Positions 1-64,000 of a stretch of DNA of 64,000 bases are shown in pieces. Origin of the DNA: Luteibacter rhizovicinus DSM 16549 (GTDB lineage Bacteria; Pseudomonadota; Gammaproteobacteria; Xanthomonadales; Rhodanobacteraceae). Every line of letters starts with the position of its first letter. The stretch's first letter is position 1. The position numbers were made by a program, and so were the translations under genes. The stretch covers positions 2,942,001 to 3,006,000 of the forward strand of contig NZ_CP017480.1 in the NCBI RefSeq assembly GCF_001887595.1. The letters are read 5' to 3'. The notes under the pieces are model-generated. The model worked only from the letters and a program-made list of their open reading frames with translations, made no database searches and was not told where the DNA came from.

Positions 1-416
<416 letters not shown>

Positions 417-449
417 TCGCCGTCGAACCCACGTTAACGAGTCGCTCCC

Positions 450-2831
450 ATGAAATTCTCCGAAAACTGGCTGCGTGAACTGGTTGCCATCGACGCGGAT
501 CGCGCGACCCTGGTTCATGCGCTGACGATGGCCGGCCTGGAAGTCGAAGGCGTCACCCCGCTGGGTGAGGATCTCGACGGCGTGGTCGTCGCCGAAATTG
601 TCGAGGCCGTGAAGCATCCCGAAGCCGACCGCCTGCAAGTGTGCAAGGTGGATGCAGGGCAGGGCGAGCTGCTGCAGATCGTCTGCGGCGCGCCAAACGC
701 GCGCGTAGGCATTCGCGTGCCGCTGGCCAGGGTGGGCGCGAAGCTGCCCAACAACGTCGACATCAAGGCGGCGAAGCTGCGCGGTGTCGAATCCTTCGGG
801 ATGCTCTGCTCGGCGAAAGAACTCGACATCGACGCCGACGCGTCCGGCCTGCTCGAGCTAGCGGCGGATGCGCCGGTCGGTACGCCGATCGCCGACTACC
901 TCGGCCTGCCCGATGCCAGCATCGAGCTGAAGATCACCCCGAATCGTCCGGACGTGCTCGGCCTCAATGGCCTGGCACATGATGTGGCTGCCCTGTTCGG
1001 TAGCCGCGTGAAGGCGATCGGCACGGCCAGCGCGCCGGTGACGGCCAGCGCGAGGCGCGACGTTCGCCTGGAAGCCGGCGCCGACGCACCGCGTTATATC
1101 GGCCGCGTCATTGAAGGCGTGGATGCCAGTGTGGCATCGCCGCTGTGGATGGCCGAGCGCCTGCGTCGCGCTGGTATCCGCCCGATCAGCGCCATCGTCG
1201 ATATCACGCAGTACGTCATGCTCGAGCTCGGCCACCCGATGCACGCGTTCGACAACGACACGCTTTCCGGGGCCGTCGTCGTGCGGCATGCGGGGCAGGG
1301 TGAAGTGGTCAAGTTGCTCGACGGCCGCGAGGTCAAGCTCGACCCGTCCTTCGTCGTGATCGCGGACGAAGCCCATGCCCTCGCCCTCGGCGGCATCATG
1401 GGTGGCTTCGATTCGCGCGTGACCGACACCACGCGCAACGTGTTCCTCGAAGCCGCGCACTTCGCGCCGGCCGCGATCATGGGTCGCGCACGCAAGCTCG
1501 GCATGCATACGGATGCCTCGCATCGCTACGAGCGCGGCGTCGATCCGGCGCTTCCGCAGCGTGCCATCGAGCGCGCGACGGAATTGCTGTTGCAGATCGC
1601 CGGCGGTAGCGCCGGCCCGCTGACCCTGGCCGAGCGCCCGGAAGACCTGCGTGAGCACGCGCCCGTGATACTGCGCCACGCGCGCCTGCGCCGCCTGCTC
1701 GGCATCGATATCGCCGGCAGCGAGGTCGCCCGCATCTTCACCGCCCTCGGCATGCATGTGGTCGAGTTGGCGGACGGCTGGGAAGTGACGCCGCCGAGCA
1801 GCCGTTTCGACATCGAGCGCGAAGAAGACCTGGTCGAAGAGGTCGCGCGTATCCATGGCTACGATCGCATTCCGACGCATATCCCGGCGGGGCAGATCGC
1901 CCTGCGTTCCGAGCCCGAGGCCCGCCTCAGCGAGATGGCGCTGCGCGACCAGATCGCCGCGCGCGGCTATTTCGAAGCCGTGACGCTTTCCTTCGTCAAC
2001 GCCGACCTGCTCACGACCTGGGGCGTCGACAAGGGCTGGGTGCCGCTGGCCAACCCGCTTTCGGCGGATCTGGCCGTGATGCGGACCTCGTTGCTGCCCG
2101 GACTGATTGAAGCGCTGCGTCATAACCGCGCACGCCAGCAGGAGCGCGTTCGGTTGTTCGAGGTGGCCCGTAGCTTCCACGCTACCGGTGATGCGCCCGA
2201 CGAAGTGGGTCGCGTGGCCCTTGTCGCCAGCGGCGCCGCGCGTGCGGAACAGTGGGGCGAAGCGACCCGTCCGGTCGATTTCTTCGACCTCAAGGGCGAC
2301 CTCGACGCCTTGATCGCCCACACGGGCGAGCCGCAGCGCTGGTCGGTCGACGCCGATGACCTCCCGTCCTGGCTGCATCCTGGCCGCGGCGCACGCATCC
2401 TGCGTGACGGTCGGCCGGCTGGCTTCCTGGGCGCCCTGCACCCGGCGCTGGCCAAGGCGCTGGACCTGGGTCCGGACGTTCACGTGATGGAACTGGCGCT
2501 CGAGTCGATCCTTGCCCGTCGCCTTCCCAGTGCTGGCCGCGTTGCACGTTTCCCGGCCGTTCGCCGTGATATCGCCGTGGAACTGCCCGAAGACGTGTCC
2601 TGGGCTGCCGTGGAGACCGCCGTGCGCGAGGCGCTCGGCGAGGTCCTGAAGGAGATCCGCCTGTTCGATCGCTACGCCGGCAAGGGGATCGACGAAGGAC
2701 GAAAGAGTCTCGCTATGGGCTTGATTTTACAGGACGCTTCACGCACCCTTACCGACGAAGATGCCGACGCTCGCGTGGCAGAAGCGGTGGGGGCATTGGA
2801 GAAGACATGCAAGGCAAGACTGCGAGGATAA
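450..2831 (+). CDS. pheT: Phenylalanine--tRNA ligase beta subunit
   Basis: 793 residues, the normal length for bacterial PheT. The order of domains is visible: an N-terminal tRNA-binding OB fold (about residues 40-150, [14 protein letters not shown]), the B3/B4 editing domain (about 210-385), the B5 domain (about 400-475, with the [16 protein letters not shown] stretch after it), the catalytic-like domain, and a C-terminal ferredoxin-fold anticodon-binding domain (about 700-793, [15 protein letters not shown]). It pairs with PheS to charge tRNA-Phe and edits mis-charged tyrosine. ihfA starts one base after the stop codon, so the two are almost certainly co-transcribed. Confidence 0.98.
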
Positions 2832-2832
2832 G

Positions 2833-3132
2833 ATGGCGCTGACCAAGGCGGAAATGGCCGAGCGGCTTTTCCTCGACGTGGGTCTCAACAAGCGTGAGGC
2901 CAAGGAATTCGTGGACGCCTATTTCGAGGTCGTGCGCGAGGCCCTGGAACGAGGTGAGCAGGTCAAGTTGTCCGGCTTCGGCAATTTCGACCTTCGGCAG
3001 AAGAATCAGCGGCCCGGTCGTAATCCAAAGACCGGCGAAGAAATTCCCATCTCGGCCCGGCGGGTTGTCACCTTCCGTCCTGGCCAGAAACTCAAGGTAA
3101 GAGTCGAGGGCTATGCTGGATCCAGGGAATAA
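2833..3132 (+). CDS. ihfA: Integration host factor subunit alpha
   Basis: 99 residues beginning [13 protein letters not shown], the standard IHF-alpha length. It has the HU/IHF signature ([21 protein letters not shown]) in the beta-arm that wraps DNA, and the [10 protein letters not shown] segment carrying the intercalating proline. The start is set by the family N-terminus and lies one base after the pheT stop. With IHF-beta it bends DNA at specific sites to assist promoters, recombination and replication. The order pheST-ihfA-merR is conserved in gammaproteobacteria. The gene overlaps the next one by 20 bp. Confidence 0.97.
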
Positions 3133-3469
3133 CACCGAACTTCCGGCGATCCCGGCGAAGCGCTACTTCACCATTGGTGAAGTCAGTGAGCTTTGCGGCG
3201 TCAAGCCGCATGTCCTTCGCTACTGGGAGCAGGAGTTTCCGGCCCTCAAGCCCGTCAAGCGTCGCGGCAATCGCCGCTATTACCAGCGCCACGACGTGCT
3301 CATGATCCGCCAGATCCGTTCTTTGCTTTACGACGAGGGTTTTACCATCACGGGTGCTCGCGCCCGGCTGGAAGGCCCGCAGGCTCGTATGGAAGCGAGC
3401 ATGTCACATCAGATCGTGCGTCAGGTGCGTCTGGAGCTGGAAGAAGTACTGACCCTCCTTCGTCGCTGA
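3113..3469 (+). CDS. MerR-family transcriptional regulator
   Basis: 118 residues. The N-terminal winged helix is clear: [30 protein letters not shown] followed by [13 protein letters not shown], the two helices and the wing of MerR proteins. A short C-terminal helical segment (about residues 75-118) serves for dimerisation, and there are no cysteines typical of metal sensors there. This small MerR protein downstream of ihfA is a conserved neighbour in many proteobacteria, with an unknown effector. It overlaps ihfA by 20 bp in another frame, which suggests coupled translation. The regulator role is firm; its targets are unknown. Confidence 0.9.
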
Positions 3470-3515
3470 CCGGCTTCCGCAGGTCGCGGCGTTGCTGCTA
3501 CAATCGTTAGCTCGT

Positions 3516-3592
3516 CGGGGTGTAGCGCAGCCTGGTAGCGCACTACGCTGGGGGTGTAGTGGTCGCGAGTTCGAATCTCGCCACCCCGACCA
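3516..3592 (+). tRNA. tRNA-Pro (anticodon GGG)
   Basis: 77 nt with all arms: acceptor stem CGGGGTG/CACCCCG, D-arm GCGC/GCGC, anticodon stem CTACG/TGTAG with loop CTGGGGG (anticodon GGG), T-arm GCGAG-TTCGAAT-CTCGC and an encoded CCA end. It reads CCC and CCU proline codons. A TACAAT -10 hexamer lies at 3498-3503 and a strong terminator follows within 6 bp, so it is an independent transcription unit. Confidence 0.97.
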
Positions 3593-3597
3593 TTATT

Positions 3598-3636
3598 CAA
3601 AAAAAACGGCGCCCCTCTCGGGGCGCCGTTTTTTTT
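3598..3636. terminator. Bidirectional rho-independent terminator
   Basis: A 9-bp GC-rich stem (CGGCGCCCC, 3607-3615, with GGGGCGCCG, 3620-3628) has a TCTC loop, a run of eight T after it, and a run of A before it. The A run makes it work on both strands. It can end tRNA-Pro on the plus strand and the lipoprotein gene on the minus strand, whose stop codon is 8 bp away. Confidence 0.93.
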
Positions 3637-3643
3637 GCCTGAT

Positions 3644-4330
3644 TCATTGGTGGGAGCCGGCTTCGCCAGCGATAAATTCCCTCACGACAGACACCGTCTT
3701 CGACTTCCTCTTGAACTCGGTCGTGACCACCAGCCGCGAATGATCGGCAGCCACGTCGTAGTGCTGCACGATGTCGCCGCGCTTGTCGTCGATATGGATC
3801 ACGACCACCAGGCTGTCGCCGTCCCAGCCGGCTCGCGTGACGTCACCGCCCGCGTCCTTGCCGGTCACCATCGGGACACTGCTTGAGTGGCCATTGGGCG
3901 CGATCTGCAGGCTGCCCGGATGAAGGGCGATGTCCAGCGTGTCGGGAAGCAGGAGAGCCCGGCGCAGCATGTCGCCGTTCCCACCGCCAGTCGTGTTGCC
4001 GGCGCCGTTGCCACTGCTGGCACCAGGGTTGGAACCACCACCGCCATGTCGGCCACCACCGCCCATACCGCCGCCACCCATGCCACCTCCCATACCCCCA
4101 CCGCCGCCGTGACCGTGGCCACCGCCCATGCCGCCGCCGCGACCGCTGCCGCCCGCTGCTGGGGAGGCATCAGGATCTTCGCTGTGAGAAACGTCCACGA
4201 CCCAGTGGCCGTCGAACGAGTGCGGATGGTCGGGCGCGGCGCTCAATCGGATGCTGTTGCCGGCACACGCGGCAAGTCCGACGGAGCAGGCGATCGTCAC
4301 GCCACGCAGGGTAGGGGAGAAACGGCGCAT
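3644..4330 (-). CDS. Glycine-rich lipoprotein of unknown function
   Basis: 228 residues starting MRRFSPTLRG. A signal peptide ends in a perfect lipobox, LAAC, with the lipidated cysteine at about residue 22; this is why the inner start at 4330 is preferred over upstream in-frame starts. A low-complexity segment at about residues 60-120 consists of Gly with Met, His and Asn (GGGMGGG type). A C-terminal globular part at about 125-225 resembles a small beta-rich domain (DSLVVVIHIDDKRGDIVQHYDV). The last ten residues (FIAGEAGSHQ) are encoded by a palindromic intergenic element that runs into the gene. Outer membrane or periplasmic location is inferred. No function recognised. Confidence 0.8.
   Translation of the reverse strand: MRRFSPTLRGVTIACSVGLAACAGNSIRLSAAPDHPHSFDGHWVVDVSHSEDPDASPAAGGSGRGGGMGGGHGHGGGGGMGGGMGGGGMGGGGRHGGGGSNPGASSGNGAGNTTGGGNGDMLRRALLLPDTLDIALHPGSLQIAPNGHSSSVPMVTGKDAGGDVTRAGWDGDSLVVVIHIDDKRGDIVQHYDVAADHSRLVVTTEFKRKSKTVSVVREFIAGEAGSHQ
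3649..3674. repeat. REP-like palindromic element inside a gene end
   Basis: The sequence GTGGGAGCCGGCTTCGCCAGCGATAAA matches the GGGAGCCG...CGGCGA family found between genes elsewhere in this window. Here it supplies the last codons of the minus-strand lipoprotein gene. Confidence 0.75.
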
Positions 4331-4535
4331 CGATAAAGTCCTGATCCTGGGTATGGAAGGACCAACGTGGCGCAGGGCATTAGGTTGACCCCCAGGAAGC
4401 CGCCCGTGGGAGCGGCGCGCCGCCTTGGGAACGACCGTACGCGGCGCTGTCGCCGCGCGTGGCTTTCTCAAGATTGTCCGCAGCCGGCCGACAGCTCTTT
4501 TGGTCGCAGGTCGCGACGATCCGAGAGGGAAGACC

Positions 4536-5861
4536 ATGACGCTGGAAGCTCGCGAGCGCGCACGCGCCGCCCTGAACGACGCAGAGGACAAGGTGGCACG
4601 CCTTGCGGCCATCGAGCCGTTCATGATCGACCTGTCCCTGCGCGAGAATCCGGTGGGCTCGAGAGTCGGCCAGACACTGGACGAGAAGCTCGCCATCCTG
4701 CCGAAGCTGCGCGAGTTCGGCTTTCGCAATATTTCACTGGGTACGCTGGACTACGCCATCCCCGACGAGCTGGAAGTCGACGACGACTTCATGATCCGCC
4801 TGCGTGATACCGGCGTGGACATGACCGGTTGCTTCGCCTTCACCGCCATGGGCATCGCCTCGCCCGACGGTACGTTCACGCCGGATCCCTCGCAGCTCAA
4901 GCTCCGCGACTATCGCGTGCCGAATACCGTGAGCGAGATCTACCTCAGCTCGTTCGGCATGGAGGGCATGTACGACCTGCCCACCCTCAAGCGCAGCCTG
5001 CCGGCGAGCGTGCAGTGGCTCCGGGACAACATCGTGGGGGAAGGCGGCGCACCGCGCATCTTCATCAATATCGTCGACGGCTGTGACGCCTTCGCCGAAG
5101 CCAGCGATGCCACGTTCGAGATCATGGAGTTGCTTGCCGGCTTGCCGATCGAGGGCATCACCATGGAGGACGACCGTGGCACCTACATGCCGTTCCAGGT
5201 GGGTGCCTACGTCGCCGCGGCGCGGGCGATCCTGCCGCCGTCGATGAAACTGCTGATGCATATCCACGCCGGCGCGGGTTTCGAGAACGCCTCCATGATC
5301 GAGGCCCTGCTCAATGGCGCCGATGGCGCGTGGGGCGGGTTGCCCAAGCGTGCCGCCGTCGTCGGTCACGCCTCGCTCGGCGAGTTGCTCGCCAACCTGG
5401 TCCGCGTCGGCAACACCAGGGTCACGGACATCTATCGCGTGGACGACCTCCTGCCGCTGGCGACGGACCTGCAGGTGCTCGACGAAGCCGGCCCGGTGCC
5501 CGATGATCTTCCGATCTTCGGTTACAACGCTTACCGCCTGTCACTGGGTGCCTTCCGCCAACGACCGGACCGCTTCATGGACCTGCCACCGGACGGAATC
5601 GGCGGCACGTACCGCTATCGCATCTGCCCGGTCGTGAGCGATGTCGAAGCGGTTCGCGGCCGCCTGGCCGAGGTCAGCGGCAAGCCGCCCGAGGCGTACG
5701 GCGACGAGGTGATCACCATGATGATCCGCCTGATGCGGCGGGAGCTTCGTGGCGGTGAGCGCATCGACTACGACCTGCCGGAGCAGGTGATGGCCCTGTA
5801 TGGCCGGGCCGTGATCGCCGTGGCATCGGTCGGGCCGGTCCGCCCGGAAATCCCGGCTTAG
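4536..5861 (+). CDS. DRE-TIM metallolyase-like protein (HMGL-like family)
   Basis: 441 residues. The start at 4536 follows a GAGGGA ribosome site by a few bases; longer in-frame starts lack one. The N-terminal barrel shows the family signature near residues 30-35 (DLSLRENPVG, replacing the D-x-x-LRD/E motif) and a metal-binding HIHAGAGFENASMIEALLNGADGAWGG stretch around residue 250, which resembles the HxH site of HMG-CoA lyase, homocitrate synthase and isopropylmalate synthase. The C-terminal part from about residue 290 is not the LeuA regulatory domain. Such enzymes make or break C-C bonds next to an acyl-CoA or keto acid. It has no pathway neighbours, so the substrate is unknown. Confidence 0.7.
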   Translation: MTLEARERARAALNDAEDKVARLAAIEPFMIDLSLRENPVGSRVGQTLDEKLAILPKLREFGFRNISLGTLDYAIPDELEVDDDFMIRLRDTGVDMTGCFAFTAMGIASPDGTFTPDPSQLKLRDYRVPNTVSEIYLSSFGMEGMYDLPTLKRSLPASVQWLRDNIVGEGGAPRIFINIVDGCDAFAEASDATFEIMELLAGLPIEGITMEDDRGTYMPFQVGAYVAAARAILPPSMKLLMHIHAGAGFENASMIEALLNGADGAWGGLPKRAAVVGHASLGELLANLVRVGNTRVTDIYRVDDLLPLATDLQVLDEAGPVPDDLPIFGYNAYRLSLGAFRQRPDRFMDLPPDGIGGTYRYRICPVVSDVEAVRGRLAEVSGKPPEAYGDEVITMMIRLMRRELRGGERIDYDLPEQVMALYGRAVIAVASVGPVRPEIPA

Positions 5862-5879
5862 TCGCGAGAGCGATGAGAT

Positions 5880-5906
5880 TCAAGCTTTACGGCCTTTCGC
5901 CGCTAC
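5880..5906 (+). promoter_or_regulatory. Possible sigma-28 promoter before the diguanylate cyclase
   Basis: TCAA, then 15 bases, then GCCGCTAC. This matches the sigma-28 (FliA) pattern TAAA-N15-GCCGATAA at 3 of 4 and 6 of 8 positions, 29 bp before the start codon. It is weaker than the match at 27969-27995. Confidence 0.4.
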
Positions 5907-5934
5907 ACTGGCGCAGCCGTCAGTGGGGAAGGCC

Positions 5935-6882
5935 ATGAGCATCGAAGACATCATTCTCGAGGAAGACGTCGGGGTCTACAAAACCCTGCTCGAATCCACG
6001 CGTGCCATCCCCTGGAAAATCGAGTGGGCGACGCTTCGCTTCGCTTATATCGGTCCGCAGATCGAAGAGCTTCTCGGCTGGTCCTCGCAATCGTGGGCGA
6101 CGGTGCAGGACTGGGCTGACCGCATGCATCCCGAAGACCGCGCCTGGGTCTTCGACTTCTGCGTGTCGCAGTCGCAGGCTGGCGTCGACCACGAAGCCGA
6201 CTATCGCGCGCTGACCAAGAATGGCGAATACGTCTGGATTCGCGACGTGGTCCATGTCGTGCGCAATCCCGATGGTTCGCCGAACGCGCTCATCGGTTTC
6301 ATGTTCGACATCAGCGAGCGCAAGCGTACGGAAGAAAAGCTGCTCGACATGCAGCGCGAACTCGAGGAATTGTCGTTCAAGGATGGGCTCACCGGCGTGG
6401 CCAACCGTCGCCGCTTCGACATGGTCATGGAGGCCGCGTGGCGCGACGCACGGCAGGGGCGATCGACCTTGTCGCTGGTCGTCCTCGATATCGATTTCTT
6501 CAAGCAGTACAACGACCACTACGGTCATCTGGAAGGCGACGAGTGCCTCAAACGCGTAGCCTCGGCGCTGTCTAACATCGTGCGCAATCCGGACGACCTG
6601 CTCTGCCGCTTCGGTGGTGAGGAATTCGTGCTGTTGCTGCAGGACACCGACGAGGCCACTGCCCTGGCGCTGGCCTGGCGCTGCCTCGACCTGGTCGAGA
6701 AAGCGATGATTCCGCACGGTGGCCTCGGTCCCGGCAAGCGCGTGACCCTCAGCGCCGGCGTGCATACCCTGATACCCAAGGAAGGCGACGAGATCCTGCC
6801 GGCGATCGCCGTGGCGGACCGTCGCCTCTACCTGGCCAAGCAACGCGGCCGCGCGCGTGTCGTCGCCGAAGGCGGCAACTGA
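5935..6882 (+). CDS. PAS-GGEEF diguanylate cyclase
   Basis: 315 residues. A GTG four codons upstream is in frame, but ATG 5935 sits well after a GGGGAAGG ribosome site. Residues about 25-135 form a PAS/PAC sensor domain (WADRMHPEDRAWV, then GEYVWIRDVVHVVRNPDG and MFDISERKR). Residues about 150-310 form a GGEEF domain with the intact active-site motif GGEEF at about 227, so it should make cyclic di-GMP from two GTP. The usual inhibitory RxxD I-site lies six instead of five residues before GGEEF (RNPD-DLLCRF), so product inhibition is uncertain. No transmembrane helix is visible, so it is probably cytoplasmic. A possible sigma-28 promoter in front suggests a motility link. Confidence 0.92.
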   Translation: MSIEDIILEEDVGVYKTLLESTRAIPWKIEWATLRFAYIGPQIEELLGWSSQSWATVQDWADRMHPEDRAWVFDFCVSQSQAGVDHEADYRALTKNGEYVWIRDVVHVVRNPDGSPNALIGFMFDISERKRTEEKLLDMQRELEELSFKDGLTGVANRRRFDMVMEAAWRDARQGRSTLSLVVLDIDFFKQYNDHYGHLEGDECLKRVASALSNIVRNPDDLLCRFGGEEFVLLLQDTDEATALALAWRCLDLVEKAMIPHGGLGPGKRVTLSAGVHTLIPKEGDEILPAIAVADRRLYLAKQRGRARVVAEGGN

Positions 6883-6884
6883 GA

Positions 6885-7080
6885 GACATGTGGGAGCCGC
6901 TTCAGCAGCGAAGGTATAGACACATGTGGGAGCCGCTTCAGCGGCGAATGTATAGACACATGTGGGAGCCGCTTCAGCGGCGAATGGCACACAACGCGCT
7001 GCGCAGCAGCGCTTCCTTCAAGGTTGCTGGCCTCAGTTCCTGTTGAAGCAAGAGCTCGCCGCTGAAGCGGCTCCCACAAC
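6885..7080. repeat. Cluster of REP-like palindromes, three tandem and one inverted
   Basis: Three direct copies of a roughly 36-bp unit (GACACATGTGGGAGCCGCTTCAGCGGCGAATGTATA type) at 6885-6990 are followed by one inverted copy at 7057-7079 that ends 14 bp before the next start codon. Each core is a small palindrome (CCGCTTCAGCGG). The first copy has one mismatch (CAGCAGCG). The inverted copy could pair with any of the three in RNA. Confidence 0.9.
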
Positions 7081-7092
7081 AAGGGAGACACC

Positions 7093-7566
7093 GTGGACCC
7101 GGATTTACTACGACGCCTGTTACGCGCCAAGGACCGGATGGATGCCTCGTCGCACGAGGCGTGGCCGGTCGGGCGGTTGGCGGGTGTGAGCCATGTCTCC
7201 GAGGCGCATTTCGCCCGCTCGTTCAAAGACGCCTTCGGGCTACCTCCGCATCGCTACCTGCTCACTCGCCGACTCGAGCGAGCCAAGGCCCTGCTTCGCG
7301 ACACGGCGATGCCGATCCTCGATATCGCGCTGCAGACAGGCTGGAACAGCCTCGGCACGTTCGGTCGCGTGTTCCGCGACGTCAACGGGTCGAGTCCCAG
7401 CGATTGGCGCGCGCACGAGCACGCCGGCAAGCATGACTTGGCACGCGTGCCCCATTGTTTCGTCAGTGCAGCCTACCGACCTGGCCTGACAAGCGCAGTT
7501 TCGGAGAAGCGCCGCCGGGAACGGCCTGCTAAAAAAGAGCCTTCCCACAAACCGGAGGTTTTATGA
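7093..7566 (+). CDS. AraC-family transcriptional regulator (short)
   Basis: 157 residues from a GTG preceded by AAGGGAGA. The protein is almost only the AraC double helix-turn-helix: first HTH at about residues 25-55 (VGRLAGVSHVSEAHFARSF) and second at about 70-110 (ILDIALQTGWNSLGTFGRVFRDVNGSSPSDWR). There is no effector domain; the C-terminal 40 residues are basic and low in structure. The stop overlaps the start of the VOC gene by four bases (ATGA), so the two are translationally coupled and the regulator may control that operon. Confidence 0.88.
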   Translation: MDPDLLRRLLRAKDRMDASSHEAWPVGRLAGVSHVSEAHFARSFKDAFGLPPHRYLLTRRLERAKALLRDTAMPILDIALQTGWNSLGTFGRVFRDVNGSSPSDWRAHEHAGKHDLARVPHCFVSAAYRPGLTSAVSEKRRRERPAKKEPSHKPEVL

Positions 7567-7976
7567 GCCAGGGTATCGGAGTGGTCGGCCTATACGTTCG
7601 CGACCAAGATGAAGCGCTCGAGTTTTACGTCGAAAAGCTTGGTTTTCGCGTGCACACCGACGCGCAGAACGGCAGTTTTCGCTGGTTGACCGTGCAGCAT
7701 CCGGAGCAGCCATCCTTGCAGCTGGGCTTGTTCAAGCCGCAGGCGCCGGTGCTCGACGAGGCCACGGCGCAGACCATGAGCGAAGTGGTGGCCAAGGGGG
7801 CGATGCCGCCCCTGGTGCTCAACGTCGACGATTGCCGCGCCGCCTATGAACGCATGCGCGCCCGGGGCGTGGAGTTCACGCAGGCGCCCGAGGAACGCTA
7901 CGGCAACGTCGACGCCAACTTCCGCGACCCGTCGGGTAACGGCTGGAAGATGATCGAATCGCGGCGGACTCAGTAG
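7563..7976 (+). CDS. VOC-family (glyoxalase-like) protein
   Basis: 137 residues with two beta-alpha-beta-beta-beta repeats of the vicinal oxygen chelate fold: GVVGLYVRDQDEALEFYVEKLGFRV at the N-terminus, and VDDCRAAYERMRARGVEF with ANFRDPSGNGWKMIE at the C-terminus. The family includes glyoxalases, dioxygenases and resistance proteins; the substrate cannot be told from sequence. It is coupled to the AraC gene upstream and converges with serA, overlapping it by 7 bp at the 3' ends. Confidence 0.88.
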   Translation: MSQGIGVVGLYVRDQDEALEFYVEKLGFRVHTDAQNGSFRWLTVQHPEQPSLQLGLFKPQAPVLDEATAQTMSEVVAKGAMPPLVLNVDDCRAAYERMRARGVEFTQAPEERYGNVDANFRDPSGNGWKMIESRRTQ

Positions 7977-9205
7977 AGCGCGCGCGCCTTCAGCGTGCCT
8001 TCGATCGCCGCCAGCTCGTTTCGTAGCGAGGCGGCGTGCTCGTCGGTCGTAGACACGTCGATCACTACGTAGCCGACCTGGCCGGACGTCTGCAGGTACT
8101 GGCCGTCGATATTGACGGCGGCGCGAGAGAACACGTCGTTCACGCGTGAGAGCACGCCGGGAATGTTGCGGTGAATGTGCAGCAGGCGGCGGCTGGTCGG
8201 GTGGCCGGGCAGGGAGACTTCCGGGAAATTCACCGCGGAGAGCGTGCTGCCGTTATCGCTGTAACGCACCAGCTTGGAGGCCACCTCGATGCCGATGTTC
8301 TCCTGCGCTTCGGCGGTGCTACCGCCGACATGCGGGGTGAGGATGACGTTGTCCATGCCGACCAGGGGCGAGACGAAGGGGTCGGTGTTGCCCTTGGGCT
8401 CGACCGGGAAGACGTCGATCGCCGCACCGGCGAGATGCTTGGAGCGAAGGGCGGCGGCCAGTGCATCGATATCGACGACGGTGCCGCGCGAGGCGTTGAC
8501 CAGCATCGAGCCGGGGCGCATGCGGCCGATCTCGGCGGCGCCGATCAGGTTCTTCGTCTGCGCGGTTTCCGGCACGTGCAGGGTGACCACGTCCGCACGC
8601 TCCAGCAGGTCTTCCAGGCTGGACGCCGGCCGGGCGTTGCCGAGCGAGAGCTTGGCTTCCACGTCGTGGAAGATCACCCGCATGCCCAGCGATTCGGCCA
8701 GTACGCCGACCTGGGTGCCGATATGGCCGTAGCCGACGATGCCGAGCACCTTGTCGCGGACCTCGAAGCTGCCGGCAGCCGATTTCGACCAACCGCCGCG
8801 GTGGCATTCGGCGTTCTTCTCCGGAATGCGGCGCACCAGCATGATCGTTTCGGCGATGACCAGCTCGGCCACGCTGCGCGTGTTGGAGTAGGGCGCGTTG
8901 AAGACCGGCACGCCCAGGCGCTCGGCTTCCGCGGTATCCACCTGGTTGGTACCGATGCAGAAACAGCCCACGGCAATGAGCCGGCGTGCCTCGGCCAGTA
9001 CCTCGGCAGTGAGATGGGTGCGCGAGCGAATGCCGACGATATGCGCATCGGCGATGCGTTCCTTGAGATCGTCCTCGGAGAGGGACTTCTCATGGAACTC
9101 GATCTGCGAGTAGCCGGCCTGGCGGAAGGTGTCCAGCGCGCTGCGGCTGACGCCTTCGAGCAGCAGGACCTTGATGTCTTCTTTCGGGTACGACGTGCGC
9201 TTCAT
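7970..9205 (-). CDS. serA: D-3-phosphoglycerate dehydrogenase
   Basis: 411 residues, the length of E. coli-type SerA. Residues about 10-325 form the 2-hydroxyacid dehydrogenase catalytic and NAD-binding domains, with the Rossmann motif GYGHIGTQVG and the catalytic histidine segment LTPHVGGST. The C-terminal ACT domain (about 335-411, LLHIHRNIPGVLSRVNDVFS) binds serine for feedback inhibition. It oxidises 3-phosphoglycerate as the first step of serine synthesis and can reduce 2-oxoglutarate to D-2-hydroxyglutarate. The next gene, divergent, encodes a D-2-hydroxyglutarate dehydrogenase-like enzyme, which supports that side reaction. Confidence 0.97.
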   Translation of the reverse strand: MKRTSYPKEDIKVLLLEGVSRSALDTFRQAGYSQIEFHEKSLSEDDLKERIADAHIVGIRSRTHLTAEVLAEARRLIAVGCFCIGTNQVDTAEAERLGVPVFNAPYSNTRSVAELVIAETIMLVRRIPEKNAECHRGGWSKSAAGSFEVRDKVLGIVGYGHIGTQVGVLAESLGMRVIFHDVEAKLSLGNARPASSLEDLLERADVVTLHVPETAQTKNLIGAAEIGRMRPGSMLVNASRGTVVDIDALAAALRSKHLAGAAIDVFPVEPKGNTDPFVSPLVGMDNVILTPHVGGSTAEAQENIGIEVASKLVRYSDNGSTLSAVNFPEVSLPGHPTSRRLLHIHRNIPGVLSRVNDVFSRAAVNIDGQYLQTSGQVGYVVIDVSTTDEHAASLRNELAAIEGTLKARALY

Positions 9206-9328
9206 GGCCGGGCTTCAGATCCGTGGGCGAGACGCTCACTATGCCAGAGAGTGACGTTAATGTTGCAGCGCAGTGGACGCCCGGCCCCAGCGCTGGCACC
9301 CTGCCTTCGATACCCGAGCGAGAGTCCC

Positions 9329-10711
9329 ATGACCGATCCACGCCTGTCCGAACTTGCCCGCCTGCTGCCCGAGCTCAAGCTGTCCACCGACCCGGGCGAT
9401 CTCGAGCATCACGGTCGCGACTGGACACGGCGATGGACCCCCGCGCCCCTCGCGATCACTTATCCGGCCTCGATCGAGGAGGTTCAGGGCATCGTTCGCT
9501 GGGCGAACGGGGTGGGCGTGGGGGTGGTTCCCTCCGGTGGACGCACCGGTCTGTCCGGCGGCGCCGTCGCGGCGCATGGTGAGATCGTGGTCAGCCTGGA
9601 CCGGATGAATCGCGTTCTCGACTTCGACCCCATCGACCGCATCCTCACCGTGCAGCCGGGGATCGCCCTCGAGGCCGTTCACAACGTGGCCCGCGAGCGT
9701 GGCCTGCTTTATCCCGTGGATTTCGCCGCGCGTGGCTCCTGCCAGATCGGCGGCAACATCGCGACGAATGCCGGGGGTATCCGCGTCATCCGCTATGGGA
9801 ATACGCGTCAGTGGATCGCCGGGCTCAAGGTGGTGACCGGGACGGGCGAACTGCTCGACCTCAACCGCGGCCTGGTAAAGAACGCGTCCGGCTACGACTT
9901 GCGTCACCTGGTGATCGGTTCGGAAGGCACCCTCGGCATCGTGGTCGAGGCCAGCCTGAACCTGACCTCGCCCCCGCCGCCGTCCCAGGTCATGTTGCTC
10001 GCCGTGCCCGCGATGGACAGTTTGATGCGCGTGTTCGCGGAAGCGCGGCATCGCCTGACACTGAGCGCTTTCGAATTCTTCACCGATCGTGCCTTGCATC
10101 ACGTCCTGGCGCACGGTGCGCAGCGACCGTTCGAAGAGACCCATCCGTTCTATGTGGTCACCGAGTTCGACGCCGCGGACGAGAAGGCCGAGGCAGCGGC
10201 CCTCTCCTTCTTCGAACTCTGCCTCAACGAAGGCTGGGTCGTGGATGGCGCGATCAGTTCGAGCGAGGCGCAGGCCGCTGCGCTCTGGCGCCTGCGCGAG
10301 GGCATCACCGAAAGCCTTGCGCCGCACAAGCCCTATAAAAATGATGTTTCGGTGCGGATTTCCGCGGTGCCAGCCTTCATGGCTGAGATGCAGGAGTTGC
10401 TCTCGGCGGAGTACCCGCATTTCGACGTGGTCTGGTTCGGCCATATCGGTGACGGCAACCTGCATATCAACGTACTCAAGCCGGCCGATCTCGACAACGC
10501 CGTGTTCGTCGAGCAGTGCGAGCACGTGACCTCACTGCTGGTCGACACGCTGCACCGGCATGGCGGCAGCATCTCGGCCGAGCACGGCATCGGGCTGGTC
10601 AAGAAGCCCTGGCTGAGCAGCGTCCGCAGCGAGGCGGAGATCGCGCTGATGCGTGGGATCAAGGCCGTCTGGGACCCGAACGGCATCATGAATCCCGGCA
10701 AGCTCCTGTAG
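9329..10711 (+). CDS. FAD-binding 2-hydroxyacid dehydrogenase, D-2-hydroxyglutarate type
   Basis: 460 residues starting MTDPRLSELARLLPELK. The N-terminal FAD-binding_4 domain (about 40-215) shows PSGGRTGLSGGAV and IGGNIATNAGG for FAD phosphates. The C-terminal FAD-oxidase domain (about 215-455) has the metal and substrate motif HIGDGNLHIN and SAEHGIGLVKKPWL. The family covers D-lactate, glycolate (GlcD) and D-2-hydroxyglutarate dehydrogenases. The divergent serA favours D-2-hydroxyglutarate, because such an enzyme re-oxidises the D-2-hydroxyglutarate that SerA makes. The starts of the two genes are 123 bp apart and may share control. Exact substrate is an inference. Confidence 0.88.
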   Translation: MTDPRLSELARLLPELKLSTDPGDLEHHGRDWTRRWTPAPLAITYPASIEEVQGIVRWANGVGVGVVPSGGRTGLSGGAVAAHGEIVVSLDRMNRVLDFDPIDRILTVQPGIALEAVHNVARERGLLYPVDFAARGSCQIGGNIATNAGGIRVIRYGNTRQWIAGLKVVTGTGELLDLNRGLVKNASGYDLRHLVIGSEGTLGIVVEASLNLTSPPPPSQVMLLAVPAMDSLMRVFAEARHRLTLSAFEFFTDRALHHVLAHGAQRPFEETHPFYVVTEFDAADEKAEAAALSFFELCLNEGWVVDGAISSSEAQAAALWRLREGITESLAPHKPYKNDVSVRISAVPAFMAEMQELLSAEYPHFDVVWFGHIGDGNLHINVLKPADLDNAVFVEQCEHVTSLLVDTLHRHGGSISAEHGIGLVKKPWLSSVRSEAEIALMRGIKAVWDPNGIMNPGKLL

Positions 10712-10738
10712 GAACTCCCACAGGGGTGTGGCGTCTGA

Positions 10739-11746
<1,008 letters not shown>

Positions 11747-11750
11747 GGCA

Positions 11751-11833
11751 TCGCCGATAAATCGGCTCCCACAAAGAGCAACGGCCTTGTTGCGGCAGGG
11801 CGGCTGTTTGTGGGAGCCGATTCATCGGCGATA
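11751..11833. repeat. Pair of inverted REP-like palindromes
   Basis: TCGCCGATAAATCGGCTCCCACA at 11751-11773 faces TGTGGGAGCCGATTCATCGGCGAT at 11809-11832. The two copies can form a long stem in RNA between the convergent pip and nuclease genes, where a terminator would be expected. Confidence 0.88.
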
Positions 11834-11866
11834 GATGCCCGGCCGAAGCCGGGCATCAGGGTTACA

Positions 11867-14602
11867 TCAGAACAACCCCAGCGGCAGGGTCAGCATATCC
11901 ACCACGAAACCGTCGTGGTCGGACGAACCCATCGCCTTCTTCGCATCCGTCGCCGAGGCTGAATCATCCAGCGTCTGCACCGGCGCATCGAGGTTGCCGC
12001 GACCGTACTGCATCTTCAGGAACAGGCCGCGTGCCACGGTATTCAGCAGGGCGTTGTCGAGCACCTGATGCGTCGGCACCTGACGCGGGGCCTGGCCCTG
12101 GATGTTGCCGAAGTTCTCGGTGAACAGGAACGAATAGCGATCCTGCTCCGGTACCGAATCCACGGCGTTCCACAGCGTAGGCTTGACCAGGTTCTTGCCC
12201 AGCTTCAGCAGGTTCTGGCTGTCGTCGTAACGGCCGGCGATCAGGCCGACCACGTCGGTGAAGCCATCGCTGAACTGGTAAGAGTTGAAATCGCCCACCA
12301 CGAGCAGCGGCGTGAGCAGATTCTTCCGGTCGGTCTGGATCGCCTGCACCTGGGTGGCCAGCGACTTGGCCTGGAGGAAACGCTTCTCGCGGTCGCGATC
12401 GGCGGCGTCGCCGGTCTTGTCCACGTTCTGGCGCGCCTTCGGGTGCACGGCGATGACATTGACGCGCATGCGGCCAAGGATCGACGGCACGTCGGCCGTA
12501 AGCAGGAGCGGCGGGTGGTCGTGGAGGAACGAGACGGAACCCTCGTCGTCCCAGGTTTCATCCGCACCCAACTGACGTACATCGAGCACGCGCACCCGGT
12601 CCGTACGGACGAGGAAGCCGACGTTGATGCCGCTCGGATCGTGACCCGGCTGGAGGATGGCTTCGTACTGCGCCGGGTAGTCGTCACCCAACTGCTTGGC
12701 CAGGCCTTGCAGCACGGCCAGGCTCTTCACCTCCTCGACCGAGAGGATGTCCGGCAGTTTGAGCACGCTACCGACGTATGCCGACAACCGCTGCGTCTTC
12801 AGCTTGACCTGATCCGGCGTGGGTTCGGTGGTGTCGCCGCTGCAGGTGAAGACCGTATTGAAGTCCGAATCGCAGAAACGCTCCATGTTGAACGCACCCA
12901 CGCGCACCGCGTAGAACGGACGCGAGTCCACGGCTCGCGGCAAGGTGGCAGCCTTCTTGATCGTGATCTTCGTCGGGATGAACGTGTACATGCCGAACGC
13001 GTAGGACATCACACCTTCGGCCTTGAAGGTCGTGCCCGCGTTGAACGGCGTGTTCGCGGGCACGGCGCCGAAGTCGGCCGTGTTCATCTTGAACACTTCG
13101 GGATTGCCCGACCAGTTCGGCAGGTTCACGCCATCGGGTACCGGCACGGTGTAACGCACGCCGGGCTTGCGCAGCGAGCGTGTACCGTTCGCGGTGATGT
13201 ACACCTCGGCGAAGGGCTCGTTGCTGAAACGCAAGTTGCCGGTGGTAATCATGCCGTTGTCGATGCTGACGCGCATGCCGACGTAGCACTGGTAGTTCGT
13301 CGCACCGCAGGAGAGCGCGTTCGGGTCCAGCGACGGCGTGCTGTTGCCGAAGACCACGGCCTTCGGCAGCATGGCGCCGTGCATGCTCGTCGTGATCGTT
13401 GCGTTCTTCAGTTCGGGCAGGTTGAAGTAGTTGTCGACCGTGGCTTCGACATCGACCACGTCGCCGGATTTCACCGTCGGTGCGGTGCTCGTGAACACGT
13501 AGATGCCGTTCGAGGTGAGCGGGTCGGCATCGGCGCGAGCATCCGGCGTCTGGATGGTGAAGCCGGCGGGACCGACCGCCGTGACGATGTTCCCGTGCGT
13601 GGCCACGCGCTTGCCGACCAGCGGCGAGACCTGGCCCGTGCCGGTGACCTGCCAGATTTCGGCGGCAACGGGGATCTCGTTGAGGATCGCGCCGACCGCC
13701 GTACTCTTGGCGAGGGTGACGTTACCGGTGGCATCGCTCAGGTTGACGCGGAATGCCTTGTCGGGACCGGCAGCCTTGGCGCCGTGCACGGTGACGTTGA
13801 GCGTACTGCTGTTGCCGCCGGCCGGAATGGTCAGCGTGGTGTCGACCGCGTCGTAGTCGCCCGCGGCGACCGTGGCCGTGTCGTCCGCGGTGGTGGCATG
13901 CACGGTCACGTCAGTGGTGACGGGCTGGCTGAGCGTCACGGTGAACAGCATCGAGACGTCGTCGCCGTTACGCAGGCTGACGGTCGCATCGGCAATGGAC
14001 AGGCTCGGGCCCTGTGCAACGCAGGGCGAGGTGCTCGCACGCGGTGCCGTCGGTGCCACCTTGACCCAGTCGGCCGAGTTGTCGCCGCTGGACTGCGGGA
14101 AGCCGGCAGCGTTCGTCTTGCGGCCGTAGCCCTGGTCGGCGTTGGTGCTGCCGAGGGTGGTGAGCGGCGTGCCCAGCTTGTAGGCCGAACCGGTGCTCAG
14201 GCCGACCTGGTCGATGACGGTGCCGGAGCTATTGAGCAGGGCGAGGCCGCCGTCATCGGTGACGCCGGTGCTGTACTTCAGGTCGGGCGTGACGCTTCCG
14301 GAGTACCCGGAGGCCGCCGTGTTCGCCAGCAGGAGGAAGCAACCGGGTGCGACCGAGGTTCCTGCCGGAAACGTGAAGCGCGTACCGGTCGTCCCGGCCG
14401 AATTGGAGGCGTTGAGTTTGTAGCCGGAAACGTCCAGTGCGGCCGTGCCGGTGTTCTGTACTTCGACGAATTCGTCGTTACCGCCAGCCGGTCCGCGAAC
14501 GCGGAACTGGGTGAGCGTGAGGTCCGCGGCCTGCAGCGGAAGAACGGCCATGAGGCCTGCCAGCGCCGCCCATGTGGCGCGCTGTTTCGTGGTCAAACGC
14601 AT
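11867..14602 (-). CDS. Secreted ExeM/NucH-type endonuclease
   Basis: 911 residues with a Sec signal peptide (about residues 1-25, ending LPLQAA). GAGGGG lies 9 bases before ATG 14602, which sets the start. An N-terminal lamin-tail domain (about 26-150, FVEVQNTGTAALDVSGYKLN) is followed by a Calx-beta-like domain (about 195-310) and a central OB-like segment (DVVDVEATVDNYFNLPELK, about 400). The C-terminal half is an endonuclease/exonuclease/phosphatase domain (about 580-900) with ILSVEEV, VVGDFNSY and SSDHDGFVVD motifs carrying the metal-binding and catalytic residues. ExeM-type enzymes cut extracellular DNA, for nutrition or biofilm release. No membrane anchor is visible at the C-terminus, so release to the medium is likely. 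Confidence 0.9.
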   Translation of the reverse strand: MRLTTKQRATWAALAGLMAVLPLQAADLTLTQFRVRGPAGGNDEFVEVQNTGTAALDVSGYKLNASNSAGTTGTRFTFPAGTSVAPGCFLLLANTAASGYSGSVTPDLKYSTGVTDDGGLALLNSSGTVIDQVGLSTGSAYKLGTPLTTLGSTNADQGYGRKTNAAGFPQSSGDNSADWVKVAPTAPRASTSPCVAQGPSLSIADATVSLRNGDDVSMLFTVTLSQPVTTDVTVHATTADDTATVAAGDYDAVDTTLTIPAGGNSSTLNVTVHGAKAAGPDKAFRVNLSDATGNVTLAKSTAVGAILNEIPVAAEIWQVTGTGQVSPLVGKRVATHGNIVTAVGPAGFTIQTPDARADADPLTSNGIYVFTSTAPTVKSGDVVDVEATVDNYFNLPELKNATITTSMHGAMLPKAVVFGNSTPSLDPNALSCGATNYQCYVGMRVSIDNGMITTGNLRFSNEPFAEVYITANGTRSLRKPGVRYTVPVPDGVNLPNWSGNPEVFKMNTADFGAVPANTPFNAGTTFKAEGVMSYAFGMYTFIPTKITIKKAATLPRAVDSRPFYAVRVGAFNMERFCDSDFNTVFTCSGDTTEPTPDQVKLKTQRLSAYVGSVLKLPDILSVEEVKSLAVLQGLAKQLGDDYPAQYEAILQPGHDPSGINVGFLVRTDRVRVLDVRQLGADETWDDEGSVSFLHDHPPLLLTADVPSILGRMRVNVIAVHPKARQNVDKTGDAADRDREKRFLQAKSLATQVQAIQTDRKNLLTPLLVVGDFNSYQFSDGFTDVVGLIAGRYDDSQNLLKLGKNLVKPTLWNAVDSVPEQDRYSFLFTENFGNIQGQAPRQVPTHQVLDNALLNTVARGLFLKMQYGRGNLDAPVQTLDDSASATDAKKAMGSSDHDGFVVDMLTLPLGLF

Positions 14603-14739
14603 TCGAATATCCCCTCGAGTCGTTGAGTTGTATGCGACCCGAAGCACCGCGCAATCCCATGCGTGGCGTTCCCCCTGTCGGATCCGCCGGCGAAGTGTGC
14701 CGCGAATTTATGACAGGGGGATGTGACACAGCCGACGAC

Positions 14740-15378
14740 TCAGGAAGGTTTTTGCTTGGTCCCGAAGATCTTGTCGCCGGCATCGCCCAGGCCGGGGAGG
14801 ATGTAACCGAGTTCGTTCAGATGATCGTCGATGGAGGCGACGTAGATCTCGATATCCGGATGCGCCGCTTCGATGCGCTTGAGGCCTTCGGGGGCGGCGA
14901 CCAGGAACAGGCCCTTGATCTTCTTCGCGCCGGCTGCCTTGAGCATGTCGACGGTCGCCACCAGGGTGCCGGCGGTGGCGAGCATGGGGTCGACGATGAT
15001 CGCGGTGCGCTCGTCCATGCCGCCGCTGAGCTTCTCGTAATAGGTGACCGGCTCGAGCGTTTCTTCGTCGCGCTGCAGGCCGACGACGCTGACCTTCGCG
15101 GCGGGAATCATTTCCAGCACGCCGCTGAGCATGCCCAGACCTGCACGCAGAATCGGCACGATGGTGACCTTCTTGCCCTTGATGTGCGTGACCTCGACCG
15201 GGCCGGCCCAGCCATCGATCATCTTGCACTCGGTTTCCATGTCGGCCGTGGCTTCGTAGGTGAGCAGGGCGGCGACTTCCGAAGCGAGTTCGCGGAACTC
15301 CTTCGTGCTTATGCCCGCACGGCGCATGAGGCCAAGCTTGTGCTGGATGAGGGGGTGACGGACTTCGACGATTTTCAT
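14740..15378 (-). CDS. upp: Uracil phosphoribosyltransferase
   Basis: 212 residues from the ATG giving [20 protein letters not shown], the E. coli Upp N-terminus; a GTG two codons upstream is also possible. The PRPP-binding loop ([18 protein letters not shown]) and the uracil-binding C-terminal stretch ([17 protein letters not shown]) are intact. It salvages uracil to UMP with PRPP in the cytoplasm. The gene stands alone between the nuclease and a PsiF-like gene. Confidence 0.97.
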
Positions 15379-15429
15379 GGGCACACAGTCGATGGCAGGA
15401 ATGCCGCGATTGTCGCATTGCGCAGCTAA

Positions 15430-15513
15430 TGTAGGAGCCGATTCATCGGCGATCGGGTGCTAGCGACACCCGTGCCCGCTGCCGCGGGATCGCCGATGAA
15501 TCGGCTCCTACAT
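15430..15513. repeat. Perfect inverted pair of REP-like elements
   Basis: A 25-base arm (starting TGTAGGAGCCGATTCATC) at about 15430-15454 is repeated as its exact reverse complement at about 15488-15512, with about 33 bases between. The arms could form a very stable hairpin upstream of upp on the minus strand. Confidence 0.9.
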
Positions 15514-15529
15514 GGTCTCTACAGGCCGC

Positions 15530-15853
15530 TCAGCCCTTCAGGCAGGTGCTCATGAAGGTCTTGCGCTCGTCGCCCTTGAGGCTCTTGGCCGAGGCGTCCT
15601 TGTTGCAGGAGGTCATCTTCTGCTGCTGGGTCTGCTTGGCGGGCGCGGCGGCCGGCGTTTCGCCCTTGAGGCAGCTGCTCATGAAGGTCTTGCGTTCATC
15701 GCCCTTCTTGCCGGTCGCCTGCGTATTGCATGTCGACATGCGCTGCTGTTGCGGCGTCAGCTCTTTCTTGGCCGCCGCCTGAGGGGCAGCCATCGCACTG
15801 GCGGAAAAAACGAGCAGGGAAGCAACGGCGAGGGCACGAAGCTGCATACACAT
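15530..15853 (-). CDS. PsiF-repeat periplasmic protein
   Basis: 107 residues with a signal peptide (about 1-24, ending SAMAA) and two copies of the PsiF repeat: LTPQQQRMSTCNTQATGKKG...RKTFMSSCLKG and QQKMTSCNKDASAKSLKG...RKTFMSTCLKG. Each repeat holds two cysteines that probably pair in the periplasm. In E. coli psiF is induced by phosphate starvation, but the function of the family is not known. No Pho box was recognised in front. Confidence 0.9.
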   Translation of the reverse strand: MCMQLRALAVASLLVFSASAMAAPQAAAKKELTPQQQRMSTCNTQATGKKGDERKTFMSSCLKGETPAAAPAKQTQQQKMTSCNKDASAKSLKGDERKTFMSTCLKG

Positions 15854-15908
15854 GGCAAACCCCTACGTGACGCCGGGCGAATCCGGCGTCGCTGAGCTTA
15901 CCGCTGTC

Positions 15909-16028
15909 TGTGGGAGCCGGCTATGCCGGCGATGTCGGCGATGGGGTTTTCTACTTCACCGCTTCGTTGGCTTTTCGCCGCTGAAGCGGCTCCCACATGT
16001 CCTCATTCGCCGATGAATCGGCTCCTGC
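15909..16028. repeat. Three REP-like elements
   Basis: One direct copy (15909-15934, a GGCTATGCC variant) and two inverted copies (about 15975-15999, CCGCTGAAGCGG type, and 16007-16027, CCGATGAATCGG type). Three sequence variants side by side show that the elements were not made by one local duplication. Confidence 0.85.
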
Positions 16029-16040
16029 CTTGGGCGGCGC

Positions 16041-17543
16041 TCAGGCTGCCTTGTTCGACGAGGCCGAGCGACGCGGGCCTTCTTTCAGCGCGTGGCGGAT
16101 TTCCTCGATGATCAGGTCCACTTCGGCGCTGGTCACCCGGAAGTGCGGGGTGAAGCGCAGCGAGTTGGCGCCACCGTGGATCACGCCCACGCCGCGCTCG
16201 CGCATGTATTCCTCGGTCGAGCCTTCGCCGTAGCACTTGTAGTCGGCGGCCAGCTCGCAGGAGAACAGCAGGCCGGTGCCCTGGACCTTGGTGATCATGC
16301 CGCCGAGTTCGTTCTTGAGGGCTTCCAGTTTCTGCAGGAATTCCTGGCCCTTGTTGCGGATGTTCGCGCGAACCTCGTCGGTCAGCTCGGCCAGCGTGGC
16401 GACGGCGACGTCGAGGGCGCGCGGGTTCGCGGTCATCGTGTTGCCGTAGATGCCCTTGCGATACAGGCCGGCGACGCGATCGGTGACGGCGAGCACGGAG
16501 AGCGGGTACTGGCCGGCGTTGAGTGCCTTGGAGAAGGTCTCCATGTCCGGCGCGTCCAGCGATTCGAAGCCCGGGTAATCGATGATCGACAGCACACCAT
16601 GCGCACGCAGGCCGGCCTGGATGGAATCGACCAGGAGCAGGGTGCCGTGTTCGCGCGTGAGTTCGCGTGCGGCGGCGTAGAACTCCGGCGTGAGTGCGCG
16701 GCCCGGATCGCCTTCGCCCATCACCGGCTCGAGGAACATCGCCTCGATGAACCAGCCCTGGCGATCGGCTTCGGCGAACGCCGCCTTCAGCGAGGCCACG
16801 TTATACGGCTCGACCGTAATAAGCGTGTCTTCGTTGCGGAAGCTGGCCAGGTGCTGCTGATAGTTGCGGCGCGAGGAGTCGGAGTAGATCGCCGGACGCT
16901 CGGTGCGGCCGTGGAAGGCGCCCTTCACGGCGAGGCGCTTGATGGTGCGGCCGGCGTGACGTGCACCCGGGTCGGTCATCACGCGCGCGTTGACGTCCGC
17001 GATGCGGCCGGCGAGCGTCACCGATTCCGAGCCCGAGTTCAGGCAGAGGAAATGCGTGTAGGGGCTGCCGCCACCCTGGCGACCGAGCTCCTTGTTCAGC
17101 GCCTCGCACAGGCGCAGCTGCGAGACGTTCGCCGTCATGACGTTGGCCATGACCTGCGGGCGCGACATCGCGTCGAGGATGTGCTGCGGGTTGTGGCCGA
17201 AGCCGAGCATGCCGTAGCCGCCGTTGTCGTGGATCACGGCGCCCTTGAGCGTCACCACCCAGGGACCGCGCGCGGCGGCGGGCACGTAGGGGTTAACGCC
17301 ATCGTCCGGATAGAAGTTCACCAGGCCGCACTGCAGATGGTTGATCTGATCGGCCTCGTCCATGCGCAGGAAGTCGCCCATGTCGGTGCGCAGCGCCTGA
17401 TGGTAGGCAGCCGCTTCTTCGATGGCCTGGAGCAGGGAGGGATCGATACCGGCAAAGCGCTCGACCGTGGCGTCTGCCAGGCCCTGCGTGCGCGGCGTAC
17501 CGCCAAAGTCGCGCATATCGCGCAGAAGACCGATGACGTTCAT
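16041..17543 (-). CDS. Class III pyridoxal-phosphate aminotransferase
   Basis: 500 residues, fold-type I PLP enzyme of the acetylornithine/ornithine aminotransferase class. The cofactor region shows LNSGSESVTLAGRIA (phosphate cup), KGAFHGRTERPAIYSD, and the usual DEVQTG motif in the altered form LVDSIQAGLRAHG. The Schiff-base lysine is probably in METFSKALNAGQYPLS. The N-terminal 70 residues are longer than in ArgD. The amino donor and acceptor are unknown, and no pathway genes lie next to it. The gene is divergent from the ABC exporter operon; the 215 bp between them hold the promoters of both. Confidence 0.82.
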   Translation of the reverse strand: MNVIGLLRDMRDFGGTPRTQGLADATVERFAGIDPSLLQAIEEAAAYHQALRTDMGDFLRMDEADQINHLQCGLVNFYPDDGVNPYVPAAARGPWVVTLKGAVIHDNGGYGMLGFGHNPQHILDAMSRPQVMANVMTANVSQLRLCEALNKELGRQGGGSPYTHFLCLNSGSESVTLAGRIADVNARVMTDPGARHAGRTIKRLAVKGAFHGRTERPAIYSDSSRRNYQQHLASFRNEDTLITVEPYNVASLKAAFAEADRQGWFIEAMFLEPVMGEGDPGRALTPEFYAAARELTREHGTLLLVDSIQAGLRAHGVLSIIDYPGFESLDAPDMETFSKALNAGQYPLSVLAVTDRVAGLYRKGIYGNTMTANPRALDVAVATLAELTDEVRANIRNKGQEFLQKLEALKNELGGMITKVQGTGLLFSCELAADYKCYGEGSTEEYMRERGVGVIHGGANSLRFTPHFRVTSAEVDLIIEEIRHALKEGPRRSASSNKAA

Positions 17544-17670
17544 AACCCACTCCTCAACTTCTCGTGACGCGGCACTGTTCGGTCCGATCCCTTAAGACGC
17601 CGCTAAGTGTCTATATGTAAAGGGATTATTCCCTCAGCATATCACGCGCATTTTGGCCGCGTAACCCCCG

Positions 17671-17686
17671 GGTGACGCTTGTCACA
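17671..17686 (+). promoter_or_regulatory. CRP/Clp-type operator
   Basis: GGTGA-CGCTTG-TCACA matches the CRP-family consensus TGTGA-N6-TCACA at 9 of 10 positions. It lies 73 bp before the ABC transporter start and about 128 bp before the divergent aminotransferase gene. In Xanthomonadales the likely reader is Clp. Binding is an inference. Confidence 0.55.
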
Positions 17687-17758
17687 TCCGCACAATGACG
17701 CAAGCGACTGCCGCCAAGGGGTTGCGAAGGAATATGTTGCGTCGCAAGGGAGGACACC

Positions 17759-18679
17759 ATGATCAACGACACCTGCATTGCGCGTCTGGAACAGGTCGGC
17801 AAGCGCTACGGCGCCATCGTCGCACTGGATGGCATCGACCTGGAAATTCACCGCGGCGAGCTGCTCGCGCTGTTGGGGCCCAACGGCGCCGGCAAGAGCA
17901 CCAGTATCGGCCTGCTGCTTGGCCTGCATCGGGCGGACAGCGGCAAAGTCAGCCTGTTCGGCCGCGATCCTCAGGACATCGAGGCGCGTCGGCGCATCGG
18001 GGTGATGCTGCAGTCGGCGGCCTTGCCGCCCACCCTGAAGGTGGGTGAGCTGATCAGTCTCACGGCCAGCTATTACCCGGCGCCACGATCGGTCGCCGAG
18101 TGTGCCGACCTCGCCGGCGTGGCCGATCTCCTCGGCCGTCGTTACGCCGATCTCTCCGGCGGCCAGCAGCGCCGCGTGCAGTTCGCCATGGCGTTGGCGG
18201 GGCGGCCGGAAATCCTCTTCCTCGATGAACCCACGGTAGGCATGGACATCGTCGCCCGGCAGGCGTTGTGGGCGGCGATCCGCAAGGCCGTGGCCGGGGG
18301 ATGCGCCGTGGTTCTCACCACGCATTACCTCGAAGAAGCGGAAGCCCTGGCCGACCGCGTCTGCGTGATCGCCAAGGGTCGCGTCGTCTCCGAAGGCACG
18401 GTCGATGCCCTGCGTGCCCACGTCGCCGTACGTCGTATCCGCTGCGTCACCACCATCGCTGCTGAAACCGTCGCCGCATGGCCGGAGGTCGTCTCGGCCG
18501 AGCTGGTGCAGGGTCGCCTGGCCATCGCGACGGCGGAAGCCGAAACCGTGGCCCGTCGCCTGCTCGATAACGACGCCACCCTCTGTGAGCTCGAAGTGCA
18601 GCGCGCCGGGCTGGCCGAGGCCTTTACCGAGATCACCCGCGACACCGGGGCGACCGCGCTTTCCCAGGAGGCTGCATGA
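17759..18679 (+). CDS. ABC transporter ATP-binding protein
   Basis: 306 residues. Walker A is GPNGAGKST (about residues 40-48), the signature motif LSGGQQRR about 130, Walker B ILFLDEPTVGMD about 150, and the H-loop TTHYLEEAE about 190. The C-terminal 90 residues are the extension seen in ABC-2 exporters (DrrA/NatA type). GGGAGGACACC precedes ATG 17759. The permease gene overlaps the stop codon by four bases. Substrate unknown; the linked DesK-type kinases suggest a membrane-stress or lipid-related efflux role, as in bacitracin- or fatty acid-responsive systems. Confidence 0.93.
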   Translation: MINDTCIARLEQVGKRYGAIVALDGIDLEIHRGELLALLGPNGAGKSTSIGLLLGLHRADSGKVSLFGRDPQDIEARRRIGVMLQSAALPPTLKVGELISLTASYYPAPRSVAECADLAGVADLLGRRYADLSGGQQRRVQFAMALAGRPEILFLDEPTVGMDIVARQALWAAIRKAVAGGCAVVLTTHYLEEAEALADRVCVIAKGRVVSEGTVDALRAHVAVRRIRCVTTIAAETVAAWPEVVSAELVQGRLAIATAEAETVARRLLDNDATLCELEVQRAGLAEAFTEITRDTGATALSQEAA

Positions 18680-19455
18680 ACACCATCGACAGCATCGCCA
18701 CGCCGGTGATGACCACGGGCCGTCTGTTCAATGCCTACGTGCAGGAGGCAAAGTCGGAATGCCTGCGCTACCTGCGCAACCCGGGCTTCCTGCTGCCGAC
18801 CCTGCTGTTTCCCTCGGTGTTCTACCTCATGTTCGGAATCTTCCTTGCGCACTCGAACAGCGCCGATGCGCCGCGTTACCTGCTGGCGTCGTACGGCAGC
18901 TTCGGCGTCATGGCGCCGGGACTGTTCGGCTTCGGCGTCTCGCTGGCTCTCGAACGGGACACCGGTCTGCTTACGCTGAAGCGCGCCATGCCGATGCCGC
19001 CGGGTGCGTATCTCATCGGCAAGATGTGCATGGCCATGCTGGTTGCCGCGGTCATCTCGATCATCCTGCTATGCATGGCCGTGTTCCTGGCCGGCGTATC
19101 GTTGCCGGCGTCCCGGCTCGGCATGTTCTTCGTCCTCGAGATACTCGGCGTGCTGCCTTTCTGTGCCCTCGGCTTGCTCATCGGCACGCTGGTCAAGGGG
19201 CAGGGCGCCCCCGGCGTGGTCAACCTGATCTACCTGCCGATGGCCTTCCTGTCCGGCCTGTGGTTTCCGCTGTCCGTGATGCCGTCCTTCATACAGTCGA
19301 TCGCGCCGCTCTGGCCGGCGTACCACCTGGACCAGATCGCCTTGTCGGTCGTGGGACTCGGCCAGGGGAGCGTGCTGGGTCACGTGCTCGTGCTGGTCGG
19401 CTTCACGGCCGCCTTCCTGCTCATCGCCGCACGCCGCCTGCGTCGCTACGGTTGA
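18676..19455 (+). CDS. ABC-2 type transporter permease
   Basis: 259 residues with six predicted membrane helices (PGFLLPTLLFPSVFYLMFGIF at about 38-58, FGVMAPGLFGFGVSLAL, MAMLVAAVISIILLCMAVF, FFVLEILGVLPFCALGLLIG, NLIYLPMAFLSGLWFPLSVMP and VLVLVGFTAAFLLIAARRL). The fifth contains the SGLWFPLS motif typical of ABC-2 permeases. It joins the ATPase encoded just before it (ATGA overlap) to form an exporter. The sensor kinase gene starts 6 bp after its stop, so the five genes from 17759 to 22411 read as one operon. Confidence 0.92.
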   Translation: MNTIDSIATPVMTTGRLFNAYVQEAKSECLRYLRNPGFLLPTLLFPSVFYLMFGIFLAHSNSADAPRYLLASYGSFGVMAPGLFGFGVSLALERDTGLLTLKRAMPMPPGAYLIGKMCMAMLVAAVISIILLCMAVFLAGVSLPASRLGMFFVLEILGVLPFCALGLLIGTLVKGQGAPGVVNLIYLPMAFLSGLWFPLSVMPSFIQSIAPLWPAYHLDQIALSVVGLGQGSVLGHVLVLVGFTAAFLLIAARRLRRYG

Positions 19456-19461
19456 AGTAGC

Positions 19462-20679
19462 ATGAACGCACGCCTTTCTTCGGATATCCGCATGGCACGT
19501 TCCTGGCTTCAGCCGACACCGGATTCGCTATGGAGCCGCTTCGAAGGAAAGCCGCGGCTCCGTGTGGCGAGCCTGTTCCACCTGGTGTGGACGGTCTATG
19601 TCTTCGGCGACCTGGTCTTTGCCGACACGCTGAAGCCGCATTGGTGGCTGGCGACGCTGATCGCCTTTCCGCTCTTCCTGGCGCTCTACGCGCTCAGCTA
19701 CATCCAGCCCGTGCGTCGGGCATCGTGGTTCGCCGTCGTCGTTGTCGTGCTGGCCTGCGCATTGATGGGCATCAATGCGAGCGGTGGTGGCTGCCTGATG
19801 ATCTATGCCTGCGCGATGATGGGGTTCGAGGGCTCCGCGAAGCGATCCTACGCCGGCATGGCCTTCGTCATCGGTACGTTCGCCCTGGCCGGCACCTTCA
19901 TTTACGACTGGCCCTTGAGCATCCTGGCGACGATCAGTTTCATCGCCGTGTCCGTGGGTTCGATCAACGTGATCTACCGCGTCAACGCGCAGCGCGATGC
20001 CGAGCTGAAACTCTCCCACGACGAGGTGCGCCGGCTCGCCGCGATGGCCGAGCGTGAACGCATCGGCCGTGATCTCCACGACCTGCTCGGCCACACGCTG
20101 TCGCTGATCACGCTAAAGCTCGAACTTTCGCGGCGCCTGATCGATCGCGACGCCGACGCCGCACGTCGTGAAATGGAAGAGGCCGAAGCCGTCGCTCGCC
20201 ACGCCCTTGCCGAAGTGCGCTCCGCCGTCACCGGGATTCGCGCCACCGGTCTCGCGGGCGAGCTTGCTTCCGCACGCTTGCTGCTCAATGCGTCCATGGT
20301 GAAGTTCGACTACGTGAGCGATGTGCCCGAGCTGCCCGAGCGCATGGAGGCCGGCCTTGCGCTCATCCTGCGTGAGGCGGTGACGAACATTCATCGCCAT
20401 GCGCGGGCGTCCTTCGCGGAAGCGCGCGTCGAGGTCAAAGGCGCCGAGCTGACCCTGTGCATCGCCGATAACGGAACCGGTGGTGTCAGCGGGGAGGGTA
20501 ACGGCATCTGCGGCATGCGCGAGCGTATACGTGCCCTGGGTGGCACGCTGGCTTTTGAATCGGAGCGCGGCAAGGGCACGCGCGTACGCATCGTCGTGCC
20601 GCTGACCGCCGCCGATCGGCGCCTCGCACCCACCACGGCGCCCGGCGCGCTCGATCTCGAGCCACGGCCGATCTCGTGA
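19462..20679 (+). CDS. DesK-type sensor histidine kinase, copy 1
   Basis: 405 residues. The N-terminal about 175 residues hold several membrane helices with short loops, as in DesK, so the signal is probably sensed within the membrane. The HisKA_3 dimerisation box is ERERIGRDLHDLLGHTLSL with the phosphorylated His206. The ATPase domain has LREAVTNIHRHARA (N box) and IADNGTGG (G1 box). It is about as similar to copy 2 downstream as paralogues are; the H-box helices are nearly identical. A four-residue C-terminal proline-rich tail differs. It presumably phosphorylates the regulator at 21809. Confidence 0.92.
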   Translation: MNARLSSDIRMARSWLQPTPDSLWSRFEGKPRLRVASLFHLVWTVYVFGDLVFADTLKPHWWLATLIAFPLFLALYALSYIQPVRRASWFAVVVVVLACALMGINASGGGCLMIYACAMMGFEGSAKRSYAGMAFVIGTFALAGTFIYDWPLSILATISFIAVSVGSINVIYRVNAQRDAELKLSHDEVRRLAAMAERERIGRDLHDLLGHTLSLITLKLELSRRLIDRDADAARREMEEAEAVARHALAEVRSAVTGIRATGLAGELASARLLLNASMVKFDYVSDVPELPERMEAGLALILREAVTNIHRHARASFAEARVEVKGAELTLCIADNGTGGVSGEGNGICGMRERIRALGGTLAFESERGKGTRVRIVVPLTAADRRLAPTTAPGALDLEPRPIS

Positions 20680-21812
20680 TGCGACTGCCGTCCGCCACCC
20701 CGGATTCGCTGCTTGGCAGCCTGCGCTCGCCGACGTACCTACGCTGGCAGGCCGGCTTGCAGGTGTTCTGGCTGATCGCGCTGATCCAGGGGCCGCTTGC
20801 GCTACGCGGATTTGCCTGGGACTGGTTCGCACCGACCCTGCTCTCGATCGTCGTCTACCTGGTCAGCTACCTGGGCGTGTACATCGCGCCGCTGCGGCGC
20901 CTGCCGTTCCACGCGGCATGCATCATCGTGATGGGTTTCATCCTTTGGCCGGTGAATCCGCTGTCACTGGGATACGTGATCATCGGCGTGACACTGCTCG
21001 CGTATGCGCCGACAGCGCGCTACTGGCTCGTGGGCGTGGGACTCGCCACCCTGGCCACGTTCGTCTGGGTGATGGCCTTCCGCGTGCCGGTGATCCATCT
21101 GGCCATCGTCTTCGGCGCGGGCCTCGCCGCCGGCTTCAGCAACTACCTCTATGTGCGTGGCGCACGCCGCGATGCCGAGCTGCGGCTCTCGCAAGGTGAA
21201 GTGCGCCGGCTGGCGACGCTGGCCGAGCGCGAACGCATCGGCCGCGATCTTCACGACCTGCTCGGCCACACACTGTCCTTGATCACGCTGAAGTCCGAAC
21301 TCGCCAAGCGCCTCGCGCTGGTGGACGCCGCGCGTGCCCAGCAGGAAATGGAAGAAGTCGAGCGCGTCGCCCGCCATACGCTGGCCGAAGTGCGCAGTGC
21401 CGTGACCGGCATGCGTGCGGGCGATCTCGGTAGCGAACTGGTCTCGGCGCGGGTCATGCTCGAAGCGTCAGGCATCGCGCTGGACGTCGTCATGCCCGAA
21501 CGGCTGGCCTTGCCCGAGCCCACGGAAGCCGCGCTTTCGCTGGTGCTGCGCGAAGCGGTTACCAACATTCACCGACACTCGCGCGCCACCGAAGCCCGCG
21601 TGGTCATCACCCGTAACGGACAGGATTTTTCGATGCGCATCACGGATAACGGTTGTGGCGGACTCGCCGCGCACGGCAATGGGGTTTCCGGCATGCGCGA
21701 GCGTGTGCGGCAGGTGGGTGGCCGCCTGGCCATCGAGTCACCGGTGAAGCAGGGCACGGTGCTGGAGATCGGCGTGGCGCTGCCGCAAAGTCTGCAAGGG
21801 AGCCTGGCATGA
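20679..21812 (+). CDS. DesK-type sensor histidine kinase, copy 2
   Basis: 377 residues starting at the ATG that overlaps the previous stop by one base (TGATG). Five or so membrane helices fill the first 160 residues (LIALIQGPLALRGFAW, APTLLSIVVYLVSYLGVYI and others). The HisKA_3 box is ERERIGRDLHDLLGHTLSL with His192; the ATPase domain has LREAVTNIHRHSRA and ITDNGCGG. The cytoplasmic half matches copy 1 closely while the membrane half has diverged, as expected if the two sense different signals but talk to one regulator. The stop overlaps the regulator start (ATGA). Confidence 0.92.
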   Translation: MRLPSATPDSLLGSLRSPTYLRWQAGLQVFWLIALIQGPLALRGFAWDWFAPTLLSIVVYLVSYLGVYIAPLRRLPFHAACIIVMGFILWPVNPLSLGYVIIGVTLLAYAPTARYWLVGVGLATLATFVWVMAFRVPVIHLAIVFGAGLAAGFSNYLYVRGARRDAELRLSQGEVRRLATLAERERIGRDLHDLLGHTLSLITLKSELAKRLALVDAARAQQEMEEVERVARHTLAEVRSAVTGMRAGDLGSELVSARVMLEASGIALDVVMPERLALPEPTEAALSLVLREAVTNIHRHSRATEARVVITRNGQDFSMRITDNGCGGLAAHGNGVSGMRERVRQVGGRLAIESPVKQGTVLEIGVALPQSLQGSLA

Positions 21813-22411
21813 TCCGCGTCTTTCTCGCCGAGGACCAGGCGATGGTCCGGGGGGCCTTATCGGCCCTGTTGAGTCTGGAGTCCGATATCGAAGTGCTCGG
21901 CTCGGCGGCCGACGGTGAAAGCGCGTGGCGCGAACTGCAGCGGCTCAAGCCGGATGTACTGGTCACCGACATCGAGATGCCCGGTCTCACCGGTCTGGAA
22001 ATCGCCCAGCGTATCCATCGGCACGAGCTGCCGATGAAGGTGATCATCGTGACGACGTTCGCCCGGCCAGGCTTTCTCCGTCGCGCGCTGGATGCGGGCG
22101 TGAGCGGCTATCTGCTCAAGGACGCACCGGCCGAGAATCTCGCCGAGGCGCTGCGCATGGTCCATCGTGGCGGGCGCGCCATCGATCCGCAGCTGGCGCT
22201 CGAGGCCTGGTCCGAAGCGGACCCCCTGAACGATCGTGAGCGGCAGGTGTTGCGTCTGGCCGGGGAGGGGCATTCGGCCAGCGATATCGGTACGCAGCTG
22301 AATCTCTCGCATGGCACGGTGCGTAATTACCTGTCCGAGGCGATCGGCAAGCTGGGCGCCGCGAACCGCATCGAAGCCTTCCGGCTGGCCCGGCAGAAAG
22401 GTTGGCTCTGA
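21809..22411 (+). CDS. NarL/DesR-type response regulator
   Basis: 200 residues from ATG 21809 (MIRVFLAEDQAMVRGALS). The receiver domain has the acidic pocket AEDQ and the phosphoryl acceptor Asp54 in VTDIEMPG. The C-terminal LuxR-type helix-turn-helix (about 137-196) reads LNDRERQVLRLAGEGHSASDIGTQLNLSHGTVRNYLSEAIGKLG. It is the only regulator in an operon with two kinases. The likely target is the operon's own exporter or membrane-lipid genes, as for B. subtilis DesKR and LiaRS; this is inference from family. Confidence 0.94.
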   Translation: MIRVFLAEDQAMVRGALSALLSLESDIEVLGSAADGESAWRELQRLKPDVLVTDIEMPGLTGLEIAQRIHRHELPMKVIIVTTFARPGFLRRALDAGVSGYLLKDAPAENLAEALRMVHRGGRAIDPQLALEAWSEADPLNDRERQVLRLAGEGHSASDIGTQLNLSHGTVRNYLSEAIGKLGAANRIEAFRLARQKGWL

Positions 22412-22469
22412 CCGCTACAATGCGCCGGTAGCGCGCCGCTTCCGGCGCGTGCTGGGGAACGCCATCAGG

Positions 22470-23690
22470 ATGGCCCACGTGTTGCGGACTCTCTCGATCG
22501 TCATGATCGCGACGATGTTTGTCGCCGCGTGCGGTCGTGCGCCTGCGCCGCTGAGTCACGATGCCTATGTCTGGCAGCGACAGTGGACACCGGCGTTGCG
22601 TGAGGCCCTGGTCAGCTCCGCGGACCTCGTCCGCGACTGGCGCGTCCTCGTTGCGCAGGCCGATCGCGACGGACAATTTCATGTCTTTGCCCCGGATACG
22701 CAGACACTGGCTCGCAGTGGCCGGCCTGTCGTGTTGGTCGTCCGCATAGACGGGCGGCTTGCGGCTTTCGATGCGCAGGCGCTGGCCGCGCGCATCGCGA
22801 CACTCGCGACCGGATGGCCCGCCGGCCGCGTCGCTGGCCTCGAGATCGATTACGACTGTCCCACGGCGCGGCTGCCTGCTTATGCCGCCTTCCTGGCAGC
22901 GCTGCGCCCCCGGTTGGGGGCGATACCGCTCTCGATCACGGCCTTGCCGACGTGGATCGGCTCGTCCGATCTCGATGCGCTGCTGGCACTGCCGGACGAG
23001 TCCGTTCTCCAGGTCCATGCCGTACAGGCGCCACAAGCGGGCTTGTTCGATCCGGCCGTGGCCGATCGCTGGGTGGATGAGTTCGCAACGCATACGCGCA
23101 AGCCTTTCCGTGTTGCCCTGCCGACCTACGGTTCCCGCGTGAGCTGGAACGACGACGGGAGCCTGCTTGCCGTCGAAAGCGAGCAAGCCGCGCTGGCCGC
23201 TGGCGCGACCTCGGCGGAACTGTACGCGGCACCCGATACGCTGCTCGCCTTCGTGAAACACCTTGCCAACGACCGGCCTCGCGGTCTCATCGGGGTGGTG
23301 TGGTTTCGTCTGCCGACGGCGGACGACTCGCGCGCGTGGAGCCTCGCCACCTGGCGCGGCGTCGTCGCGGGTCACCTCGATAGTCGCCCCCTGATGGTGA
23401 CCTTGCAGCCAGGTTCGTCTGCCGACGCTCCCTTCGATGTGATGGTCGACAACGCCAGCGAGTCCGATGCGGCCCCGCCGGCGCGCGTTGCCTTGCCCGC
23501 ATCCTGCGATGTGGCCGATGGCATCGACGGATACCGCCTGCAGCGTCGCGACGCGTCGCTCGAACTCATCGCCGCGAACGCGCGCCCGATGCCTGCCCAT
23601 ACACGCCGATCGATCGGTTGGGTTCGCTGCAAGGCGGGCACGCCGCTCACTCTTTTACCGATACCCGCACAAGGAACGCCCGTTTCATGA
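22470..23690 (+). CDS. DUF3142-like lipoprotein
   Basis: 406 residues from ATG 22470, 10 bases after a GGGGAA site. The signal peptide ends in a VAAC lipobox (Cys21). The body to about residue 300 resembles the DUF3142 family of TIM-barrel-like proteins: VLVVRIDGRL, GLEIDYDCPTARLPAYAAFL, PLSITALPTWI and GVVWFRLPTAD look like successive barrel strands with an acidic EIDYD motif in the place of a glycoside hydrolase active site. Function is unknown. Its stop overlaps the start of the next gene by four bases (ATGA), so both proteins are made together and probably act together in the envelope. A TACAAT -10 box lies at about 22418. Confidence 0.78.
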   Translation: MAHVLRTLSIVMIATMFVAACGRAPAPLSHDAYVWQRQWTPALREALVSSADLVRDWRVLVAQADRDGQFHVFAPDTQTLARSGRPVVLVVRIDGRLAAFDAQALAARIATLATGWPAGRVAGLEIDYDCPTARLPAYAAFLAALRPRLGAIPLSITALPTWIGSSDLDALLALPDESVLQVHAVQAPQAGLFDPAVADRWVDEFATHTRKPFRVALPTYGSRVSWNDDGSLLAVESEQAALAAGATSAELYAAPDTLLAFVKHLANDRPRGLIGVVWFRLPTADDSRAWSLATWRGVVAGHLDSRPLMVTLQPGSSADAPFDVMVDNASESDAAPPARVALPASCDVADGIDGYRLQRRDASLELIAANARPMPAHTRRSIGWVRCKAGTPLTLLPIPAQGTPVS

Positions 23691-26062
23691 TGAAGCAGAA
23701 GACGCTCGCGATCGGCTTCGCGGTCGCCGTAGTCGGCGCCGTGGCATGGGCTTGCGGCCCCGATTTTCCGACGCAGATGCTGGACGATCGTGCGGCCACG
23801 CTGAAGGCGGTGCCACAAAACACCTTCGCCTTCGAAGCCCAGCACCTGTTGCCTGCCAGCGATGGTCTGGTGGCGGTCGAGACGGGACGCTATGGCGAGG
23901 CATCGAAGACAAAACCCGACCTTACGCCCGAGCAGATCGAGCGGGTCAAGACGTTGCACGCCTCCGAGACGGGCGCGGAGGCGTTCGAGAAGGGTGGCGA
24001 CCTTCCGGCGGACGTGCGCGCCTACGTGGCCGGCGCCGTGGACTGGGGTCGCGCGACGCAGGATTGCCCGGACACGCCCGACAGCTCCTACGGCGAAGCG
24101 TTGAGCAAGCCGCCGTGCGCCGTGTTCGACGCCGATGCCCTCGACAAGGCACAGGCAAGCTTCGAGCAGGTGCTTGCCATGCCCGCGGATCAGTCGGTTC
24201 TCCGCGGCGCCTGGGCCGCCTATATGCTCGGCGAAGTACACGCCTTGCGGGCCGCGCAGGCGGCAGCCACGCCGGCCTTCGCGACACACCGCGATGCAGC
24301 GGCAAAGGCCTTTCAGCAGGTGCGCGCCCGCGTGCTTGCCGGCGCGTCCGACGCGCAGGGACTGGCCGTGGCGAGCTTCGGTGAAGAGGCGCGGCTGAGC
24401 CTGTATGCCGACGGCAAACCCTGCGTCTGGGTGGATCTCTACAACGGCGAGGATTGCGCGTCCTCGCTTTCGCCGACGGATCTGAAACATGCCATCGCGC
24501 TTTATGCCGCGCAGGCGGGGCATGGCTCGGGCAACGCCGTGCAGTCACTGGCATCGATCGCCAGCACGGTGCTGACCAACCCGGACCAGCTCGATGCGCT
24601 GATCGATGGACCCGTGTCGCAGCGACTTCTGGTTACGTATGCGCTGAGCTGGGTGTCGCCGCAGACCACGGACGGCCAGCCGCAGCCGGTGCTGACGGCC
24701 CTGGTCGATGCGATCCAGAAGCATGGTGCGGACAAGGTCAGCGCGGCGGATCGCCTTGCCTCGCTCGCCTACGAACTCGGTCGCTACGACGAGGCGGAGA
24801 AGCTGGTCGCCAAGGCCGACGGCCCCCTGGCCAGTTGGGTGCGCGCCAAGCTGGCCTTGCGCAAGGGTGACCGCGAAGCCGCTGCGCGCGCGTACGCCGA
24901 TGCCGCCAAGGCTTTTCCTCGCGTCGACGATCCCAAGGCGTCCCTGGAGACCGACAGTGTGCATCGGCTGATGGGCGAACGCGGCGTGCTGGCGCTGGCG
25001 CGCGGCGAGTACGTCGAAGCGATGACACACATGTATGAGGCCTCGATGGCCGTTGGCGGTGACGGCAACGTCTATGACGGTGAACTGGAAGAGTCGGGTG
25101 CCGGCTACGGCAACGACATGAATTACGTCGCCGAGCGTGTGCTGACGGTCGACGAGCTGAAGACGTTCATCGACGCCCGGGCACCCGCCTCACCGGCACC
25201 TGCAGCAAAGCCGGACAAGGATCATCCGGCCGAACCGCTCTCGCTCAACGATCGCCTGCGCTGGCTCCTGGCCCGACGCCTGATGCGTGCCGGCCGCTTC
25301 GATGACGCCGAGGCCTATTTCGCGCAGGGCGTGGATGCCCGCTTCGGCGACGTGGATCTGCGCGCCAAGGCGAAGGCATACGCGGCCGATGTCCATGACG
25401 GCGACCACGCGTGGACCGATATCGGCAAGGCCGAAGCACGCTACGCGGCCGCCAGGATCGCGCGCGAGAACGGTATGGAACTGTTCGGCTTCGAGCAGGG
25501 GCCGGATTACGGCGACAACGGCGGCGGCTACCAGGGCGGCAGCGGACAGAGCGCGGAAACGCTCAAGGGAGACCTGGTCACGGCCGGCGAACACCAGCGC
25601 TTCAATGACAGCGCCGCCCAGCCCGACCGTCGCTTCCACTACCGCTACCTTGCCGCCGACCGGGCCGTCTCGGCGGCCGACCTGCTGCCCCCACGTTCGC
25701 AGGCCTTCGCCGCCAGCCTGTGCATGGCCACCCACTGGATGCTCGAAGGCCCGCCGGACTACAACGAAGCCAGCGACGGCGACGCCACCAAGCCACCCAA
25801 TGAACGCCAGCGCCGCGCCCAGGCGTACTACGCCCGTTACGTGAAGCAGGGGCCGTACGTCGAGTGGGCGGAAAGCTTCGGCTGGAACTGTGAAGAGCCG
25901 GACTTCGCCAGCGCCCGCAAGCTACAGCGCGCCCAGCAGGTAAAGGCGGCAAAGCACGTGATCCGCAAGTACCTCCCCGTGGAAATCGCGGTGCTCGTCC
26001 TGGCAGTGGCTGGTGTTATTTACCTGCTGATCCGTAGGCGCCGGCGCGCTGTTGCTCGGTAG
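23687..26062 (+). CDS. Large tail-anchored periplasmic helical-repeat protein, unknown function
   Basis: 791 residues from the ATG coupled to the previous stop. An N-terminal hydrophobic signal (about 4-24, ending WAC) leads to the periplasm; the cysteine may be lipidated, but the lipobox is imperfect. The body is rich in helical TPR-like pairs (YMLGEVHALRAAQAAATPAF, LAYELGRYDEAEKLVAKADG, ARRLMRAGRFDDAEAYFAQG). At the C-terminus about 20 hydrophobic residues (VEIAVLVLAVAGVIYLLI) are followed by RRRRR, a tail anchor with the basic end in the cytoplasm. So the bulk is periplasmic and held by the inner membrane. Always linked here with the DUF3142-like lipoprotein; no enzyme motif recognised. 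Confidence 0.72.
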   Translation: MMKQKTLAIGFAVAVVGAVAWACGPDFPTQMLDDRAATLKAVPQNTFAFEAQHLLPASDGLVAVETGRYGEASKTKPDLTPEQIERVKTLHASETGAEAFEKGGDLPADVRAYVAGAVDWGRATQDCPDTPDSSYGEALSKPPCAVFDADALDKAQASFEQVLAMPADQSVLRGAWAAYMLGEVHALRAAQAAATPAFATHRDAAAKAFQQVRARVLAGASDAQGLAVASFGEEARLSLYADGKPCVWVDLYNGEDCASSLSPTDLKHAIALYAAQAGHGSGNAVQSLASIASTVLTNPDQLDALIDGPVSQRLLVTYALSWVSPQTTDGQPQPVLTALVDAIQKHGADKVSAADRLASLAYELGRYDEAEKLVAKADGPLASWVRAKLALRKGDREAAARAYADAAKAFPRVDDPKASLETDSVHRLMGERGVLALARGEYVEAMTHMYEASMAVGGDGNVYDGELEESGAGYGNDMNYVAERVLTVDELKTFIDARAPASPAPAAKPDKDHPAEPLSLNDRLRWLLARRLMRAGRFDDAEAYFAQGVDARFGDVDLRAKAKAYAADVHDGDHAWTDIGKAEARYAAARIARENGMELFGFEQGPDYGDNGGGYQGGSGQSAETLKGDLVTAGEHQRFNDSAAQPDRRFHYRYLAADRAVSAADLLPPRSQAFAASLCMATHWMLEGPPDYNEASDGDATKPPNERQRRAQAYYARYVKQGPYVEWAESFGWNCEEPDFASARKLQRAQQVKAAKHVIRKYLPVEIAVLVLAVAGVIYLLIRRRRRAVAR

Positions 26063-26189
26063 GAGCCGATTCATCGGCGATCCCGCGGCAGCGGGCCAGT
26101 CCGAGGTAGGAGCCGATTCATCGGCGATCCCGCGGCAGCGGGCAAGGGTGTCGCAAGCACCCGGTTCGCCGATGAATCGGCTCCTACCA
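26058..26189. repeat. REP-like elements, two direct copies and one inverted
   Basis: A unit of about 38 bp (GTAGGAGCCGATTCATCGGCGATCCCGCGGCAGCGGG) occurs at 26058-26096 and 26105-26142, followed by an inverted core at about 26166-26188. The first copy touches the stop codon of the upstream gene. Confidence 0.9.
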
Positions 26190-26246
26190 AGCCAGCCCCA
26201 GCCGAATGGGCGATAATCTCCCACCCGCCGCCCGAAACCCCCTCTC

Positions 26247-27281
26247 GTGAAGAAATCCGACTTCGACTTCGACCTGCCGCCTGACCTGATCGCCCAGGCC
26301 CCCCTGGCCCGGCGCTCCGGGAGCCGGCTGCTGGTGGTCGACGTCGGCGCACACACGAAGAAGGACCGGAAGTTCTACGAGCTCCCGGAAATGCTCCAGC
26401 CGGGCGACCTGCTGATCTTCAACGACACCCGGGTTCTCCCCGCGCGCCTTTATGGCCGCAAGGACACCGGCGGCGAGGTCGAGATCCTGATCGAGCGGGT
26501 CACCGGCCCGCACGAGGCGCGCGCCCAGCTCGGCGTAAGCAAGAAGCCGAAAGAGGGCGGCCGGATCGAACTGGCCGACGGCAGCATGATCACCGTGCTC
26601 GGTCGCGAGGGCGAATTCTTCCTGTTGCGTTTCGAAAGCGAGGAGCCGCTCGAGCGTCTCCTGTCGCGCCTGGGCGAAATGCCCCTGCCGCCGTACATCG
26701 AGCGCGGTGCCGAGGAAGCCGACAACGAGCGCTACCAGACTGTCTTCGCCCGCGAGCCCGGTGCCGTCGCCGCGCCGACGGCAGGCCTTCATTTCGACGA
26801 AGAACTGCTGGCCAAGCTGCGCGCGCGCGGTGTCGAGATGGGCTACGTCACCTTGCATGTCGGCGCAGGGACGTTCCAGCCGATGCGTGCCGAAGATGTT
26901 CGCGACCACGTGATGCATCGCGAGTGGCTCAATGTCGGCGCCGGCCTCGTGGAGAAGATCCGCGAAACGCGTGCGGCCGGCGGTCGGGTGGTCGCGGTTG
27001 GCACCACCGTCGTCCGCGCGCTGGAAAGCGCGACGGTCGAAGGCGTGCTGCGGCCGTTCGCTGGCGAGACTCAGATTTTCATCTTCCCTGGCTACAAGAT
27101 CACCAGCGTCGATGCGCTGATCACCAACTTCCACCTGCCACAGTCGACCTTGCTGATGCTGGTCTCGGCGCTGGCCGGTAAGGAGGCGATCCTGGAGTCG
27201 TACCGTTACGCCGTGCTGCAGCGTTACCGCTTTTTCTCCTACGGTGACGCGATGTTGATCGTGCCTTCCAAGACGTCGTGA
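26247..27281 (+). CDS. queA: S-adenosylmethionine:tRNA ribosyltransferase-isomerase
   Basis: 344 residues from a GTG, a standard QueA length. Family blocks are present: SDFDFDLPPDLIAQAPLARR at the start, NDTRVLPARLYGRK, TAGLHFDEELLAKL, TLHVGAGTFQPM, and ITNFHLPQSTLLMLVSALAG near the end. It transfers ribose from SAM to 7-aminomethyl-7-deazaguanine in tRNA to make epoxyqueuosine. In many genomes tgt follows, but here the next gene is unrelated, so the queuosine operon is split. Confidence 0.97.
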   Translation: MKKSDFDFDLPPDLIAQAPLARRSGSRLLVVDVGAHTKKDRKFYELPEMLQPGDLLIFNDTRVLPARLYGRKDTGGEVEILIERVTGPHEARAQLGVSKKPKEGGRIELADGSMITVLGREGEFFLLRFESEEPLERLLSRLGEMPLPPYIERGAEEADNERYQTVFAREPGAVAAPTAGLHFDEELLAKLRARGVEMGYVTLHVGAGTFQPMRAEDVRDHVMHREWLNVGAGLVEKIRETRAAGGRVVAVGTTVVRALESATVEGVLRPFAGETQIFIFPGYKITSVDALITNFHLPQSTLLMLVSALAGKEAILESYRYAVLQRYRFFSYGDAMLIVPSKTS

Positions 27282-27423
27282 CATAGGCGGGTTTTCGGCA
27301 CGCCCTCGCTATCTGCCTGACACCCATGCAGAGCACGTCTCCCACCTACAACCTAGGTCGGGTTGCCGTCTGCCTTCGGATGATCGACGCTGTCTTCGCT
27401 CCCATCATCAAGGACGACACACG

Positions 27424-27933
27424 ATGAGCATCGAAGATCAGGAAAGGATCGATTTTACGGGCGGTGACCTGCACGGATGGACTCTGGATGAGTACCCGCG
27501 CGCCACGGTAGTCCAGGAAGGGGAAAGCAGCTTCCTTCGTAGCGACAACCCCCTCTACTACAACGGGATGGTTCTCAGCAAAAGCGTTCCCGGCCTCACG
27601 GTAGGGGGCTATTACGAGTTCAGTGTCGCTCTCCGCACGCATGGGCAGAAGGGGATGGGTCTTCAGGTCATCCTGGATGACGGGCACTCGGGAGTGCACA
27701 GCGCTCTGGATATCGATCTGGCACATGCTCAGGTAACGCCGGGAAGGTGGCAGCAACTGAAGGGCTACATCTTCAAGCGCAACACGACGGTGACCGATGA
27801 CGTCCTTATCAATGCCTACGGTATCTTCAAGCTCGACATGGATGATGTCAGGCTGTCGTTAACGCCCGTCGACGCGAGAAAGGTGAGCTTCGACACGTTG
27901 ACCGTTCCCTCCCGGTCCATGCTCAGGCGCTGA
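27424..27933 (+). CDS. Hypothetical protein with a carbohydrate-binding-like beta fold
   Basis: 169 residues, no signal peptide. The sequence looks like a galactose-binding-type beta-sandwich: FTGGDLHGWTLDEYPRATVV, SKSVPGLTVGGYYEFSVALRTHG, TPGRWQQLKGYIFKRNTTVTDDVLINAYGIFKLDMDDVRLSL. This is the usual run of a CBM_4_9-like module (gain-of-entry strand, growth of a jelly roll, ending in a 'D-D-V-x-L' strand). No catalytic motif. It stands between queA and the chemotaxis cluster, with its own GACACACG region before the ATG. Fold assignment is tentative. Confidence 0.6.
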   Translation: MSIEDQERIDFTGGDLHGWTLDEYPRATVVQEGESSFLRSDNPLYYNGMVLSKSVPGLTVGGYYEFSVALRTHGQKGMGLQVILDDGHSGVHSALDIDLAHAQVTPGRWQQLKGYIFKRNTTVTDDVLINAYGIFKLDMDDVRLSLTPVDARKVSFDTLTVPSRSMLRR

Positions 27934-27968
27934 CATCCTCGGACCATCATCGAGTGGGCAGCACCCCC

Positions 27969-27995
27969 TAAAGCTTTCCCCTCCAAGGCCGATAA
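27969..27995 (+). promoter_or_regulatory. Sigma-28 (FliA) promoter of the chemotaxis cluster
   Basis: TAAA at 27969-27972, exactly 15 bases, then GCCGATAA at 27988-27995: a full match to the flagellar sigma-28 consensus TAAA-N15-GCCGATAA. It lies 56 bp before the first gene of the cluster, so the STAS-cheY-cheA genes are class III flagellar genes. Confidence 0.88.
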
Positions 27996-28050
27996 GACCA
28001 TCGAACGAACCCCCGGGCGACACGCGCCCGGGGCCGAACCGGTACGGACG

Positions 28051-28368
28051 ATGGCGAAGAAATCCTCCAAAGACGCAACGTTGGCGCCCCTGGCGCTCGA
28101 CGCGGACCTGCGTATTGCCGCGGCCCCGGCCTTGCGCGATACCCTGCTCAAGGCGCTTGCCGCCGGCGACGCCGTCGAACTCGACGGTACGGCGGTGGCC
28201 CAGGTGGATACGGCGGCCCTGCAGCTGCTCGCGGCGTTTTCCCGAGATGCGCGTGCGGCCGGGCTTTCCGTGACCTGGACCGGCGCCAGCGACAGCCTGC
28301 AGCGCGGCGTGGCCGTGCTCGGCCTTAACTCATTGATTGAACTGCCGGCTCGCGCCGGCGTGAACTGA
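28051..28368 (+). CDS. STAS-domain protein of the chemotaxis cluster
   Basis: 105 residues, a single STAS domain: LALDADLRIAAAPALRDTLLKAL, VELDGTAVAQVDTAALQLLAAF and a C-terminal helix. The position of the conserved phosphorylatable serine reads Thr in QVDTAAL. Such proteins resemble anti-sigma factor antagonists and MlaB. It is the first gene after the sigma-28 promoter, 10 bp before cheY. Partner unknown; a coupling or scaffold role in the chemotaxis array has been proposed for similar genes, but here it is inference. Confidence 0.82.
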   Translation: MAKKSSKDATLAPLALDADLRIAAAPALRDTLLKALAAGDAVELDGTAVAQVDTAALQLLAAFSRDARAAGLSVTWTGASDSLQRGVAVLGLNSLIELPARAGVN

Positions 28369-28378
28369 AGGTGCTTCG

Positions 28379-28741
28379 ATGGCTAAGATTCTTGCGGTAG
28401 ACGACTCGGCTTCCATGCGCAGCATGGTGGCCTTCACCCTTCGCGGCGCCGGTCACGATGTCGAAGAGGCCGATAACGGCCAGGCGGCACTCGATTCGGC
28501 AGCTGTCCACAAGTTCGACCTGATCCTGGCCGACGTGAACATGCCTGTGATGGACGGCATCACGATGGTTCGCGAGATCCGCACCCGTGCGGACTACCGC
28601 GGTATCCCCATCCTCATGCTCACCACCGAGTCGAACCCGGAAAAGAAGATGGAAGGCAAGGCGGCCGGTGCGACCGGCTGGCTGGTCAAGCCGTTCGATC
28701 CGGACCAGCTCCTGGCGACGGTCAACCGCGTCCTCGGCTGA
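28379..28741 (+). CDS. cheY: Chemotaxis response regulator CheY
   Basis: 120 residues, a lone receiver domain. The acidic pair VDDS at 8-10, phosphoryl acceptor Asp52 in LADVNMPVMDG, Thr in LTTES and Lys in WLVKPFDPDQ are in place. After phosphorylation by CheA it would bind FliM at the flagellar switch. The preceding gene encodes a STAS protein and cheA follows after 53 bp. Being next to CheA, it is the natural partner, although a PilG-like role cannot be excluded from sequence alone. Confidence 0.9.
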   Translation: MAKILAVDDSASMRSMVAFTLRGAGHDVEEADNGQAALDSAAVHKFDLILADVNMPVMDGITMVREIRTRADYRGIPILMLTTESNPEKKMEGKAAGATGWLVKPFDPDQLLATVNRVLG

Positions 28742-28794
28742 TCCCAGCCGCGTCTGTTTTCACTTTAGTGTTCCGGTAATTCCAGGGTCTCCCC

Positions 28795-30771
28795 ATGTCC
28801 AAAGTCGATCTGGCGCAATTCCACAAGGCGTTTTACGAGGAGAGCCTCGATGGTCTCGACGCCATGGAGCAGGCCCTGCTCGCCCTGGACGAGGGCGCCG
28901 AGGACCCGGAACTGATCAACGTGGTGTTCCGCGCCGCCCACTCGATCAAGGGCGGTGCGGCCACCTTCGGTTTCACCGATGTCGCTGCGTTCACCCACGT
29001 CGCCGAGAACCTGATGGACGAGGTCCGCAGCGGCCGCCGTCCGATGGCGAAGGCCGTGGTGGAACTGCTGCTGCGCTCGGGCGACACCGTGCGCGACATG
29101 CTTTCCCTGTCGATGACCGGCCAGCCGGCCGCCACGGCGGAAAGCCAGGCCCTGCTGGCCGAGCTGTCGGCGATGGTGTCCGGCCATGCGGTCGCTCCGG
29201 TGGCCGTCGCGAAGGCTGCCGCACCCACCGAGGCGATCGAAGGCTGGGACATCGCCTTCCGTCCCTTCGACTACCTGCTGAAGTCCGGTAACGATCCGGC
29301 CCGCATGTTCCGCGAACTCGAGGCCCTCGGCCCGCTCGCGGTCACCTGCGATGCCAGCAAACTTCCCGCGCTGGCCGAGATGGACGCCGAGTCGTCCTAC
29401 CTCGGCTGGACGCTCCGCCTCGATGCCGGGGCCAAGCGTGCGGCGGTCGAAGGCGTGTTCGACTGGGTCGATGGCGACTGCGACCTGACCGTGACGCCGC
29501 GCATCGCCGCGCCCGCACCGGTGGCCGAGGTTGTGGCCGCTGCGCCGGCGGCTGCTGCGCCGCGGGCCGTGCGCGATCCCGCTGCCAACAGCGAGTCGAG
29601 CTCGGTCCGTGTCGGCATCGAAAAGATCGACACCCTGATCAATCTCGTCGGCGAGCTCGTCATCACCCAGTCGATGCTCAGCCAGTTCAACGACGGCGTG
29701 GACGCGTCGCAGCTGGAAATGCTGCGCCACGGCCTGGCCCAGCTCGGTCGCCATACGCGCGAGCTGCAGGAAAGCGTCATGAGCATCCGCATGCTGCCGA
29801 TCAGCACGGTGTTCAATCGCTTCCCGCGTCTGGTCCGCGACCTGGCACAGAAACTCGACAAGAAGGTCGTGCTCGACATGCGTGGCGAGACCACCGAGCT
29901 GGACAAGACCGTGCTCGAGAAGATCGGCGATCCGCTGGTCCATCTGGTCCGCAACGCCATCGATCATGGCCTGGAAATGCCGGACAAGCGTCTCGCCGCA
30001 GGCAAGGGCGATACCGGCACGCTTCGTCTGGAAGCCTTCCATCGCGGCGGCAGCATCGTCGTCGAAGTCGCCGACAACGGCGCGGGTCTCAATCGCGACG
30101 CCATCGTGGCCAAGGCCATCCAGCGCGGCATCATCGCCACGGGCGAGGGCATGTCCGACGAGGCCGTGGCCGATCTCATCTTCGAAGCCGGCTTCTCCAC
30201 CGCCGCCGCGACGACCGACCTTTCCGGTCGCGGCGTGGGCATGGACGTGGTCCGTCGCAACGTCATGGATCTGGGCGGCACGGTTGCCATCCGCAGCGTG
30301 CAGGGCAGTGGCACCACCTTCACCATCACCTTGCCGCTGACGCTGGCGATCATCGACGGCCTCACGGCTGCAGTGGGTGAGGAAATCTACATCGTGCCGC
30401 TCGTGTCCATCATCGAGTCGGTGCAGGTCAAGCCGGACACCGTTCGCAGCGTGGCCGGCGGCGGCGAGCTGTTCCGCTTCCGCGACAACTGGCTGCCGAT
30501 CGTGCGCCTGTTCGACGTGTTCGGCTGCGCCGGGCAGCGCCGTGCGGTGGACGAGGGCATCGTCATCGTCGTGGAAGGCGAGGGCACTCGCATCGGCCTG
30601 TTCGTCGACGAACTGATCGGCCAGCAGCAGGCGGTCGTGAAGTCGCTCGAAGCCAACTACCGCCGCGTCACCGGCATCTCCGGTGCGACCATCCTGGCCG
30701 ACGGCTCGGTGGCGCTCATCGCCGACGTGACCGGCCTGGTCCGCATGCAGGCGCGCCGCAAAGCCGCCTGA
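28795..30771 (+). CDS. cheA: Chemotaxis histidine kinase CheA
   Basis: 658 residues. P1 Hpt domain at 1-105 with phosphorylated His49 in RAAHSIKGGAATFGF; a P2-like segment at about 150-235; P3 dimerisation at about 265-330 (IEKIDTLINLVGELVITQS); P4 ATPase at about 330-510 with HLVRNAIDHGLEMPDKR (N box), VADNGAGLN and DLSGRGVGMDVVRRN; P5 CheW-like domain at about 515-658. All kinase boxes are intact. It receives the signal from methyl-accepting proteins through CheW and phosphorylates CheY and CheB. REP-like elements and a second promoter separate it from cheW. Confidence 0.97.
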   Translation: MSKVDLAQFHKAFYEESLDGLDAMEQALLALDEGAEDPELINVVFRAAHSIKGGAATFGFTDVAAFTHVAENLMDEVRSGRRPMAKAVVELLLRSGDTVRDMLSLSMTGQPAATAESQALLAELSAMVSGHAVAPVAVAKAAAPTEAIEGWDIAFRPFDYLLKSGNDPARMFRELEALGPLAVTCDASKLPALAEMDAESSYLGWTLRLDAGAKRAAVEGVFDWVDGDCDLTVTPRIAAPAPVAEVVAAAPAAAAPRAVRDPAANSESSSVRVGIEKIDTLINLVGELVITQSMLSQFNDGVDASQLEMLRHGLAQLGRHTRELQESVMSIRMLPISTVFNRFPRLVRDLAQKLDKKVVLDMRGETTELDKTVLEKIGDPLVHLVRNAIDHGLEMPDKRLAAGKGDTGTLRLEAFHRGGSIVVEVADNGAGLNRDAIVAKAIQRGIIATGEGMSDEAVADLIFEAGFSTAAATTDLSGRGVGMDVVRRNVMDLGGTVAIRSVQGSGTTFTITLPLTLAIIDGLTAAVGEEIYIVPLVSIIESVQVKPDTVRSVAGGGELFRFRDNWLPIVRLFDVFGCAGQRRAVDEGIVIVVEGEGTRIGLFVDELIGQQQAVVKSLEANYRRVTGISGATILADGSVALIADVTGLVRMQARRKAA

Positions 30772-30781
30772 TCGGCTCTGA

Positions 30782-30868
30782 GTGGGAGCCGCTTCAGCGG
30801 CGATTCCCCGCAGGCCAATGCCTGGGAGGGTGCGGCTGGCACCCTTTCGCCGATGAATCGGCTCCCAG
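30782..30868. repeat. Inverted pair of REP-like elements between cheA and cheW
   Basis: GTGGGAGCCGCTTCAGCGGCGATT at 30782 and the inverted TTCGCCGATGAATCGGCTCCCA ending at 30868. The inserted pair splits the chemotaxis operon; a second promoter lies just after it. Confidence 0.87.
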
Positions 30869-30921
30869 AGGAACCGGCCATCCCGGTCGTCAGAAACGAC
30901 CCACAGCCTGCAGATTTCCCC

Positions 30922-30948
30922 TCAAGAACCCACCGCGACGGCCGATAC
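30922..30948 (+). promoter_or_regulatory. Probable second sigma-28 promoter, before cheW
   Basis: TCAA, 15 bases, GCCGATAC: 3 of 4 and 7 of 8 matches to the sigma-28 consensus with the right spacing, 50 bp before cheW. It would let cheW, mcp, cheR, cheD and cheB be made even if transcription stops at the REP pair. Confidence 0.7.
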
Positions 30949-30998
30949 CCCAAGAGAAGGGGTCCCGAACCGCCGAACCGATCCGCCGTGGGAACGAC

Positions 30999-31514
30999 AT
31001 GAACCAGCAAGCCAGCTCCGCCTCCGCCCTGCCTGAAGAGGCCGCGCAGTACCTCACCGTGAACCTCGGTAACGAGGAGTACGGCGTCGATATCCTCGCC
31101 GTCCGCGAGATCCGCGGCTGGACGCCGGTCACTCGCATTCCCCAGGCCCCCGACTACGTGCTCGGCGTGCTCAACCTGCGCGGCGCCATCGTGCCGGTGC
31201 TCGACCTGCGCCTGCGCTTCGGTCTGGCACGCGAGGAATACACGGCCACCACCGTCACGGTCATCGTGATGGTCAACGGCCGCCAGTTCGGCGTCGTAGT
31301 CGATGCCGTCTCCGACGTGGTCGAGGTCGCCCCGGGCGACGTTCGTCCGGTGCCCGACATGGGCACCACCGTCGACACCGAATACCTGAAGGGACTCACC
31401 TCCGTCGCCGAGCGCATGGTTCTGCTGCTCGACGTGGATCGCCTGTTACAGCCGCAGGATGCGCAGATGCTGGAGGCCGCGTTGGCTTCCACGGATGTCA
31501 AAGCCGTCGCCTGA
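30999..31514 (+). CDS. cheW: Chemotaxis coupling protein CheW
   Basis: 171 residues, one CheW domain: YLTVNLGNEEYGVDILAVREIRGW, TRIPQAPDYVLGVLNLRGAIVPVLDLR and MVNGRQFGVVVDAVSDVVEV are the family blocks. It links receptors to the P5 domain of CheA. The mcp gene follows after 42 bp. Identity firm. Confidence 0.96.
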   Translation: MNQQASSASALPEEAAQYLTVNLGNEEYGVDILAVREIRGWTPVTRIPQAPDYVLGVLNLRGAIVPVLDLRLRFGLAREEYTATTVTVIVMVNGRQFGVVVDAVSDVVEVAPGDVRPVPDMGTTVDTEYLKGLTSVAERMVLLLDVDRLLQPQDAQMLEAALASTDVKAVA

Positions 31515-31556
31515 TACCCGGTTAGTCCTTGCCGCACTTTGCCGATTGGAACCGTG

Positions 31557-33272
31557 ATGAAGAAGTTCAAGTTCAAAGTCCCCGCCCTGACCGTTCGTGG
31601 CCGCCTGTACGGCGTGCTCGGCCTGCTCACGCTCATGCTCCTGGGTGGTGCCGCTGTCGGCCTGGGTGCGATGCACTTCCAGAACGAAGGCATGCGCCAG
31701 ATCTATGAGGAGGAGCTCGCTCCGACCGAGATGCTGAGCCGCGTGAACACCGATGCGCTGATGTCCTTCGTCGTGCTGGGCGAGGCCGCCACCAAGGTCA
31801 GCAACAAGGACCAGGTGAAGCAGAAGGTCGCGGAGTTCCAGAAGTATCAGGACGAGATGGTCAAGCTGAAGGCCGATTTCGTGAAGCTGCCGATGTCCGC
31901 CGACGTCAAGAAGCTCTACGACAAGTGGCAGTCCACCAACACCGATTACGAGCAGGCCAAGGCCGACATGATCGACGCCCTGAACCAGGGTGACGAAGGG
32001 TCCAGCGACGTGCTCGAACTGCAGGTTCGTCCGCTCCTGATGGATCGCCAGAGCCAGCTCGGCAAACTGATCGAAGCCAAGCGCGATGAAGCGGCGGCGA
32101 TCTATGCGAAGGAATCCGCCCAGTACAAGACCGTCCGTGCACTCAGCATCGGCTCGCTGGCTGTCGGCCTGTTCGTCTGCCTGCTGATCGGCGTCCTCGT
32201 CGTTCGCTCCATCATCCGCACGCTGTCGCACACCGTGTCCGTCGCGCACCAGATCGCCGAGGGCAAGCTCGGTCACGATATCCAGGTCACGCGCACCGAC
32301 GAACTCGGCCAGCTGCAGGAAGCGTTCCGCGCCATGGACGAGCGCCTCAGCGCGATCGTCGGCGAAGTGCGTCACGGTTCGGGCTCGGTCAGCACGGCGG
32401 CGCAGCAGATCTCGCGCGGCAACGACGATCTCTCGCAGCGTACGCAGGAACAGGCCTCGAGCCTGGAAGAGACCGCCTCGTCGATGGAGGAAATGACCTC
32501 CACCGTGAAGCAGAACGCCGAGAACGCCAGCCACGCCAACCAGCTGGCCCGCGGCGCCCGCGAGCAGGCCGAGCGCGGTGGCGAAGTCGTCGCGCAGACG
32601 GTCGTCGCCATGCGTGAGATCAACAGCTCCAGCAAGAAGATTTCCGACATCGTCAGCCTCATCGACGAAATCGCTTTCCAGACCAACCTGCTCGCGCTCA
32701 ACGCGGCGGTGGAAGCGGCACGTGCGGGCGAGCAGGGCCGCGGCTTCGCCGTGGTCGCGACCGAAGTGCGTAACCTGGCCCAGCGTTCGGCCGGTGCCGC
32801 GAAGGAAATCAAGGGCCTGATCAACGACAGCGCGAGCAAGGTCAAGGCCGGTTCCGAGCTGGTCGACCAGTCGGGCAAGGCACTCGCCGAGATCGTCGAA
32901 AGCGTGAAGAAGGTGACCGACATCGTCGCCGAGATCGCCGCGGCCAGCTCCGAGCAGTCGGCCGGTATCGACCAGGTCAACCACGCCGTGCTGCAGATGG
33001 ACGAGATGACCCAGCAGAACGCCGCGCTGGTGGAAGAGTCGGCCGCCGCCGCCCGTGCCATGCACGAGCAGGCGAATGAGCTCAGCCGTCAGGTGTCGTT
33101 CTTCCAGATCGCCGGCCACGCATCGAACGCGCCCGCCGCCAAGGCGCCGCGCAAGGATGCCGCCCGCGAAGAGATGGAAACCGTGTTCGCCGCCGTGCGC
33201 AGCACGCCGGCACCGCGCGCCCCGCGTCCGGTCGAGTCGGCCGCCGACGCCGGTGTGTGGAAGGAGTTCTGA
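31557..33272 (+). CDS. Methyl-accepting chemotaxis protein with four-helix sensor
   Basis: 571 residues. TM1 at about 20-42 and TM2 at about 197-220 enclose a periplasmic domain of about 155 residues that looks like a four-helix bundle ([20 protein letters not shown]). HAMP at about 220-272, then the signalling hairpin with the tip [31 protein letters not shown]. The protein ends in VWKEF, which fits the xWxxF pentapeptide that tethers CheR and CheB to receptors. ATG 31557 was chosen because it starts MKKFKFKV; an in-frame TTG six codons upstream is less likely. A weak sigma-28-like sequence lies in front. Ligand unknown. Confidence 0.95.
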
Positions 33273-33275
33273 TCG

Positions 33276-34151
33276 ATGAATGCGCTCGTCAACAACGGCG
33301 ATGCCGTCGGGCTGGCGGGCGCGACGGGACCGAATCTCGGCGAAAAAGAGTTCGGTTTCCTGCGTGAGTTCGTGTTGCAACACTGCGGCATCTCGCTGGG
33401 CGATCACAAACGGCAGCTGGTCCAGGGCCGTTTGCTGCGCCGCCTTCGTGCACTGAACCTCTCGGGCTTCGAGGCGTACTGCGATCTGCTACGCCGCGAT
33501 CCCGAGGCGGAGCTCGGTGAGCTGGCCAGCTGCATCAGCACCAATGTCACCTCGTTCTTCCGCGAGATGCACCACTACGACATGCTCATCGACGAGCTCC
33601 TGCCGCGTTGGCTGGCAGAGAAGCGTGGCGGTGGTCGGCTGCGCATCTGGTCCGCGGGTTGCTCCACCGGTGAAGAGCCGTACGCTATCGCGATGGTGCT
33701 GGCCGAGGCCATCGAGCGCACCGGCATCCAGATCGACGCGAAGATCCTCGCCACCGATCTGTCGCCGCAAGCGCTCGAGGCGGCACGCAAGGGCGTCTAC
33801 CCGGTGGATCGCCTGGGTGGCGTGAGCGATGCGCGGCGCAAGCGCTGGTTCCTGCGTGGCGAAGGTTCGTTCGATGGCTTCGTGCAGGTGCACCCGCGCC
33901 TGCGCGAGCTGGTCGCCATCCAGCCGCTGAACCTGCTCCATGAATGGCCGATGCAGGGCAAGTTCGACGCGATCTTCTGCCGCAACGTCGTCATCTATTT
34001 CGACAAGCCGACCAAACAGCGGCTGTTCTCCCGTTACGCCGGCATGCTGGAAAGCCACGGCTATCTGTTCCTGGGGCACTCGGAGTCCATGTATGGACTG
34101 TCCGAGGACTTCGATCTGATCGGCCGCACGGTCTACCGGAAACGCACATGA
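33276..34151 (+). CDS. cheR: Chemotaxis methyltransferase CheR
   Basis: 291 residues. An N-terminal helical domain (EFGFLREFVLQHCGISLGDHKRQLVQGRLLRRLR) is followed by a SAM-binding Rossmann domain with RIWSAGCSTGEEPYAIAMVL and DAIFCRNVVIYFDKPTKQ. It methylates glutamates on receptors to reset sensitivity. It starts 3 bp after the mcp stop, and its own stop overlaps cheD by four bases (ATGA). Confidence 0.97.
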   Translation: MNALVNNGDAVGLAGATGPNLGEKEFGFLREFVLQHCGISLGDHKRQLVQGRLLRRLRALNLSGFEAYCDLLRRDPEAELGELASCISTNVTSFFREMHHYDMLIDELLPRWLAEKRGGGRLRIWSAGCSTGEEPYAIAMVLAEAIERTGIQIDAKILATDLSPQALEAARKGVYPVDRLGGVSDARRKRWFLRGEGSFDGFVQVHPRLRELVAIQPLNLLHEWPMQGKFDAIFCRNVVIYFDKPTKQRLFSRYAGMLESHGYLFLGHSESMYGLSEDFDLIGRTVYRKRT

Positions 34152-34807
34152 GCGACACGTTCGTCGCGCAGCCGAGGACGTTCATCGGCTTCGATCCGAA
34201 GAGCGTGCTGCCGGGATTCGAGCACGTTCGCCGCTTCTGGGATCCCGCCCAGGAAGTGGTTACGGTGAAGATTCTTCCGGGCGAGTATTACGTGAGCACC
34301 CAGGAAGAGATGATTTCCACGGTGCTCGGTTCCTGTGTGTCCGCGTGTGTTCGCGACGCACGGCGTCGTATCGGTGGGATGAATCATTTCATGCTGCCGG
34401 AGCCGGCCGGCGAGCGCGACAGCTGGACCTCGACGGTCGGCCGCGCAGCGCGCTACGGCAACGACGCGATGGAGCAACTGATCAACGCCATCCTCAAGGC
34501 TGGCGGCCGTCGCGACGATCTGGAAGTGAAGATTTTCGGGGGTGGACGCGTGCTGGCGACGATGACCGACATCGGCCAGCGCAACATCACCTTCGTCCAG
34601 CGCTACATCGCGACCGAGAACCTGAAGCTCTGCGCGGCCGATGTGGGTGACATCTACCCGCGCCAGGTGCAGTTCTTCCCGGTCAGCGGCAAGGTGCGCG
34701 TGCGTCAGTTGCGCGCCACGCACGACAACAATCTGGCCGATCGTGAGAAACGATACCTCAAGCGATTGGCCGACGATCCGATAAAGGGAGAGGTGGAACT
34801 GTTCTGA
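34148..34807 (+). CDS. cheD: Chemoreceptor glutamine deamidase CheD
   Basis: 219 residues from the ATG coupled to the cheR stop. The catalytic cysteine is in STVLGSCVSACVRD (Cys63) and the histidine in GMNHFMLPE (His80); the spacing of 17 equals that of T. maritima CheD. Later GGGRVLATMTDIGQRNI forms the second conserved block. It deamidates receptor glutamines. The last residues, KGEVELF, form a short motif that recurs at the end of the transducer encoded at 35981. No cheC or cheX gene is present in the window. Confidence 0.95.
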   Translation: MSDTFVAQPRTFIGFDPKSVLPGFEHVRRFWDPAQEVVTVKILPGEYYVSTQEEMISTVLGSCVSACVRDARRRIGGMNHFMLPEPAGERDSWTSTVGRAARYGNDAMEQLINAILKAGGRRDDLEVKIFGGGRVLATMTDIGQRNITFVQRYIATENLKLCAADVGDIYPRQVQFFPVSGKVRVRQLRATHDNNLADREKRYLKRLADDPIKGEVELF

Positions 34808-34864
34808 CGCCTGTCGTCGGCAGTATCGCCTTCCACCATCCAGCTACCCGAGTCGCAAGCGCCC

Positions 34865-35965
34865 ATGCAGAAAGTACGCGTCCTCATCGTCGACGATTCG
34901 GCCCTGGTCCGAAAGGTCCTGACGACCATGCTCGAGTCCGATCCGGGCATCGAGGTGGTCGGCACGGCCGCGGATCCGCTGATCGCCCGCGATAAGATCA
35001 AGCTGCTCAATCCCGACGTGCTCACGCTGGACGTCGAGATGCCGCGCATGGACGGCCTGACCTTCCTCGACAACCTGATGCGCCTGCGCCCGATGCCGGT
35101 GGTAATGGTCTCGACGCTGACCGAGCGGGGCGCCGACGTGACCCTGCGCGCGCTGGAACTGGGCGCGGTGGATTTCTTCACCAAGCCGCCGGCCGATCTC
35201 GCCAACACCTTCATGGACCACGCGCCGGAAATCTGCGCGAAGGTGCGCCTCGCCGCGGGCGCCAAGCCGCGTGAGCGCGCGGCGGTCAGCAAGCTGGACG
35301 TGGCCCCGCGCCTCTCCGCTGATGCCGTCCTGCCGCTCGCCCAGACGCCGGGCACGCGCGGTGGCACGCGCATCATCGCCATTGGCGCGTCCACGGGCGG
35401 TACCGAAGCGATCCGGGTGGTGCTCGAAGCGATGCCGCCGACCGCGCCGCCTATCGTCATCACCCAGCACATTCCCGCCGCTTTCAGCGGTCCCTTCGCC
35501 GCACGCATGGATTCGTGTTCCGCCATGCGCGTGATGGAAGCCCGCGACGGCCAGCCCATCCAGGCGGGCCACGCCTACATCGCGCCCGGCAGCCAGCACC
35601 TGCTGGTCATGTGGGACGGCGCCAAGCACGTCTGCCGTCTGCACGATGGCCCGCCGGTCAATCGTCACAAGCCTGCCGTCGACGTGCTGTTCCGTTCCAT
35701 GGTCGCCAGCGTCGGCGCCGCGACCATCGGCGTGCTGCTCACCGGCATGGGCGACGACGGCGCCCGTGGCCTGGGTGAACTGAAGGAAATCGGTGCACCC
35801 ACCCTGGTTCAGGACGAAGCCAGCTCGGTGGTCTGGGGTATGCCTGGCGCCGCCTGGAAAGCCGGTGCCGCCAACGAAATGCTTCCGCTCGACGCGATCG
35901 CTGCGCGCTTGCTCGCGCTCGCCCATACACCTGTTTCCGCCGCCGCCTCGCGCGTCGGCACCTGA
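34865..35965 (+). CDS. cheB: Chemotaxis methylesterase/glutamine deamidase CheB
   Basis: 366 residues. Receiver domain at 1-125 with phosphoryl acceptor Asp56 in [12 protein letters not shown]. The C-terminal esterase domain at about 170-360 carries the catalytic triad regions [11 protein letters not shown] (Ser), [10 protein letters not shown] (His) and [12 protein letters not shown] (Asp). It removes methyl groups from receptors once phosphorylated by CheA. The linker between domains is long (about 45 residues). Gap to cheD is 57 bp. Confidence 0.97.
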
Positions 35966-35980
35966 TAGCGAGACGTCATC

Positions 35981-37159
35981 ATGCTTATCCCCAAGAACGA
36001 ACGAAGCATCGGCTTTGCCGCCAGTGCCATCGCCCTGGTCCTCGTGCTGGTGTTCCATTCGGCCTGGGTCGCCCCGGTCGTCGTGGCACTCCTGACCGCG
36101 ACCTGGATCGCGATCAGCCTGCGCCCGGCCGCGCTGCCGGACGTGGAGGTGGTGCTGCACTCGCCGTCTTCGGACGAAGCCTCGGTACGTGAGGCAATGG
36201 AAGACGTCCGCAGCGCCATCGTCGACGAGCTCGGCCACGCCAGCCGCGAACTGCACCAGGCACTGGATCTGCTGCGCGATGCCGTCGCCGAACTCGGTGG
36301 TGGCTTCAACGGCCTGTCACACAAGACCGGCAAGCAGCAGAAGCTGCTCAGCGAGATCATCGAGAGCGGTGGCAACGGCATCTCGGTGCAGGATTTCGCC
36401 TCGCGCACCGCCGGCTTGCTCGAGCACTTCGTCGGCCTGATCGTCCAGTTGTCGCGCGAGAGCCTGCGCATCGTCTACCGCATCGACGGCATGGCCAAGG
36501 AAATGGACGCCGTGTTCGCGCTGTTGAAGAACGTCAACACGATTGCCGAAGAGACCAACCTGCTGGCGCTGAATGCGGCTATCGAAGCGGCACGCGCCGG
36601 TGAATCCGGTCGTGGCTTCGCCGTGGTCGCTGGTGAGATCCGCAATCTCGCCCAGCACAGCAACCAGTTCAACGAAAAGATCGGTACCCACGTGGAGCGT
36701 TCGCGCACCGCGATGGAACAGCTTCGCGAGCTGGTCGGCCACATGGCCTCGCAGGACATGAACGTCGCGCTCTCGGCCAAGGGCGACATCGATCGCATGA
36801 TGTCGACCATCACCGAATCCAACGCACGCACCAGCGCCGCCGCCGACGAAGCCGCTTCGATCAATCGCGGCCTCGGCAACGACGTCTCCACAACCATCCG
36901 CTCGCTGCAGTTCGAAGACATTCTCAGCCAGCTGCTGCACCAGACGCGCTCGCGCCTGGTCGAGCTGCAGGAAATCACCGCCGACTGCACGCGCGACATC
37001 GAAGAACTGGCCTGCGCGCCGGCCGATCCGGCCGAGCTCGGCGCCCGTGCCCAGCGCGTCCGCTCGCGCCTGGCCGAGCAGCGTGAGCGTGCCCGCTTGC
37101 GTTCACGTGGCCCCGCCCTCCAGCAGTCCATGGCTGCTGGCGACATCGACCTGTTTTAA
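35981..37159 (+). CDS. Short chemotaxis transducer without a periplasmic sensor
   Basis: 392 residues. Two hydrophobic helices (about 10-26 and 31-47) with only a few residues between them, so almost nothing faces the periplasm. A cytoplasmic coiled-coil of helices at about 60-180 replaces a HAMP domain. The receptor tip is present in a shortened, variant form: [39 protein letters not shown] basic C-terminal segment ends in AAGDIDLF, like the VELF end of CheD. It lacks the xWxxF CheR tether. Such proteins could report membrane or cytoplasmic state. It is encoded 15 bp after cheB and 11 bp before a STAS gene. Confidence 0.85.
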
Positions 37160-37170
37160 GGGAAGCCCGC

Positions 37171-37476
37171 ATGGCCATCAACGTTCACCACGACACCGAG
37201 CACGGCTGCCTGACCCTTCATCTGGGCGAGCGCTTCGACTTCTCCATCCACCGTGCCTTCCACGATGCCTGCCTGGGCGACGTCGCTGCCTCGCGCAGCT
37301 ACGTGCTGGACCTGGAGCAGGTCACCGGCATGGACAGCTCCGCGCTGGGCATGCTGATGCTCCTGCGCGAACACGCGGGCGGCGATCGCGCCGAGATCCG
37401 TATCGTCAACGCCAGCGCCGACCTGCGTAACACCTTGCGTATCGCCGGTTTCGACAAGCTGTTCACCGTGCACTGA
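37171..37476 (+). CDS. STAS-domain protein (second of the cluster)
   Basis: 101 residues, a single STAS domain of the anti-sigma factor antagonist type: LGERFDFSIHRAFHDACL, RSYVLDLEQVTGMDSSALGMLMLLREHAG and VNASADLRNTLRIAGFDKLFTV. Unlike the first STAS protein, it keeps the conserved serine in MDSSALG that is phosphorylated in SpoIIAA-like proteins. No STAS kinase or phosphatase gene is nearby. It is the last gene of the cluster, with a terminator 24 bp downstream. Confidence 0.88.
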   Translation: MAINVHHDTEHGCLTLHLGERFDFSIHRAFHDACLGDVAASRSYVLDLEQVTGMDSSALGMLMLLREHAGGDRAEIRIVNASADLRNTLRIAGFDKLFTVH

Positions 37477-37500
37477 GCCTCTCAGGTTCCGAGTCAAAAG

Positions 37501-37527
37501 AAACGCCCCGGTCCCCCGGGGCGTTTT
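37501..37527 (+). terminator. Rho-independent terminator of the chemotaxis cluster
   Basis: An 11-bp stem (AAACGCCCCGG with CCGGGGCGTTT), a TCCC loop, then TTTTGCTTTTCT. It lies 24 bp after the last STAS gene. Confidence 0.92.
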
Positions 37528-37540
37528 GCTTTTCTGCTGT

Positions 37541-37691
37541 TGTGGGAGCCGATTCATCGGCGATGCTCTTCCTTCGATGGGAAGCGAGGCCAGCAACGTG
37601 GGAGGAGCGCTGCTGCGCAGCGGGGTTATTTACTATTCGCCGATGAATCGGCTCCTACATTTACCTATTTGCCGATGAATCGGCTCTCACA
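37541..37691. repeat. Three REP-like elements in a 465-bp intergenic stretch
   Basis: One direct copy (37541-37564) and two inverted copies (about 37637-37659 and 37670-37691). The whole gap 37477-37941 holds a terminator, these elements, and a CRP/Clp operator; no gene is seen in it. Confidence 0.87.
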
Positions 37692-37860
37692 GAATCGAAC
37701 AGAAACGCGCATTACACGCAGTTTTCGCACTTCGTTCGATCCAAGTTCACGCGCTCACGATGCGGCTGAACAGATGGCCGAATCTGCTCTACGTATTCCT
37801 ACCTAGCTGCCACTTTTGCGTACTGACACAGGGTTTGCAGGCGTTTGATGGATCCACGGT

Positions 37861-37876
37861 TGTGACGTGGGTCACA
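37861..37876 (+). promoter_or_regulatory. Perfect CRP/Clp operator before the collagen-like gene
   Basis: TGTGA-CGTGGG-TCACA fits the CRP-family consensus TGTGA-N6-TCACA at all 10 positions. It is centred 73 bp before the GTG start, a usual place for a class I/II activator site. In Xanthomonadales the reader would be Clp, whose DNA binding is blocked by cyclic di-GMP. Confidence 0.78.
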
Positions 37877-37941
37877 TTCGATGTATCGCTCCCACAGGCA
37901 GGGGGCACTACCCAGAACGCCATGCGTTCGAGGAGTGAGTC

Positions 37942-39426
37942 GTGAGCGAACTCAAGTTCAGCAAGGTCTTCACCCGTACTCTTCTGGTCAGCTGCATCCT
38001 GGCTGCGTCGGTCTCCATGACGGCCTGCAGTGGGCACGGTTCGACGCGATCCGGCGGCGGTTCCTCGGGCTCGGTCAATCCGGGCGGTGCAGGCGGCTCC
38101 GGCGATGGCGGTGGCGGTTCGGGCACCGGCGGCGGAGATGGTGGTGGCACGGGAGGCACGGGCGGTGGCACCGGTGGTACCGGTGGCGGTACCGGCGGTA
38201 CGGGCGGTGGTGATGGCGGCGGCACCGGCGGTGGCGGAACGGGCGGCGGGGGCACCGGTGGCGGCGGAACAGGCGGTGGCGGCACAGGTGGTGGTGGCAC
38301 GGGAGGTGGCGGTACCGGCGGTGGCACGGGCACGGCAGCCCCAAGCAACGCCGTCGGCGCGATCGCGACTGGCGCCGGCAACATCGTGTCCTCGCTCGGC
38401 GGAACGATCTCGGGAATCGGCACGCAGCTGCCCTCGGTGACCGCACTGGGCGGCACGGCCGGCCTGACCAATGCGCTCGGCAGCACCGTCAACGACCTCG
38501 GTGGCGCGGTTACGGCGCTCGGTAACGGCGTCTCCGGTGGAATGGGCCAGATCGGCAATACGCCCAACCCGGTGGGTGGCACCACAGCGAGTCTCGACAA
38601 CGTCGTTGTCGGTGCTGGCAATGCGGTACAGGACCTCGGCGCTGGCGTGGATACCGTGGGTGCGAATACACCGATCAGCCCGATCACCGCGACGGTCGCC
38701 GATGTCGTCCAGACGGCCGGCGGTGGCGTGGTGCAACTAGGCACGCAGCTCGGTGGTGCGCTCGGTTCGTCGCAGGCGAACACGGTGACGCAGCTGGTCA
38801 GCGACGTCGTCACGCCCCTGGCTGTTTCGCTCGGCAGCAGTGCATCGCCGGGCTCGTCCGGCAATCTCGTCGCTGCGACGGGTCTGGCCGCAGGCAATAT
38901 GGCGGGTGGCGTGAGCCAGGGAGTGAATGCGCTGGGCACGACCGTTTCCAACAATGCGGCGCCCGGTGCGCTGGGTGGCCTCTCGCAACCTTTGGGTGGC
39001 GCACTGATCGGCACGGCTGACGTCCTCAGCGTGGCGAGCAACACGCTCACGCATGGTCCCGGCACGGCGGGCCCCAGCAGTGCCACGCCGATTCCCACCA
39101 CGCTCAACGGCGTTCCCGCGTTGATCGATAGCGCCGCCGCCCCGATCACCGCGATTGGTACCGGCGGCCTCAGCGGCCTGGCGCCGGTGACCACTCCGGT
39201 CGCCAATGCGCTGAACAGCGTCGGCAACGGGGTATCCAACGTCGTCAACGCGCCCGCGATCGCACCGGTCACGAACACGCTCAACACGGTCGTCAACAAC
39301 GTGGCTTCCGCAACGGGCCTTTCCACGACCACGGGTACGGGTAGCAATAGCGGCCCCGCCGCAGATCCGGTGAGCAGCCTGCTGGGTCGCCTGAAGAACC
39401 TCGGTAAAGGCAATAACGGCTTGTAA
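37942..39426 (+). CDS. Collagen-like glycine-repeat lipoprotein, probable TPS cargo
   Basis: 494 residues from a GTG. A signal peptide ends at MTAC (probable lipidated Cys29, followed by Ser, which favours the outer membrane). Residues about 45-131 are almost only Gly with Thr, Asp and Ser in a GGGT or GGGGT repeat. Residues about 135-470 hold Ala/Gly/Val/Asn-rich degenerate repeats of about 30 residues (motif like N-x-V-x-x-LG-x-x-V), for example LTNALGSTVNDLGGAVTALG. No haemagglutinin-type TPS domain with NPNL/NPNGI motifs is visible. The tpsB-like gene follows after 79 bp with a hairpin between. Probably a surface-exposed adhesive or matrix protein. Without characterised relatives that I can name, function is inferred from context. 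Confidence 0.72.
   Translation: MSELKFSKVFTRTLLVSCILAASVSMTACSGHGSTRSGGGSSGSVNPGGAGGSGDGGGGSGTGGGDGGGTGGTGGGTGGTGGGTGGTGGGDGGGTGGGGTGGGGTGGGGTGGGGTGGGGTGGGGTGGGTGTAAPSNAVGAIATGAGNIVSSLGGTISGIGTQLPSVTALGGTAGLTNALGSTVNDLGGAVTALGNGVSGGMGQIGNTPNPVGGTTASLDNVVVGAGNAVQDLGAGVDTVGANTPISPITATVADVVQTAGGGVVQLGTQLGGALGSSQANTVTQLVSDVVTPLAVSLGSSASPGSSGNLVAATGLAAGNMAGGVSQGVNALGTTVSNNAAPGALGGLSQPLGGALIGTADVLSVASNTLTHGPGTAGPSSATPIPTTLNGVPALIDSAAAPITAIGTGGLSGLAPVTTPVANALNSVGNGVSNVVNAPAIAPVTNTLNTVVNNVASATGLSTTTGTGSNSGPAADPVSSLLGRLKNLGKGNNGL
38095..38330 (+). repeat. Coding repeat of Gly-Gly-Gly-Thr codons
   Basis: About 235 bp of GGN codons with regularly placed ACN (unit like GGCGGTGGCACA). Seven near-identical 15-base units (GGTGGGG) occur in a row near 38220-38330. 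Such tracts slip easily during replication, so length variation between strains is expected. Confidence 0.85.
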
Positions 39427-39435
39427 TGGCGATCG

Positions 39436-39464
39436 GCGCGGGCAGTGTTCGACGCTGCCCGCGC
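39436..39464 (+). promoter_or_regulatory. Stem-loop between cargo and transporter genes
   Basis: A perfect 10-bp inverted repeat, GCGCGGGCAG (39436-39445) and CTGCCCGCGC (39455-39464), with a 9-base loop. Only a weak T tract follows (TTCGTTGT), so it may attenuate rather than end transcription, giving more cargo than transporter mRNA, or protect the upstream mRNA from 3' decay. Confidence 0.7.
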
Positions 39465-39505
39465 TTCGTTGTACATCGCATAAGTCATCGTTCCAGGGGG
39501 TATAG

Positions 39506-41173
39506 ATGAATCGATGGCTCGGCTGCCTGTTAGGCATGTCCGTCGTGTGTTCCACCCAGGCGCAGGTTCGCGCGCCGGCCAATCCACTCCAGACCCTGCC
39601 GCGGACGGAGGCGCCCAAGGAAGCACCTTCGGTCACAGTGAATGTGCAGGCACCTAACCGGGCATTGGAGGCACTTCTCGCCAGTCACCTCACGCCGACA
39701 CGTTTCGATGTGGTCGGGGTGCGTTCGATTCCCTTCGCCGACGTTGCCGCCGTCTTTGCCCCGATGCGCGGCAAGGATACGAGCGTCGGCCAGCTCGTCG
39801 CGGCAGCGGACAGCGTCACGGCGATGTACAAGAAAAAAGGCTACGCGCTGTCGTTCGCCTTCATCCCTGGCCAGACGTTCGCCGATGGGGTCGTGCGTGT
39901 GACCGTCGTCGAAGGTTATGTTTCCGGGCTCACCGTGCGTGGCGATGCGGGCAACCTCGAAGGCCGCATTCGTGCGATGGCGGCGCATATCGTGGACGAG
40001 CGTCCGCTGCGGCAGGACACCTTCGAACGCTATACGCAACTGCTCGGCGAGTTGCCGGGTGCCAAGGTCGCCGCCAACGTGCCGCCGCCGACCACGACGG
40101 ACGGTGCGACCACGCTCGACCTGGACATTACGCGGCAACGCTATGATGCGAGCTACGGCATGGATCTCAACCATCCGGGCGCCCAAGGCGTGTTCACGGC
40201 GCTGGAGAACGGCGCCACACCCCTGGGCGAACAGCTGAGCGTCTCCACGCTGTTTCCGAACGGCGGCGGCCAGCGGCTGTATTCCGTGGCATGGGTCGAG
40301 CCGATCGGTTCGCGGGGCTGGCAAGGCCGCATCGACGGCAGTCACTACTGGGGCAGTCCCGACACCGACGACCAGCTGCCATCGTATCTCGATCATCGTC
40401 TCGCGCAGGAGCGTCTCGCGCTCACGGCCATCTATCCGCTGCTATTGAGCAACACCAAGCGGCTGAACCTGACCGTGGGTTTCTATGGGTCGACGCAGGA
40501 TGATCGCTATCGCAATGTCGACACGGGCGCGATGATCTCGCTGCGATCGAGCGTGCGCGTGCTCAACGCGGAGCTGTCGTGGTTGAAAGCGACCGAGAAA
40601 CGCAGCTCACAGTTCAGCTTTGCTGTCGCTCATGGATTCGATGGTCTTGGCGCGAGTTCGCGCGTGGCAACGAACTTTGGCGGCTCGCTCGCCGTCGCCA
40701 TGCCCGATATCCAGTTCACCCGCTACACCATGAACCTGGCGTGGTCCGAGCAGTGGGCGCACAAGATCGGCACGGTGATTCGCGCCACCGGGCAGTACAG
40801 CAACAATGCCTTGCCATCGACCGAGCAGATCAACTTCGGCGGTCCGAGCTTCGCTTACGCGTACGACCCGGGCGACGCCGCAGGTGACAGCGGCTGGGCC
40901 GCATCGCTCGAAGTGAACCGGGCGTTCGTCTCGGGAACGCGTTGGGTGAAATCGATCGTGCCGTACGTGGCTTACCAGTCGGCCCGCGTCTATCTCAACG
41001 GTGCGCGGCCCTTGATCGACAAGCTCGACTCGGCGGCGATCGGCCTGCGGCTCTCGGACAACAAGCACTACACCGTCGATTTCGCGCTGGCCCAGCCCAC
41101 CGGCGATCAACCGCCGGAGAGCAACAACCGCAACGTGCGGTGGAACCTGACGTTCAGCTACAAGTTGATGTAA
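39506..41173 (+). CDS. ShlB/FhaC/HecB-type two-partner secretion transporter
   Basis: 555 residues with a signal peptide (about 1-19, ending TQAQ). A POTRA_2-type domain sits at about 60-150 (RFDVVGVRSIPFADVAAVF, VVRVTVVEGYVSGLTVRGD). The rest is a 16-strand Omp85-like barrel (ShlB family) ending in FSYKLM, an outer-membrane C-terminal signature. The L6 motif, VRGY or VRGF in the family, is replaced: the INFGGPSFAYAYDPGDAAGDSGW stretch has AYAY where VRGF is expected. It would move the collagen-like protein encoded upstream across the outer membrane. Family assignment is good; the cargo is an inference from adjacency. Confidence 0.85.
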   Translation: MNRWLGCLLGMSVVCSTQAQVRAPANPLQTLPRTEAPKEAPSVTVNVQAPNRALEALLASHLTPTRFDVVGVRSIPFADVAAVFAPMRGKDTSVGQLVAAADSVTAMYKKKGYALSFAFIPGQTFADGVVRVTVVEGYVSGLTVRGDAGNLEGRIRAMAAHIVDERPLRQDTFERYTQLLGELPGAKVAANVPPPTTTDGATTLDLDITRQRYDASYGMDLNHPGAQGVFTALENGATPLGEQLSVSTLFPNGGGQRLYSVAWVEPIGSRGWQGRIDGSHYWGSPDTDDQLPSYLDHRLAQERLALTAIYPLLLSNTKRLNLTVGFYGSTQDDRYRNVDTGAMISLRSSVRVLNAELSWLKATEKRSSQFSFAVAHGFDGLGASSRVATNFGGSLAVAMPDIQFTRYTMNLAWSEQWAHKIGTVIRATGQYSNNALPSTEQINFGGPSFAYAYDPGDAAGDSGWAASLEVNRAFVSGTRWVKSIVPYVAYQSARVYLNGARPLIDKLDSAAIGLRLSDNKHYTVDFALAQPTGDQPPESNNRNVRWNLTFSYKLM

Positions 41174-41224
41174 CACCGGTGAAACAGGGGGAAGGGACGC
41201 CCCCTTCACGACGGCAGTTGCAGG

Positions 41225-42361
41225 ATGAAACGTCATCCCGCCGCCGAGATCGACATGCCCCTTTCCCTGAGCCCGCCGCCGATTCGCTTCGACGAATCCC
41301 TGGAGCACGTCGAGCCGGATGAGGCCGAGACGGCCGAACAGCTGATCGAGACGCTTACCGGCATCAACCAGACCACCCTCGAACACGAGAAGCACGCGCA
41401 TCGCTCGGTGCATGCCAAGAGCCACGCATTGCTCACGGGGGAATTGATCGTTCCCGACGACCTTCCGCGCGAGCTCGCGCAGGGCATTTTCGCCAGGGCG
41501 GGGCGGTACGGCGTGGCCATGCGTCTGTCGACCGTGCCGGGCGACATCCTCGACGACAGTGTTTCGACACCCCGCGGGATGGCGGTAAAGATCTTCGGCG
41601 TCGATGGCGATCGTCTTCCGGGCAGCGAAGGCGATACGACGCAGGACTTCGTGATGGTGAATGGGCCCGCGTTCTCCGCGCCGACGGCGAAAAAATTCGC
41701 GGGTACGCTGAAGCTGGTCGCGGCGACGACGGATCGTGCGGAAGGTGCGAAGAAAGCGCTGTCCGCGGTCTTGCGTGGCACCGAACGTCTGGTCGAGGCC
41801 TTCGGTGGCAAGAGCGCCACCTTGCTCGCACTTGGCGGCCAGCCGGAGACGAATCCGCTGGGCGACAGCTATTTCAGCCAGGCGCCGCTGCGCTTCGGCG
41901 AGTACGTCGTGAAAGTGTCGATCGCACCTCGCTCACCGAACCTCACGGCGTTGACCGATGCCGAGCTCAACGTCAACGGCAAGCCCAACGGCCTGCGTGA
42001 CGCCATGATCGAGCACTTTGCGCGTGAGGGCGGCGAATGGGATGTGCGCGTGCAGTTCTGCACGGATCTCGAGACCATGCCGATCGAAGACGCGTCGGTG
42101 CCCTGGCCGGAAGAGAAAAGTCCCTACATCGACGTGGCGCGCATCGTCGTGTCGCCGCAGCCGGCGTGGAACGAGGCACGGCGGCTTGCGATCGACGACG
42201 GGCTGGCCTTCAATCCCTGGCACGGCATCGTCGCGCATCGGCCCCTGGGCTCGGTGATGCGCGCGCGCCGGATCGCGTACAAGGTCATGGCGAAGTTTCG
42301 CGCGCACCACAACAAGGTGGCGATCCACGAGCCGAAGATGGTCGACGAGCTTCGGCTCTGA
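41225..42361 (+). CDS. Catalase-family haem protein (small)
   Basis: 378 residues, shorter than true catalases (about 480 or more), like the SrpA/y4iL-type group. Key residues are in place: distal His63 in RSVHAKSHALLTGEL, TPRGMAVKIF, distal Asn146 in DFVMVNGPAF, and a proximal Tyr352 with Arg348 in RARRIAYKVMAKF. It could act on peroxides or as an organic-peroxide-dependent peroxygenase. No signal peptide is seen, so it is probably cytoplasmic. It starts 51 bp after the TpsB-like gene. Confidence 0.82.
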   Translation: MKRHPAAEIDMPLSLSPPPIRFDESLEHVEPDEAETAEQLIETLTGINQTTLEHEKHAHRSVHAKSHALLTGELIVPDDLPRELAQGIFARAGRYGVAMRLSTVPGDILDDSVSTPRGMAVKIFGVDGDRLPGSEGDTTQDFVMVNGPAFSAPTAKKFAGTLKLVAATTDRAEGAKKALSAVLRGTERLVEAFGGKSATLLALGGQPETNPLGDSYFSQAPLRFGEYVVKVSIAPRSPNLTALTDAELNVNGKPNGLRDAMIEHFAREGGEWDVRVQFCTDLETMPIEDASVPWPEEKSPYIDVARIVVSPQPAWNEARRLAIDDGLAFNPWHGIVAHRPLGSVMRARRIAYKVMAKFRAHHNKVAIHEPKMVDELRL

Positions 42362-42382
42362 AACGGGGGCTCTGAACCGGGC

Positions 42383-43135
42383 CTACCAGCCCATGTAGTG
42401 GCCACCGTTGATGGCGAGGTTCGAGCCGGTGATCCAGCTCGAGTCCTCACTGGTCAGGAAGGCCACGGCGTGAGCGATCTCTTCCGGACGACCGAGGCGG
42501 CCCACCGGGATCTGCGAGATGATCTTGGCGCGGATGTCTTCCGGGACAGCCATGACCAGGTCGGTACCCACGTAACCCGGCGAGACCGTATTGACGGTGA
42601 TGCCGAAGCGCGCGTTCTCCTGGGCCAGCGAGATGGTGAAGCCGTGCATGCCGGCCTTGGCGGCTGCATAGTTGGCCTGGCCGTACTGGCCCTTCTGGCC
42701 GTTGATCGAGCTGATCTGGACGATGCGGCCCCATTGGCGCGAGCGCATCCCCTCGATCACCGGGCGGGTCACGTTGAAGACGGCATTGAGGTTGGTGTTG
42801 ACCACGTCCGTCCATTGCTGGAAGTCCATCTTGTGGAACGTGGTGTCACGCGTGATGCCGGCATTGTTGATGAGAATTTCGATCGGGCCGGCGAGATCCT
42901 CGATGCTGCGCACCATGGTGGCGGCGGAAGCAGGATCGGCCACGTCGCCGGGAACCATGACGACGTCGATGCCGTCGCGGATCATGTCTTCCCGCCAGGC
43001 GGCGGCCTTGGCCTCGTCGCGGTAGTTGGTCGCGACGCGATGGCCCTGACGCGCAAGGTAGCGCACGATCGCCGTACCGATGCCGCCCGTGCCGCCGGTC
43101 ACCAGTGCCGTGCGTTGCGTAATGCCTTGCTTCAT
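42383..43135 (-). CDS. phaB: Acetoacetyl-CoA reductase
   Basis: 250 residues, short-chain dehydrogenase. NADPH motif TGGTGGIG near the start, NNAG, catalytic Ser-Tyr-Lys in ISSINGQKGQYGQANYAAAKAG, and the PhaB-type ending SNLAINGGHYMGW. It reduces acetoacetyl-CoA to (R)-3-hydroxybutyryl-CoA for polyhydroxybutyrate. No phaA or phaC gene is in the window, so the pathway genes are scattered. The gene converges with the catalase-like gene. Confidence 0.92.
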   Translation of the reverse strand: MKQGITQRTALVTGGTGGIGTAIVRYLARQGHRVATNYRDEAKAAAWREDMIRDGIDVVMVPGDVADPASAATMVRSIEDLAGPIEILINNAGITRDTTFHKMDFQQWTDVVNTNLNAVFNVTRPVIEGMRSRQWGRIVQISSINGQKGQYGQANYAAAKAGMHGFTISLAQENARFGITVNTVSPGYVGTDLVMAVPEDIRAKIISQIPVGRLGRPEEIAHAVAFLTSEDSSWITGSNLAINGGHYMGW

Positions 43136-43180
43136 CCTCGCCCGTTTCCCGTAGTAGCCCGCTGCGCGGGCAAACGATTG

Positions 43181-44053
43181 TTATAGCGCCCCAATGCCCG
43201 CAAGACTACTGCGGCGGAGCGACGCAGGCTTGAACTCATTCAGCGCAGCGTGAAGCAGATCACGTGGTGTCACGGGGCCTGTCGGTGCCTTCACGCCTAG
43301 TCGATCCAGCGCCACCCGCAGGGCGGGCAGGGGATCGGCCGGGTCGACGGGCAAGGCGGCGGCCGACTTTGAGAGCTTCCGGCCGTCCGCATCCAGCACC
43401 AGGGGAAGATGAAGGTACCCGGGGGTGGGCAGGTCCAGGAGTCGCTGGAGATAGATCTGCCGGGCCGTCGATTCGAGCAGGTCGGCACCGCGCACCACGT
43501 GGGTAATGGCCTGCGCGCCGTCGTCGACCACGCAGGCGAGCTGGTAGGCCCAGAAACCTTCCACGCGGCGGATCACGAAGTCGCCGGCGATGTCGAGCAG
43601 GTTTTCGGCCTGGGGACCCTGTAGGTCGTCGTGCCAGTGGATCGTCTCGTCCGGCGTGCGCAGACGCCATGCTGGCGGCCGGATGGGGTCGGGTGCGGCA
43701 ACGCACTGGCCGTGACGGTGCATGCCGCCGTGGACGGCCAGATCGGCCCGGCTGCACCAGCAAGGGAAGACGTGACCTGACGTCTTGAGCCGTTCGAAGG
43801 CCGCTTCATAGGCGTCGCCACGCTCGGACTGGTACATCACCGGGCCGTCCGGAGACAGGCTGAAGGCTTCGAGGGTGGCCAGGATGGAGGCGGCCGAGCC
43901 AGGAACCTCACGCGGCGGGTCGATGTCCTCGATGCGGACCACCCATTCGCCGCCGGCATGACGGGCGACCAGCCAGCTGCCCACCGCGGCGACCAGTGAG
44001 CCGAAGTGCAGGGCGCCGGTGGGCGACGGGGCGAACCGTCCGCGATAGCTCAT
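43181..44053 (-). CDS. gluQ: Glutamyl-Q tRNA(Asp) synthetase
   Basis: 290 residues from the ATG that gives MSYRGRFAPSPTG; an upstream in-frame start would add 15 residues without a family match. The class I motifs are present as HFGSL (HIGH-like) and KLSKS (KMSKS-like). The tRNA anticodon-binding domain of GluRS is missing, which defines GluQRS. It adds glutamate to queuosine in tRNA-Asp, so it acts after QueA, encoded 16 kb upstream. Confidence 0.95.
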   Translation of the reverse strand: MSYRGRFAPSPTGALHFGSLVAAVGSWLVARHAGGEWVVRIEDIDPPREVPGSAASILATLEAFSLSPDGPVMYQSERGDAYEAAFERLKTSGHVFPCWCSRADLAVHGGMHRHGQCVAAPDPIRPPAWRLRTPDETIHWHDDLQGPQAENLLDIAGDFVIRRVEGFWAYQLACVVDDGAQAITHVVRGADLLESTARQIYLQRLLDLPTPGYLHLPLVLDADGRKLSKSAAALPVDPADPLPALRVALDRLGVKAPTGPVTPRDLLHAALNEFKPASLRRSSLAGIGAL

Positions 44054-44181
44054 AGGGGGACTAGGGACACGAGTTGAGACGTTTCTCACGGCGTGCATGA
44101 CGCGAGGGCGACAGTGTAGGCGATGCCGTCGATCGCCGAGGCGCGCTGGGGCGCCATCCCATGAACGGCGCGGGCTACGGG

Positions 44182-44209
44182 GATTGAATCACAGGCGTTC
44201 GCCCCGAAA
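44182..44209 (+). promoter_or_regulatory. Possible sigma-32 promoter of htpX
   Basis: ATTGAA, about 13 bases, then CCCCGAAA. This resembles the heat-shock pattern CTTGAAA-N13-15-CCCCATNT, though the -10 part is imperfect. It lies about 52 bp before htpX. Confidence 0.4.
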
Positions 44210-44260
44210 ACTCACGCATGAGGCGGCGCCAAACAGACAGCCGCCGTGAGAGAAAAAGAC

Positions 44261-45151
44261 ATGTTCAAACGAATCGGGCTCTTCATCGCGACCAACCTCG
44301 CGGTCATTCTCCTCCTCACCATCGTCTGCCGCGTGCTGGGCATCGACCAATGGGCCGCCCAGCGTGGCATGGGCCTGTCAGGCCTGATCGTCTTCGCCTC
44401 GGTCTTCGGCATGGGCGGTGCGTTTATCTCGCTGGCCATTTCCAAGTGGATGGCCAAGTGGACCACCGGCGCCAAGGTCATCACCCAGCCGGCCAACGAA
44501 ACCGAGCGCTGGCTGGTCGACACCGTGCGCCGCCATGCCGAGAAGGCGGGCATCGGCATGCCCGAGGTGGCGGTCTACGACGCCCCGGAAATGAACGCCT
44601 TCGCCACCGGCATGTCGCGCAACAACGCCCTCGTGGCGGTCAGCAGCGGCCTGCTTCAGCAGATGGACCGGGAACAGGTGTCGGCGGTCCTCGGTCACGA
44701 GATCGGCCACGTCGCCAACGGCGACATGGTCACTCTTACCCTGATCCAGGGCGTGCTCAACACGCTGGTGATCGTGCTGGCCCGAGTGGTCGGCCGAGTG
44801 GTCGACAGCTGGATGAGCGGCGGTCGCGAGCGCGACGGCGAGGGCGGCATCGGCTACTTCGTGGTGGTCATGGTCCTGCAGATCGTTTTCGGCCTGTTCG
44901 CCTCGATCATCGTGTCCTGGTTCTCCCGCTGGCGTGAGTTCCGTGCCGACGCCGCGGGTGCCAACCTGGCTGGCCGCGCCTCCATGATCTCGGCCCTGCA
45001 GCGCCTGTCCGCCAACCACGGCGACACCAGCCTGCCGCAGACCATCCAGGCCTTCGGCATCTCCGGTCACCTCGCCAGCGGCTTCAAGCGCCTGTTCATG
45101 AGCCATCCGCCGATCGAACAGCGTATCGCCGCCCTCCAGGCCGCCCAGTAA
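44261..45151 (+). CDS. htpX: Membrane zinc metalloprotease HtpX
   Basis: 296 residues from the ATG giving MFKRIGLFIATN. Two N-terminal membrane helices (about 5-25 and 38-58), the zinc motif HEIGH in VLGHEIGHVANGDMV (about residue 145), and a second helical hairpin at about 165-215 with the third zinc ligand region REFRADAAGA. It degrades misfolded inner-membrane proteins together with FtsH. A possible heat-shock promoter is upstream; htpG, another stress gene, follows after a REP cluster. Confidence 0.97.
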   Translation: MFKRIGLFIATNLAVILLLTIVCRVLGIDQWAAQRGMGLSGLIVFASVFGMGGAFISLAISKWMAKWTTGAKVITQPANETERWLVDTVRRHAEKAGIGMPEVAVYDAPEMNAFATGMSRNNALVAVSSGLLQQMDREQVSAVLGHEIGHVANGDMVTLTLIQGVLNTLVIVLARVVGRVVDSWMSGGRERDGEGGIGYFVVVMVLQIVFGLFASIIVSWFSRWREFRADAAGANLAGRASMISALQRLSANHGDTSLPQTIQAFGISGHLASGFKRLFMSHPPIEQRIAALQAAQ

Positions 45152-45155
45152 AGAC

Positions 45156-45270
45156 ATGTAGGAGCCGCTTCAGCGGCGAATGAGGGCGATGTGGGAGCCG
45201 CTTCAGCGGCGAAAAGCCAACGGAGCGGTGAAGCTGGAGGCTCCAATCGCCGATAAATCGGCTCCCACAG
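45156..45270. repeat. Three REP-like elements between htpX and htpG
   Basis: Two direct copies (45157-45180 and about 45190-45213, CCGCTTCAGCGG type) and one inverted copy (about 45247-45269, CCGATAAATCGG type). Confidence 0.88.
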
Positions 45271-45303
45271 AAAACAGTCGCTCTTTTTTCAGGGTCCGCC
45301 CGC

Positions 45304-45312
45304 CCCCATAAT
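45304..45312 (+). promoter_or_regulatory. Possible sigma-32 -10 element of htpG
   Basis: CCCCATAAT is a full match to the heat-shock -10 consensus CCCCATNT, 33 bp before the htpG start. The matching -35 (CTTGAAA) is poor: only CTCTTTTTTCA is in range. Confidence 0.5.
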
Positions 45313-45344
45313 CCTGGGCTGTCCTACCCTGAAGGAACGGCGCC

Positions 45345-47210
45345 GTGAGCCAGGAAACACGTAAGTTCGAAGCCGAGGTCGCCCAGGTTCTGCACCTGGT
45401 GACGCATTCCCTCTACTCGCACAAGGAAATCTTCCTTCGCGAGCTCATTTCCAACGCCTCCGACGCCTGCGACAAGCTGCGCTTCGAGTCCGTCGGTAAC
45501 CCCGACCTGACCTCGGACGACCCGGAACTCCGTATCCAGATCACCTGGGATCCGGACGCGCGCACCGTCAGCGTGCGCGACAACGGCATCGGCATGAGCA
45601 AGGACGAAGTCGTCGCCAACATCGGCACGATCGCCAGCTCGGGCACCCGTCGCTACCTGGAGGCTCTCTCGGGCGAGCAGAAGGCCGACGCGCGCCTGAT
45701 CGGCCAGTTCGGCGTGGGCTTCTATTCCGCCTTTGTCGTCGCCGACAAGGTCACCGTGATCACCCGCCGCGCGGGTGAGCCCACCGAGGCTGGCGTGCGC
45801 TGGGAAAGCGACGGCAAGGGCGAATACACCCTCGAAGACACGAATATCACCGAGCGCGGCACCACCGTCGTCCTGCACCTGAAGGCCGACGAAGACGAGT
45901 TCCTGAAGTTCTGGACGCTCCGCGCCGCCGTCACCAAGTATTCCGACCACGTCGCCTTCCCGATCCGCATGCCGGTCGAGAAAGACGGCAAGCCCGATCC
46001 GACCGAGTGGCAGACGATCAACTCGGCCTCGGCCCTGTGGAGCCGTTCGAAGAGCGACATCACGGACGAGGAATACCAGAACTTCTACAAGGCGCTCGGC
46101 CACGACTTCAACGACGCCCTGGCCTGGACGCACAACCGCGTTGAAGGTAGCCAGAGCTTCACCACCTTGCTGTATGTGCCGGAGCAGCCGCCGTTCGACC
46201 TGATGATGGGCGGCCGCGAAGAGCGCAAGGGCCTGAAGCTCTACATCAAGCGCGTCTTCATCATGGACGCCGCCGAAGAGCTGCTGCCGAACTACCTGCG
46301 CTTCGTGCGCGGCGTCGTCGATGCGGACGATCTGCCGCTGAACGTCAGCCGCGAAATCCTCCAGCAGAACCGCCAGCTCGAGCGCATCAAGGCCGCCTGC
46401 ACCAAGCGCGTCCTGGATCTGCTCGAGAAGGTCTCGCGCGACGAACCGGAGAAGTTCGCCACCTTCCTCGCCGGTTTCGGCAACACGCTGAAGGAAGGCA
46501 TCGTCGAGGACACGGCCAACCGCGATCGCATCGCCAAGTTGCTGCGCTTTGCGTCGACCAAGGGCGACGGCGCGGCGAAGACCGTGTCGTTCGACGAATA
46601 CATCGGACGCATGGGTGAAGGCCAGGACACCATCTGGTACGTCACCGCGGACAGCTACGCGGCAGCTGCGGGTAGCCCGCAGCTGGAAGCGCTGAAGGCC
46701 AAGGGCATCGAAGTGCTGCTCATGTCCGATCGCGTCGACGAGTGGATGCTTGGCTATCTCACCGAGTACGACGGCAAGCGCCTGCGCAACGTGGCCAAGG
46801 GCGAGTTCCCGCTCGACGAAGCCGACAAGGCGAAGCAGGAAGCGGCCAGTGCCGAGGCCGCTCCGCTGATCGAGCGCACGAAGACCCTGCTCGGTGACCG
46901 TGTGGGTGACGTCCGCGTCTCCGCGCGTCTGACCGACTCGCCGTCGTGCCTCGCGCTGGCCGACTTCGACCTCGCGCCGCATCTGGCCCGCCTTCTGCGT
47001 GAAGCCGGCCAGGACGTGCCGGAGTCCAAGGCCGTGCTCGAGCTCAACCCCGAGCATCCGCTGGTCAAGCGCCTCGCCGCGGAAACCGACGACGCCAAGG
47101 CTGGGGACATCGCCGGGCTGCTCCTGGAGCAGGCCGAAATCACCGCCGGTGCGCAGCTGGCCGATCCGGCCGCCTTCGTCCAGCGCATGAACCGCGTGCT
47201 GCTCGGCTAA
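45345..47210 (+). CDS. htpG: Molecular chaperone HtpG (Hsp90)
   Basis: 621 residues from a GTG. The N-terminal ATPase has the GHKL boxes ELISNASDACDKLRF, VRDNGIGMS and GQFGVGFYSAFVVAD. The middle domain contains the catalytic-loop region VDADDLPLNVSREILQQNRQL, and the C-terminal dimerisation domain ends without the MEEVD of eukaryotic Hsp90. It assists folding of client proteins in the cytoplasm. A perfect sigma-32-type -10 box precedes it. Confidence 0.98.
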   Translation: MSQETRKFEAEVAQVLHLVTHSLYSHKEIFLRELISNASDACDKLRFESVGNPDLTSDDPELRIQITWDPDARTVSVRDNGIGMSKDEVVANIGTIASSGTRRYLEALSGEQKADARLIGQFGVGFYSAFVVADKVTVITRRAGEPTEAGVRWESDGKGEYTLEDTNITERGTTVVLHLKADEDEFLKFWTLRAAVTKYSDHVAFPIRMPVEKDGKPDPTEWQTINSASALWSRSKSDITDEEYQNFYKALGHDFNDALAWTHNRVEGSQSFTTLLYVPEQPPFDLMMGGREERKGLKLYIKRVFIMDAAEELLPNYLRFVRGVVDADDLPLNVSREILQQNRQLERIKAACTKRVLDLLEKVSRDEPEKFATFLAGFGNTLKEGIVEDTANRDRIAKLLRFASTKGDGAAKTVSFDEYIGRMGEGQDTIWYVTADSYAAAAGSPQLEALKAKGIEVLLMSDRVDEWMLGYLTEYDGKRLRNVAKGEFPLDEADKAKQEAASAEAAPLIERTKTLLGDRVGDVRVSARLTDSPSCLALADFDLAPHLARLLREAGQDVPESKAVLELNPEHPLVKRLAAETDDAKAGDIAGLLLEQAEITAGAQLADPAAFVQRMNRVLLG

Positions 47211-47224
47211 CGCGCTGCTTTACG

Positions 47225-47370
47225 GTAGGAGCCGATTCATCGGCGAACGGGTGCTAGCGACAACCTCGAACGTCGCGCGCTGCGCTCTGTGTGGGAGCCG
47301 ATTCATCGGCGATAGACGATGCACCGTCACCGCTCCGTCGGCCTATCGCCGCTGAAGCGGCTCCCACACA
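47225..47370. repeat. Three REP-like elements; the last cluster in the window
   Basis: Direct copies at 47225-47247 and about 47290-47313, and an inverted copy at about 47346-47369. No further copy was seen from here to the right end (16.6 kb). Confidence 0.88.
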
Positions 47371-47391
47371 GAGCCTGTTATCTTTGCTGCC

Positions 47392-48291
47392 ATGTCCGCT
47401 TTGCTCATCCTCTTCGCCTGCCTGGCCCTCGGTATCCTTTGCCGGCGGTTCGCCAGGCTGCCCGACGGCATCGTCCCGGGGATCAACTGGTGGGTGCTCA
47501 ACATCGCGCTGCCGGCGCTCGTGCTGGCGCTCGTGCCGCATGTCACGATCGATGCACGCCTCTGGTTTCCCGTGGTCGGCATGTACGTCACGTTCTTCGG
47601 GGCATGGGCGCTCTTTGCCACGCTCGGTCGGGTGTTTGCATGGTCGCCTGCGCGGGTCGGCTGCCTGACGCTCGTCTGCGGCCTTGGCAATACATCCTTC
47701 ATGGGCTACCCAATGATGGAAGCCTTGCATGGCAAGGCGGGGCTTTCGGTTGCCGTCATCGCGGACCAGCTCGGTTGTTTTCCCATGCTCGCCGCGGGCG
47801 GTATCGTCGTCGCGTCGATGTACTCGGGGAGGGGAGCGAGCGCTGCCGCTATCGTGCGTCGTGTGCTGACGTTCCCGGCCTTTATCTCGCTGGTCATCGG
47901 TGTGGTCGTCGGACGGGTCGGCGGCTGGCCCGAGGTTGTCGAGAAGGTGATGCTGCAAATCGGATCGACGCTGACGCCGCTGGCGCTGTTCTCGGTGGGC
48001 CTGCAGTTTCGCCTGCACCTGCAGCGCGACCAGATCGGTGCGCTCGCCACCGGCCTCGGCTGGAAGCTTCTGCTGGCGCCGCTGGTGGTGTACGGCATGG
48101 GTGTCGCAGCTGGCATTGGCGGCCTGACGCTCACGGTCGGCGTGCTCCAGGCTGCCATGGCGCCGATGATTTCGGCAGCGATTCTGGCTGACCAGTACGA
48201 CCTCGAGCCGCGGCTGGCGAACACCATGCTTGGCGCGGGCATCCTCCTTTGCCTGGTCACCGTGCCGCTAGGTAATATGCTGCTTCCATGA
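47392..48291 (+). CDS. AEC-family (auxin efflux carrier-like) transporter
   Basis: 299 residues with about ten membrane helices in two halves of five (LLILFACLALGILCRRF at the start; LCLVTVPLGNMLLP at the end). The half-repeat motifs around LVCGLGNTSFMGYPMMEALHG, and AAMAPMISAAILADQYDLEPRLAN, are typical of the family. Members move small organic acids such as malate; the substrate here is unknown. The stop overlaps hslR by four bases (ATGA). Confidence 0.9.
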   Translation: MSALLILFACLALGILCRRFARLPDGIVPGINWWVLNIALPALVLALVPHVTIDARLWFPVVGMYVTFFGAWALFATLGRVFAWSPARVGCLTLVCGLGNTSFMGYPMMEALHGKAGLSVAVIADQLGCFPMLAAGGIVVASMYSGRGASAAAIVRRVLTFPAFISLVIGVVVGRVGGWPEVVEKVMLQIGSTLTPLALFSVGLQFRLHLQRDQIGALATGLGWKLLLAPLVVYGMGVAAGIGGLTLTVGVLQAAMAPMISAAILADQYDLEPRLANTMLGAGILLCLVTVPLGNMLLP

Positions 48292-48686
48292 CCGAACTCC
48301 CGACGATTCCTGGCGTGCGCGCCGATGTGTGGCTCTGGGCCGCGCGCTTCTTCAAGACCCGCGCGCTGGCCAAGGAAGCGATCGTCGGTGGGAAGGTCGA
48401 ACTCAACGATGGCACCTGCAAGCCGGCGAAGACGGTAACCATCGGCGATCGTTTGAAGATCACAAGGGGCGAGGAGCGTTTCGTCGCCGTGGTCGCTGCC
48501 TTGTCTGAGAAGCGCGGGCCGGCGCCGGAAGCGCGCAAGCTTTACACCGAAACGGAAGAGAGCGTTGCCGAGCGAGAACGCCATCGCGAGGACCGTCGTT
48601 TTACCGGAGGCGCACTCCTGCGGCCTCAAGGCAAGCCGGACAAGCACGCGCGACGCCTGATCCAGGATTTGAAGAAGACGCTCTGA
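48288..48686 (+). CDS. hslR: S4-domain RNA-binding protein Hsp15
   Basis: 132 residues. An S4 domain at about 10-60 (VRADVWLWAARFFKTRALAKEAIVGGKVELN) is followed by a basic C-terminal tail (RRFTGGALLRPQGKPDKHARRLIQDLKKTL) as in Hsp15. It recovers stalled 50S subunits carrying a nascent chain after heat shock. It is coupled to the AEC transporter gene upstream and starts a short run of two genes with the unknown gene 2 bp downstream. Confidence 0.95.
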   Translation: MTELPTIPGVRADVWLWAARFFKTRALAKEAIVGGKVELNDGTCKPAKTVTIGDRLKITRGEERFVAVVAALSEKRGPAPEARKLYTETEESVAERERHREDRRFTGGALLRPQGKPDKHARRLIQDLKKTL

Positions 48687-48688
48687 CG

Positions 48689-49480
48689 ATGCTCGTTCCC
48701 ACTGACATCGTGCCGGGACGGCTGCTTAGTCGTCACGGGCGCACGCGTACCCCTCGCTTGCTGGGCGCCATTCGCTCGCTACTCCCCTGGATGGCGACAA
48801 AGCCGAAGATCGCGCTGGACCTGCATGAACACGGCATCGTCGCGTATCACGCGGCGTCGCGAAAAAGCGTCTTCGTGTCGTTCATGGCGATGGCCGATCT
48901 CTGCCTCTATCGTACGGATCACCGGCTGTTCGGGCCGGCGAATGCGCTGGCGTTTCGCCGCGATCCGGGCGATGCCTGGATCGATGTGCTGGATGGCGAT
49001 GGTGACGGCGTTCGTCTTCGCGGCGAAATCATCGGAGGCCAGTTGCGCGAGCGCGGCCCGCTGGCGCTTCGTTCGCTGGAAGCCGGCGAGGTGTTGACGT
49101 TCCATGCCATCAGTGACGCAGATCGGCTCGCTGCTCGTGCGCAAGGTGCGGCGGCGTTCGGCAAGACGACCGAGCTCCAGCTGAGTCGCATAGGCCTGGA
49201 TGTCGATGGACAACGCATTGCGATCGAGGAGATCGCGAAGCTCGACGAGGGTGGCCCGGATGGTTCGTTGCGTCTGTTCGACGCGCACGGATACATGCTG
49301 TGGAGCGTCCACACGCTGTCGTTGTTCAGCGCGGATCTTTTCGTCGTGCTGATGCGTACGATGATCGAGGCGCACCAATACGGCCTGCCACAAAAAAACC
49401 GTCCCCCGGAGATCCACACCCGGGCTGCTGACACGGGTGGGGCGGGGGACGTCACGGGGCGGGAAGATGGAGAGTCGTAA
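48689..49480 (+). CDS. Hypothetical protein
   Basis: 263 residues, no recognised domain. Starts 2 bp after hslR; an in-frame ATG at 48791 (MATKPKIALDLHEHG) is an alternative that would remove a basic 34-residue leader. The middle looks like a soluble mixed alpha/beta protein (VFVSFMAMADLCLYRTDHRLFGPANALAFRRDPGDAWIDVLDGDGDGVRLRGEI), and a hydrophobic stretch near residue 210 (LSLFSADLFVVLMRTMIEAH) looks like an amphipathic helix. The last 30 residues are rich in Gly, Thr and charged residues. Operon partner of hslR by spacing. Function unknown. Confidence 0.7.
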   Translation: MLVPTDIVPGRLLSRHGRTRTPRLLGAIRSLLPWMATKPKIALDLHEHGIVAYHAASRKSVFVSFMAMADLCLYRTDHRLFGPANALAFRRDPGDAWIDVLDGDGDGVRLRGEIIGGQLRERGPLALRSLEAGEVLTFHAISDADRLAARAQGAAAFGKTTELQLSRIGLDVDGQRIAIEEIAKLDEGGPDGSLRLFDAHGYMLWSVHTLSLFSADLFVVLMRTMIEAHQYGLPQKNRPPEIHTRAADTGGAGDVTGREDGES

Positions 49481-49589
49481 GCCCCGTTGCGGTTGAGCCG
49501 AAGGCCCAGACCGCACGTTCACTATAGGAAGCCTGCTACCCGAGGGGAATTCGATTGTTCAGATCGACTCCATAGGGCTTCTCAATGGT

Positions 49590-52211
49590 TCAGCGCAGCA
49601 TTTTCCTGAGCTTATACAGCTGGTCCAGGGCATCACGCGGTGAAAGCGCGTCCGGATCCATGGCGCGGAGCGCCTCCTCGACGGGTGACGGCAGCGACGG
49701 CGCGAAGAGGCCCATCTGCGGCGTCGCGGCAGGCGGTGTGGCGACGGCGACCGTCACCTCGTGACCTTGCTCCAGCGCGGCGAGGTAGCGGCGCGCATCG
49801 GCGATCACTGCCTTGGGCAAACCGGCCAGGGCGGCTACCTGCAAGCCGAAGCTGCGGTTGGCCGGGCCATCCTTGACCGTGTGCATGAAGACCAGCTGTT
49901 CGCCGTACTCGACGGCGTCCAGGTGCACGTTGGCGATGGTCGGGAAGTCGCCCGCCAGCTCGGTCAGCTCGAAGTAGTGCGTGGCGAACAGCGTGTACGC
50001 GCAGCTGGTCGCGGCCAGATGCACCGCTGCCGCGCGTGCGAGCGAGAGGCCGTCGTAGGTGCTGGTGCCGCGGCCGACTTCATCCATCAGCACCAGGCTG
50101 CAGTCGGTGGCGTTGTGCAGGATGTTCGCCGTCTCGCTCATCTCGACCATGAAGGTCGACTGGCCGCGCGAGAGATCGTCACCGGCGCCGATGCGGGTGA
50201 AGATGCGATCGATCGGACCGATGGTCGCGGCCGACGCCGGTACGTAGCTACCGACATGCGCGAGCAACACGATCAGCGCGTTCTGCCGCATGTAAGTGGA
50301 CTTACCGCCCATGTTCGGACCGGTGATGACCAGCATGCGCCGACCCTTGTCGAGCACGAGATCGTTCGGCTCGAAGGGTTCGTCGCGTACCTTCTCGACG
50401 ACAGGATGGCGGCCACGTTCGATGTGGATGCCTTGCTCGTCGTGCAGCACCGGTGCCGACCAATCCAGTGTCTCGGCGCGCTCGGCGAGATTCGCGAGTA
50501 CGTCGAGTTCGGCCATGGCCGTGGCGGCGACCTTCAGCTCGGAGAGGCGGTCGGTCAGCTTGTCGAGCAGCAACTCGTAGAGTGCGCGCTCGCGCATCAG
50601 CGAACGTTCCTTCGCCGAAAGCACTTTGTCTTCGAACTGCTTGAGCTCTTCGGTGATGTAACGCTCGGCGTTCTTCGTGGTCTGGCGGCGCGTGTAATGC
50701 TGCGGTGCCTTCTCGGAATGCGCCTTGGTGATTTCGATGTAGTAGCCGTGTACGCGGTTGTAGCCGACTTTCAGCGTCGAAATACCGCTGGCGGCTTTCT
50801 CGCGCTCTTCCATGTCGACCAGGAACTGATCGGCATTGGTCGAGAGCTGGCGGAGCTCGTCGAGTTCGTCGTCGTAGCCTTCGGCCAGCACGCCACCGTC
50901 GCGCAACAGCACGGGCGGCTGCGCGATCACCGCGCGGGCGAGCAGGGCGGCGGTGTCGGCGTGATCGCCGATGCGTTCGACCAGGCTGTGCAGCAGCGGG
51001 CTGTCGAGACCGTCGATGTCTTCGCGCAGGGCTGGCGCCGCGGCGAGGCCATCGCGCAAGGTGGATAGATCGCGCGGTCGCGCGGAACGCAGCGCCACGC
51101 GCGCAAGGATGCGTTCGAGATCGCCGATGCCTCGCAGGCGTTCGCGCAGCGTGGCGTGGCGGCGTGCATCGATCAGGCTACCGATGGCCTGGTGACGCCC
51201 ACGCAATACCTGGCGATCGCGCAAGGGACGGTTGAGCCAGCGACGCAGCAGGCGCGCGCCCATCGGGGTCACGGTTTCGTCGAGCACACCGAGCAAGGTG
51301 TTTTCGACGCGACCGCTCTGGTGCGTGTCGATCTCGAGGTTGCGCCGCGTGGCGGCATCCATCGCGATCGTCTCGCCCGCGTTCTCCACGGCCATGCCGG
51401 TGAGGTGGGGCAGGGCGGCCTTCTGGGTTTCCTCGACATAACCGAGCAGGCAGCCGGCGGCGGCCACGGCCAGCGGCATGCCGTCGACGCCGAAGCCGAG
51501 CAGGTCACGGGTCTTGAAGAAGCGGCACAGCTCGCGTCGTGCGGCGTCGCCGTCGAAGTGCCAAGGCTGGCGCTTGCGCAGGCCGGGCAGGGTCGAGACG
51601 AGCTTGGGCCACGCTACGTCCTCGCCAACGAGGGTCTCGGCCGGCTGCAATCGCGCGAGTTCGGCGGCGAGGCCTTCCGCCGTGGGTACCTCGGTCAGCA
51701 GGAAACGGCCCGTGGAGAGATCCACCCAGGCCAGGCCGTAGCCGGTCTGGCCGGCGGCAATGGAGAGCAGCAGGTTGTCGCGGCGCTCTTCCATCAGTGC
51801 GGCATCGGTCACCGTGCCGGGCGTGACGATACGCACGACCTCGCGCTTGACCGGCCCCTTGGACAGCGCGGGATCGCCGATCTGCTCGCACAGCGCCACG
51901 GACTCGCCCAGCTTCACCAGGCGGGCCAGGTAGTTCTCCACGGCGTGATAGGGCACGCCCGCCATGGGAATCGGCGAGCCGGCCGACTGGCCGCGCTGGG
52001 TCAGGGTAATGTCGAGCAGCCGGGCCGCTTTGCGGGCATCGTCGTAGAACAGCTCGTAGAAGTCGCCCATCCGGAAAAACAGCAGGATGTCCGGATACTC
52101 GGCCTTCGCGCTCAGGTACTGACGCATAAAAGGAGTGTGTTCTTGCGCCTTCGGCGATATCGGCGAAGGTTCTGACACAGCTAGATTCTCTTTGGGTTCG
52201 AGCGTTGACAT
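49590..52211 (-). CDS. mutS: DNA mismatch repair protein MutS
   Basis: 873 residues from the ATG giving [15 protein letters not shown]; a longer in-frame start at 52232 or 52274 is not supported by the family. The mismatch-recognition Phe-x-Glu lies in [15 protein letters not shown]. The ATPase domain has Walker [14 protein letters not shown], Walker [15 protein letters not shown] and the [12 protein letters not shown] motif. It scans for mismatches and recruits MutL. The genomic island begins just upstream of its start codon, so its promoter may come from the island. Confidence 0.98.
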
Positions 52212-52253
52212 GATGTATTCGTGACCGGTCATTTCTTGTGTTCGACGCAAGGG

Positions 52254-52275
52254 GAGCGTCCATAGAGCGTCCATA
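52254..52275. repeat. Tandem 11-bp repeat at the island edge
   Basis: GAGCGTCCATA occurs twice with no base between, in the 147 bp separating the mutS and integrase starts. It could be part of the attachment site. Confidence 0.7.
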
Positions 52276-52296
52276 CCGGGAATGCCGAGGTTTTAC

Positions 52297-52347
52297 GTGT
52301 GTCCACGGCACATCCCTTGTGCGACAATGCCCGTGCCATGGACACAC
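52297..52347. promoter_or_regulatory. Inverted repeat before the integrase
   Basis: GTGTGTCCACGGCAC (52297-52311) and GTGCCATGGACACAC (52333-52347) are reverse complements at 14 of 15 positions, with 21 bases between. The right arm ends 10 bp before the integrase ATG and would overlap its ribosome site. It may be an operator, an integrase arm site, or an mRNA hairpin that limits integrase synthesis. Confidence 0.7.
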
Positions 52348-52357
52348 AGGTGTAAGC

Positions 52358-54253
52358 ATGCCCAGCGCTAAGGTGGTGCAGTATCGCTTGTCGCAAGCCC
52401 TGTTGCGCGCGCTCACGGTAGACCAACGTCCGACCGTCAATGCTGAGGGCAAAACCGTACTCGAAGAGAATCCGGGCAAACGACCGTACCGATTTTCCGA
52501 TGGTTCGCAAGGGGCTCCGCCCGGATTTGGGTTCTATGTCGGACCCACTGGGGCGTTCTACGAGGTGCGTTCTCGTGTCGGCAAGAAAGCCGTCCGCCTC
52601 TCGCTTGGCTCCGTACAGGAATTGTCGCTCGCCAAAGCTCACGAGAAGGCGGCCGCGCAGCGATCGTTCATCCGCTCGACCGGCGAGGATCCGCGGCTGG
52701 CCCTTCGCAGTGCCGAGGCCGCTCAAGCTGCCCGAGGGCTGACCGTTAGCCAGGCACTCCAGGGCTACATTCGTTTTTTGGAGGAGCAGCAGGGCAGGGG
52801 TAAGACCAAAGCCGCCGGGGTCAAGGGCGCGCAGGATTCGCTCGCCCGTCTGTCACGGCCGGAGGTCGGCTTGGCGGACTTGGCCATCACTGCGCTGACC
52901 GACGATCTCCTCAAGCGCGCGTGGAATCAGGTCCGTCATTCCGCGATGTTGCGGTCCAACCGCTTGCCCGCCGATGTCAAAGCCAAGCTCGAGAAAGCGG
53001 GCGAATGGTGGCGCCTGGACCGGGCGGCGTTGGTGTCGAAGCTCCGATTGACGGGCAAGAACGTCGAGTTGGCCTTTGCGGCTGGCATGGCCGCGGCTGA
53101 GCACACGCTCAGTGATGCTTCGCGAGCGGTCGAGCGCGCCATCCGTCAAGAACGAAAGGCAGCCGTCGGCGCCTTACGACAGCCCGCACTGCTGCATAAC
53201 CCATTCACGGTGTTGGCCGACGAGGGGTTGCACCGATCGACGCGGGAGTTGCGCAAACACTACGAAGCGGCACGGGTCCGAAACCCCTTGGGCGTAGACG
53301 ACTCGGCCACCGGGCAGCAATCTCTGCCCACCGTGCTCAAATCGTTGGTGGCTCGGCGCGATATGCAGCAAGGCCAAAACGCCACGGCCGTGGACTACAT
53401 CCTCCTGAGTCTCTTGTGGGGCACGCGTCGCAGCGAGTCAGCCCGACTGTGTTGGTACGCGAGCTGTTCGCCGGAGGAGCTGGACGGTCTCGCTTCGTGG
53501 GTGTGGCTCGCACCGACCCCGGAGGCGAAGAATCCCACAACGGGCCTGCGTGGATCCCAGGTTTTCTTGCACGACACCAAAGCCGGCGAGGCGCAGCTGC
53601 TGCCAGTGGCTTACTTCGCCGAGCGCGTGCTTCGCTGGCGAATGGAGGCTCGAAAGCAAGGAGAGCAAGTCCTGACCGAAGCCATCGAGACGGGGCGGCG
53701 TGAGGTCAAGCAGGTCCGAGAGCGCACCCGGGATATTGTGCTCCGGGCTAAGGCGCAGGCCATCGTGGACCGCGCGGAGTGGCGGCTGGAGCAAACGCAG
53801 CGGTGGGTGTTTCCCGCGCGTAATCCCAAGGCGGTCGAGGGGCATTATGTAGATAGCAAATCAATCCTTGCGACGATCAAAGCCGATGCGGATTTGACCG
53901 ATGTGGGCCTTACCATGCACGACTTTCGACGCACTTTGGGTCGGTTCGCGGCCAAATTGCTGTCAGGACACATGGTCAGCCAACTGCTCCGCCACCACGC
54001 GACGAGCGGGAACGACACCGCCATGGCAGATGTGACCCAACGATACGCCCAAGGCGAATGGCCGGACCTGTGCGTGGCGATGGCCAAGGTCGAAGAAGCG
54101 CTCATTGCCACGAGTCCCGCAGTTTGGAATATCCTGCGTGATCCTGGAGATGTCGCGCGTCCGCGCATGGACGAACGCAACGATCCTCCGTTGAATGTCC
54201 CGAAGTATCGGAGCCGCGGTGCCAGCGAACGAGATCAAACGGACGAAAGCTGA
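52358..54253 (+). CDS. Large tyrosine recombinase/integrase
   Basis: 631 residues from ATG 52358 (MPSAKVVQYRLSQALL). The catalytic residues are visible in order: Arg in LLWGTRRSESARL, His-x-x-Arg in MHDFRRTLGRFAAK, a third His in LLRHHATSGND and the nucleophile Tyr in VTQRYAQGEW. The protein is longer than usual island integrases (about 400); the extra parts are an N-terminal region of about 180 residues with an arm-binding-like VRLSLGSVQELSLAKAHEKA and inserted helices at about 480-520. It probably moves the island into and out of the mutS-side site. Overlaps the next gene. Confidence 0.88.
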   Translation: MPSAKVVQYRLSQALLRALTVDQRPTVNAEGKTVLEENPGKRPYRFSDGSQGAPPGFGFYVGPTGAFYEVRSRVGKKAVRLSLGSVQELSLAKAHEKAAAQRSFIRSTGEDPRLALRSAEAAQAARGLTVSQALQGYIRFLEEQQGRGKTKAAGVKGAQDSLARLSRPEVGLADLAITALTDDLLKRAWNQVRHSAMLRSNRLPADVKAKLEKAGEWWRLDRAALVSKLRLTGKNVELAFAAGMAAAEHTLSDASRAVERAIRQERKAAVGALRQPALLHNPFTVLADEGLHRSTRELRKHYEAARVRNPLGVDDSATGQQSLPTVLKSLVARRDMQQGQNATAVDYILLSLLWGTRRSESARLCWYASCSPEELDGLASWVWLAPTPEAKNPTTGLRGSQVFLHDTKAGEAQLLPVAYFAERVLRWRMEARKQGEQVLTEAIETGRREVKQVRERTRDIVLRAKAQAIVDRAEWRLEQTQRWVFPARNPKAVEGHYVDSKSILATIKADADLTDVGLTMHDFRRTLGRFAAKLLSGHMVSQLLRHHATSGNDTAMADVTQRYAQGEWPDLCVAMAKVEEALIATSPAVWNILRDPGDVARPRMDERNDPPLNVPKYRSRGASERDQTDES

Positions 54254-54707
54254 GGCCAGGGCGGCGCTGATCCAGCGTCGGGCCGCGGCGCAGGCCAAGG
54301 CCAATCGAGACATCGATCTATTGAACGCCGCGGCGGACGTTCGTCAACATCAGGCGGCCCTGGACGCGCTCGAACGGATGCTCTTGCGCGGCGGAGCGGT
54401 CATGCTGGAGACACTGCATCAGGTGTTGCTCCCGCACGTTTGGCTGACCGACGAACAAGGGTGGATCGTGGGCCACATCCTTGCCGCGGAACCGGACGAC
54501 CTGAAGCGCGCCGTCGAATCCGGAGGGATCGCCGTACTGGCGCTTCCCGCAGCGCTTCAGGAGCGATGGTGCGATCTGGATGCGCAGGCGACGTGGACGG
54601 TGGAGTATGGTCGCGCGCTCCGGGCCATTAGCGACCAAGCCGACGCGCGGATGCGCGCCCTTTGTTCTGAGGCGCTACTACGCGGCAGCCTGGATTTACC
54701 AGATTGA
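54195..54707 (+). CDS. Hypothetical protein coupled to the integrase
   Basis: 170 residues if started at ATG 54195; a GTG at 54219 has a better ribosome site (GGAG five bases before) and gives a protein starting PANEIKRTKAEA. Overlaps the integrase end by 35-59 bp. The first half is a charged helix (IKRTKAEARAALIQRRAAAQAKANRDIDLLNAAADVRQHQ), probably a coiled coil; the second half is mixed (LTDEQGWIVGHILAAEPDDLKRAVESGG). No domain recognised. The position suggests an accessory factor for the integrase or a control protein. Confidence 0.65.
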   Translation: MSRSIGAAVPANEIKRTKAEARAALIQRRAAAQAKANRDIDLLNAAADVRQHQAALDALERMLLRGGAVMLETLHQVLLPHVWLTDEQGWIVGHILAAEPDDLKRAVESGGIAVLALPAALQERWCDLDAQATWTVEYGRALRAISDQADARMRALCSEALLRGSLDLPD

Positions 54708-54759
54708 AGCGCTGATCAGTCGCATCTATCAGCGTGCACGCATCTTGGACTGATTAAAG

Positions 54760-54912
54760 GTGGCGGGACACCTATTTTCGCGCAAAAGCGAGGCAAAGAT
54801 GGCGTTTGAAGAGTCGGTCGCCCGAGGAACTCGTTCCGAAGCGGAAATGAAAGTCGCTCTACGATCAGTGGCCCCACGAGGTCTCGATGGCACTTCGACG
54901 GGACGAAGCTGA
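54760..54912 (+). other. Intergenic stretch with a possible small gene
   Basis: The 360 bp between 54708 and 55067 contain one open frame of 50 codons from a GTG (containing KMAFEESVARGTRSEAEMKVALRSV). Codon composition looks protein-like but there is no convincing ribosome site. It could be a gene fragment. The rest of the gap shows nothing I can name. Confidence 0.25.
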
Positions 54913-55067
54913 CTGACGTCTGCGGGCAGCGGGCAGAGACGCAGCGTTGAGATGGTTCGCACAAAAACTATATTACGGCCCCAAGCCAATTCCGCGCGCG
55001 ACGTCAATGAGTGACCAACTAGCGGACGGGGCTAGATCACGCATGATGGCTCCATGGTCGCTGCCGA

Positions 55068-55810
55068 TCAGAGCTGCGGCACCGGAAAGCGAAGCACGGG
55101 TTCGCTCGACGCGATGGTGAGCGAGTGGCTCGCCCGCGATATGGCCACGTAGAAAAGCTTCGCTTGGACCGTTCTTTTCCTGACGAAGTGGGATGCATCC
55201 GGCACCAACACGTTGTCGAACTCAAGTCCCTTCAGTAGCAGCGGCTTGGATAAGGTGCGAGCGATGACTGGGCGTCTGCTGTGGCTCGGGCGTTGGCGCA
55301 TCGCTTCGGCCGCCAACGTAAGCTGCTCATGCCGACCCGCGTCCACCTCCTCGAGCGCTCGCCGAGCGTCATTTAAGAGATCGCTGCGAAAAGCCTGGAC
55401 TGCGGGTGTGCTCGCTCGCGGCGCAGCACCGCCACGGCGTCTCTCGGTGATCCTCAAGCAGCGAGGGCCTGCCAGACTTGATCGAGATTGGCCTGAAACG
55501 CCGGTTCGAGCCCATCTTCGGGGAGGTGTTCACTGCGCACGATGCCGTCATTCATCATGGAGGCCAAAGCGTTGCGTCGTTCAAGGGGCGTCGTCGCTCG
55601 GTCCCATGCTTGTGCGAACTCCGTCAATCGGGCGGCAGCGATTTCTTCCAGCGACTGAAACGCACCGCGCGCCGCCTGCGCCAGCACCGCCAGCGCGTAG
55701 CCTGACAGCGCGGGCACGCCGGCCCGGTGATGGCCCACCGATTGTGTGGCGATGACTTTTGCCAGGAACTGGGCTCCCGATAGATCGCCGCCGAGGAGTG
55801 CTTCACTCAA
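55068..55810 (-). pseudogene. C-terminal remnant of a UvrD-type helicase, frameshifted
   Basis: Read on the minus strand, the segment has helicase C-terminal motifs: KPLLLKGLEFDNVLVPDASHF and KLFYVAISRASHSLTIASSE, the KGLEF and VAxSRA motifs (Va/VI) of UvrD/Rep proteins. The first part (55810-55454) is one frame ending LDQVWQALAA; the next block reads RDAVAVLRRE in a second frame; the last, from STPAVQAFRSDLLND on, is in a third frame. So at least two indels have broken it. All N-terminal helicase motifs, including Walker A, are missing. The truncated end at about 55811 abuts a 14-bp tandem duplication. Confidence 0.75.
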
Positions 55811-55833
55811 GGCAACGCCGTCGATAATCAGGA

Positions 55834-55861
55834 CGGCAAGGTCAAGGCGGCAAGGTCAAGG
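55834..55861. repeat. 14-bp tandem duplication at the helicase break point
   Basis: CGGCAAGGTCAAGG occurs twice in a row, right where the helicase remnant loses similarity. This is typical of slippage or of a deletion or insertion scar. Confidence 0.75.
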
Positions 55862-55973
55862 AAGGATTATTGGTTCTGCAAGGTAGGCTCCCGCTCGTCA
55901 ACGTGCGGCGGAGACATCCGTAGAAATTTGGAACTCATCGCCAGTGTCTTGCTGGCGCGCCCGCCTCTGATTT

Positions 55974-56255
55974 TCAGAGCGGTTCGAATCCGAGCCTGTC
56001 GAGTTCATCGGCGACGCGCAGCATGCCCGCGCCATATCCCACGCCCGGTGTTGTTCCCACAGGTCCCAGGACGGCCACGAGGTGGGCAGCGGCAAGAGCA
56101 AGGTCGACATACCCGGCATCATCGGCCTTGGCCGCAATCAGCTGTGCCCGGAACCGGGCCTCGTCCATATCCGACCCCAAGGCAGCATCACCCATGGCTG
56201 CTGCTTCTCGGACGAGGGCGGCGACGTCGAGGATATGGTGTTCACGAGGATTCAT
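55974..56255 (-). CDS. Small acidic hypothetical protein
   Basis: 93 residues from the ATG at 56255 (MNPREHHILDVAALVREAAAMGD). Mostly helical, rich in Ala, Asp and Leu (DDAGYVDLALAAAHLVAVLGPVG, VADELDRLGFEPL). The reading frame extends further upstream, but the extra part is basic and low in plausibility. It is divergent from the serine recombinase; a perfect 11-bp inverted repeat lies between the two starts. A regulator or partner of the recombinase is possible but not shown. Confidence 0.6.
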   Translation of the reverse strand: MNPREHHILDVAALVREAAAMGDAALGSDMDEARFRAQLIAAKADDAGYVDLALAAAHLVAVLGPVGTTPGVGYGAGMLRVADELDRLGFEPL

Positions 56256-56272
56256 GGTGGCAGTATATCGAG

Positions 56273-56303
56273 CGGCTGCGGCCAGAGTTTTTGGCCGCAG
56301 CCG
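56273..56303. promoter_or_regulatory. Perfect 11-bp inverted repeat between divergent genes
   Basis: CGGCTGCGGCC (56273-56283) and GGCCGCAGCCG (56293-56303), with a 9-base AT-rich centre (AGAGTTTTT). It sits 18 bp from the small acidic gene and 106 bp from the serine recombinase. It fits an operator or a recombinase-related site; it is too weak in T tract for a plus-strand terminator. Confidence 0.65.
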
Positions 56304-56408
56304 AGCACGGCGGCCCCCACGGAAAACTGTTTCACGGCTGACACAGGGTTCCCGCACAGCTGAAGTCGGCCTACAGTCGACAGGCCTGCCGTTGACGAAG
56401 GTGCGGTT

Positions 56409-57965
56409 ATGTCCGTGTCCATTCGACCTGCAGCCGGTTCCGTGGCCCTGCCGGTCTTTGTCGCTGCTTATCTGCGCATGTCGACAGACATGCAGCAGTA
56501 TTCCCTTGCAAACCAGAAAGCCGCCATCGAAACCTATGCGGCCGAACACGGCATGTCAGTCGTCCGCGAGTACCGGGATGAAGGCCGCAGTGGGCTGACC
56601 ATCGAACACCGCCCAGGACTGACCGCAATGATGGAAGACATCCGGTCCGGTCGGGCCGGCTTTGATGCTGTCCTCGTTCTGGACGTCAGCCGTTGGGGCC
56701 GGTTCCAGAACACCGATGAAGCCGCATTTCACGAGTTCATGTGTTGGCGTGCAGGCGTACAAGTCCTGTACGTCGGCGAGTCGTTCGAAAACGACCAAAG
56801 TCCGTTTTCGCTCGTGTTCAAGGGCATCAAACGGGCCATGGCGGCCGAATATTCCCGGGAGCTCTCGACCAAGGTTTCGGCGGGACAACGCCGCCTTGCA
56901 AAGATGGGATATCGACAGGGCGCAATCGCGGGATATGGGTTGCGCCGGCTCCTTGTGAGCGCTGATGGTGACGCAAAATTCCTGCTCGCCGACGGCGACC
57001 GCAAGAGCCTGGCTTCGGACCGAATTATCCTGGTGCCGGGGCCGCCTGAGGAAGTAGACAGGGTTCGCTGGATATTCGAGCGGTATCTGAAAGGGCAAGG
57101 CTGTTCGGCCATTGCACGCGAACTCAACGACCAAGACATCCTCAGTCATCGTGGAAAGCGGTGGGTGTATGCCACCGTTCGGACGATTCTGGACAATGAA
57201 AAATATGTCGGCCACGCGGTGTACTGCCGCTCAAGCAAAAAGCTCGCCGGGCGAACAACACAGAATCCGGAAATTGATTGGGTCAGAAAGGACGATGCCT
57301 TTGAGGCCATCGTTCCGGCGGACCTTTTCAATGCGGTAAGGGCGGAGCGGTTGGAGCGCCGAAAACACATGTCCAATGAGGATCTACTTATCGGCGTGCG
57401 ACGCGTCCTCAAACTCAAGGGGAAGTTGACCGCGCCACTCATAGACGCGGCTCCCGGCTTGATGTCGAGCCATGGACTGGCGCGCCGCTTTGGGGGACTG
57501 TCCGGTCTATACAGGGCACTTGACTACACGCCAGACCGACACAATCGGTATGCCGAAATCCGCAGATGGCTGACGGATTGGCGGGAAAGCCTGACGGCTT
57601 TTGCCATCGAGTTTCTGGAAGACGCTGGCTCAATGGTCCAACGGGACGGATGGCGGCTAAAAATCGACAATGCCTGGACCGCTTCGTTTGTCATCGTGCA
57701 CGGGTCGAGGCCCGTCGGGAAGACGCAGCAATGGTTCAATCACCGACCTGCAGAGGACACGGATATTGTGGTCTTTGCGCGGGCCGTCTATGGCCAACCT
57801 GGGCCCACGGACTACTTCGTACTGCCTCGCGTGCTCTTTCCGGAAATGCCCAAGTGCTTCTATACCCGCAATCGCCCAATACTTGACAGCTGCAGGTACC
57901 CGTCGTTGGCGATCCTTGGCGACCTTGCCCGCTTGTCCCGGATGGAGTCGCAGCTGTGTGGATAA
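56409..57965 (+). CDS. Large serine recombinase
   Basis: 518 residues. The N-terminal resolvase domain (about 17-165) has the nucleophile serine in YLRMSTDMQQYSLANQ, with EYRDEGRSGLTIEHRPG and VLVLDVSRWGRFQNTDEA as catalytic-arginine blocks. A recombinase domain follows (about 180-300, IFERYLKGQGCSAIARELNDQDI). The last about 200 residues do not show the zinc ribbon with coiled coil of phage integrases; instead there is a segment with GVRRVLKLKGKLTAPLIDAAPGLMSSHGLARRFGGLSGLYRAL. It could insert or excise a nested element. The next gene overlaps its stop by 10 bp. Confidence 0.88.
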   Translation: MSVSIRPAAGSVALPVFVAAYLRMSTDMQQYSLANQKAAIETYAAEHGMSVVREYRDEGRSGLTIEHRPGLTAMMEDIRSGRAGFDAVLVLDVSRWGRFQNTDEAAFHEFMCWRAGVQVLYVGESFENDQSPFSLVFKGIKRAMAAEYSRELSTKVSAGQRRLAKMGYRQGAIAGYGLRRLLVSADGDAKFLLADGDRKSLASDRIILVPGPPEEVDRVRWIFERYLKGQGCSAIARELNDQDILSHRGKRWVYATVRTILDNEKYVGHAVYCRSSKKLAGRTTQNPEIDWVRKDDAFEAIVPADLFNAVRAERLERRKHMSNEDLLIGVRRVLKLKGKLTAPLIDAAPGLMSSHGLARRFGGLSGLYRALDYTPDRHNRYAEIRRWLTDWRESLTAFAIEFLEDAGSMVQRDGWRLKIDNAWTASFVIVHGSRPVGKTQQWFNHRPAEDTDIVVFARAVYGQPGPTDYFVLPRVLFPEMPKCFYTRNRPILDSCRYPSLAILGDLARLSRMESQLCG

Positions 57966-58321
57966 GCCACACCCAGCGCGCCTGGATTCGGAAAGAGGAA
58001 GCACTGGCCCTCACCGCCGAAGCAGGTAGGGCCGAGGCTCGGTTCCATGGCGTCACCAAAGCCATCGACGCGCTCTTGGCCGACAGTCGAGCCAAAGCCA
58101 TGCTCAGGCGCCTCGGTATCCGGCGGGTTGCGCTGGGGCGGTCGTCCAGGTTGCCTGAGAACGAGCGTGCCGAGGGTTTGGCGGTGCTCGAAGGCGTTGT
58201 GCTCGCCGGGGTGGTTGCCAGAATCCTGTCAGACAGCGAACTGACCCTGTGGCTGTCTTGTCACCATCCGGTGGAGCTTGCCATTTTGCACCGAGCCTGC
58301 GGGCGCGGCCTAAATGGGTAA
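57956..58321 (+). CDS. Hypothetical protein coupled to the serine recombinase
   Basis: 121 residues from a GTG inside the last codons of the recombinase gene. Helical throughout (RKEEALALTAEAGRAEARFHGVTKAIDALLADSRAKAMLRRLGI), with two Cys near the end (LSCHHPVELAILHRACGRG). The overlap implies translation tied to the recombinase, as expected for a partner such as a directionality factor or DNA-binding helper, but no family is recognised. Confidence 0.65.
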   Translation: MWISHTQRAWIRKEEALALTAEAGRAEARFHGVTKAIDALLADSRAKAMLRRLGIRRVALGRSSRLPENERAEGLAVLEGVVLAGVVARILSDSELTLWLSCHHPVELAILHRACGRGLNG

Positions 58322-58654
58322 CCGGATCGCCGCCGAGCTGGTCGGTCCGGAGAAGCCATCGTTTGCCGATCCAGCACCAGTGGATAGGGATCGTCGGGAT
58401 GGTTGCGGCCGCACGTCGCGTCATCGACGCCCTCTACGCGGTCGATCCCGCTGAGCTTCGCCGCTCCCGCCGCTCCGTGAGAAATTCGGTCGGCTCATCA
58501 CTAAGGTCGCCTTACGTAAGTCGGACGAAGATGCTCAATGAGATGGAGCCTAGCACTCACTGTGATGCTTGATCTTCTGGCTCGAGGAGTGCTGTCCGCT
58601 CGTCCGCTCAATCGAGGGGAGCCTCAAGGGCCAGCTCGGCGGCGCGAGCGCAGT
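58322..58654. other. Intergenic stretch, no gene recognised
   Basis: 333 bp. Open frames exist on both strands, one plus-strand frame containing VAAARRVIDALYAVDPAELRRSRR, but none has a ribosome site or a family match. Could be a decayed gene. Confidence 0.4.
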
Positions 58655-59290
58655 TTACAGCCGCGCACGAGAGGCCCGCCGCGGCGCCAAGTGCGTGAAG
58701 GATTCTTGCAGCAGCCGGGCCTGCGCAGCGGTGATGTATTTCGGCAGCGCATGCGTCCAGGTGTCTAAGGGCGGCGCTAAGAGCTCTGAAATGCGGGAAT
58801 TAAGATATCGGCGAAGCCAACCCGGTCCCAGCTTTGATTCGGCGAGCGAGGGCGCCAGGGAAGCAAACGTCGAGTGCCATGGGTGCTTCCATTGCTCCTC
58901 GAACCGTAGTCCCATCCAGGCTTTAATTTGCGCACGCTCCTCATCTGAAGCTCTGACGTAGTGGTCAGCGATGCGCTGCAGATATAGGTCGAAATGCGCC
59001 TGTGATGAGGCCCAATATGGGAGTCGTCGGCCCAACTCTTCGACACTTTCGAAGCAGAGGGACCGACGGTCGATGTGAGCAGGCCAGTCGGCGAACACCA
59101 CCTCAATGGCGGTGGGTTGCCATGTAGAAAGCGGCCAGCTGCCCGGAGAAACTGGGACGATGGATCCGCCTAGGGCGCACACGAAGCGGGCGACAGAAGT
59201 GGGTTTGATTGAGGGCGAGCTGTCCATGTGGCACGTTAATTCCTGCCGTACGATTGTCAAGGCTGCACGCCACAGTCCGCTGAAACTCAT
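58655..59290 (-). CDS. Hypothetical protein
   Basis: 211 residues from the ATG at 59290, preceded by TTGGAG at good spacing. Family unknown. The middle (FADWPAHIDRRSLCFESVEELGRRLPYWASSQAHFDLYLQRIADHYVRASDEERAQIKAWMGLRFEEQWKHP) is acidic and helical; the C-terminus (ITAAQARLLQESFTHLAPRRASRARL) is basic. Its start overlaps the stop of a small upstream gene by four bases (ATGA), so they are likely translated together. Confidence 0.6.
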   Translation of the reverse strand: MSFSGLWRAALTIVRQELTCHMDSSPSIKPTSVARFVCALGGSIVPVSPGSWPLSTWQPTAIEVVFADWPAHIDRRSLCFESVEELGRRLPYWASSQAHFDLYLQRIADHYVRASDEERAQIKAWMGLRFEEQWKHPWHSTFASLAPSLAESKLGPGWLRRYLNSRISELLAPPLDTWTHALPKYITAAQARLLQESFTHLAPRRASRARL

Positions 59291-59436
59291 GCGCGGCTCC
59301 AAGCGAGGTCGCGGCGGTCATGGGCCATAGGTTTAAACGACTGATGTGGCCGGATGCGTTTGCCGTCAATAGAGAGGGGGATTGAAGCGACATATAGTTC
59401 ACGGCCCTCAATTGGCGGGCGTTTGCAGTGCTTCAA
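59287..59436 (-). CDS. Small hypothetical protein in a chain of overlapping ORFs
   Basis: 49 residues from a TTG (TTGAAGCACTGC), reading KHCKRPPIEGRELYVASIPLSIDGKRIRPHQSFKPM. The TTG overlaps the stop of a 20-codon ORF at 59433-59495 (MSKLRIIIGMPRVTQQMLAG), whose ATG overlaps the stop of another short frame. Each step uses an ATGA or TTGA overlap. Either these are tiny coupled genes, or one longer gene broken by frameshifts. Confidence 0.4.
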   Translation of the reverse strand: MKHCKRPPIEGRELYVASIPLSIDGKRIRPHQSFKPMAHDRRDLAWSRA

Positions 59437-59584
59437 CCGGCCAGCATTTGCTGTGTCACTCGCGGCATGCCGATGATGATTCGCAGCTTGCTCATGCAAA
59501 TACCGCCTGCTCTAGCGCCATCTGTCCGTATCGCAAACAAGGCGCATGCTTTTGCGTGTTAAATCCCGCACAAGGTCGGATTCT

Positions 59585-59797
59585 ATGCTTCAGAAGAATC
59601 GCTGGTTTGGGCCGAAGAGGTTTGGTTTTGGGATCGGTCCGACATCCCGGCAAGGATGGCTCCTTCTCATTTTTTTCGTCGTGGCGGGGAGATGCCTGCA
59701 CGCCCTCCACGTCGCGACATGGCGGGCCCTTTTAGGCGCGTGCGTGGCGACGCTCATCGTCGCTGCCGGACTTTGGGCGTTTCAGTCACGGCGGTGA
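59585..59797 (+). CDS. Small membrane protein
   Basis: 70 residues from ATG 59585. The N-terminus NRWFGPKRFGFGIGPTSRQGW resembles a widespread motif (PKRFGxGxxPxSWQGW) of small uncharacterised membrane proteins. Two hydrophobic helices follow (LLLIFFVVAGRCLHAL, LLGACVATLIVAAGLWAF). No function known. Confidence 0.6.
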   Translation: MLQKNRWFGPKRFGFGIGPTSRQGWLLLIFFVVAGRCLHALHVATWRALLGACVATLIVAAGLWAFQSRR

Positions 59798-59988
59798 CGC
59801 GGAATCCCGCGCATGCGCTCTTTCTGCCAGGTCGCCGCGAGCGTTGACGGCGCGAAGGATGAACGAGATCCCGGGACTGAATGCGGTAAGGCTGCCTCAG
59901 CGGGCTGCCGCCTTAGGCGCAGGCTCACGCGGCCTTCGCCGACCAAGGAGCCACACTGCACCGTCGGCAAATCCTGGGGGCGGGCGAG

Positions 59989-60231
59989 GTGGACGAAAAC
60001 ATACAACTGGTCAACGTACTGGGCGAAGGGGAGCGTTTCGCCCTTCGGCAGCTGTGTTCGACCGCTTATCTGGCGTCGGGCAGACTGGACGACAGCGCTT
60101 GCGCTGGCCTTGTCCGGGCAAATCTGGCCTGGAAAGACTGCGACGGGTACTGGGGCGCCACGGACAAGGGCAAGGCGGTTTTCGTGCACCTGGAAAAAGA
60201 TCTGGCACGAAGAACTCACCAACTGTTCTGA
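59989..60231 (+). CDS. Small hypothetical protein
   Basis: 80 residues from a GTG after GGGCGAG. Acidic at the start (MDENIQLVNVLGEGERFALRQL) with a possible winged-helix-like run (LRQLCSTAYLASGRLDDSACAGLVRANLAWKDCDGYWGATDKGKAVFVHLE) that could be a small DNA-binding fold. Two ORFs on the other strand here look like shadows. Function unknown. Confidence 0.5.
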   Translation: MDENIQLVNVLGEGERFALRQLCSTAYLASGRLDDSACAGLVRANLAWKDCDGYWGATDKGKAVFVHLEKDLARRTHQLF

Positions 60232-60461
60232 TTGGAAGGTGCCTCCGTCGTCTCGGTGGCATCGACCGGTGCTTGGTGGGCTCCGGGCTATGAGCCCATG
60301 GAATTGACCACCGGCGCCACTGGCTGAGCAGTATTCGGCTCACCGCTCAAATCATACTGAGAAGCTGCCGCTCCTCAGTGAGTGTTTGAAGGCTGATGCA
60401 TGTCGAGGACATTGCCTGAGATTCGAGATGCCGACGGGGCATCCATCCCGGCTGCCGTGAG

Positions 60462-61115
60462 CTAGTCGGGAGTGCCTTGGTGGTCTTGGTCCAACCACCC
60501 CAGCGGTCGGTTCATCGCCCACTCGATTTCCCGCGCTTCGGCGTCTCCCAGTCCGAGGCCTGCCAGCGCCTCGTGCAGCACGAGCCGGGTTACGCCGAGC
60601 AGCCGAGCTGTTGCGATCAGCGTCGACAGCTCATGGCCCCCTAGCTCGTTCAGAACACGCGCGAGGTTTTCTCGCCGGTTCTCCTGGACCGGCAAATGCC
60701 GATCTTCCGCCGATGGCTCGCTCGCACACCCGCCGTCGCCAAGGTCGCCGTTGCACAGCGAGACCAGTGCAATGCCATCCGTGGCGCCCGTGGCGCGTTC
60801 TGTGGTGGTCTCGACCACCGACTGCGCCGAAGTCAAAATGTGTCCCCCACCACCGGCCAAAAAGCGATGAAAGCTGGCCCAGTCGAAAGGTGCATCGTGC
60901 GCTCGAGAACGGCGGATGGCACTGCGGCCGAGCGACGTGAGGCGCCAGCGGTTTGTGTGATCGGACTCAATAAGCCCTTTCAAAGCCAACTGTCCGCACG
61001 GCCCGTCGGTTAACGCTGTGACGCCCTCGGGATCAGCAAGGAGCTGTTCGAGCGCTGACGTTTCGTCGCTGGGCATAGCCGCCAGCATTTTTGAGTAGTC
61101 CGTCGGCGGTTCCAT
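60462..61115 (-). CDS. Protein with a C-terminal XRE-like repressor domain
   Basis: 217 residues, with AAGGAA nine bases before the ATG. The C-terminal 75 residues (RRENLARVLNELGGHELSTLIATARLLGVTRLVLHEAL...DAEAREIEWAMNRPLGWLDQDH) match the pattern of CI-like phage repressors: RRxNL, an HTH, then AR-x-IE and the ending GWLD. Usually this domain is at the N-terminus with a peptidase domain after it; here it comes last, after an N-terminal region of about 140 residues that contains a winged-helix-like LKGLIESDHTNRWRLTSLGRSAI. Probably controls the island; no lytic or excision genes are adjacent. Confidence 0.6.
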   Translation of the reverse strand: MEPPTDYSKMLAAMPSDETSALEQLLADPEGVTALTDGPCGQLALKGLIESDHTNRWRLTSLGRSAIRRSRAHDAPFDWASFHRFLAGGGGHILTSAQSVVETTTERATGATDGIALVSLCNGDLGDGGCASEPSAEDRHLPVQENRRENLARVLNELGGHELSTLIATARLLGVTRLVLHEALAGLGLGDAEAREIEWAMNRPLGWLDQDHQGTPD

Positions 61116-61417
61116 AGCGATGTTCCTTTTCCATGCAGTCGCGAACGAGCGAGGCCATCTCTCGTCGGTTAGTCCCGCGTGTTCTTGTCACGCTGAAGCT
61201 CAGCGCCCTCGCAAGGGGCAGCTAGGAGTCGATCAGACATGTGCACGCCATGGCCTCGCCGCGCACGCCAAGGCTTGGCGGCCCACCGGGGTCTTTGCGA
61301 TGCGCGCCCTCTGCGTCACCACCCTACCGAGATACCCGAGCGGATGCTTGCTTGGAATCAGCGACTGCCATGCGGAAAATTGCATACCCGCGTCCAAACA
61401 AGGCCAATGACCCGACG
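61116..61417. other. Intergenic stretch, nothing recognised
   Basis: 302 bp upstream of the XRE-like gene (minus strand) and downstream of the PAS-AraC gene (minus strand). It must hold the promoter of the XRE-like gene. Open frames on both strands look non-coding. Confidence 0.4.
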
Positions 61418-62170
61418 TCATTCCGCTGGGGGATGTTCGGTCCGGCGCTCGTCATGGCACATCGCACGATACACACTGGGTGGCACCCCAACGGTCGCTT
61501 TGAACTGGCGCGCGAGCGCACTCTGGTCGGAAAAACCGCACGCCATGCTGATGGCGCCTATCGGTGCGCTTCCGCGCAGCTGATGCATGACGGCCTCGAT
61601 TCGGATCTTCGTCAGCGCCTGATGGGGGGTTAATTGGAAAACGCGGCGAAAATGGCGTTCCAATTGCGCCACAGAGCAGTGAGCTAGCGTTGCCATGTCC
61701 AGTATCCGGATGGAACTGGCGAAGTGCGCCTGCATGTGGGCCACCACTCGTTGGAGACGGCGGTAGCTGCGATCATTCCCATCCGGTGAGCCGAGGTCTC
61801 GGGAGATCCCGATAAGACCGCAGATGTGCCCGTCCACGATGAGGGGCTCCTTTGACGTAAGACACCAACCAGCCGCAAGGTTGTCGGAGACGTGCACCTC
61901 CAAGTGCCGATCGATTCGATCGCCGCGGAGCACATGTCGGTCTTGGGCTGCGTACGAAGTGGCCATGCCAGGTGGGAATAATTCCGTGACATGCCTGCCG
62001 ACAACATCGCTCCGCTGTGTCAGCCGTAGCCGGCGAATCAGCGTTCGATTGGCGTGGGTATAGCGTCCTTCGGTATCCTTTACGAAGAAAACGACATCCG
62101 TCAACGCGTCAAATAAACGTTCAAGCTGCTCAGCCGGTACTTGGATAGCGCTGCGCGGTTTCGAGGTCAC
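61418..62170 (-). CDS. PAS-AraC transcriptional regulator
   Basis: 250 residues from a GTG. N-terminal PAS domain (about 12-125: LFDALTDVVFFVKDTEGRYTHANRTL, then LIVDGHICGLIGISRDLG). The C-terminal AraC DNA-binding domain (about 140-240) has HTH 1 ILDMATLAHCSVAQLERHFRRVFQLTPHQALT and HTH 2 GAISMACGFSDQSALARQFKATVGVPPSVYR. A PAS sensor fused to AraC is uncommon compared with a cupin domain. The ligand and target genes are unknown. Downstream of a set of small minus-strand genes. Confidence 0.85.
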   Translation of the reverse strand: MTSKPRSAIQVPAEQLERLFDALTDVVFFVKDTEGRYTHANRTLIRRLRLTQRSDVVGRHVTELFPPGMATSYAAQDRHVLRGDRIDRHLEVHVSDNLAAGWCLTSKEPLIVDGHICGLIGISRDLGSPDGNDRSYRRLQRVVAHMQAHFASSIRILDMATLAHCSVAQLERHFRRVFQLTPHQALTKIRIEAVMHQLRGSAPIGAISMACGFSDQSALARQFKATVGVPPSVYRAMCHDERRTEHPPAE

Positions 62171-62189
62171 AGAAATAACCTGTCAGTGC

Positions 62190-62525
62190 TTACGCAGTTC
62201 GGGCGTGGCGGTTTCGCAACCACGACAACGGCCACCAGGGTTGAGGTTCGCCGCGTGCCGTCGCAGCGACGGCGGCTAACGCATCGTCATAGTGCCTATG
62301 GCATTGCAGGTCAGCAAGTTCCTGCTGCTTATGCTCCGCGCCGAGACGACGGCTGAGCGGCCCAGCGGGCGACTTCCGCCTGCCTATGTCCGTCAACGAC
62401 GAGCGCGACAAAAGGTCGAGAGCCTCGGGTAGGGGCGAAGTACTCGCCCAGGAAACCCCGTGACGTAGTGATGCAAGGGGCGCCCGGCAGAGGCGCGCGG
62501 AAGGTCTCCGCCAGGAGACCTTCAT
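62190..62525 (-). other. Possible frameshifted small gene
   Basis: The ATG at 62525 overlaps the stop of the 47-residue gene by four bases and opens a frame of 111 codons. Yet the first half looks more protein-like in another frame (GFLGEYFAPTRGSRPFVALVVDGHRQAEVARWAA, ending at 62329) and the second half in this frame (LGAEHKQQELADLQCHRHYDDALAAVAAT). A single frameshift near 62350 would join them. Sequencing or true decay cannot be told apart. Confidence 0.35.
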
Positions 62526-62665
62526 GAGGTACGTCGAGCGACCAGCGCCCACACCACCACGATGACAATCAAGGTGGCGCCCAGGATCAAACAGGCCCGG
62601 CGCTGCCCTGCCTGACCCCAGTAGTCCGCAATGGCAGCGAGCACGAACGTGACGAATTCCACCAT
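62522..62665 (-). CDS. Small membrane protein (47 residues)
   Basis: Reads MVEFVTFVLAAIADYWG, then a membrane helix ACLILGATLIVIVVVWALVA and a short basic end. No family recognised. Lies 74 bp after the 58-residue gene and overlaps the next frame by ATGA. It looks like part of a minus-strand operon of small genes. Confidence 0.4.
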   Translation of the reverse strand: MVEFVTFVLAAIADYWGQAGQRRACLILGATLIVIVVVWALVARRTS

Positions 62666-62739
62666 GACGATCAGATACCGGCGGAGGCGATTTCGATGGC
62701 GATACGCCGGTTGACGGCAGCGGCACTCACGCAGGTCTG

Positions 62740-62916
62740 CTAGCGGCGGTCGTTGGACACACCGGTCACGTACGTTACGATGGACAAGGCACTCTTGGCT
62801 ACGTAAGACCAACCTGGAACCCAGCCCACCGGCTTTGGGACCAGGCTGAAGGCTGCGGAGCACTCCATGATTTCGTTGGTGACTGTGCCCAGGATGTCGC
62901 CGACTTCGGCATTCAT
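62740..62916 (-). CDS. Small hypothetical protein (58 residues)
   Basis: Found by reading the minus strand directly: starts MNAEVGDILGTVTNEIMECSAAF and ends TYVTGVSNDRR. The middle is hydrophobic, with Pro and Trp (LVPKPVGWVPGWSYVAKSALSI), and could sit in or on the membrane. It starts 27 bp after the stop of the secreted-protein gene. No family recognised. Confidence 0.45.
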   Translation of the reverse strand: MNAEVGDILGTVTNEIMECSAAFSLVPKPVGWVPGWSYVAKSALSIVTYVTGVSNDRR

Positions 62917-62943
62917 GTCCCATCCGGAAGCGAGACCCTCACT

Positions 62944-63486
62944 TCAGATCGAGGCGGCCACCTGGCGTAGCTCGACCTGGTCTGCTTCGGTGGGCGTGTC
63001 GGCGGTGGCTGATGGGGCCGCGTTCGGCGAGGTACTGGCAGGCGACGTCGAGGGGTTGGCGGGAGGGGTCACGTGCAGTGCCGGACCGAACCGCCGTGCC
63101 CAGATTTGCAGCGCCGGATGGACGGGGCCTTCGCCGACGTAAATAATTTCGCCCCGGTCTTCGTCAAAGTAAGCCGCGAAGGTTCGGCCATCAGCATAGT
63201 GGACGAATGCTGCAGCATGGGTGAGTGGCGCGCCTGTCCGCCAGCCATCAAGGAACCACCCGCCGTCTTTGAGGGCCACTGGATGGGCAGTGACAGTGAA
63301 GTTCCGAGCAAAGGCTGGATAGGCATCGCCCAGCGCGTGGCGGAGATTGACATCAGCGGCGCTGATGACGAGCGTTTCCGCTGGCGGGTCGATCAAGCGT
63401 TGGGGGGCGGCCAGCGCTGGAGCGCTGACGCCGGCAAGGGCAGCGGCAAGAAGGGTTGGAGCGAGCAGTTTATCGAGCATGCGCAT
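62944..63486 (-). CDS. Periplasmic hypothetical protein
   Basis: 180 residues from ATG 63486, eight bases after AAGGA. A clear signal peptide (LLAPTLLAAALAGVSAPALA) with a signal peptidase I site after ALA. The mature part has AADVNLRHALGDAYPAFARNFTVTAHPVALKDGGWFLDGWRTGAPLTHAAAFVHYADGRTFAAYFDEDRGEIIYVGEG, a compact beta-rich domain, and ends in a Pro/Ser/Thr/Ala-rich tail of about 40 residues. No family recognised. It heads a minus-strand set of small genes (58, 47 residues and a possible third). Confidence 0.65.
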   Translation of the reverse strand: MRMLDKLLAPTLLAAALAGVSAPALAAPQRLIDPPAETLVISAADVNLRHALGDAYPAFARNFTVTAHPVALKDGGWFLDGWRTGAPLTHAAAFVHYADGRTFAAYFDEDRGEIIYVGEGPVHPALQIWARRFGPALHVTPPANPSTSPASTSPNAAPSATADTPTEADQVELRQVAASI

Positions 63487-63704
63487 CACACGGGTCCTTG
63501 TCTGAGATGAACGTCGAATGCCGGCCGATACTGGCGGGCCTGCGGAGCAGGGTCTACGTGATGCACATTCGTCAATCTCCGTCCAAATCAACCGTGTCAC
63601 AGGCGGCATTGCGGGGCGCAATCGCGAGTCAGGAGCGTGCATGCCAGGTCAGACGACCTTGAGAATGTTCGTAAAGCTCCGACGCTGGTGATTCGGGGGC
63701 GAGC

Positions 63705-64000
63705 ATGGAGGGCATCGCGCAAGCCGCTGGCGTTTACATCATGACGTTATATCGGCACGCAGAGGGCAAGGACGATTTGTTCGCCGCCGTGATCGAGGGC
63801 GCCTGCCATCCTGATGACGAGGAGGAGCGCGCCCGCCTCGAGGGCGTCCTGCAAAAGTCTCTCGCCGAGATCCTTTCGTTCGTTGGCGTGATGTTCCAGG
63901 AGCGGCTGAACGGTGCTAAGACAACGAGCCTGCTGCGCGTGGTGATGACCGAGATCCGGCGTTTTCCGCACCTAGGCGAGATGGCCTATCGTGGCTTGAT
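63705..64000 (+). CDS. TetR-family regulator fragment, cut by the window edge
   Basis: The open frame from ATG 63705 reads MEGIAQAAGVYIMTLYRHAEGKDDLFAAVIEG and later LLRVVMTEIRRFPHLGEMAYRG, the second half of a TetR HTH and part of the effector domain. The first helix of the HTH is missing: a stop codon in the same frame lies at 63672-63674, only ten codons upstream. Either the N-terminus is lost or there is a frameshift. Two normally conserved HTH positions differ (YI for SK, and A for F in YRHF), which fits decay. The gene runs past the window. Confidence 0.6.
   Translation, partial: MEGIAQAAGVYIMTLYRHAEGKDDLFAAVIEGACHPDDEEERARLEGVLQKSLAEILSFVGVMFQERLNGAKTTSLLRVVMTEIRRFPHLGEMAYRGL

Follow-up and report, generated by a model that had tools for sequence, protein, structure and literature searches.

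Luteibacter rhizovicinus DSM 16549 (genome of 4.77 Mb in a single contig) carries, in the 64,000-nucleotide stretch of DNA analysed here and called the window, a gene for a predicted lipoprotein followed by a gene for a transporter of the two-partner secretion type. Export by two-partner secretion is put down to an N-terminal TPS domain of the exported protein, which binds the POTRA domains of the transporter, and probably to folding of the protein as a beta-helix outside the cell (PMC5422565). How could such a transporter (TpsB) be the partner of a lipoprotein in which no TPS domain is detected, and do the two genes belong together at all? Our analysis indicates that they almost certainly work together, and that a specialised TpsB probably exports the lipoprotein to the cell surface as a two-partner, type Vb-like system.

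Layout of the locus

The initial annotation described the two ORFs as a lipoprotein and a ShlB/FhaC-type transporter. Both were found where it had placed them (Table 1), on the same strand and only 79 bp apart, with the cargo gene upstream. A scan for terminator-like hairpins gave one site 3′ of the upstream STAS gene and none between cargo and transporter, while a promoter scan at the locus returned a single weak site on the opposite strand (1 found against 0.5 expected). Neither protein has an NCBIfam match over the cut-off. Immediately 3′ of the pair lies a catalase-family ORF (window positions 41225–42361), which follows the pair in 10 of 13 Luteibacter loci; since it is absent among the ORFs listed for the Dyella and Burkholderia loci, it was not counted in the unit.

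Table 1. Positions in the window of the two genes and of the features assigned to them
Feature	Position	Strand	Remarks
Terminator-like hairpin	37500..37527	+	3′ of upstream STAS gene
Cargo gene	37942..39426	+	494 aa; GTG start; predicted lipoprotein; PF15984 (Collagen_mid) family
Signal peptide	37942..38028	+	Lipobox MTAC; predicted lipidated Cys is residue 29 (Cys29); Ser at +2
Gly/Thr low-complexity tether	38083..38331	+	Residues 48-130; 62 Gly and 15 Thr of 83; low pLDDT
Collagen_mid copy 1	38458..38835	+	PF15984, E 6.5e-25; long helices predicted
Collagen_mid-like copy 2	38962..39393	+	PF15984, E 5.1e-4, under cut-off
C-terminal Leu-rich, Lys/Arg-bearing segment	39367..39423	+	Predicted helix 476-489; candidate export signal
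Transporter gene	39506..41173	+	555 aa; TpsB/ShlB-type Omp85 protein
POTRA_2 domain	39692..39916	+	Residues 63-137
L6 tip motif FGGPSFAYAYDPG	40835..40873	+	AYAY against canonical (V/I)RG(Y/F); place of Arg taken by Tyr451
Gln491	40976..40978	+	Place of lid-lock Asp (D492 of FhaC)

Conservation of the pair

Genome samples were searched for PF15984 and for the TpsB lineage, the latter defined as a match to alignment A1 at E<=1e-40, a limit chosen by us. In the family sample (117 genomes, host included), PF15984 was found in 21 genomes and the TpsB lineage in 22, and in 21 of 21 the two genes lie side by side, on one contig and one strand, the best domain match being 175-1034 bp away from the TpsB (Fisher p 2.8e-22 for co-occurrence, kinship ignored). 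The one genome with a TpsB only (G015, locus L064) has it cut at the 5′ end, next to no recognisable cargo. In three genera (g4, g17 and g19) some members carry both genes and a listed member carries neither; therefore, the pair comes and goes together. The class sample (321 genomes) holds PF15984 over the cut-off in two genomes, the host and G276, both of them paired. Two others have matches under the cut-off; G255 is without a TpsB match at 1e-10, and G158 has a weak one on a different contig.

Among 250 Burkholderiales genomes, a sample that includes its centre G437, picked for carrying the TpsB, PF15984 passes the cut-off in 7 and the TpsB is present in 11, with 7 of 7 carrying both; an eighth PF15984 hit (G510), under the cut-off, is without a TpsB match. 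The gene order varies in this group, with the TpsB first in G659 and G689 and an extra ORF in between in G573. Four genomes have a TpsB only. In G477 and G524 the neighbouring ORF is lipoprotein-like and matches the cargo profile (E 6e-9 to 8e-9) but not PF15984; G643 carries, one ORF from the TpsB, a lipoprotein-like ORF that contains a true collagen repeat (PF01391); and in G618 the cargo profile matches at a distance of 2.4 kb, on the opposite strand. Moreover, some PF15984 genes of Burkholderia genomes lie far away from the TpsB, which means either that a single TpsB handles more than one cargo or that part of the cargos need no TpsB.

The same picture was obtained from the named loci, which are the best 80 of 188 TpsB relatives and the nearest of which, among the matches listed, are from Luteibacter. 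A Gly-rich, Arg-poor ORF lies directly upstream of the TpsB in 77 of the 80, and all 77 match PF15984; two of the exceptions (L074 and L135) begin at the edge of a contig and the third (L109) has a cargo remnant only. Since 77 of 80 relatives carry the same kind of neighbour, the adjacency is not due to chance, an explanation that the genome samples rule out as well. Separation of the two genes in most relatives, which the initial annotation had named among the findings that would speak against a partnership, is thus contradicted by two genome samples, by the 80 loci and by the further pair of the class sample (G276), and its suggestion that the genes may work together despite a cargo without TPS domain is supported by the pairing. 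Five records of a plasmid collection also match, with the cargo upstream in the three that were fetched (two Cupriavidus, one Caballeronia).

Several loci depart from the common layout. In addition to L064, damaged copies are seen in L109, where a TpsB accompanies the remnant, and in L152, where the TpsB is in two ORFs. The PF15984 cargo of L065 (G058) has 1217 aa, more than twice the usual length. In L167 (4862-5599) and L168 (4672-5508) cargo and TpsB are separated by a gene for a small protein (245-278 aa) that looks secreted; neither protein has a Pfam match or, in the part examined, a lipobox, and the one of L168 matches the cargo profile. Many Burkholderiales loci have a DUF2147 gene (PF09917, E 1.5e-33 in the one member tested, L097:7898-8383) a few hundred bases 3′ of the TpsB; no such gene is among the ORFs listed for Xanthomonadales. 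In L168 and L172 (G573 and G459, Burkholderiales) the pair is followed by genes which, by their sequences, we take to be Tad/Flp-pilus-like.

The Burkholderia relatives of the cargo are already known. The Bcc-CLPs (BCAL1523, BCAL1524, BCAL2397, BCAM0695 and BCAM1598) are PF15984 lipoproteins described as a new class of adhesins, and bcal1520/1522/1523/1524 were considered a possible operon in the B. cepacia complex, with BCAL1523/1524 adjoining BCAL1522, which was termed "heme utilization-related" (PMC10224339). The available text of that paper contains no hits for FhaC, POTRA or transporter. As its published coordinates (1686 bp with a 144-bp gap, and 1425 bp with a 40-bp gap) fit our loci L096 and L105, respectively, we infer from gene length and spacing that BCAL1522 probably corresponds to this TpsB. 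In B. cenocepacia, flp genes adjoin this region (PMC10224339, PMC7970998), and contact with host membranes induces BCAL1520, 1523 and 1524 as well as the flp pilus genes beside them (PMC7970998). BCAL1524 also plays a part in insect infection (PMC10303873). Perhaps the pair and the Tad/Flp pilus genes form one adhesion island. Among the matches listed from the open-licence literature, we found no paper that joins PF15984 lipoproteins to a TpsB.

Cargo, tail and lid lock

The window cargo matches PF15984 with 88.1 bits (Pfam cut-off 31.1), and two matches were found in 20 of the 21 family-sample genomes. Its sequence fits the pattern of an outer-membrane lipoprotein (type II signal peptide, lipobox Cys, +2 not Asp), in line with the initial description. 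A lipobox is present in 74 of the 77 adjacent relatives, the remaining three ORFs starting less than 200 bp from a contig edge; under a stricter pattern that requires Gly or Ser after the Cys, it was located in 72 of 78 cargos.

The Gly-Gly-Gly-Thr tract that had been reported lies at residues 48-130, where it proved to be a mixture of GGT, GGGT and GGGGT that contains no Pro. The lipoprotein had also been called collagen-like, a name that holds for the Pfam family and for the tethers of the relatives L167 and L168, which carry PF01391, and does not hold for the window tract. Since Gly is kept at every third place in no reading phase (21/28, 22/28 and 19/27), this tract is not collagen, and PF01391 has no match at E<=1 in the window cargo. 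The AlphaFold model of the cargo is all-alpha, with ten predicted helices of 21-33 residues and a short last one, into which the reported Ala/Gly/Val-rich repeats of 30 residues fit well. Ten-residue means of pLDDT are 72-89 over residues 131-270 and 311-450, and 53-68 between them.

A hidden TPS domain was rejected, the window cargo having neither a PF05860 match at E<=1 nor an NPN string. Across the cargos, 0 of 78 match at E<=0.001, although this model does pick up the four TPS genes of the host. An NPNG string does occur in the cargo consensus; as it is missing in the window cargo, it was read as a coincidence. The structural check proposed along with the initial annotation points the same way, the predicted all-alpha model offering no beta-helical passenger. 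If the pair does act in export, the initial annotation soundly inferred that the transporter has to recognise a signal of another kind and cope with a lipidated cargo.

The cargos are also unusual in composition, which was counted from the lipobox Cys in the paired cargos and from the protein's first Cys in the tandem and unpaired sets. In the 72 cargos with a located lipobox, charged residues have a median of 2.5% (0.9-5.7%), compared with 16-29% in eight other window ORFs taken as genes, transporter included; a second Cys is missing in 70 of the 72 and aromatic residues number at most three. The few Lys and Arg residues are concentrated at the end, with 115 of 720 positions in the last ten residues against 228 of 31,879 elsewhere, a 22-fold difference, and all 72 have at least one there. 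The same was true of all 43 further cargos lying upstream of the adjacent one and of 12 unpaired PF15984 proteins. Over the last 20 residues Leu is about twice as frequent (0.205 against 0.100) and is raised in 78 of 78 cargos, and an L-[LIVFT]-[GS] motif occurs within the last 24 residues in 69 of 78, compared with a mean of 20.6 and a maximum of 33 in 200 shuffles. Perhaps this conserved Leu-rich segment is the export signal. Because five of the seven distant cargos, among those listed (L062, L165, L166, L167 and L168), have no Lys or Arg in the last ten residues, a C-terminal signal is put forward as a hypothesis and not as a result.

The transporter assignment stood up to the domain search, with Pfam matches to POTRA_2 (E 4.5e-17) and ShlB (E 5.5e-10) and to nothing else at E<=1, so that PF04575 (Slam) is absent. 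ShlB-type POTRA domains together with an Omp85 barrel, here a predicted one, define a TpsB; FhaC and CdiB are among the nearest solved folds of the model, in which we read a second POTRA-like region after POTRA_2. The PF15984-paired TpsBs form one branch of the tree, whose neighbours are TpsBs as well, the three tested ones adjoining a TPS-domain gene.

In FhaC, a conserved salt bridge, the lid lock, joins R450 of (V/I)RG(Y/F) to D492 of (F/G)xDxG (PMC4490367). Its Arg is kept in 1 of the 80 clade loci, in 4 of 14 more distant rows, the 14 including L063, which is placed by the tree with the neighbouring group of TPS-cargo transporters, and in 24 of 30 control TpsBs, the controls being the loci with a TpsB ORF found out of 32 tried. 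The Asp is replaced by Gln in 28 of the 80 clade loci and in 0 of 30 controls; 28 is also the number of Xanthomonadales loci counted among the 80, and the rows of alignment A1 agree. L063 is the TpsB of G136, which lies at a contig end with its cargo out of view. Loss of the lid lock as a mark of a PF15984 cargo is weakened by these counts, for with 6 of 30 controls lacking the Arg and 4 of 14 distant TpsBs keeping it, the loss is neither unique nor universal. The narrower statement is the joint loss of Arg and Asp.

Possible modes of working and known systems

It could be argued that the TpsB exports a TPS-domain protein encoded elsewhere and that the lipoprotein takes another route, the adjacency reflecting shared regulation only. 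Some TpsBs can serve unlinked cargo, and unpaired PF15984 genes exist. However, each of the four TPS-domain genes of the host has another TpsB within 10 kb, as each of its other four TpsBs has a TPS-domain gene, and PF15984 without this TpsB was seen in 0 of the 117 family-sample genomes, which leaves this explanation very improbable. Somewhat less improbable, and still unlikely, is an outer-membrane complex in which the lipoprotein is never exported and stays periplasmic or plugs or gates the barrel, the TpsB having some other job. RcsF sits in the BamA barrel. The solved complex of the two (6t1w) gives an Omp85-lipoprotein precedent, and with the lid lock missing another closure may be needed. 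Against this, the cargo relative BCAL1524 has been observed in vesicles and promotes auto-aggregation (PMC10303873), a vesicle location being no proof of surface exposure; in addition, Luteibacter, Dyella and Lysobacter loci differ in the largest downstream ORFs listed, and hence a third partner does not show up on that side. An insertase or lipid-handling Omp85 protein, flipping or anchoring the acyl chains without threading the polypeptide, would recall the Slam substrates, whose lipid anchor presumably has to be flipped through the membrane (PMC9090332), and insertases do exist among the Omp85 kin. Yet the POTRA domain is ShlB-type and the tree sets the transporter beside TpsBs of which the three tested ones adjoin a TPS-domain gene and are thus translocases, so that we hold such an activity to be just as hard to credit as the export of an unlinked protein.

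Export of the lipoprotein by its neighbouring TpsB, which we favour, has points against it too, namely the PF15984 genes remote from the TpsB, the displaced cargo-like gene of G618, the non-basic tails of the distant cargos and the loss of the lid-lock Arg in 6 of 30 controls as well. If it holds, the cargo would cross the inner membrane by Sec, receive its lipid at Cys29 and, given the Ser at +2, travel via Lol to the outer membrane. The POTRA domains would bind it there, perhaps through the conserved C-terminal segment, and the almost uncharged, Cys-poor chain would pass the transporter barrel. Outside, the Gly/Ala/Val repeats may fold into the long-helix domain, which the lipid and the flexible Gly/Thr tether would anchor to the cell and which would act in adhesion or aggregation. 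More tentatively, and with less than even chances in our judgement, this TpsB branch may have swapped its cargo, giving up the TPS domain, the lid lock and the beta-helix, the folding of which presumably drives export, and becoming a lipoprotein exporter that is guided by a C-terminal tag and threads a chain with hardly any charge tail-first, the N-terminal lipid being left in the membrane and the tether running through or beside the pore. If this is true, TPS export would be separable from its known signal and from its presumed energy source. A TpsB lineage whose standing partner seemingly has neither TPS domain nor beta-helix offers a natural test of both export ideas.

Among known systems, the Bcc-CLPs are PF15984 lipoproteins with low-complexity regions like the window cargo, but the Burkholderiales matches to the family are single and strong whereas those of Xanthomonadales are mostly two and weaker. 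Slam1/TbpB likewise comprises a translocon of the outer membrane whose lipoprotein cargo arrives at the surface, and its authors liken Slam to two-partner secretion (PMC9090332). Slam is nevertheless a separate family (PF04575); it had no match in the host genome, a result of little weight since the control genomes gave none either. Its cargos TbpB and HpuA hold beta-barrel domains (PMC9090332), in contrast to the predicted helical cargo here. With type Vb secretion (FhaB/FhaC, HxuA/HxuB, CdiA/CdiB) the pair shares linked genes, as tpsA and tpsB are, and a transporter with ShlB-type POTRA domains and a predicted TpsB barrel, but it differs in a cargo that is a predicted lipoprotein without PF05860 and is modelled as all-alpha instead of beta-helical, and in a transporter without the Arg of (V/I)RG(Y/F) and the Asp of (F/G)xDxG. 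Since the TPS domain that defines a classical TpsA is absent, the two genes do not belong among the classical TpsA/TpsB systems; by its proposed mode of working, the pair would be a variant of two-partner secretion.
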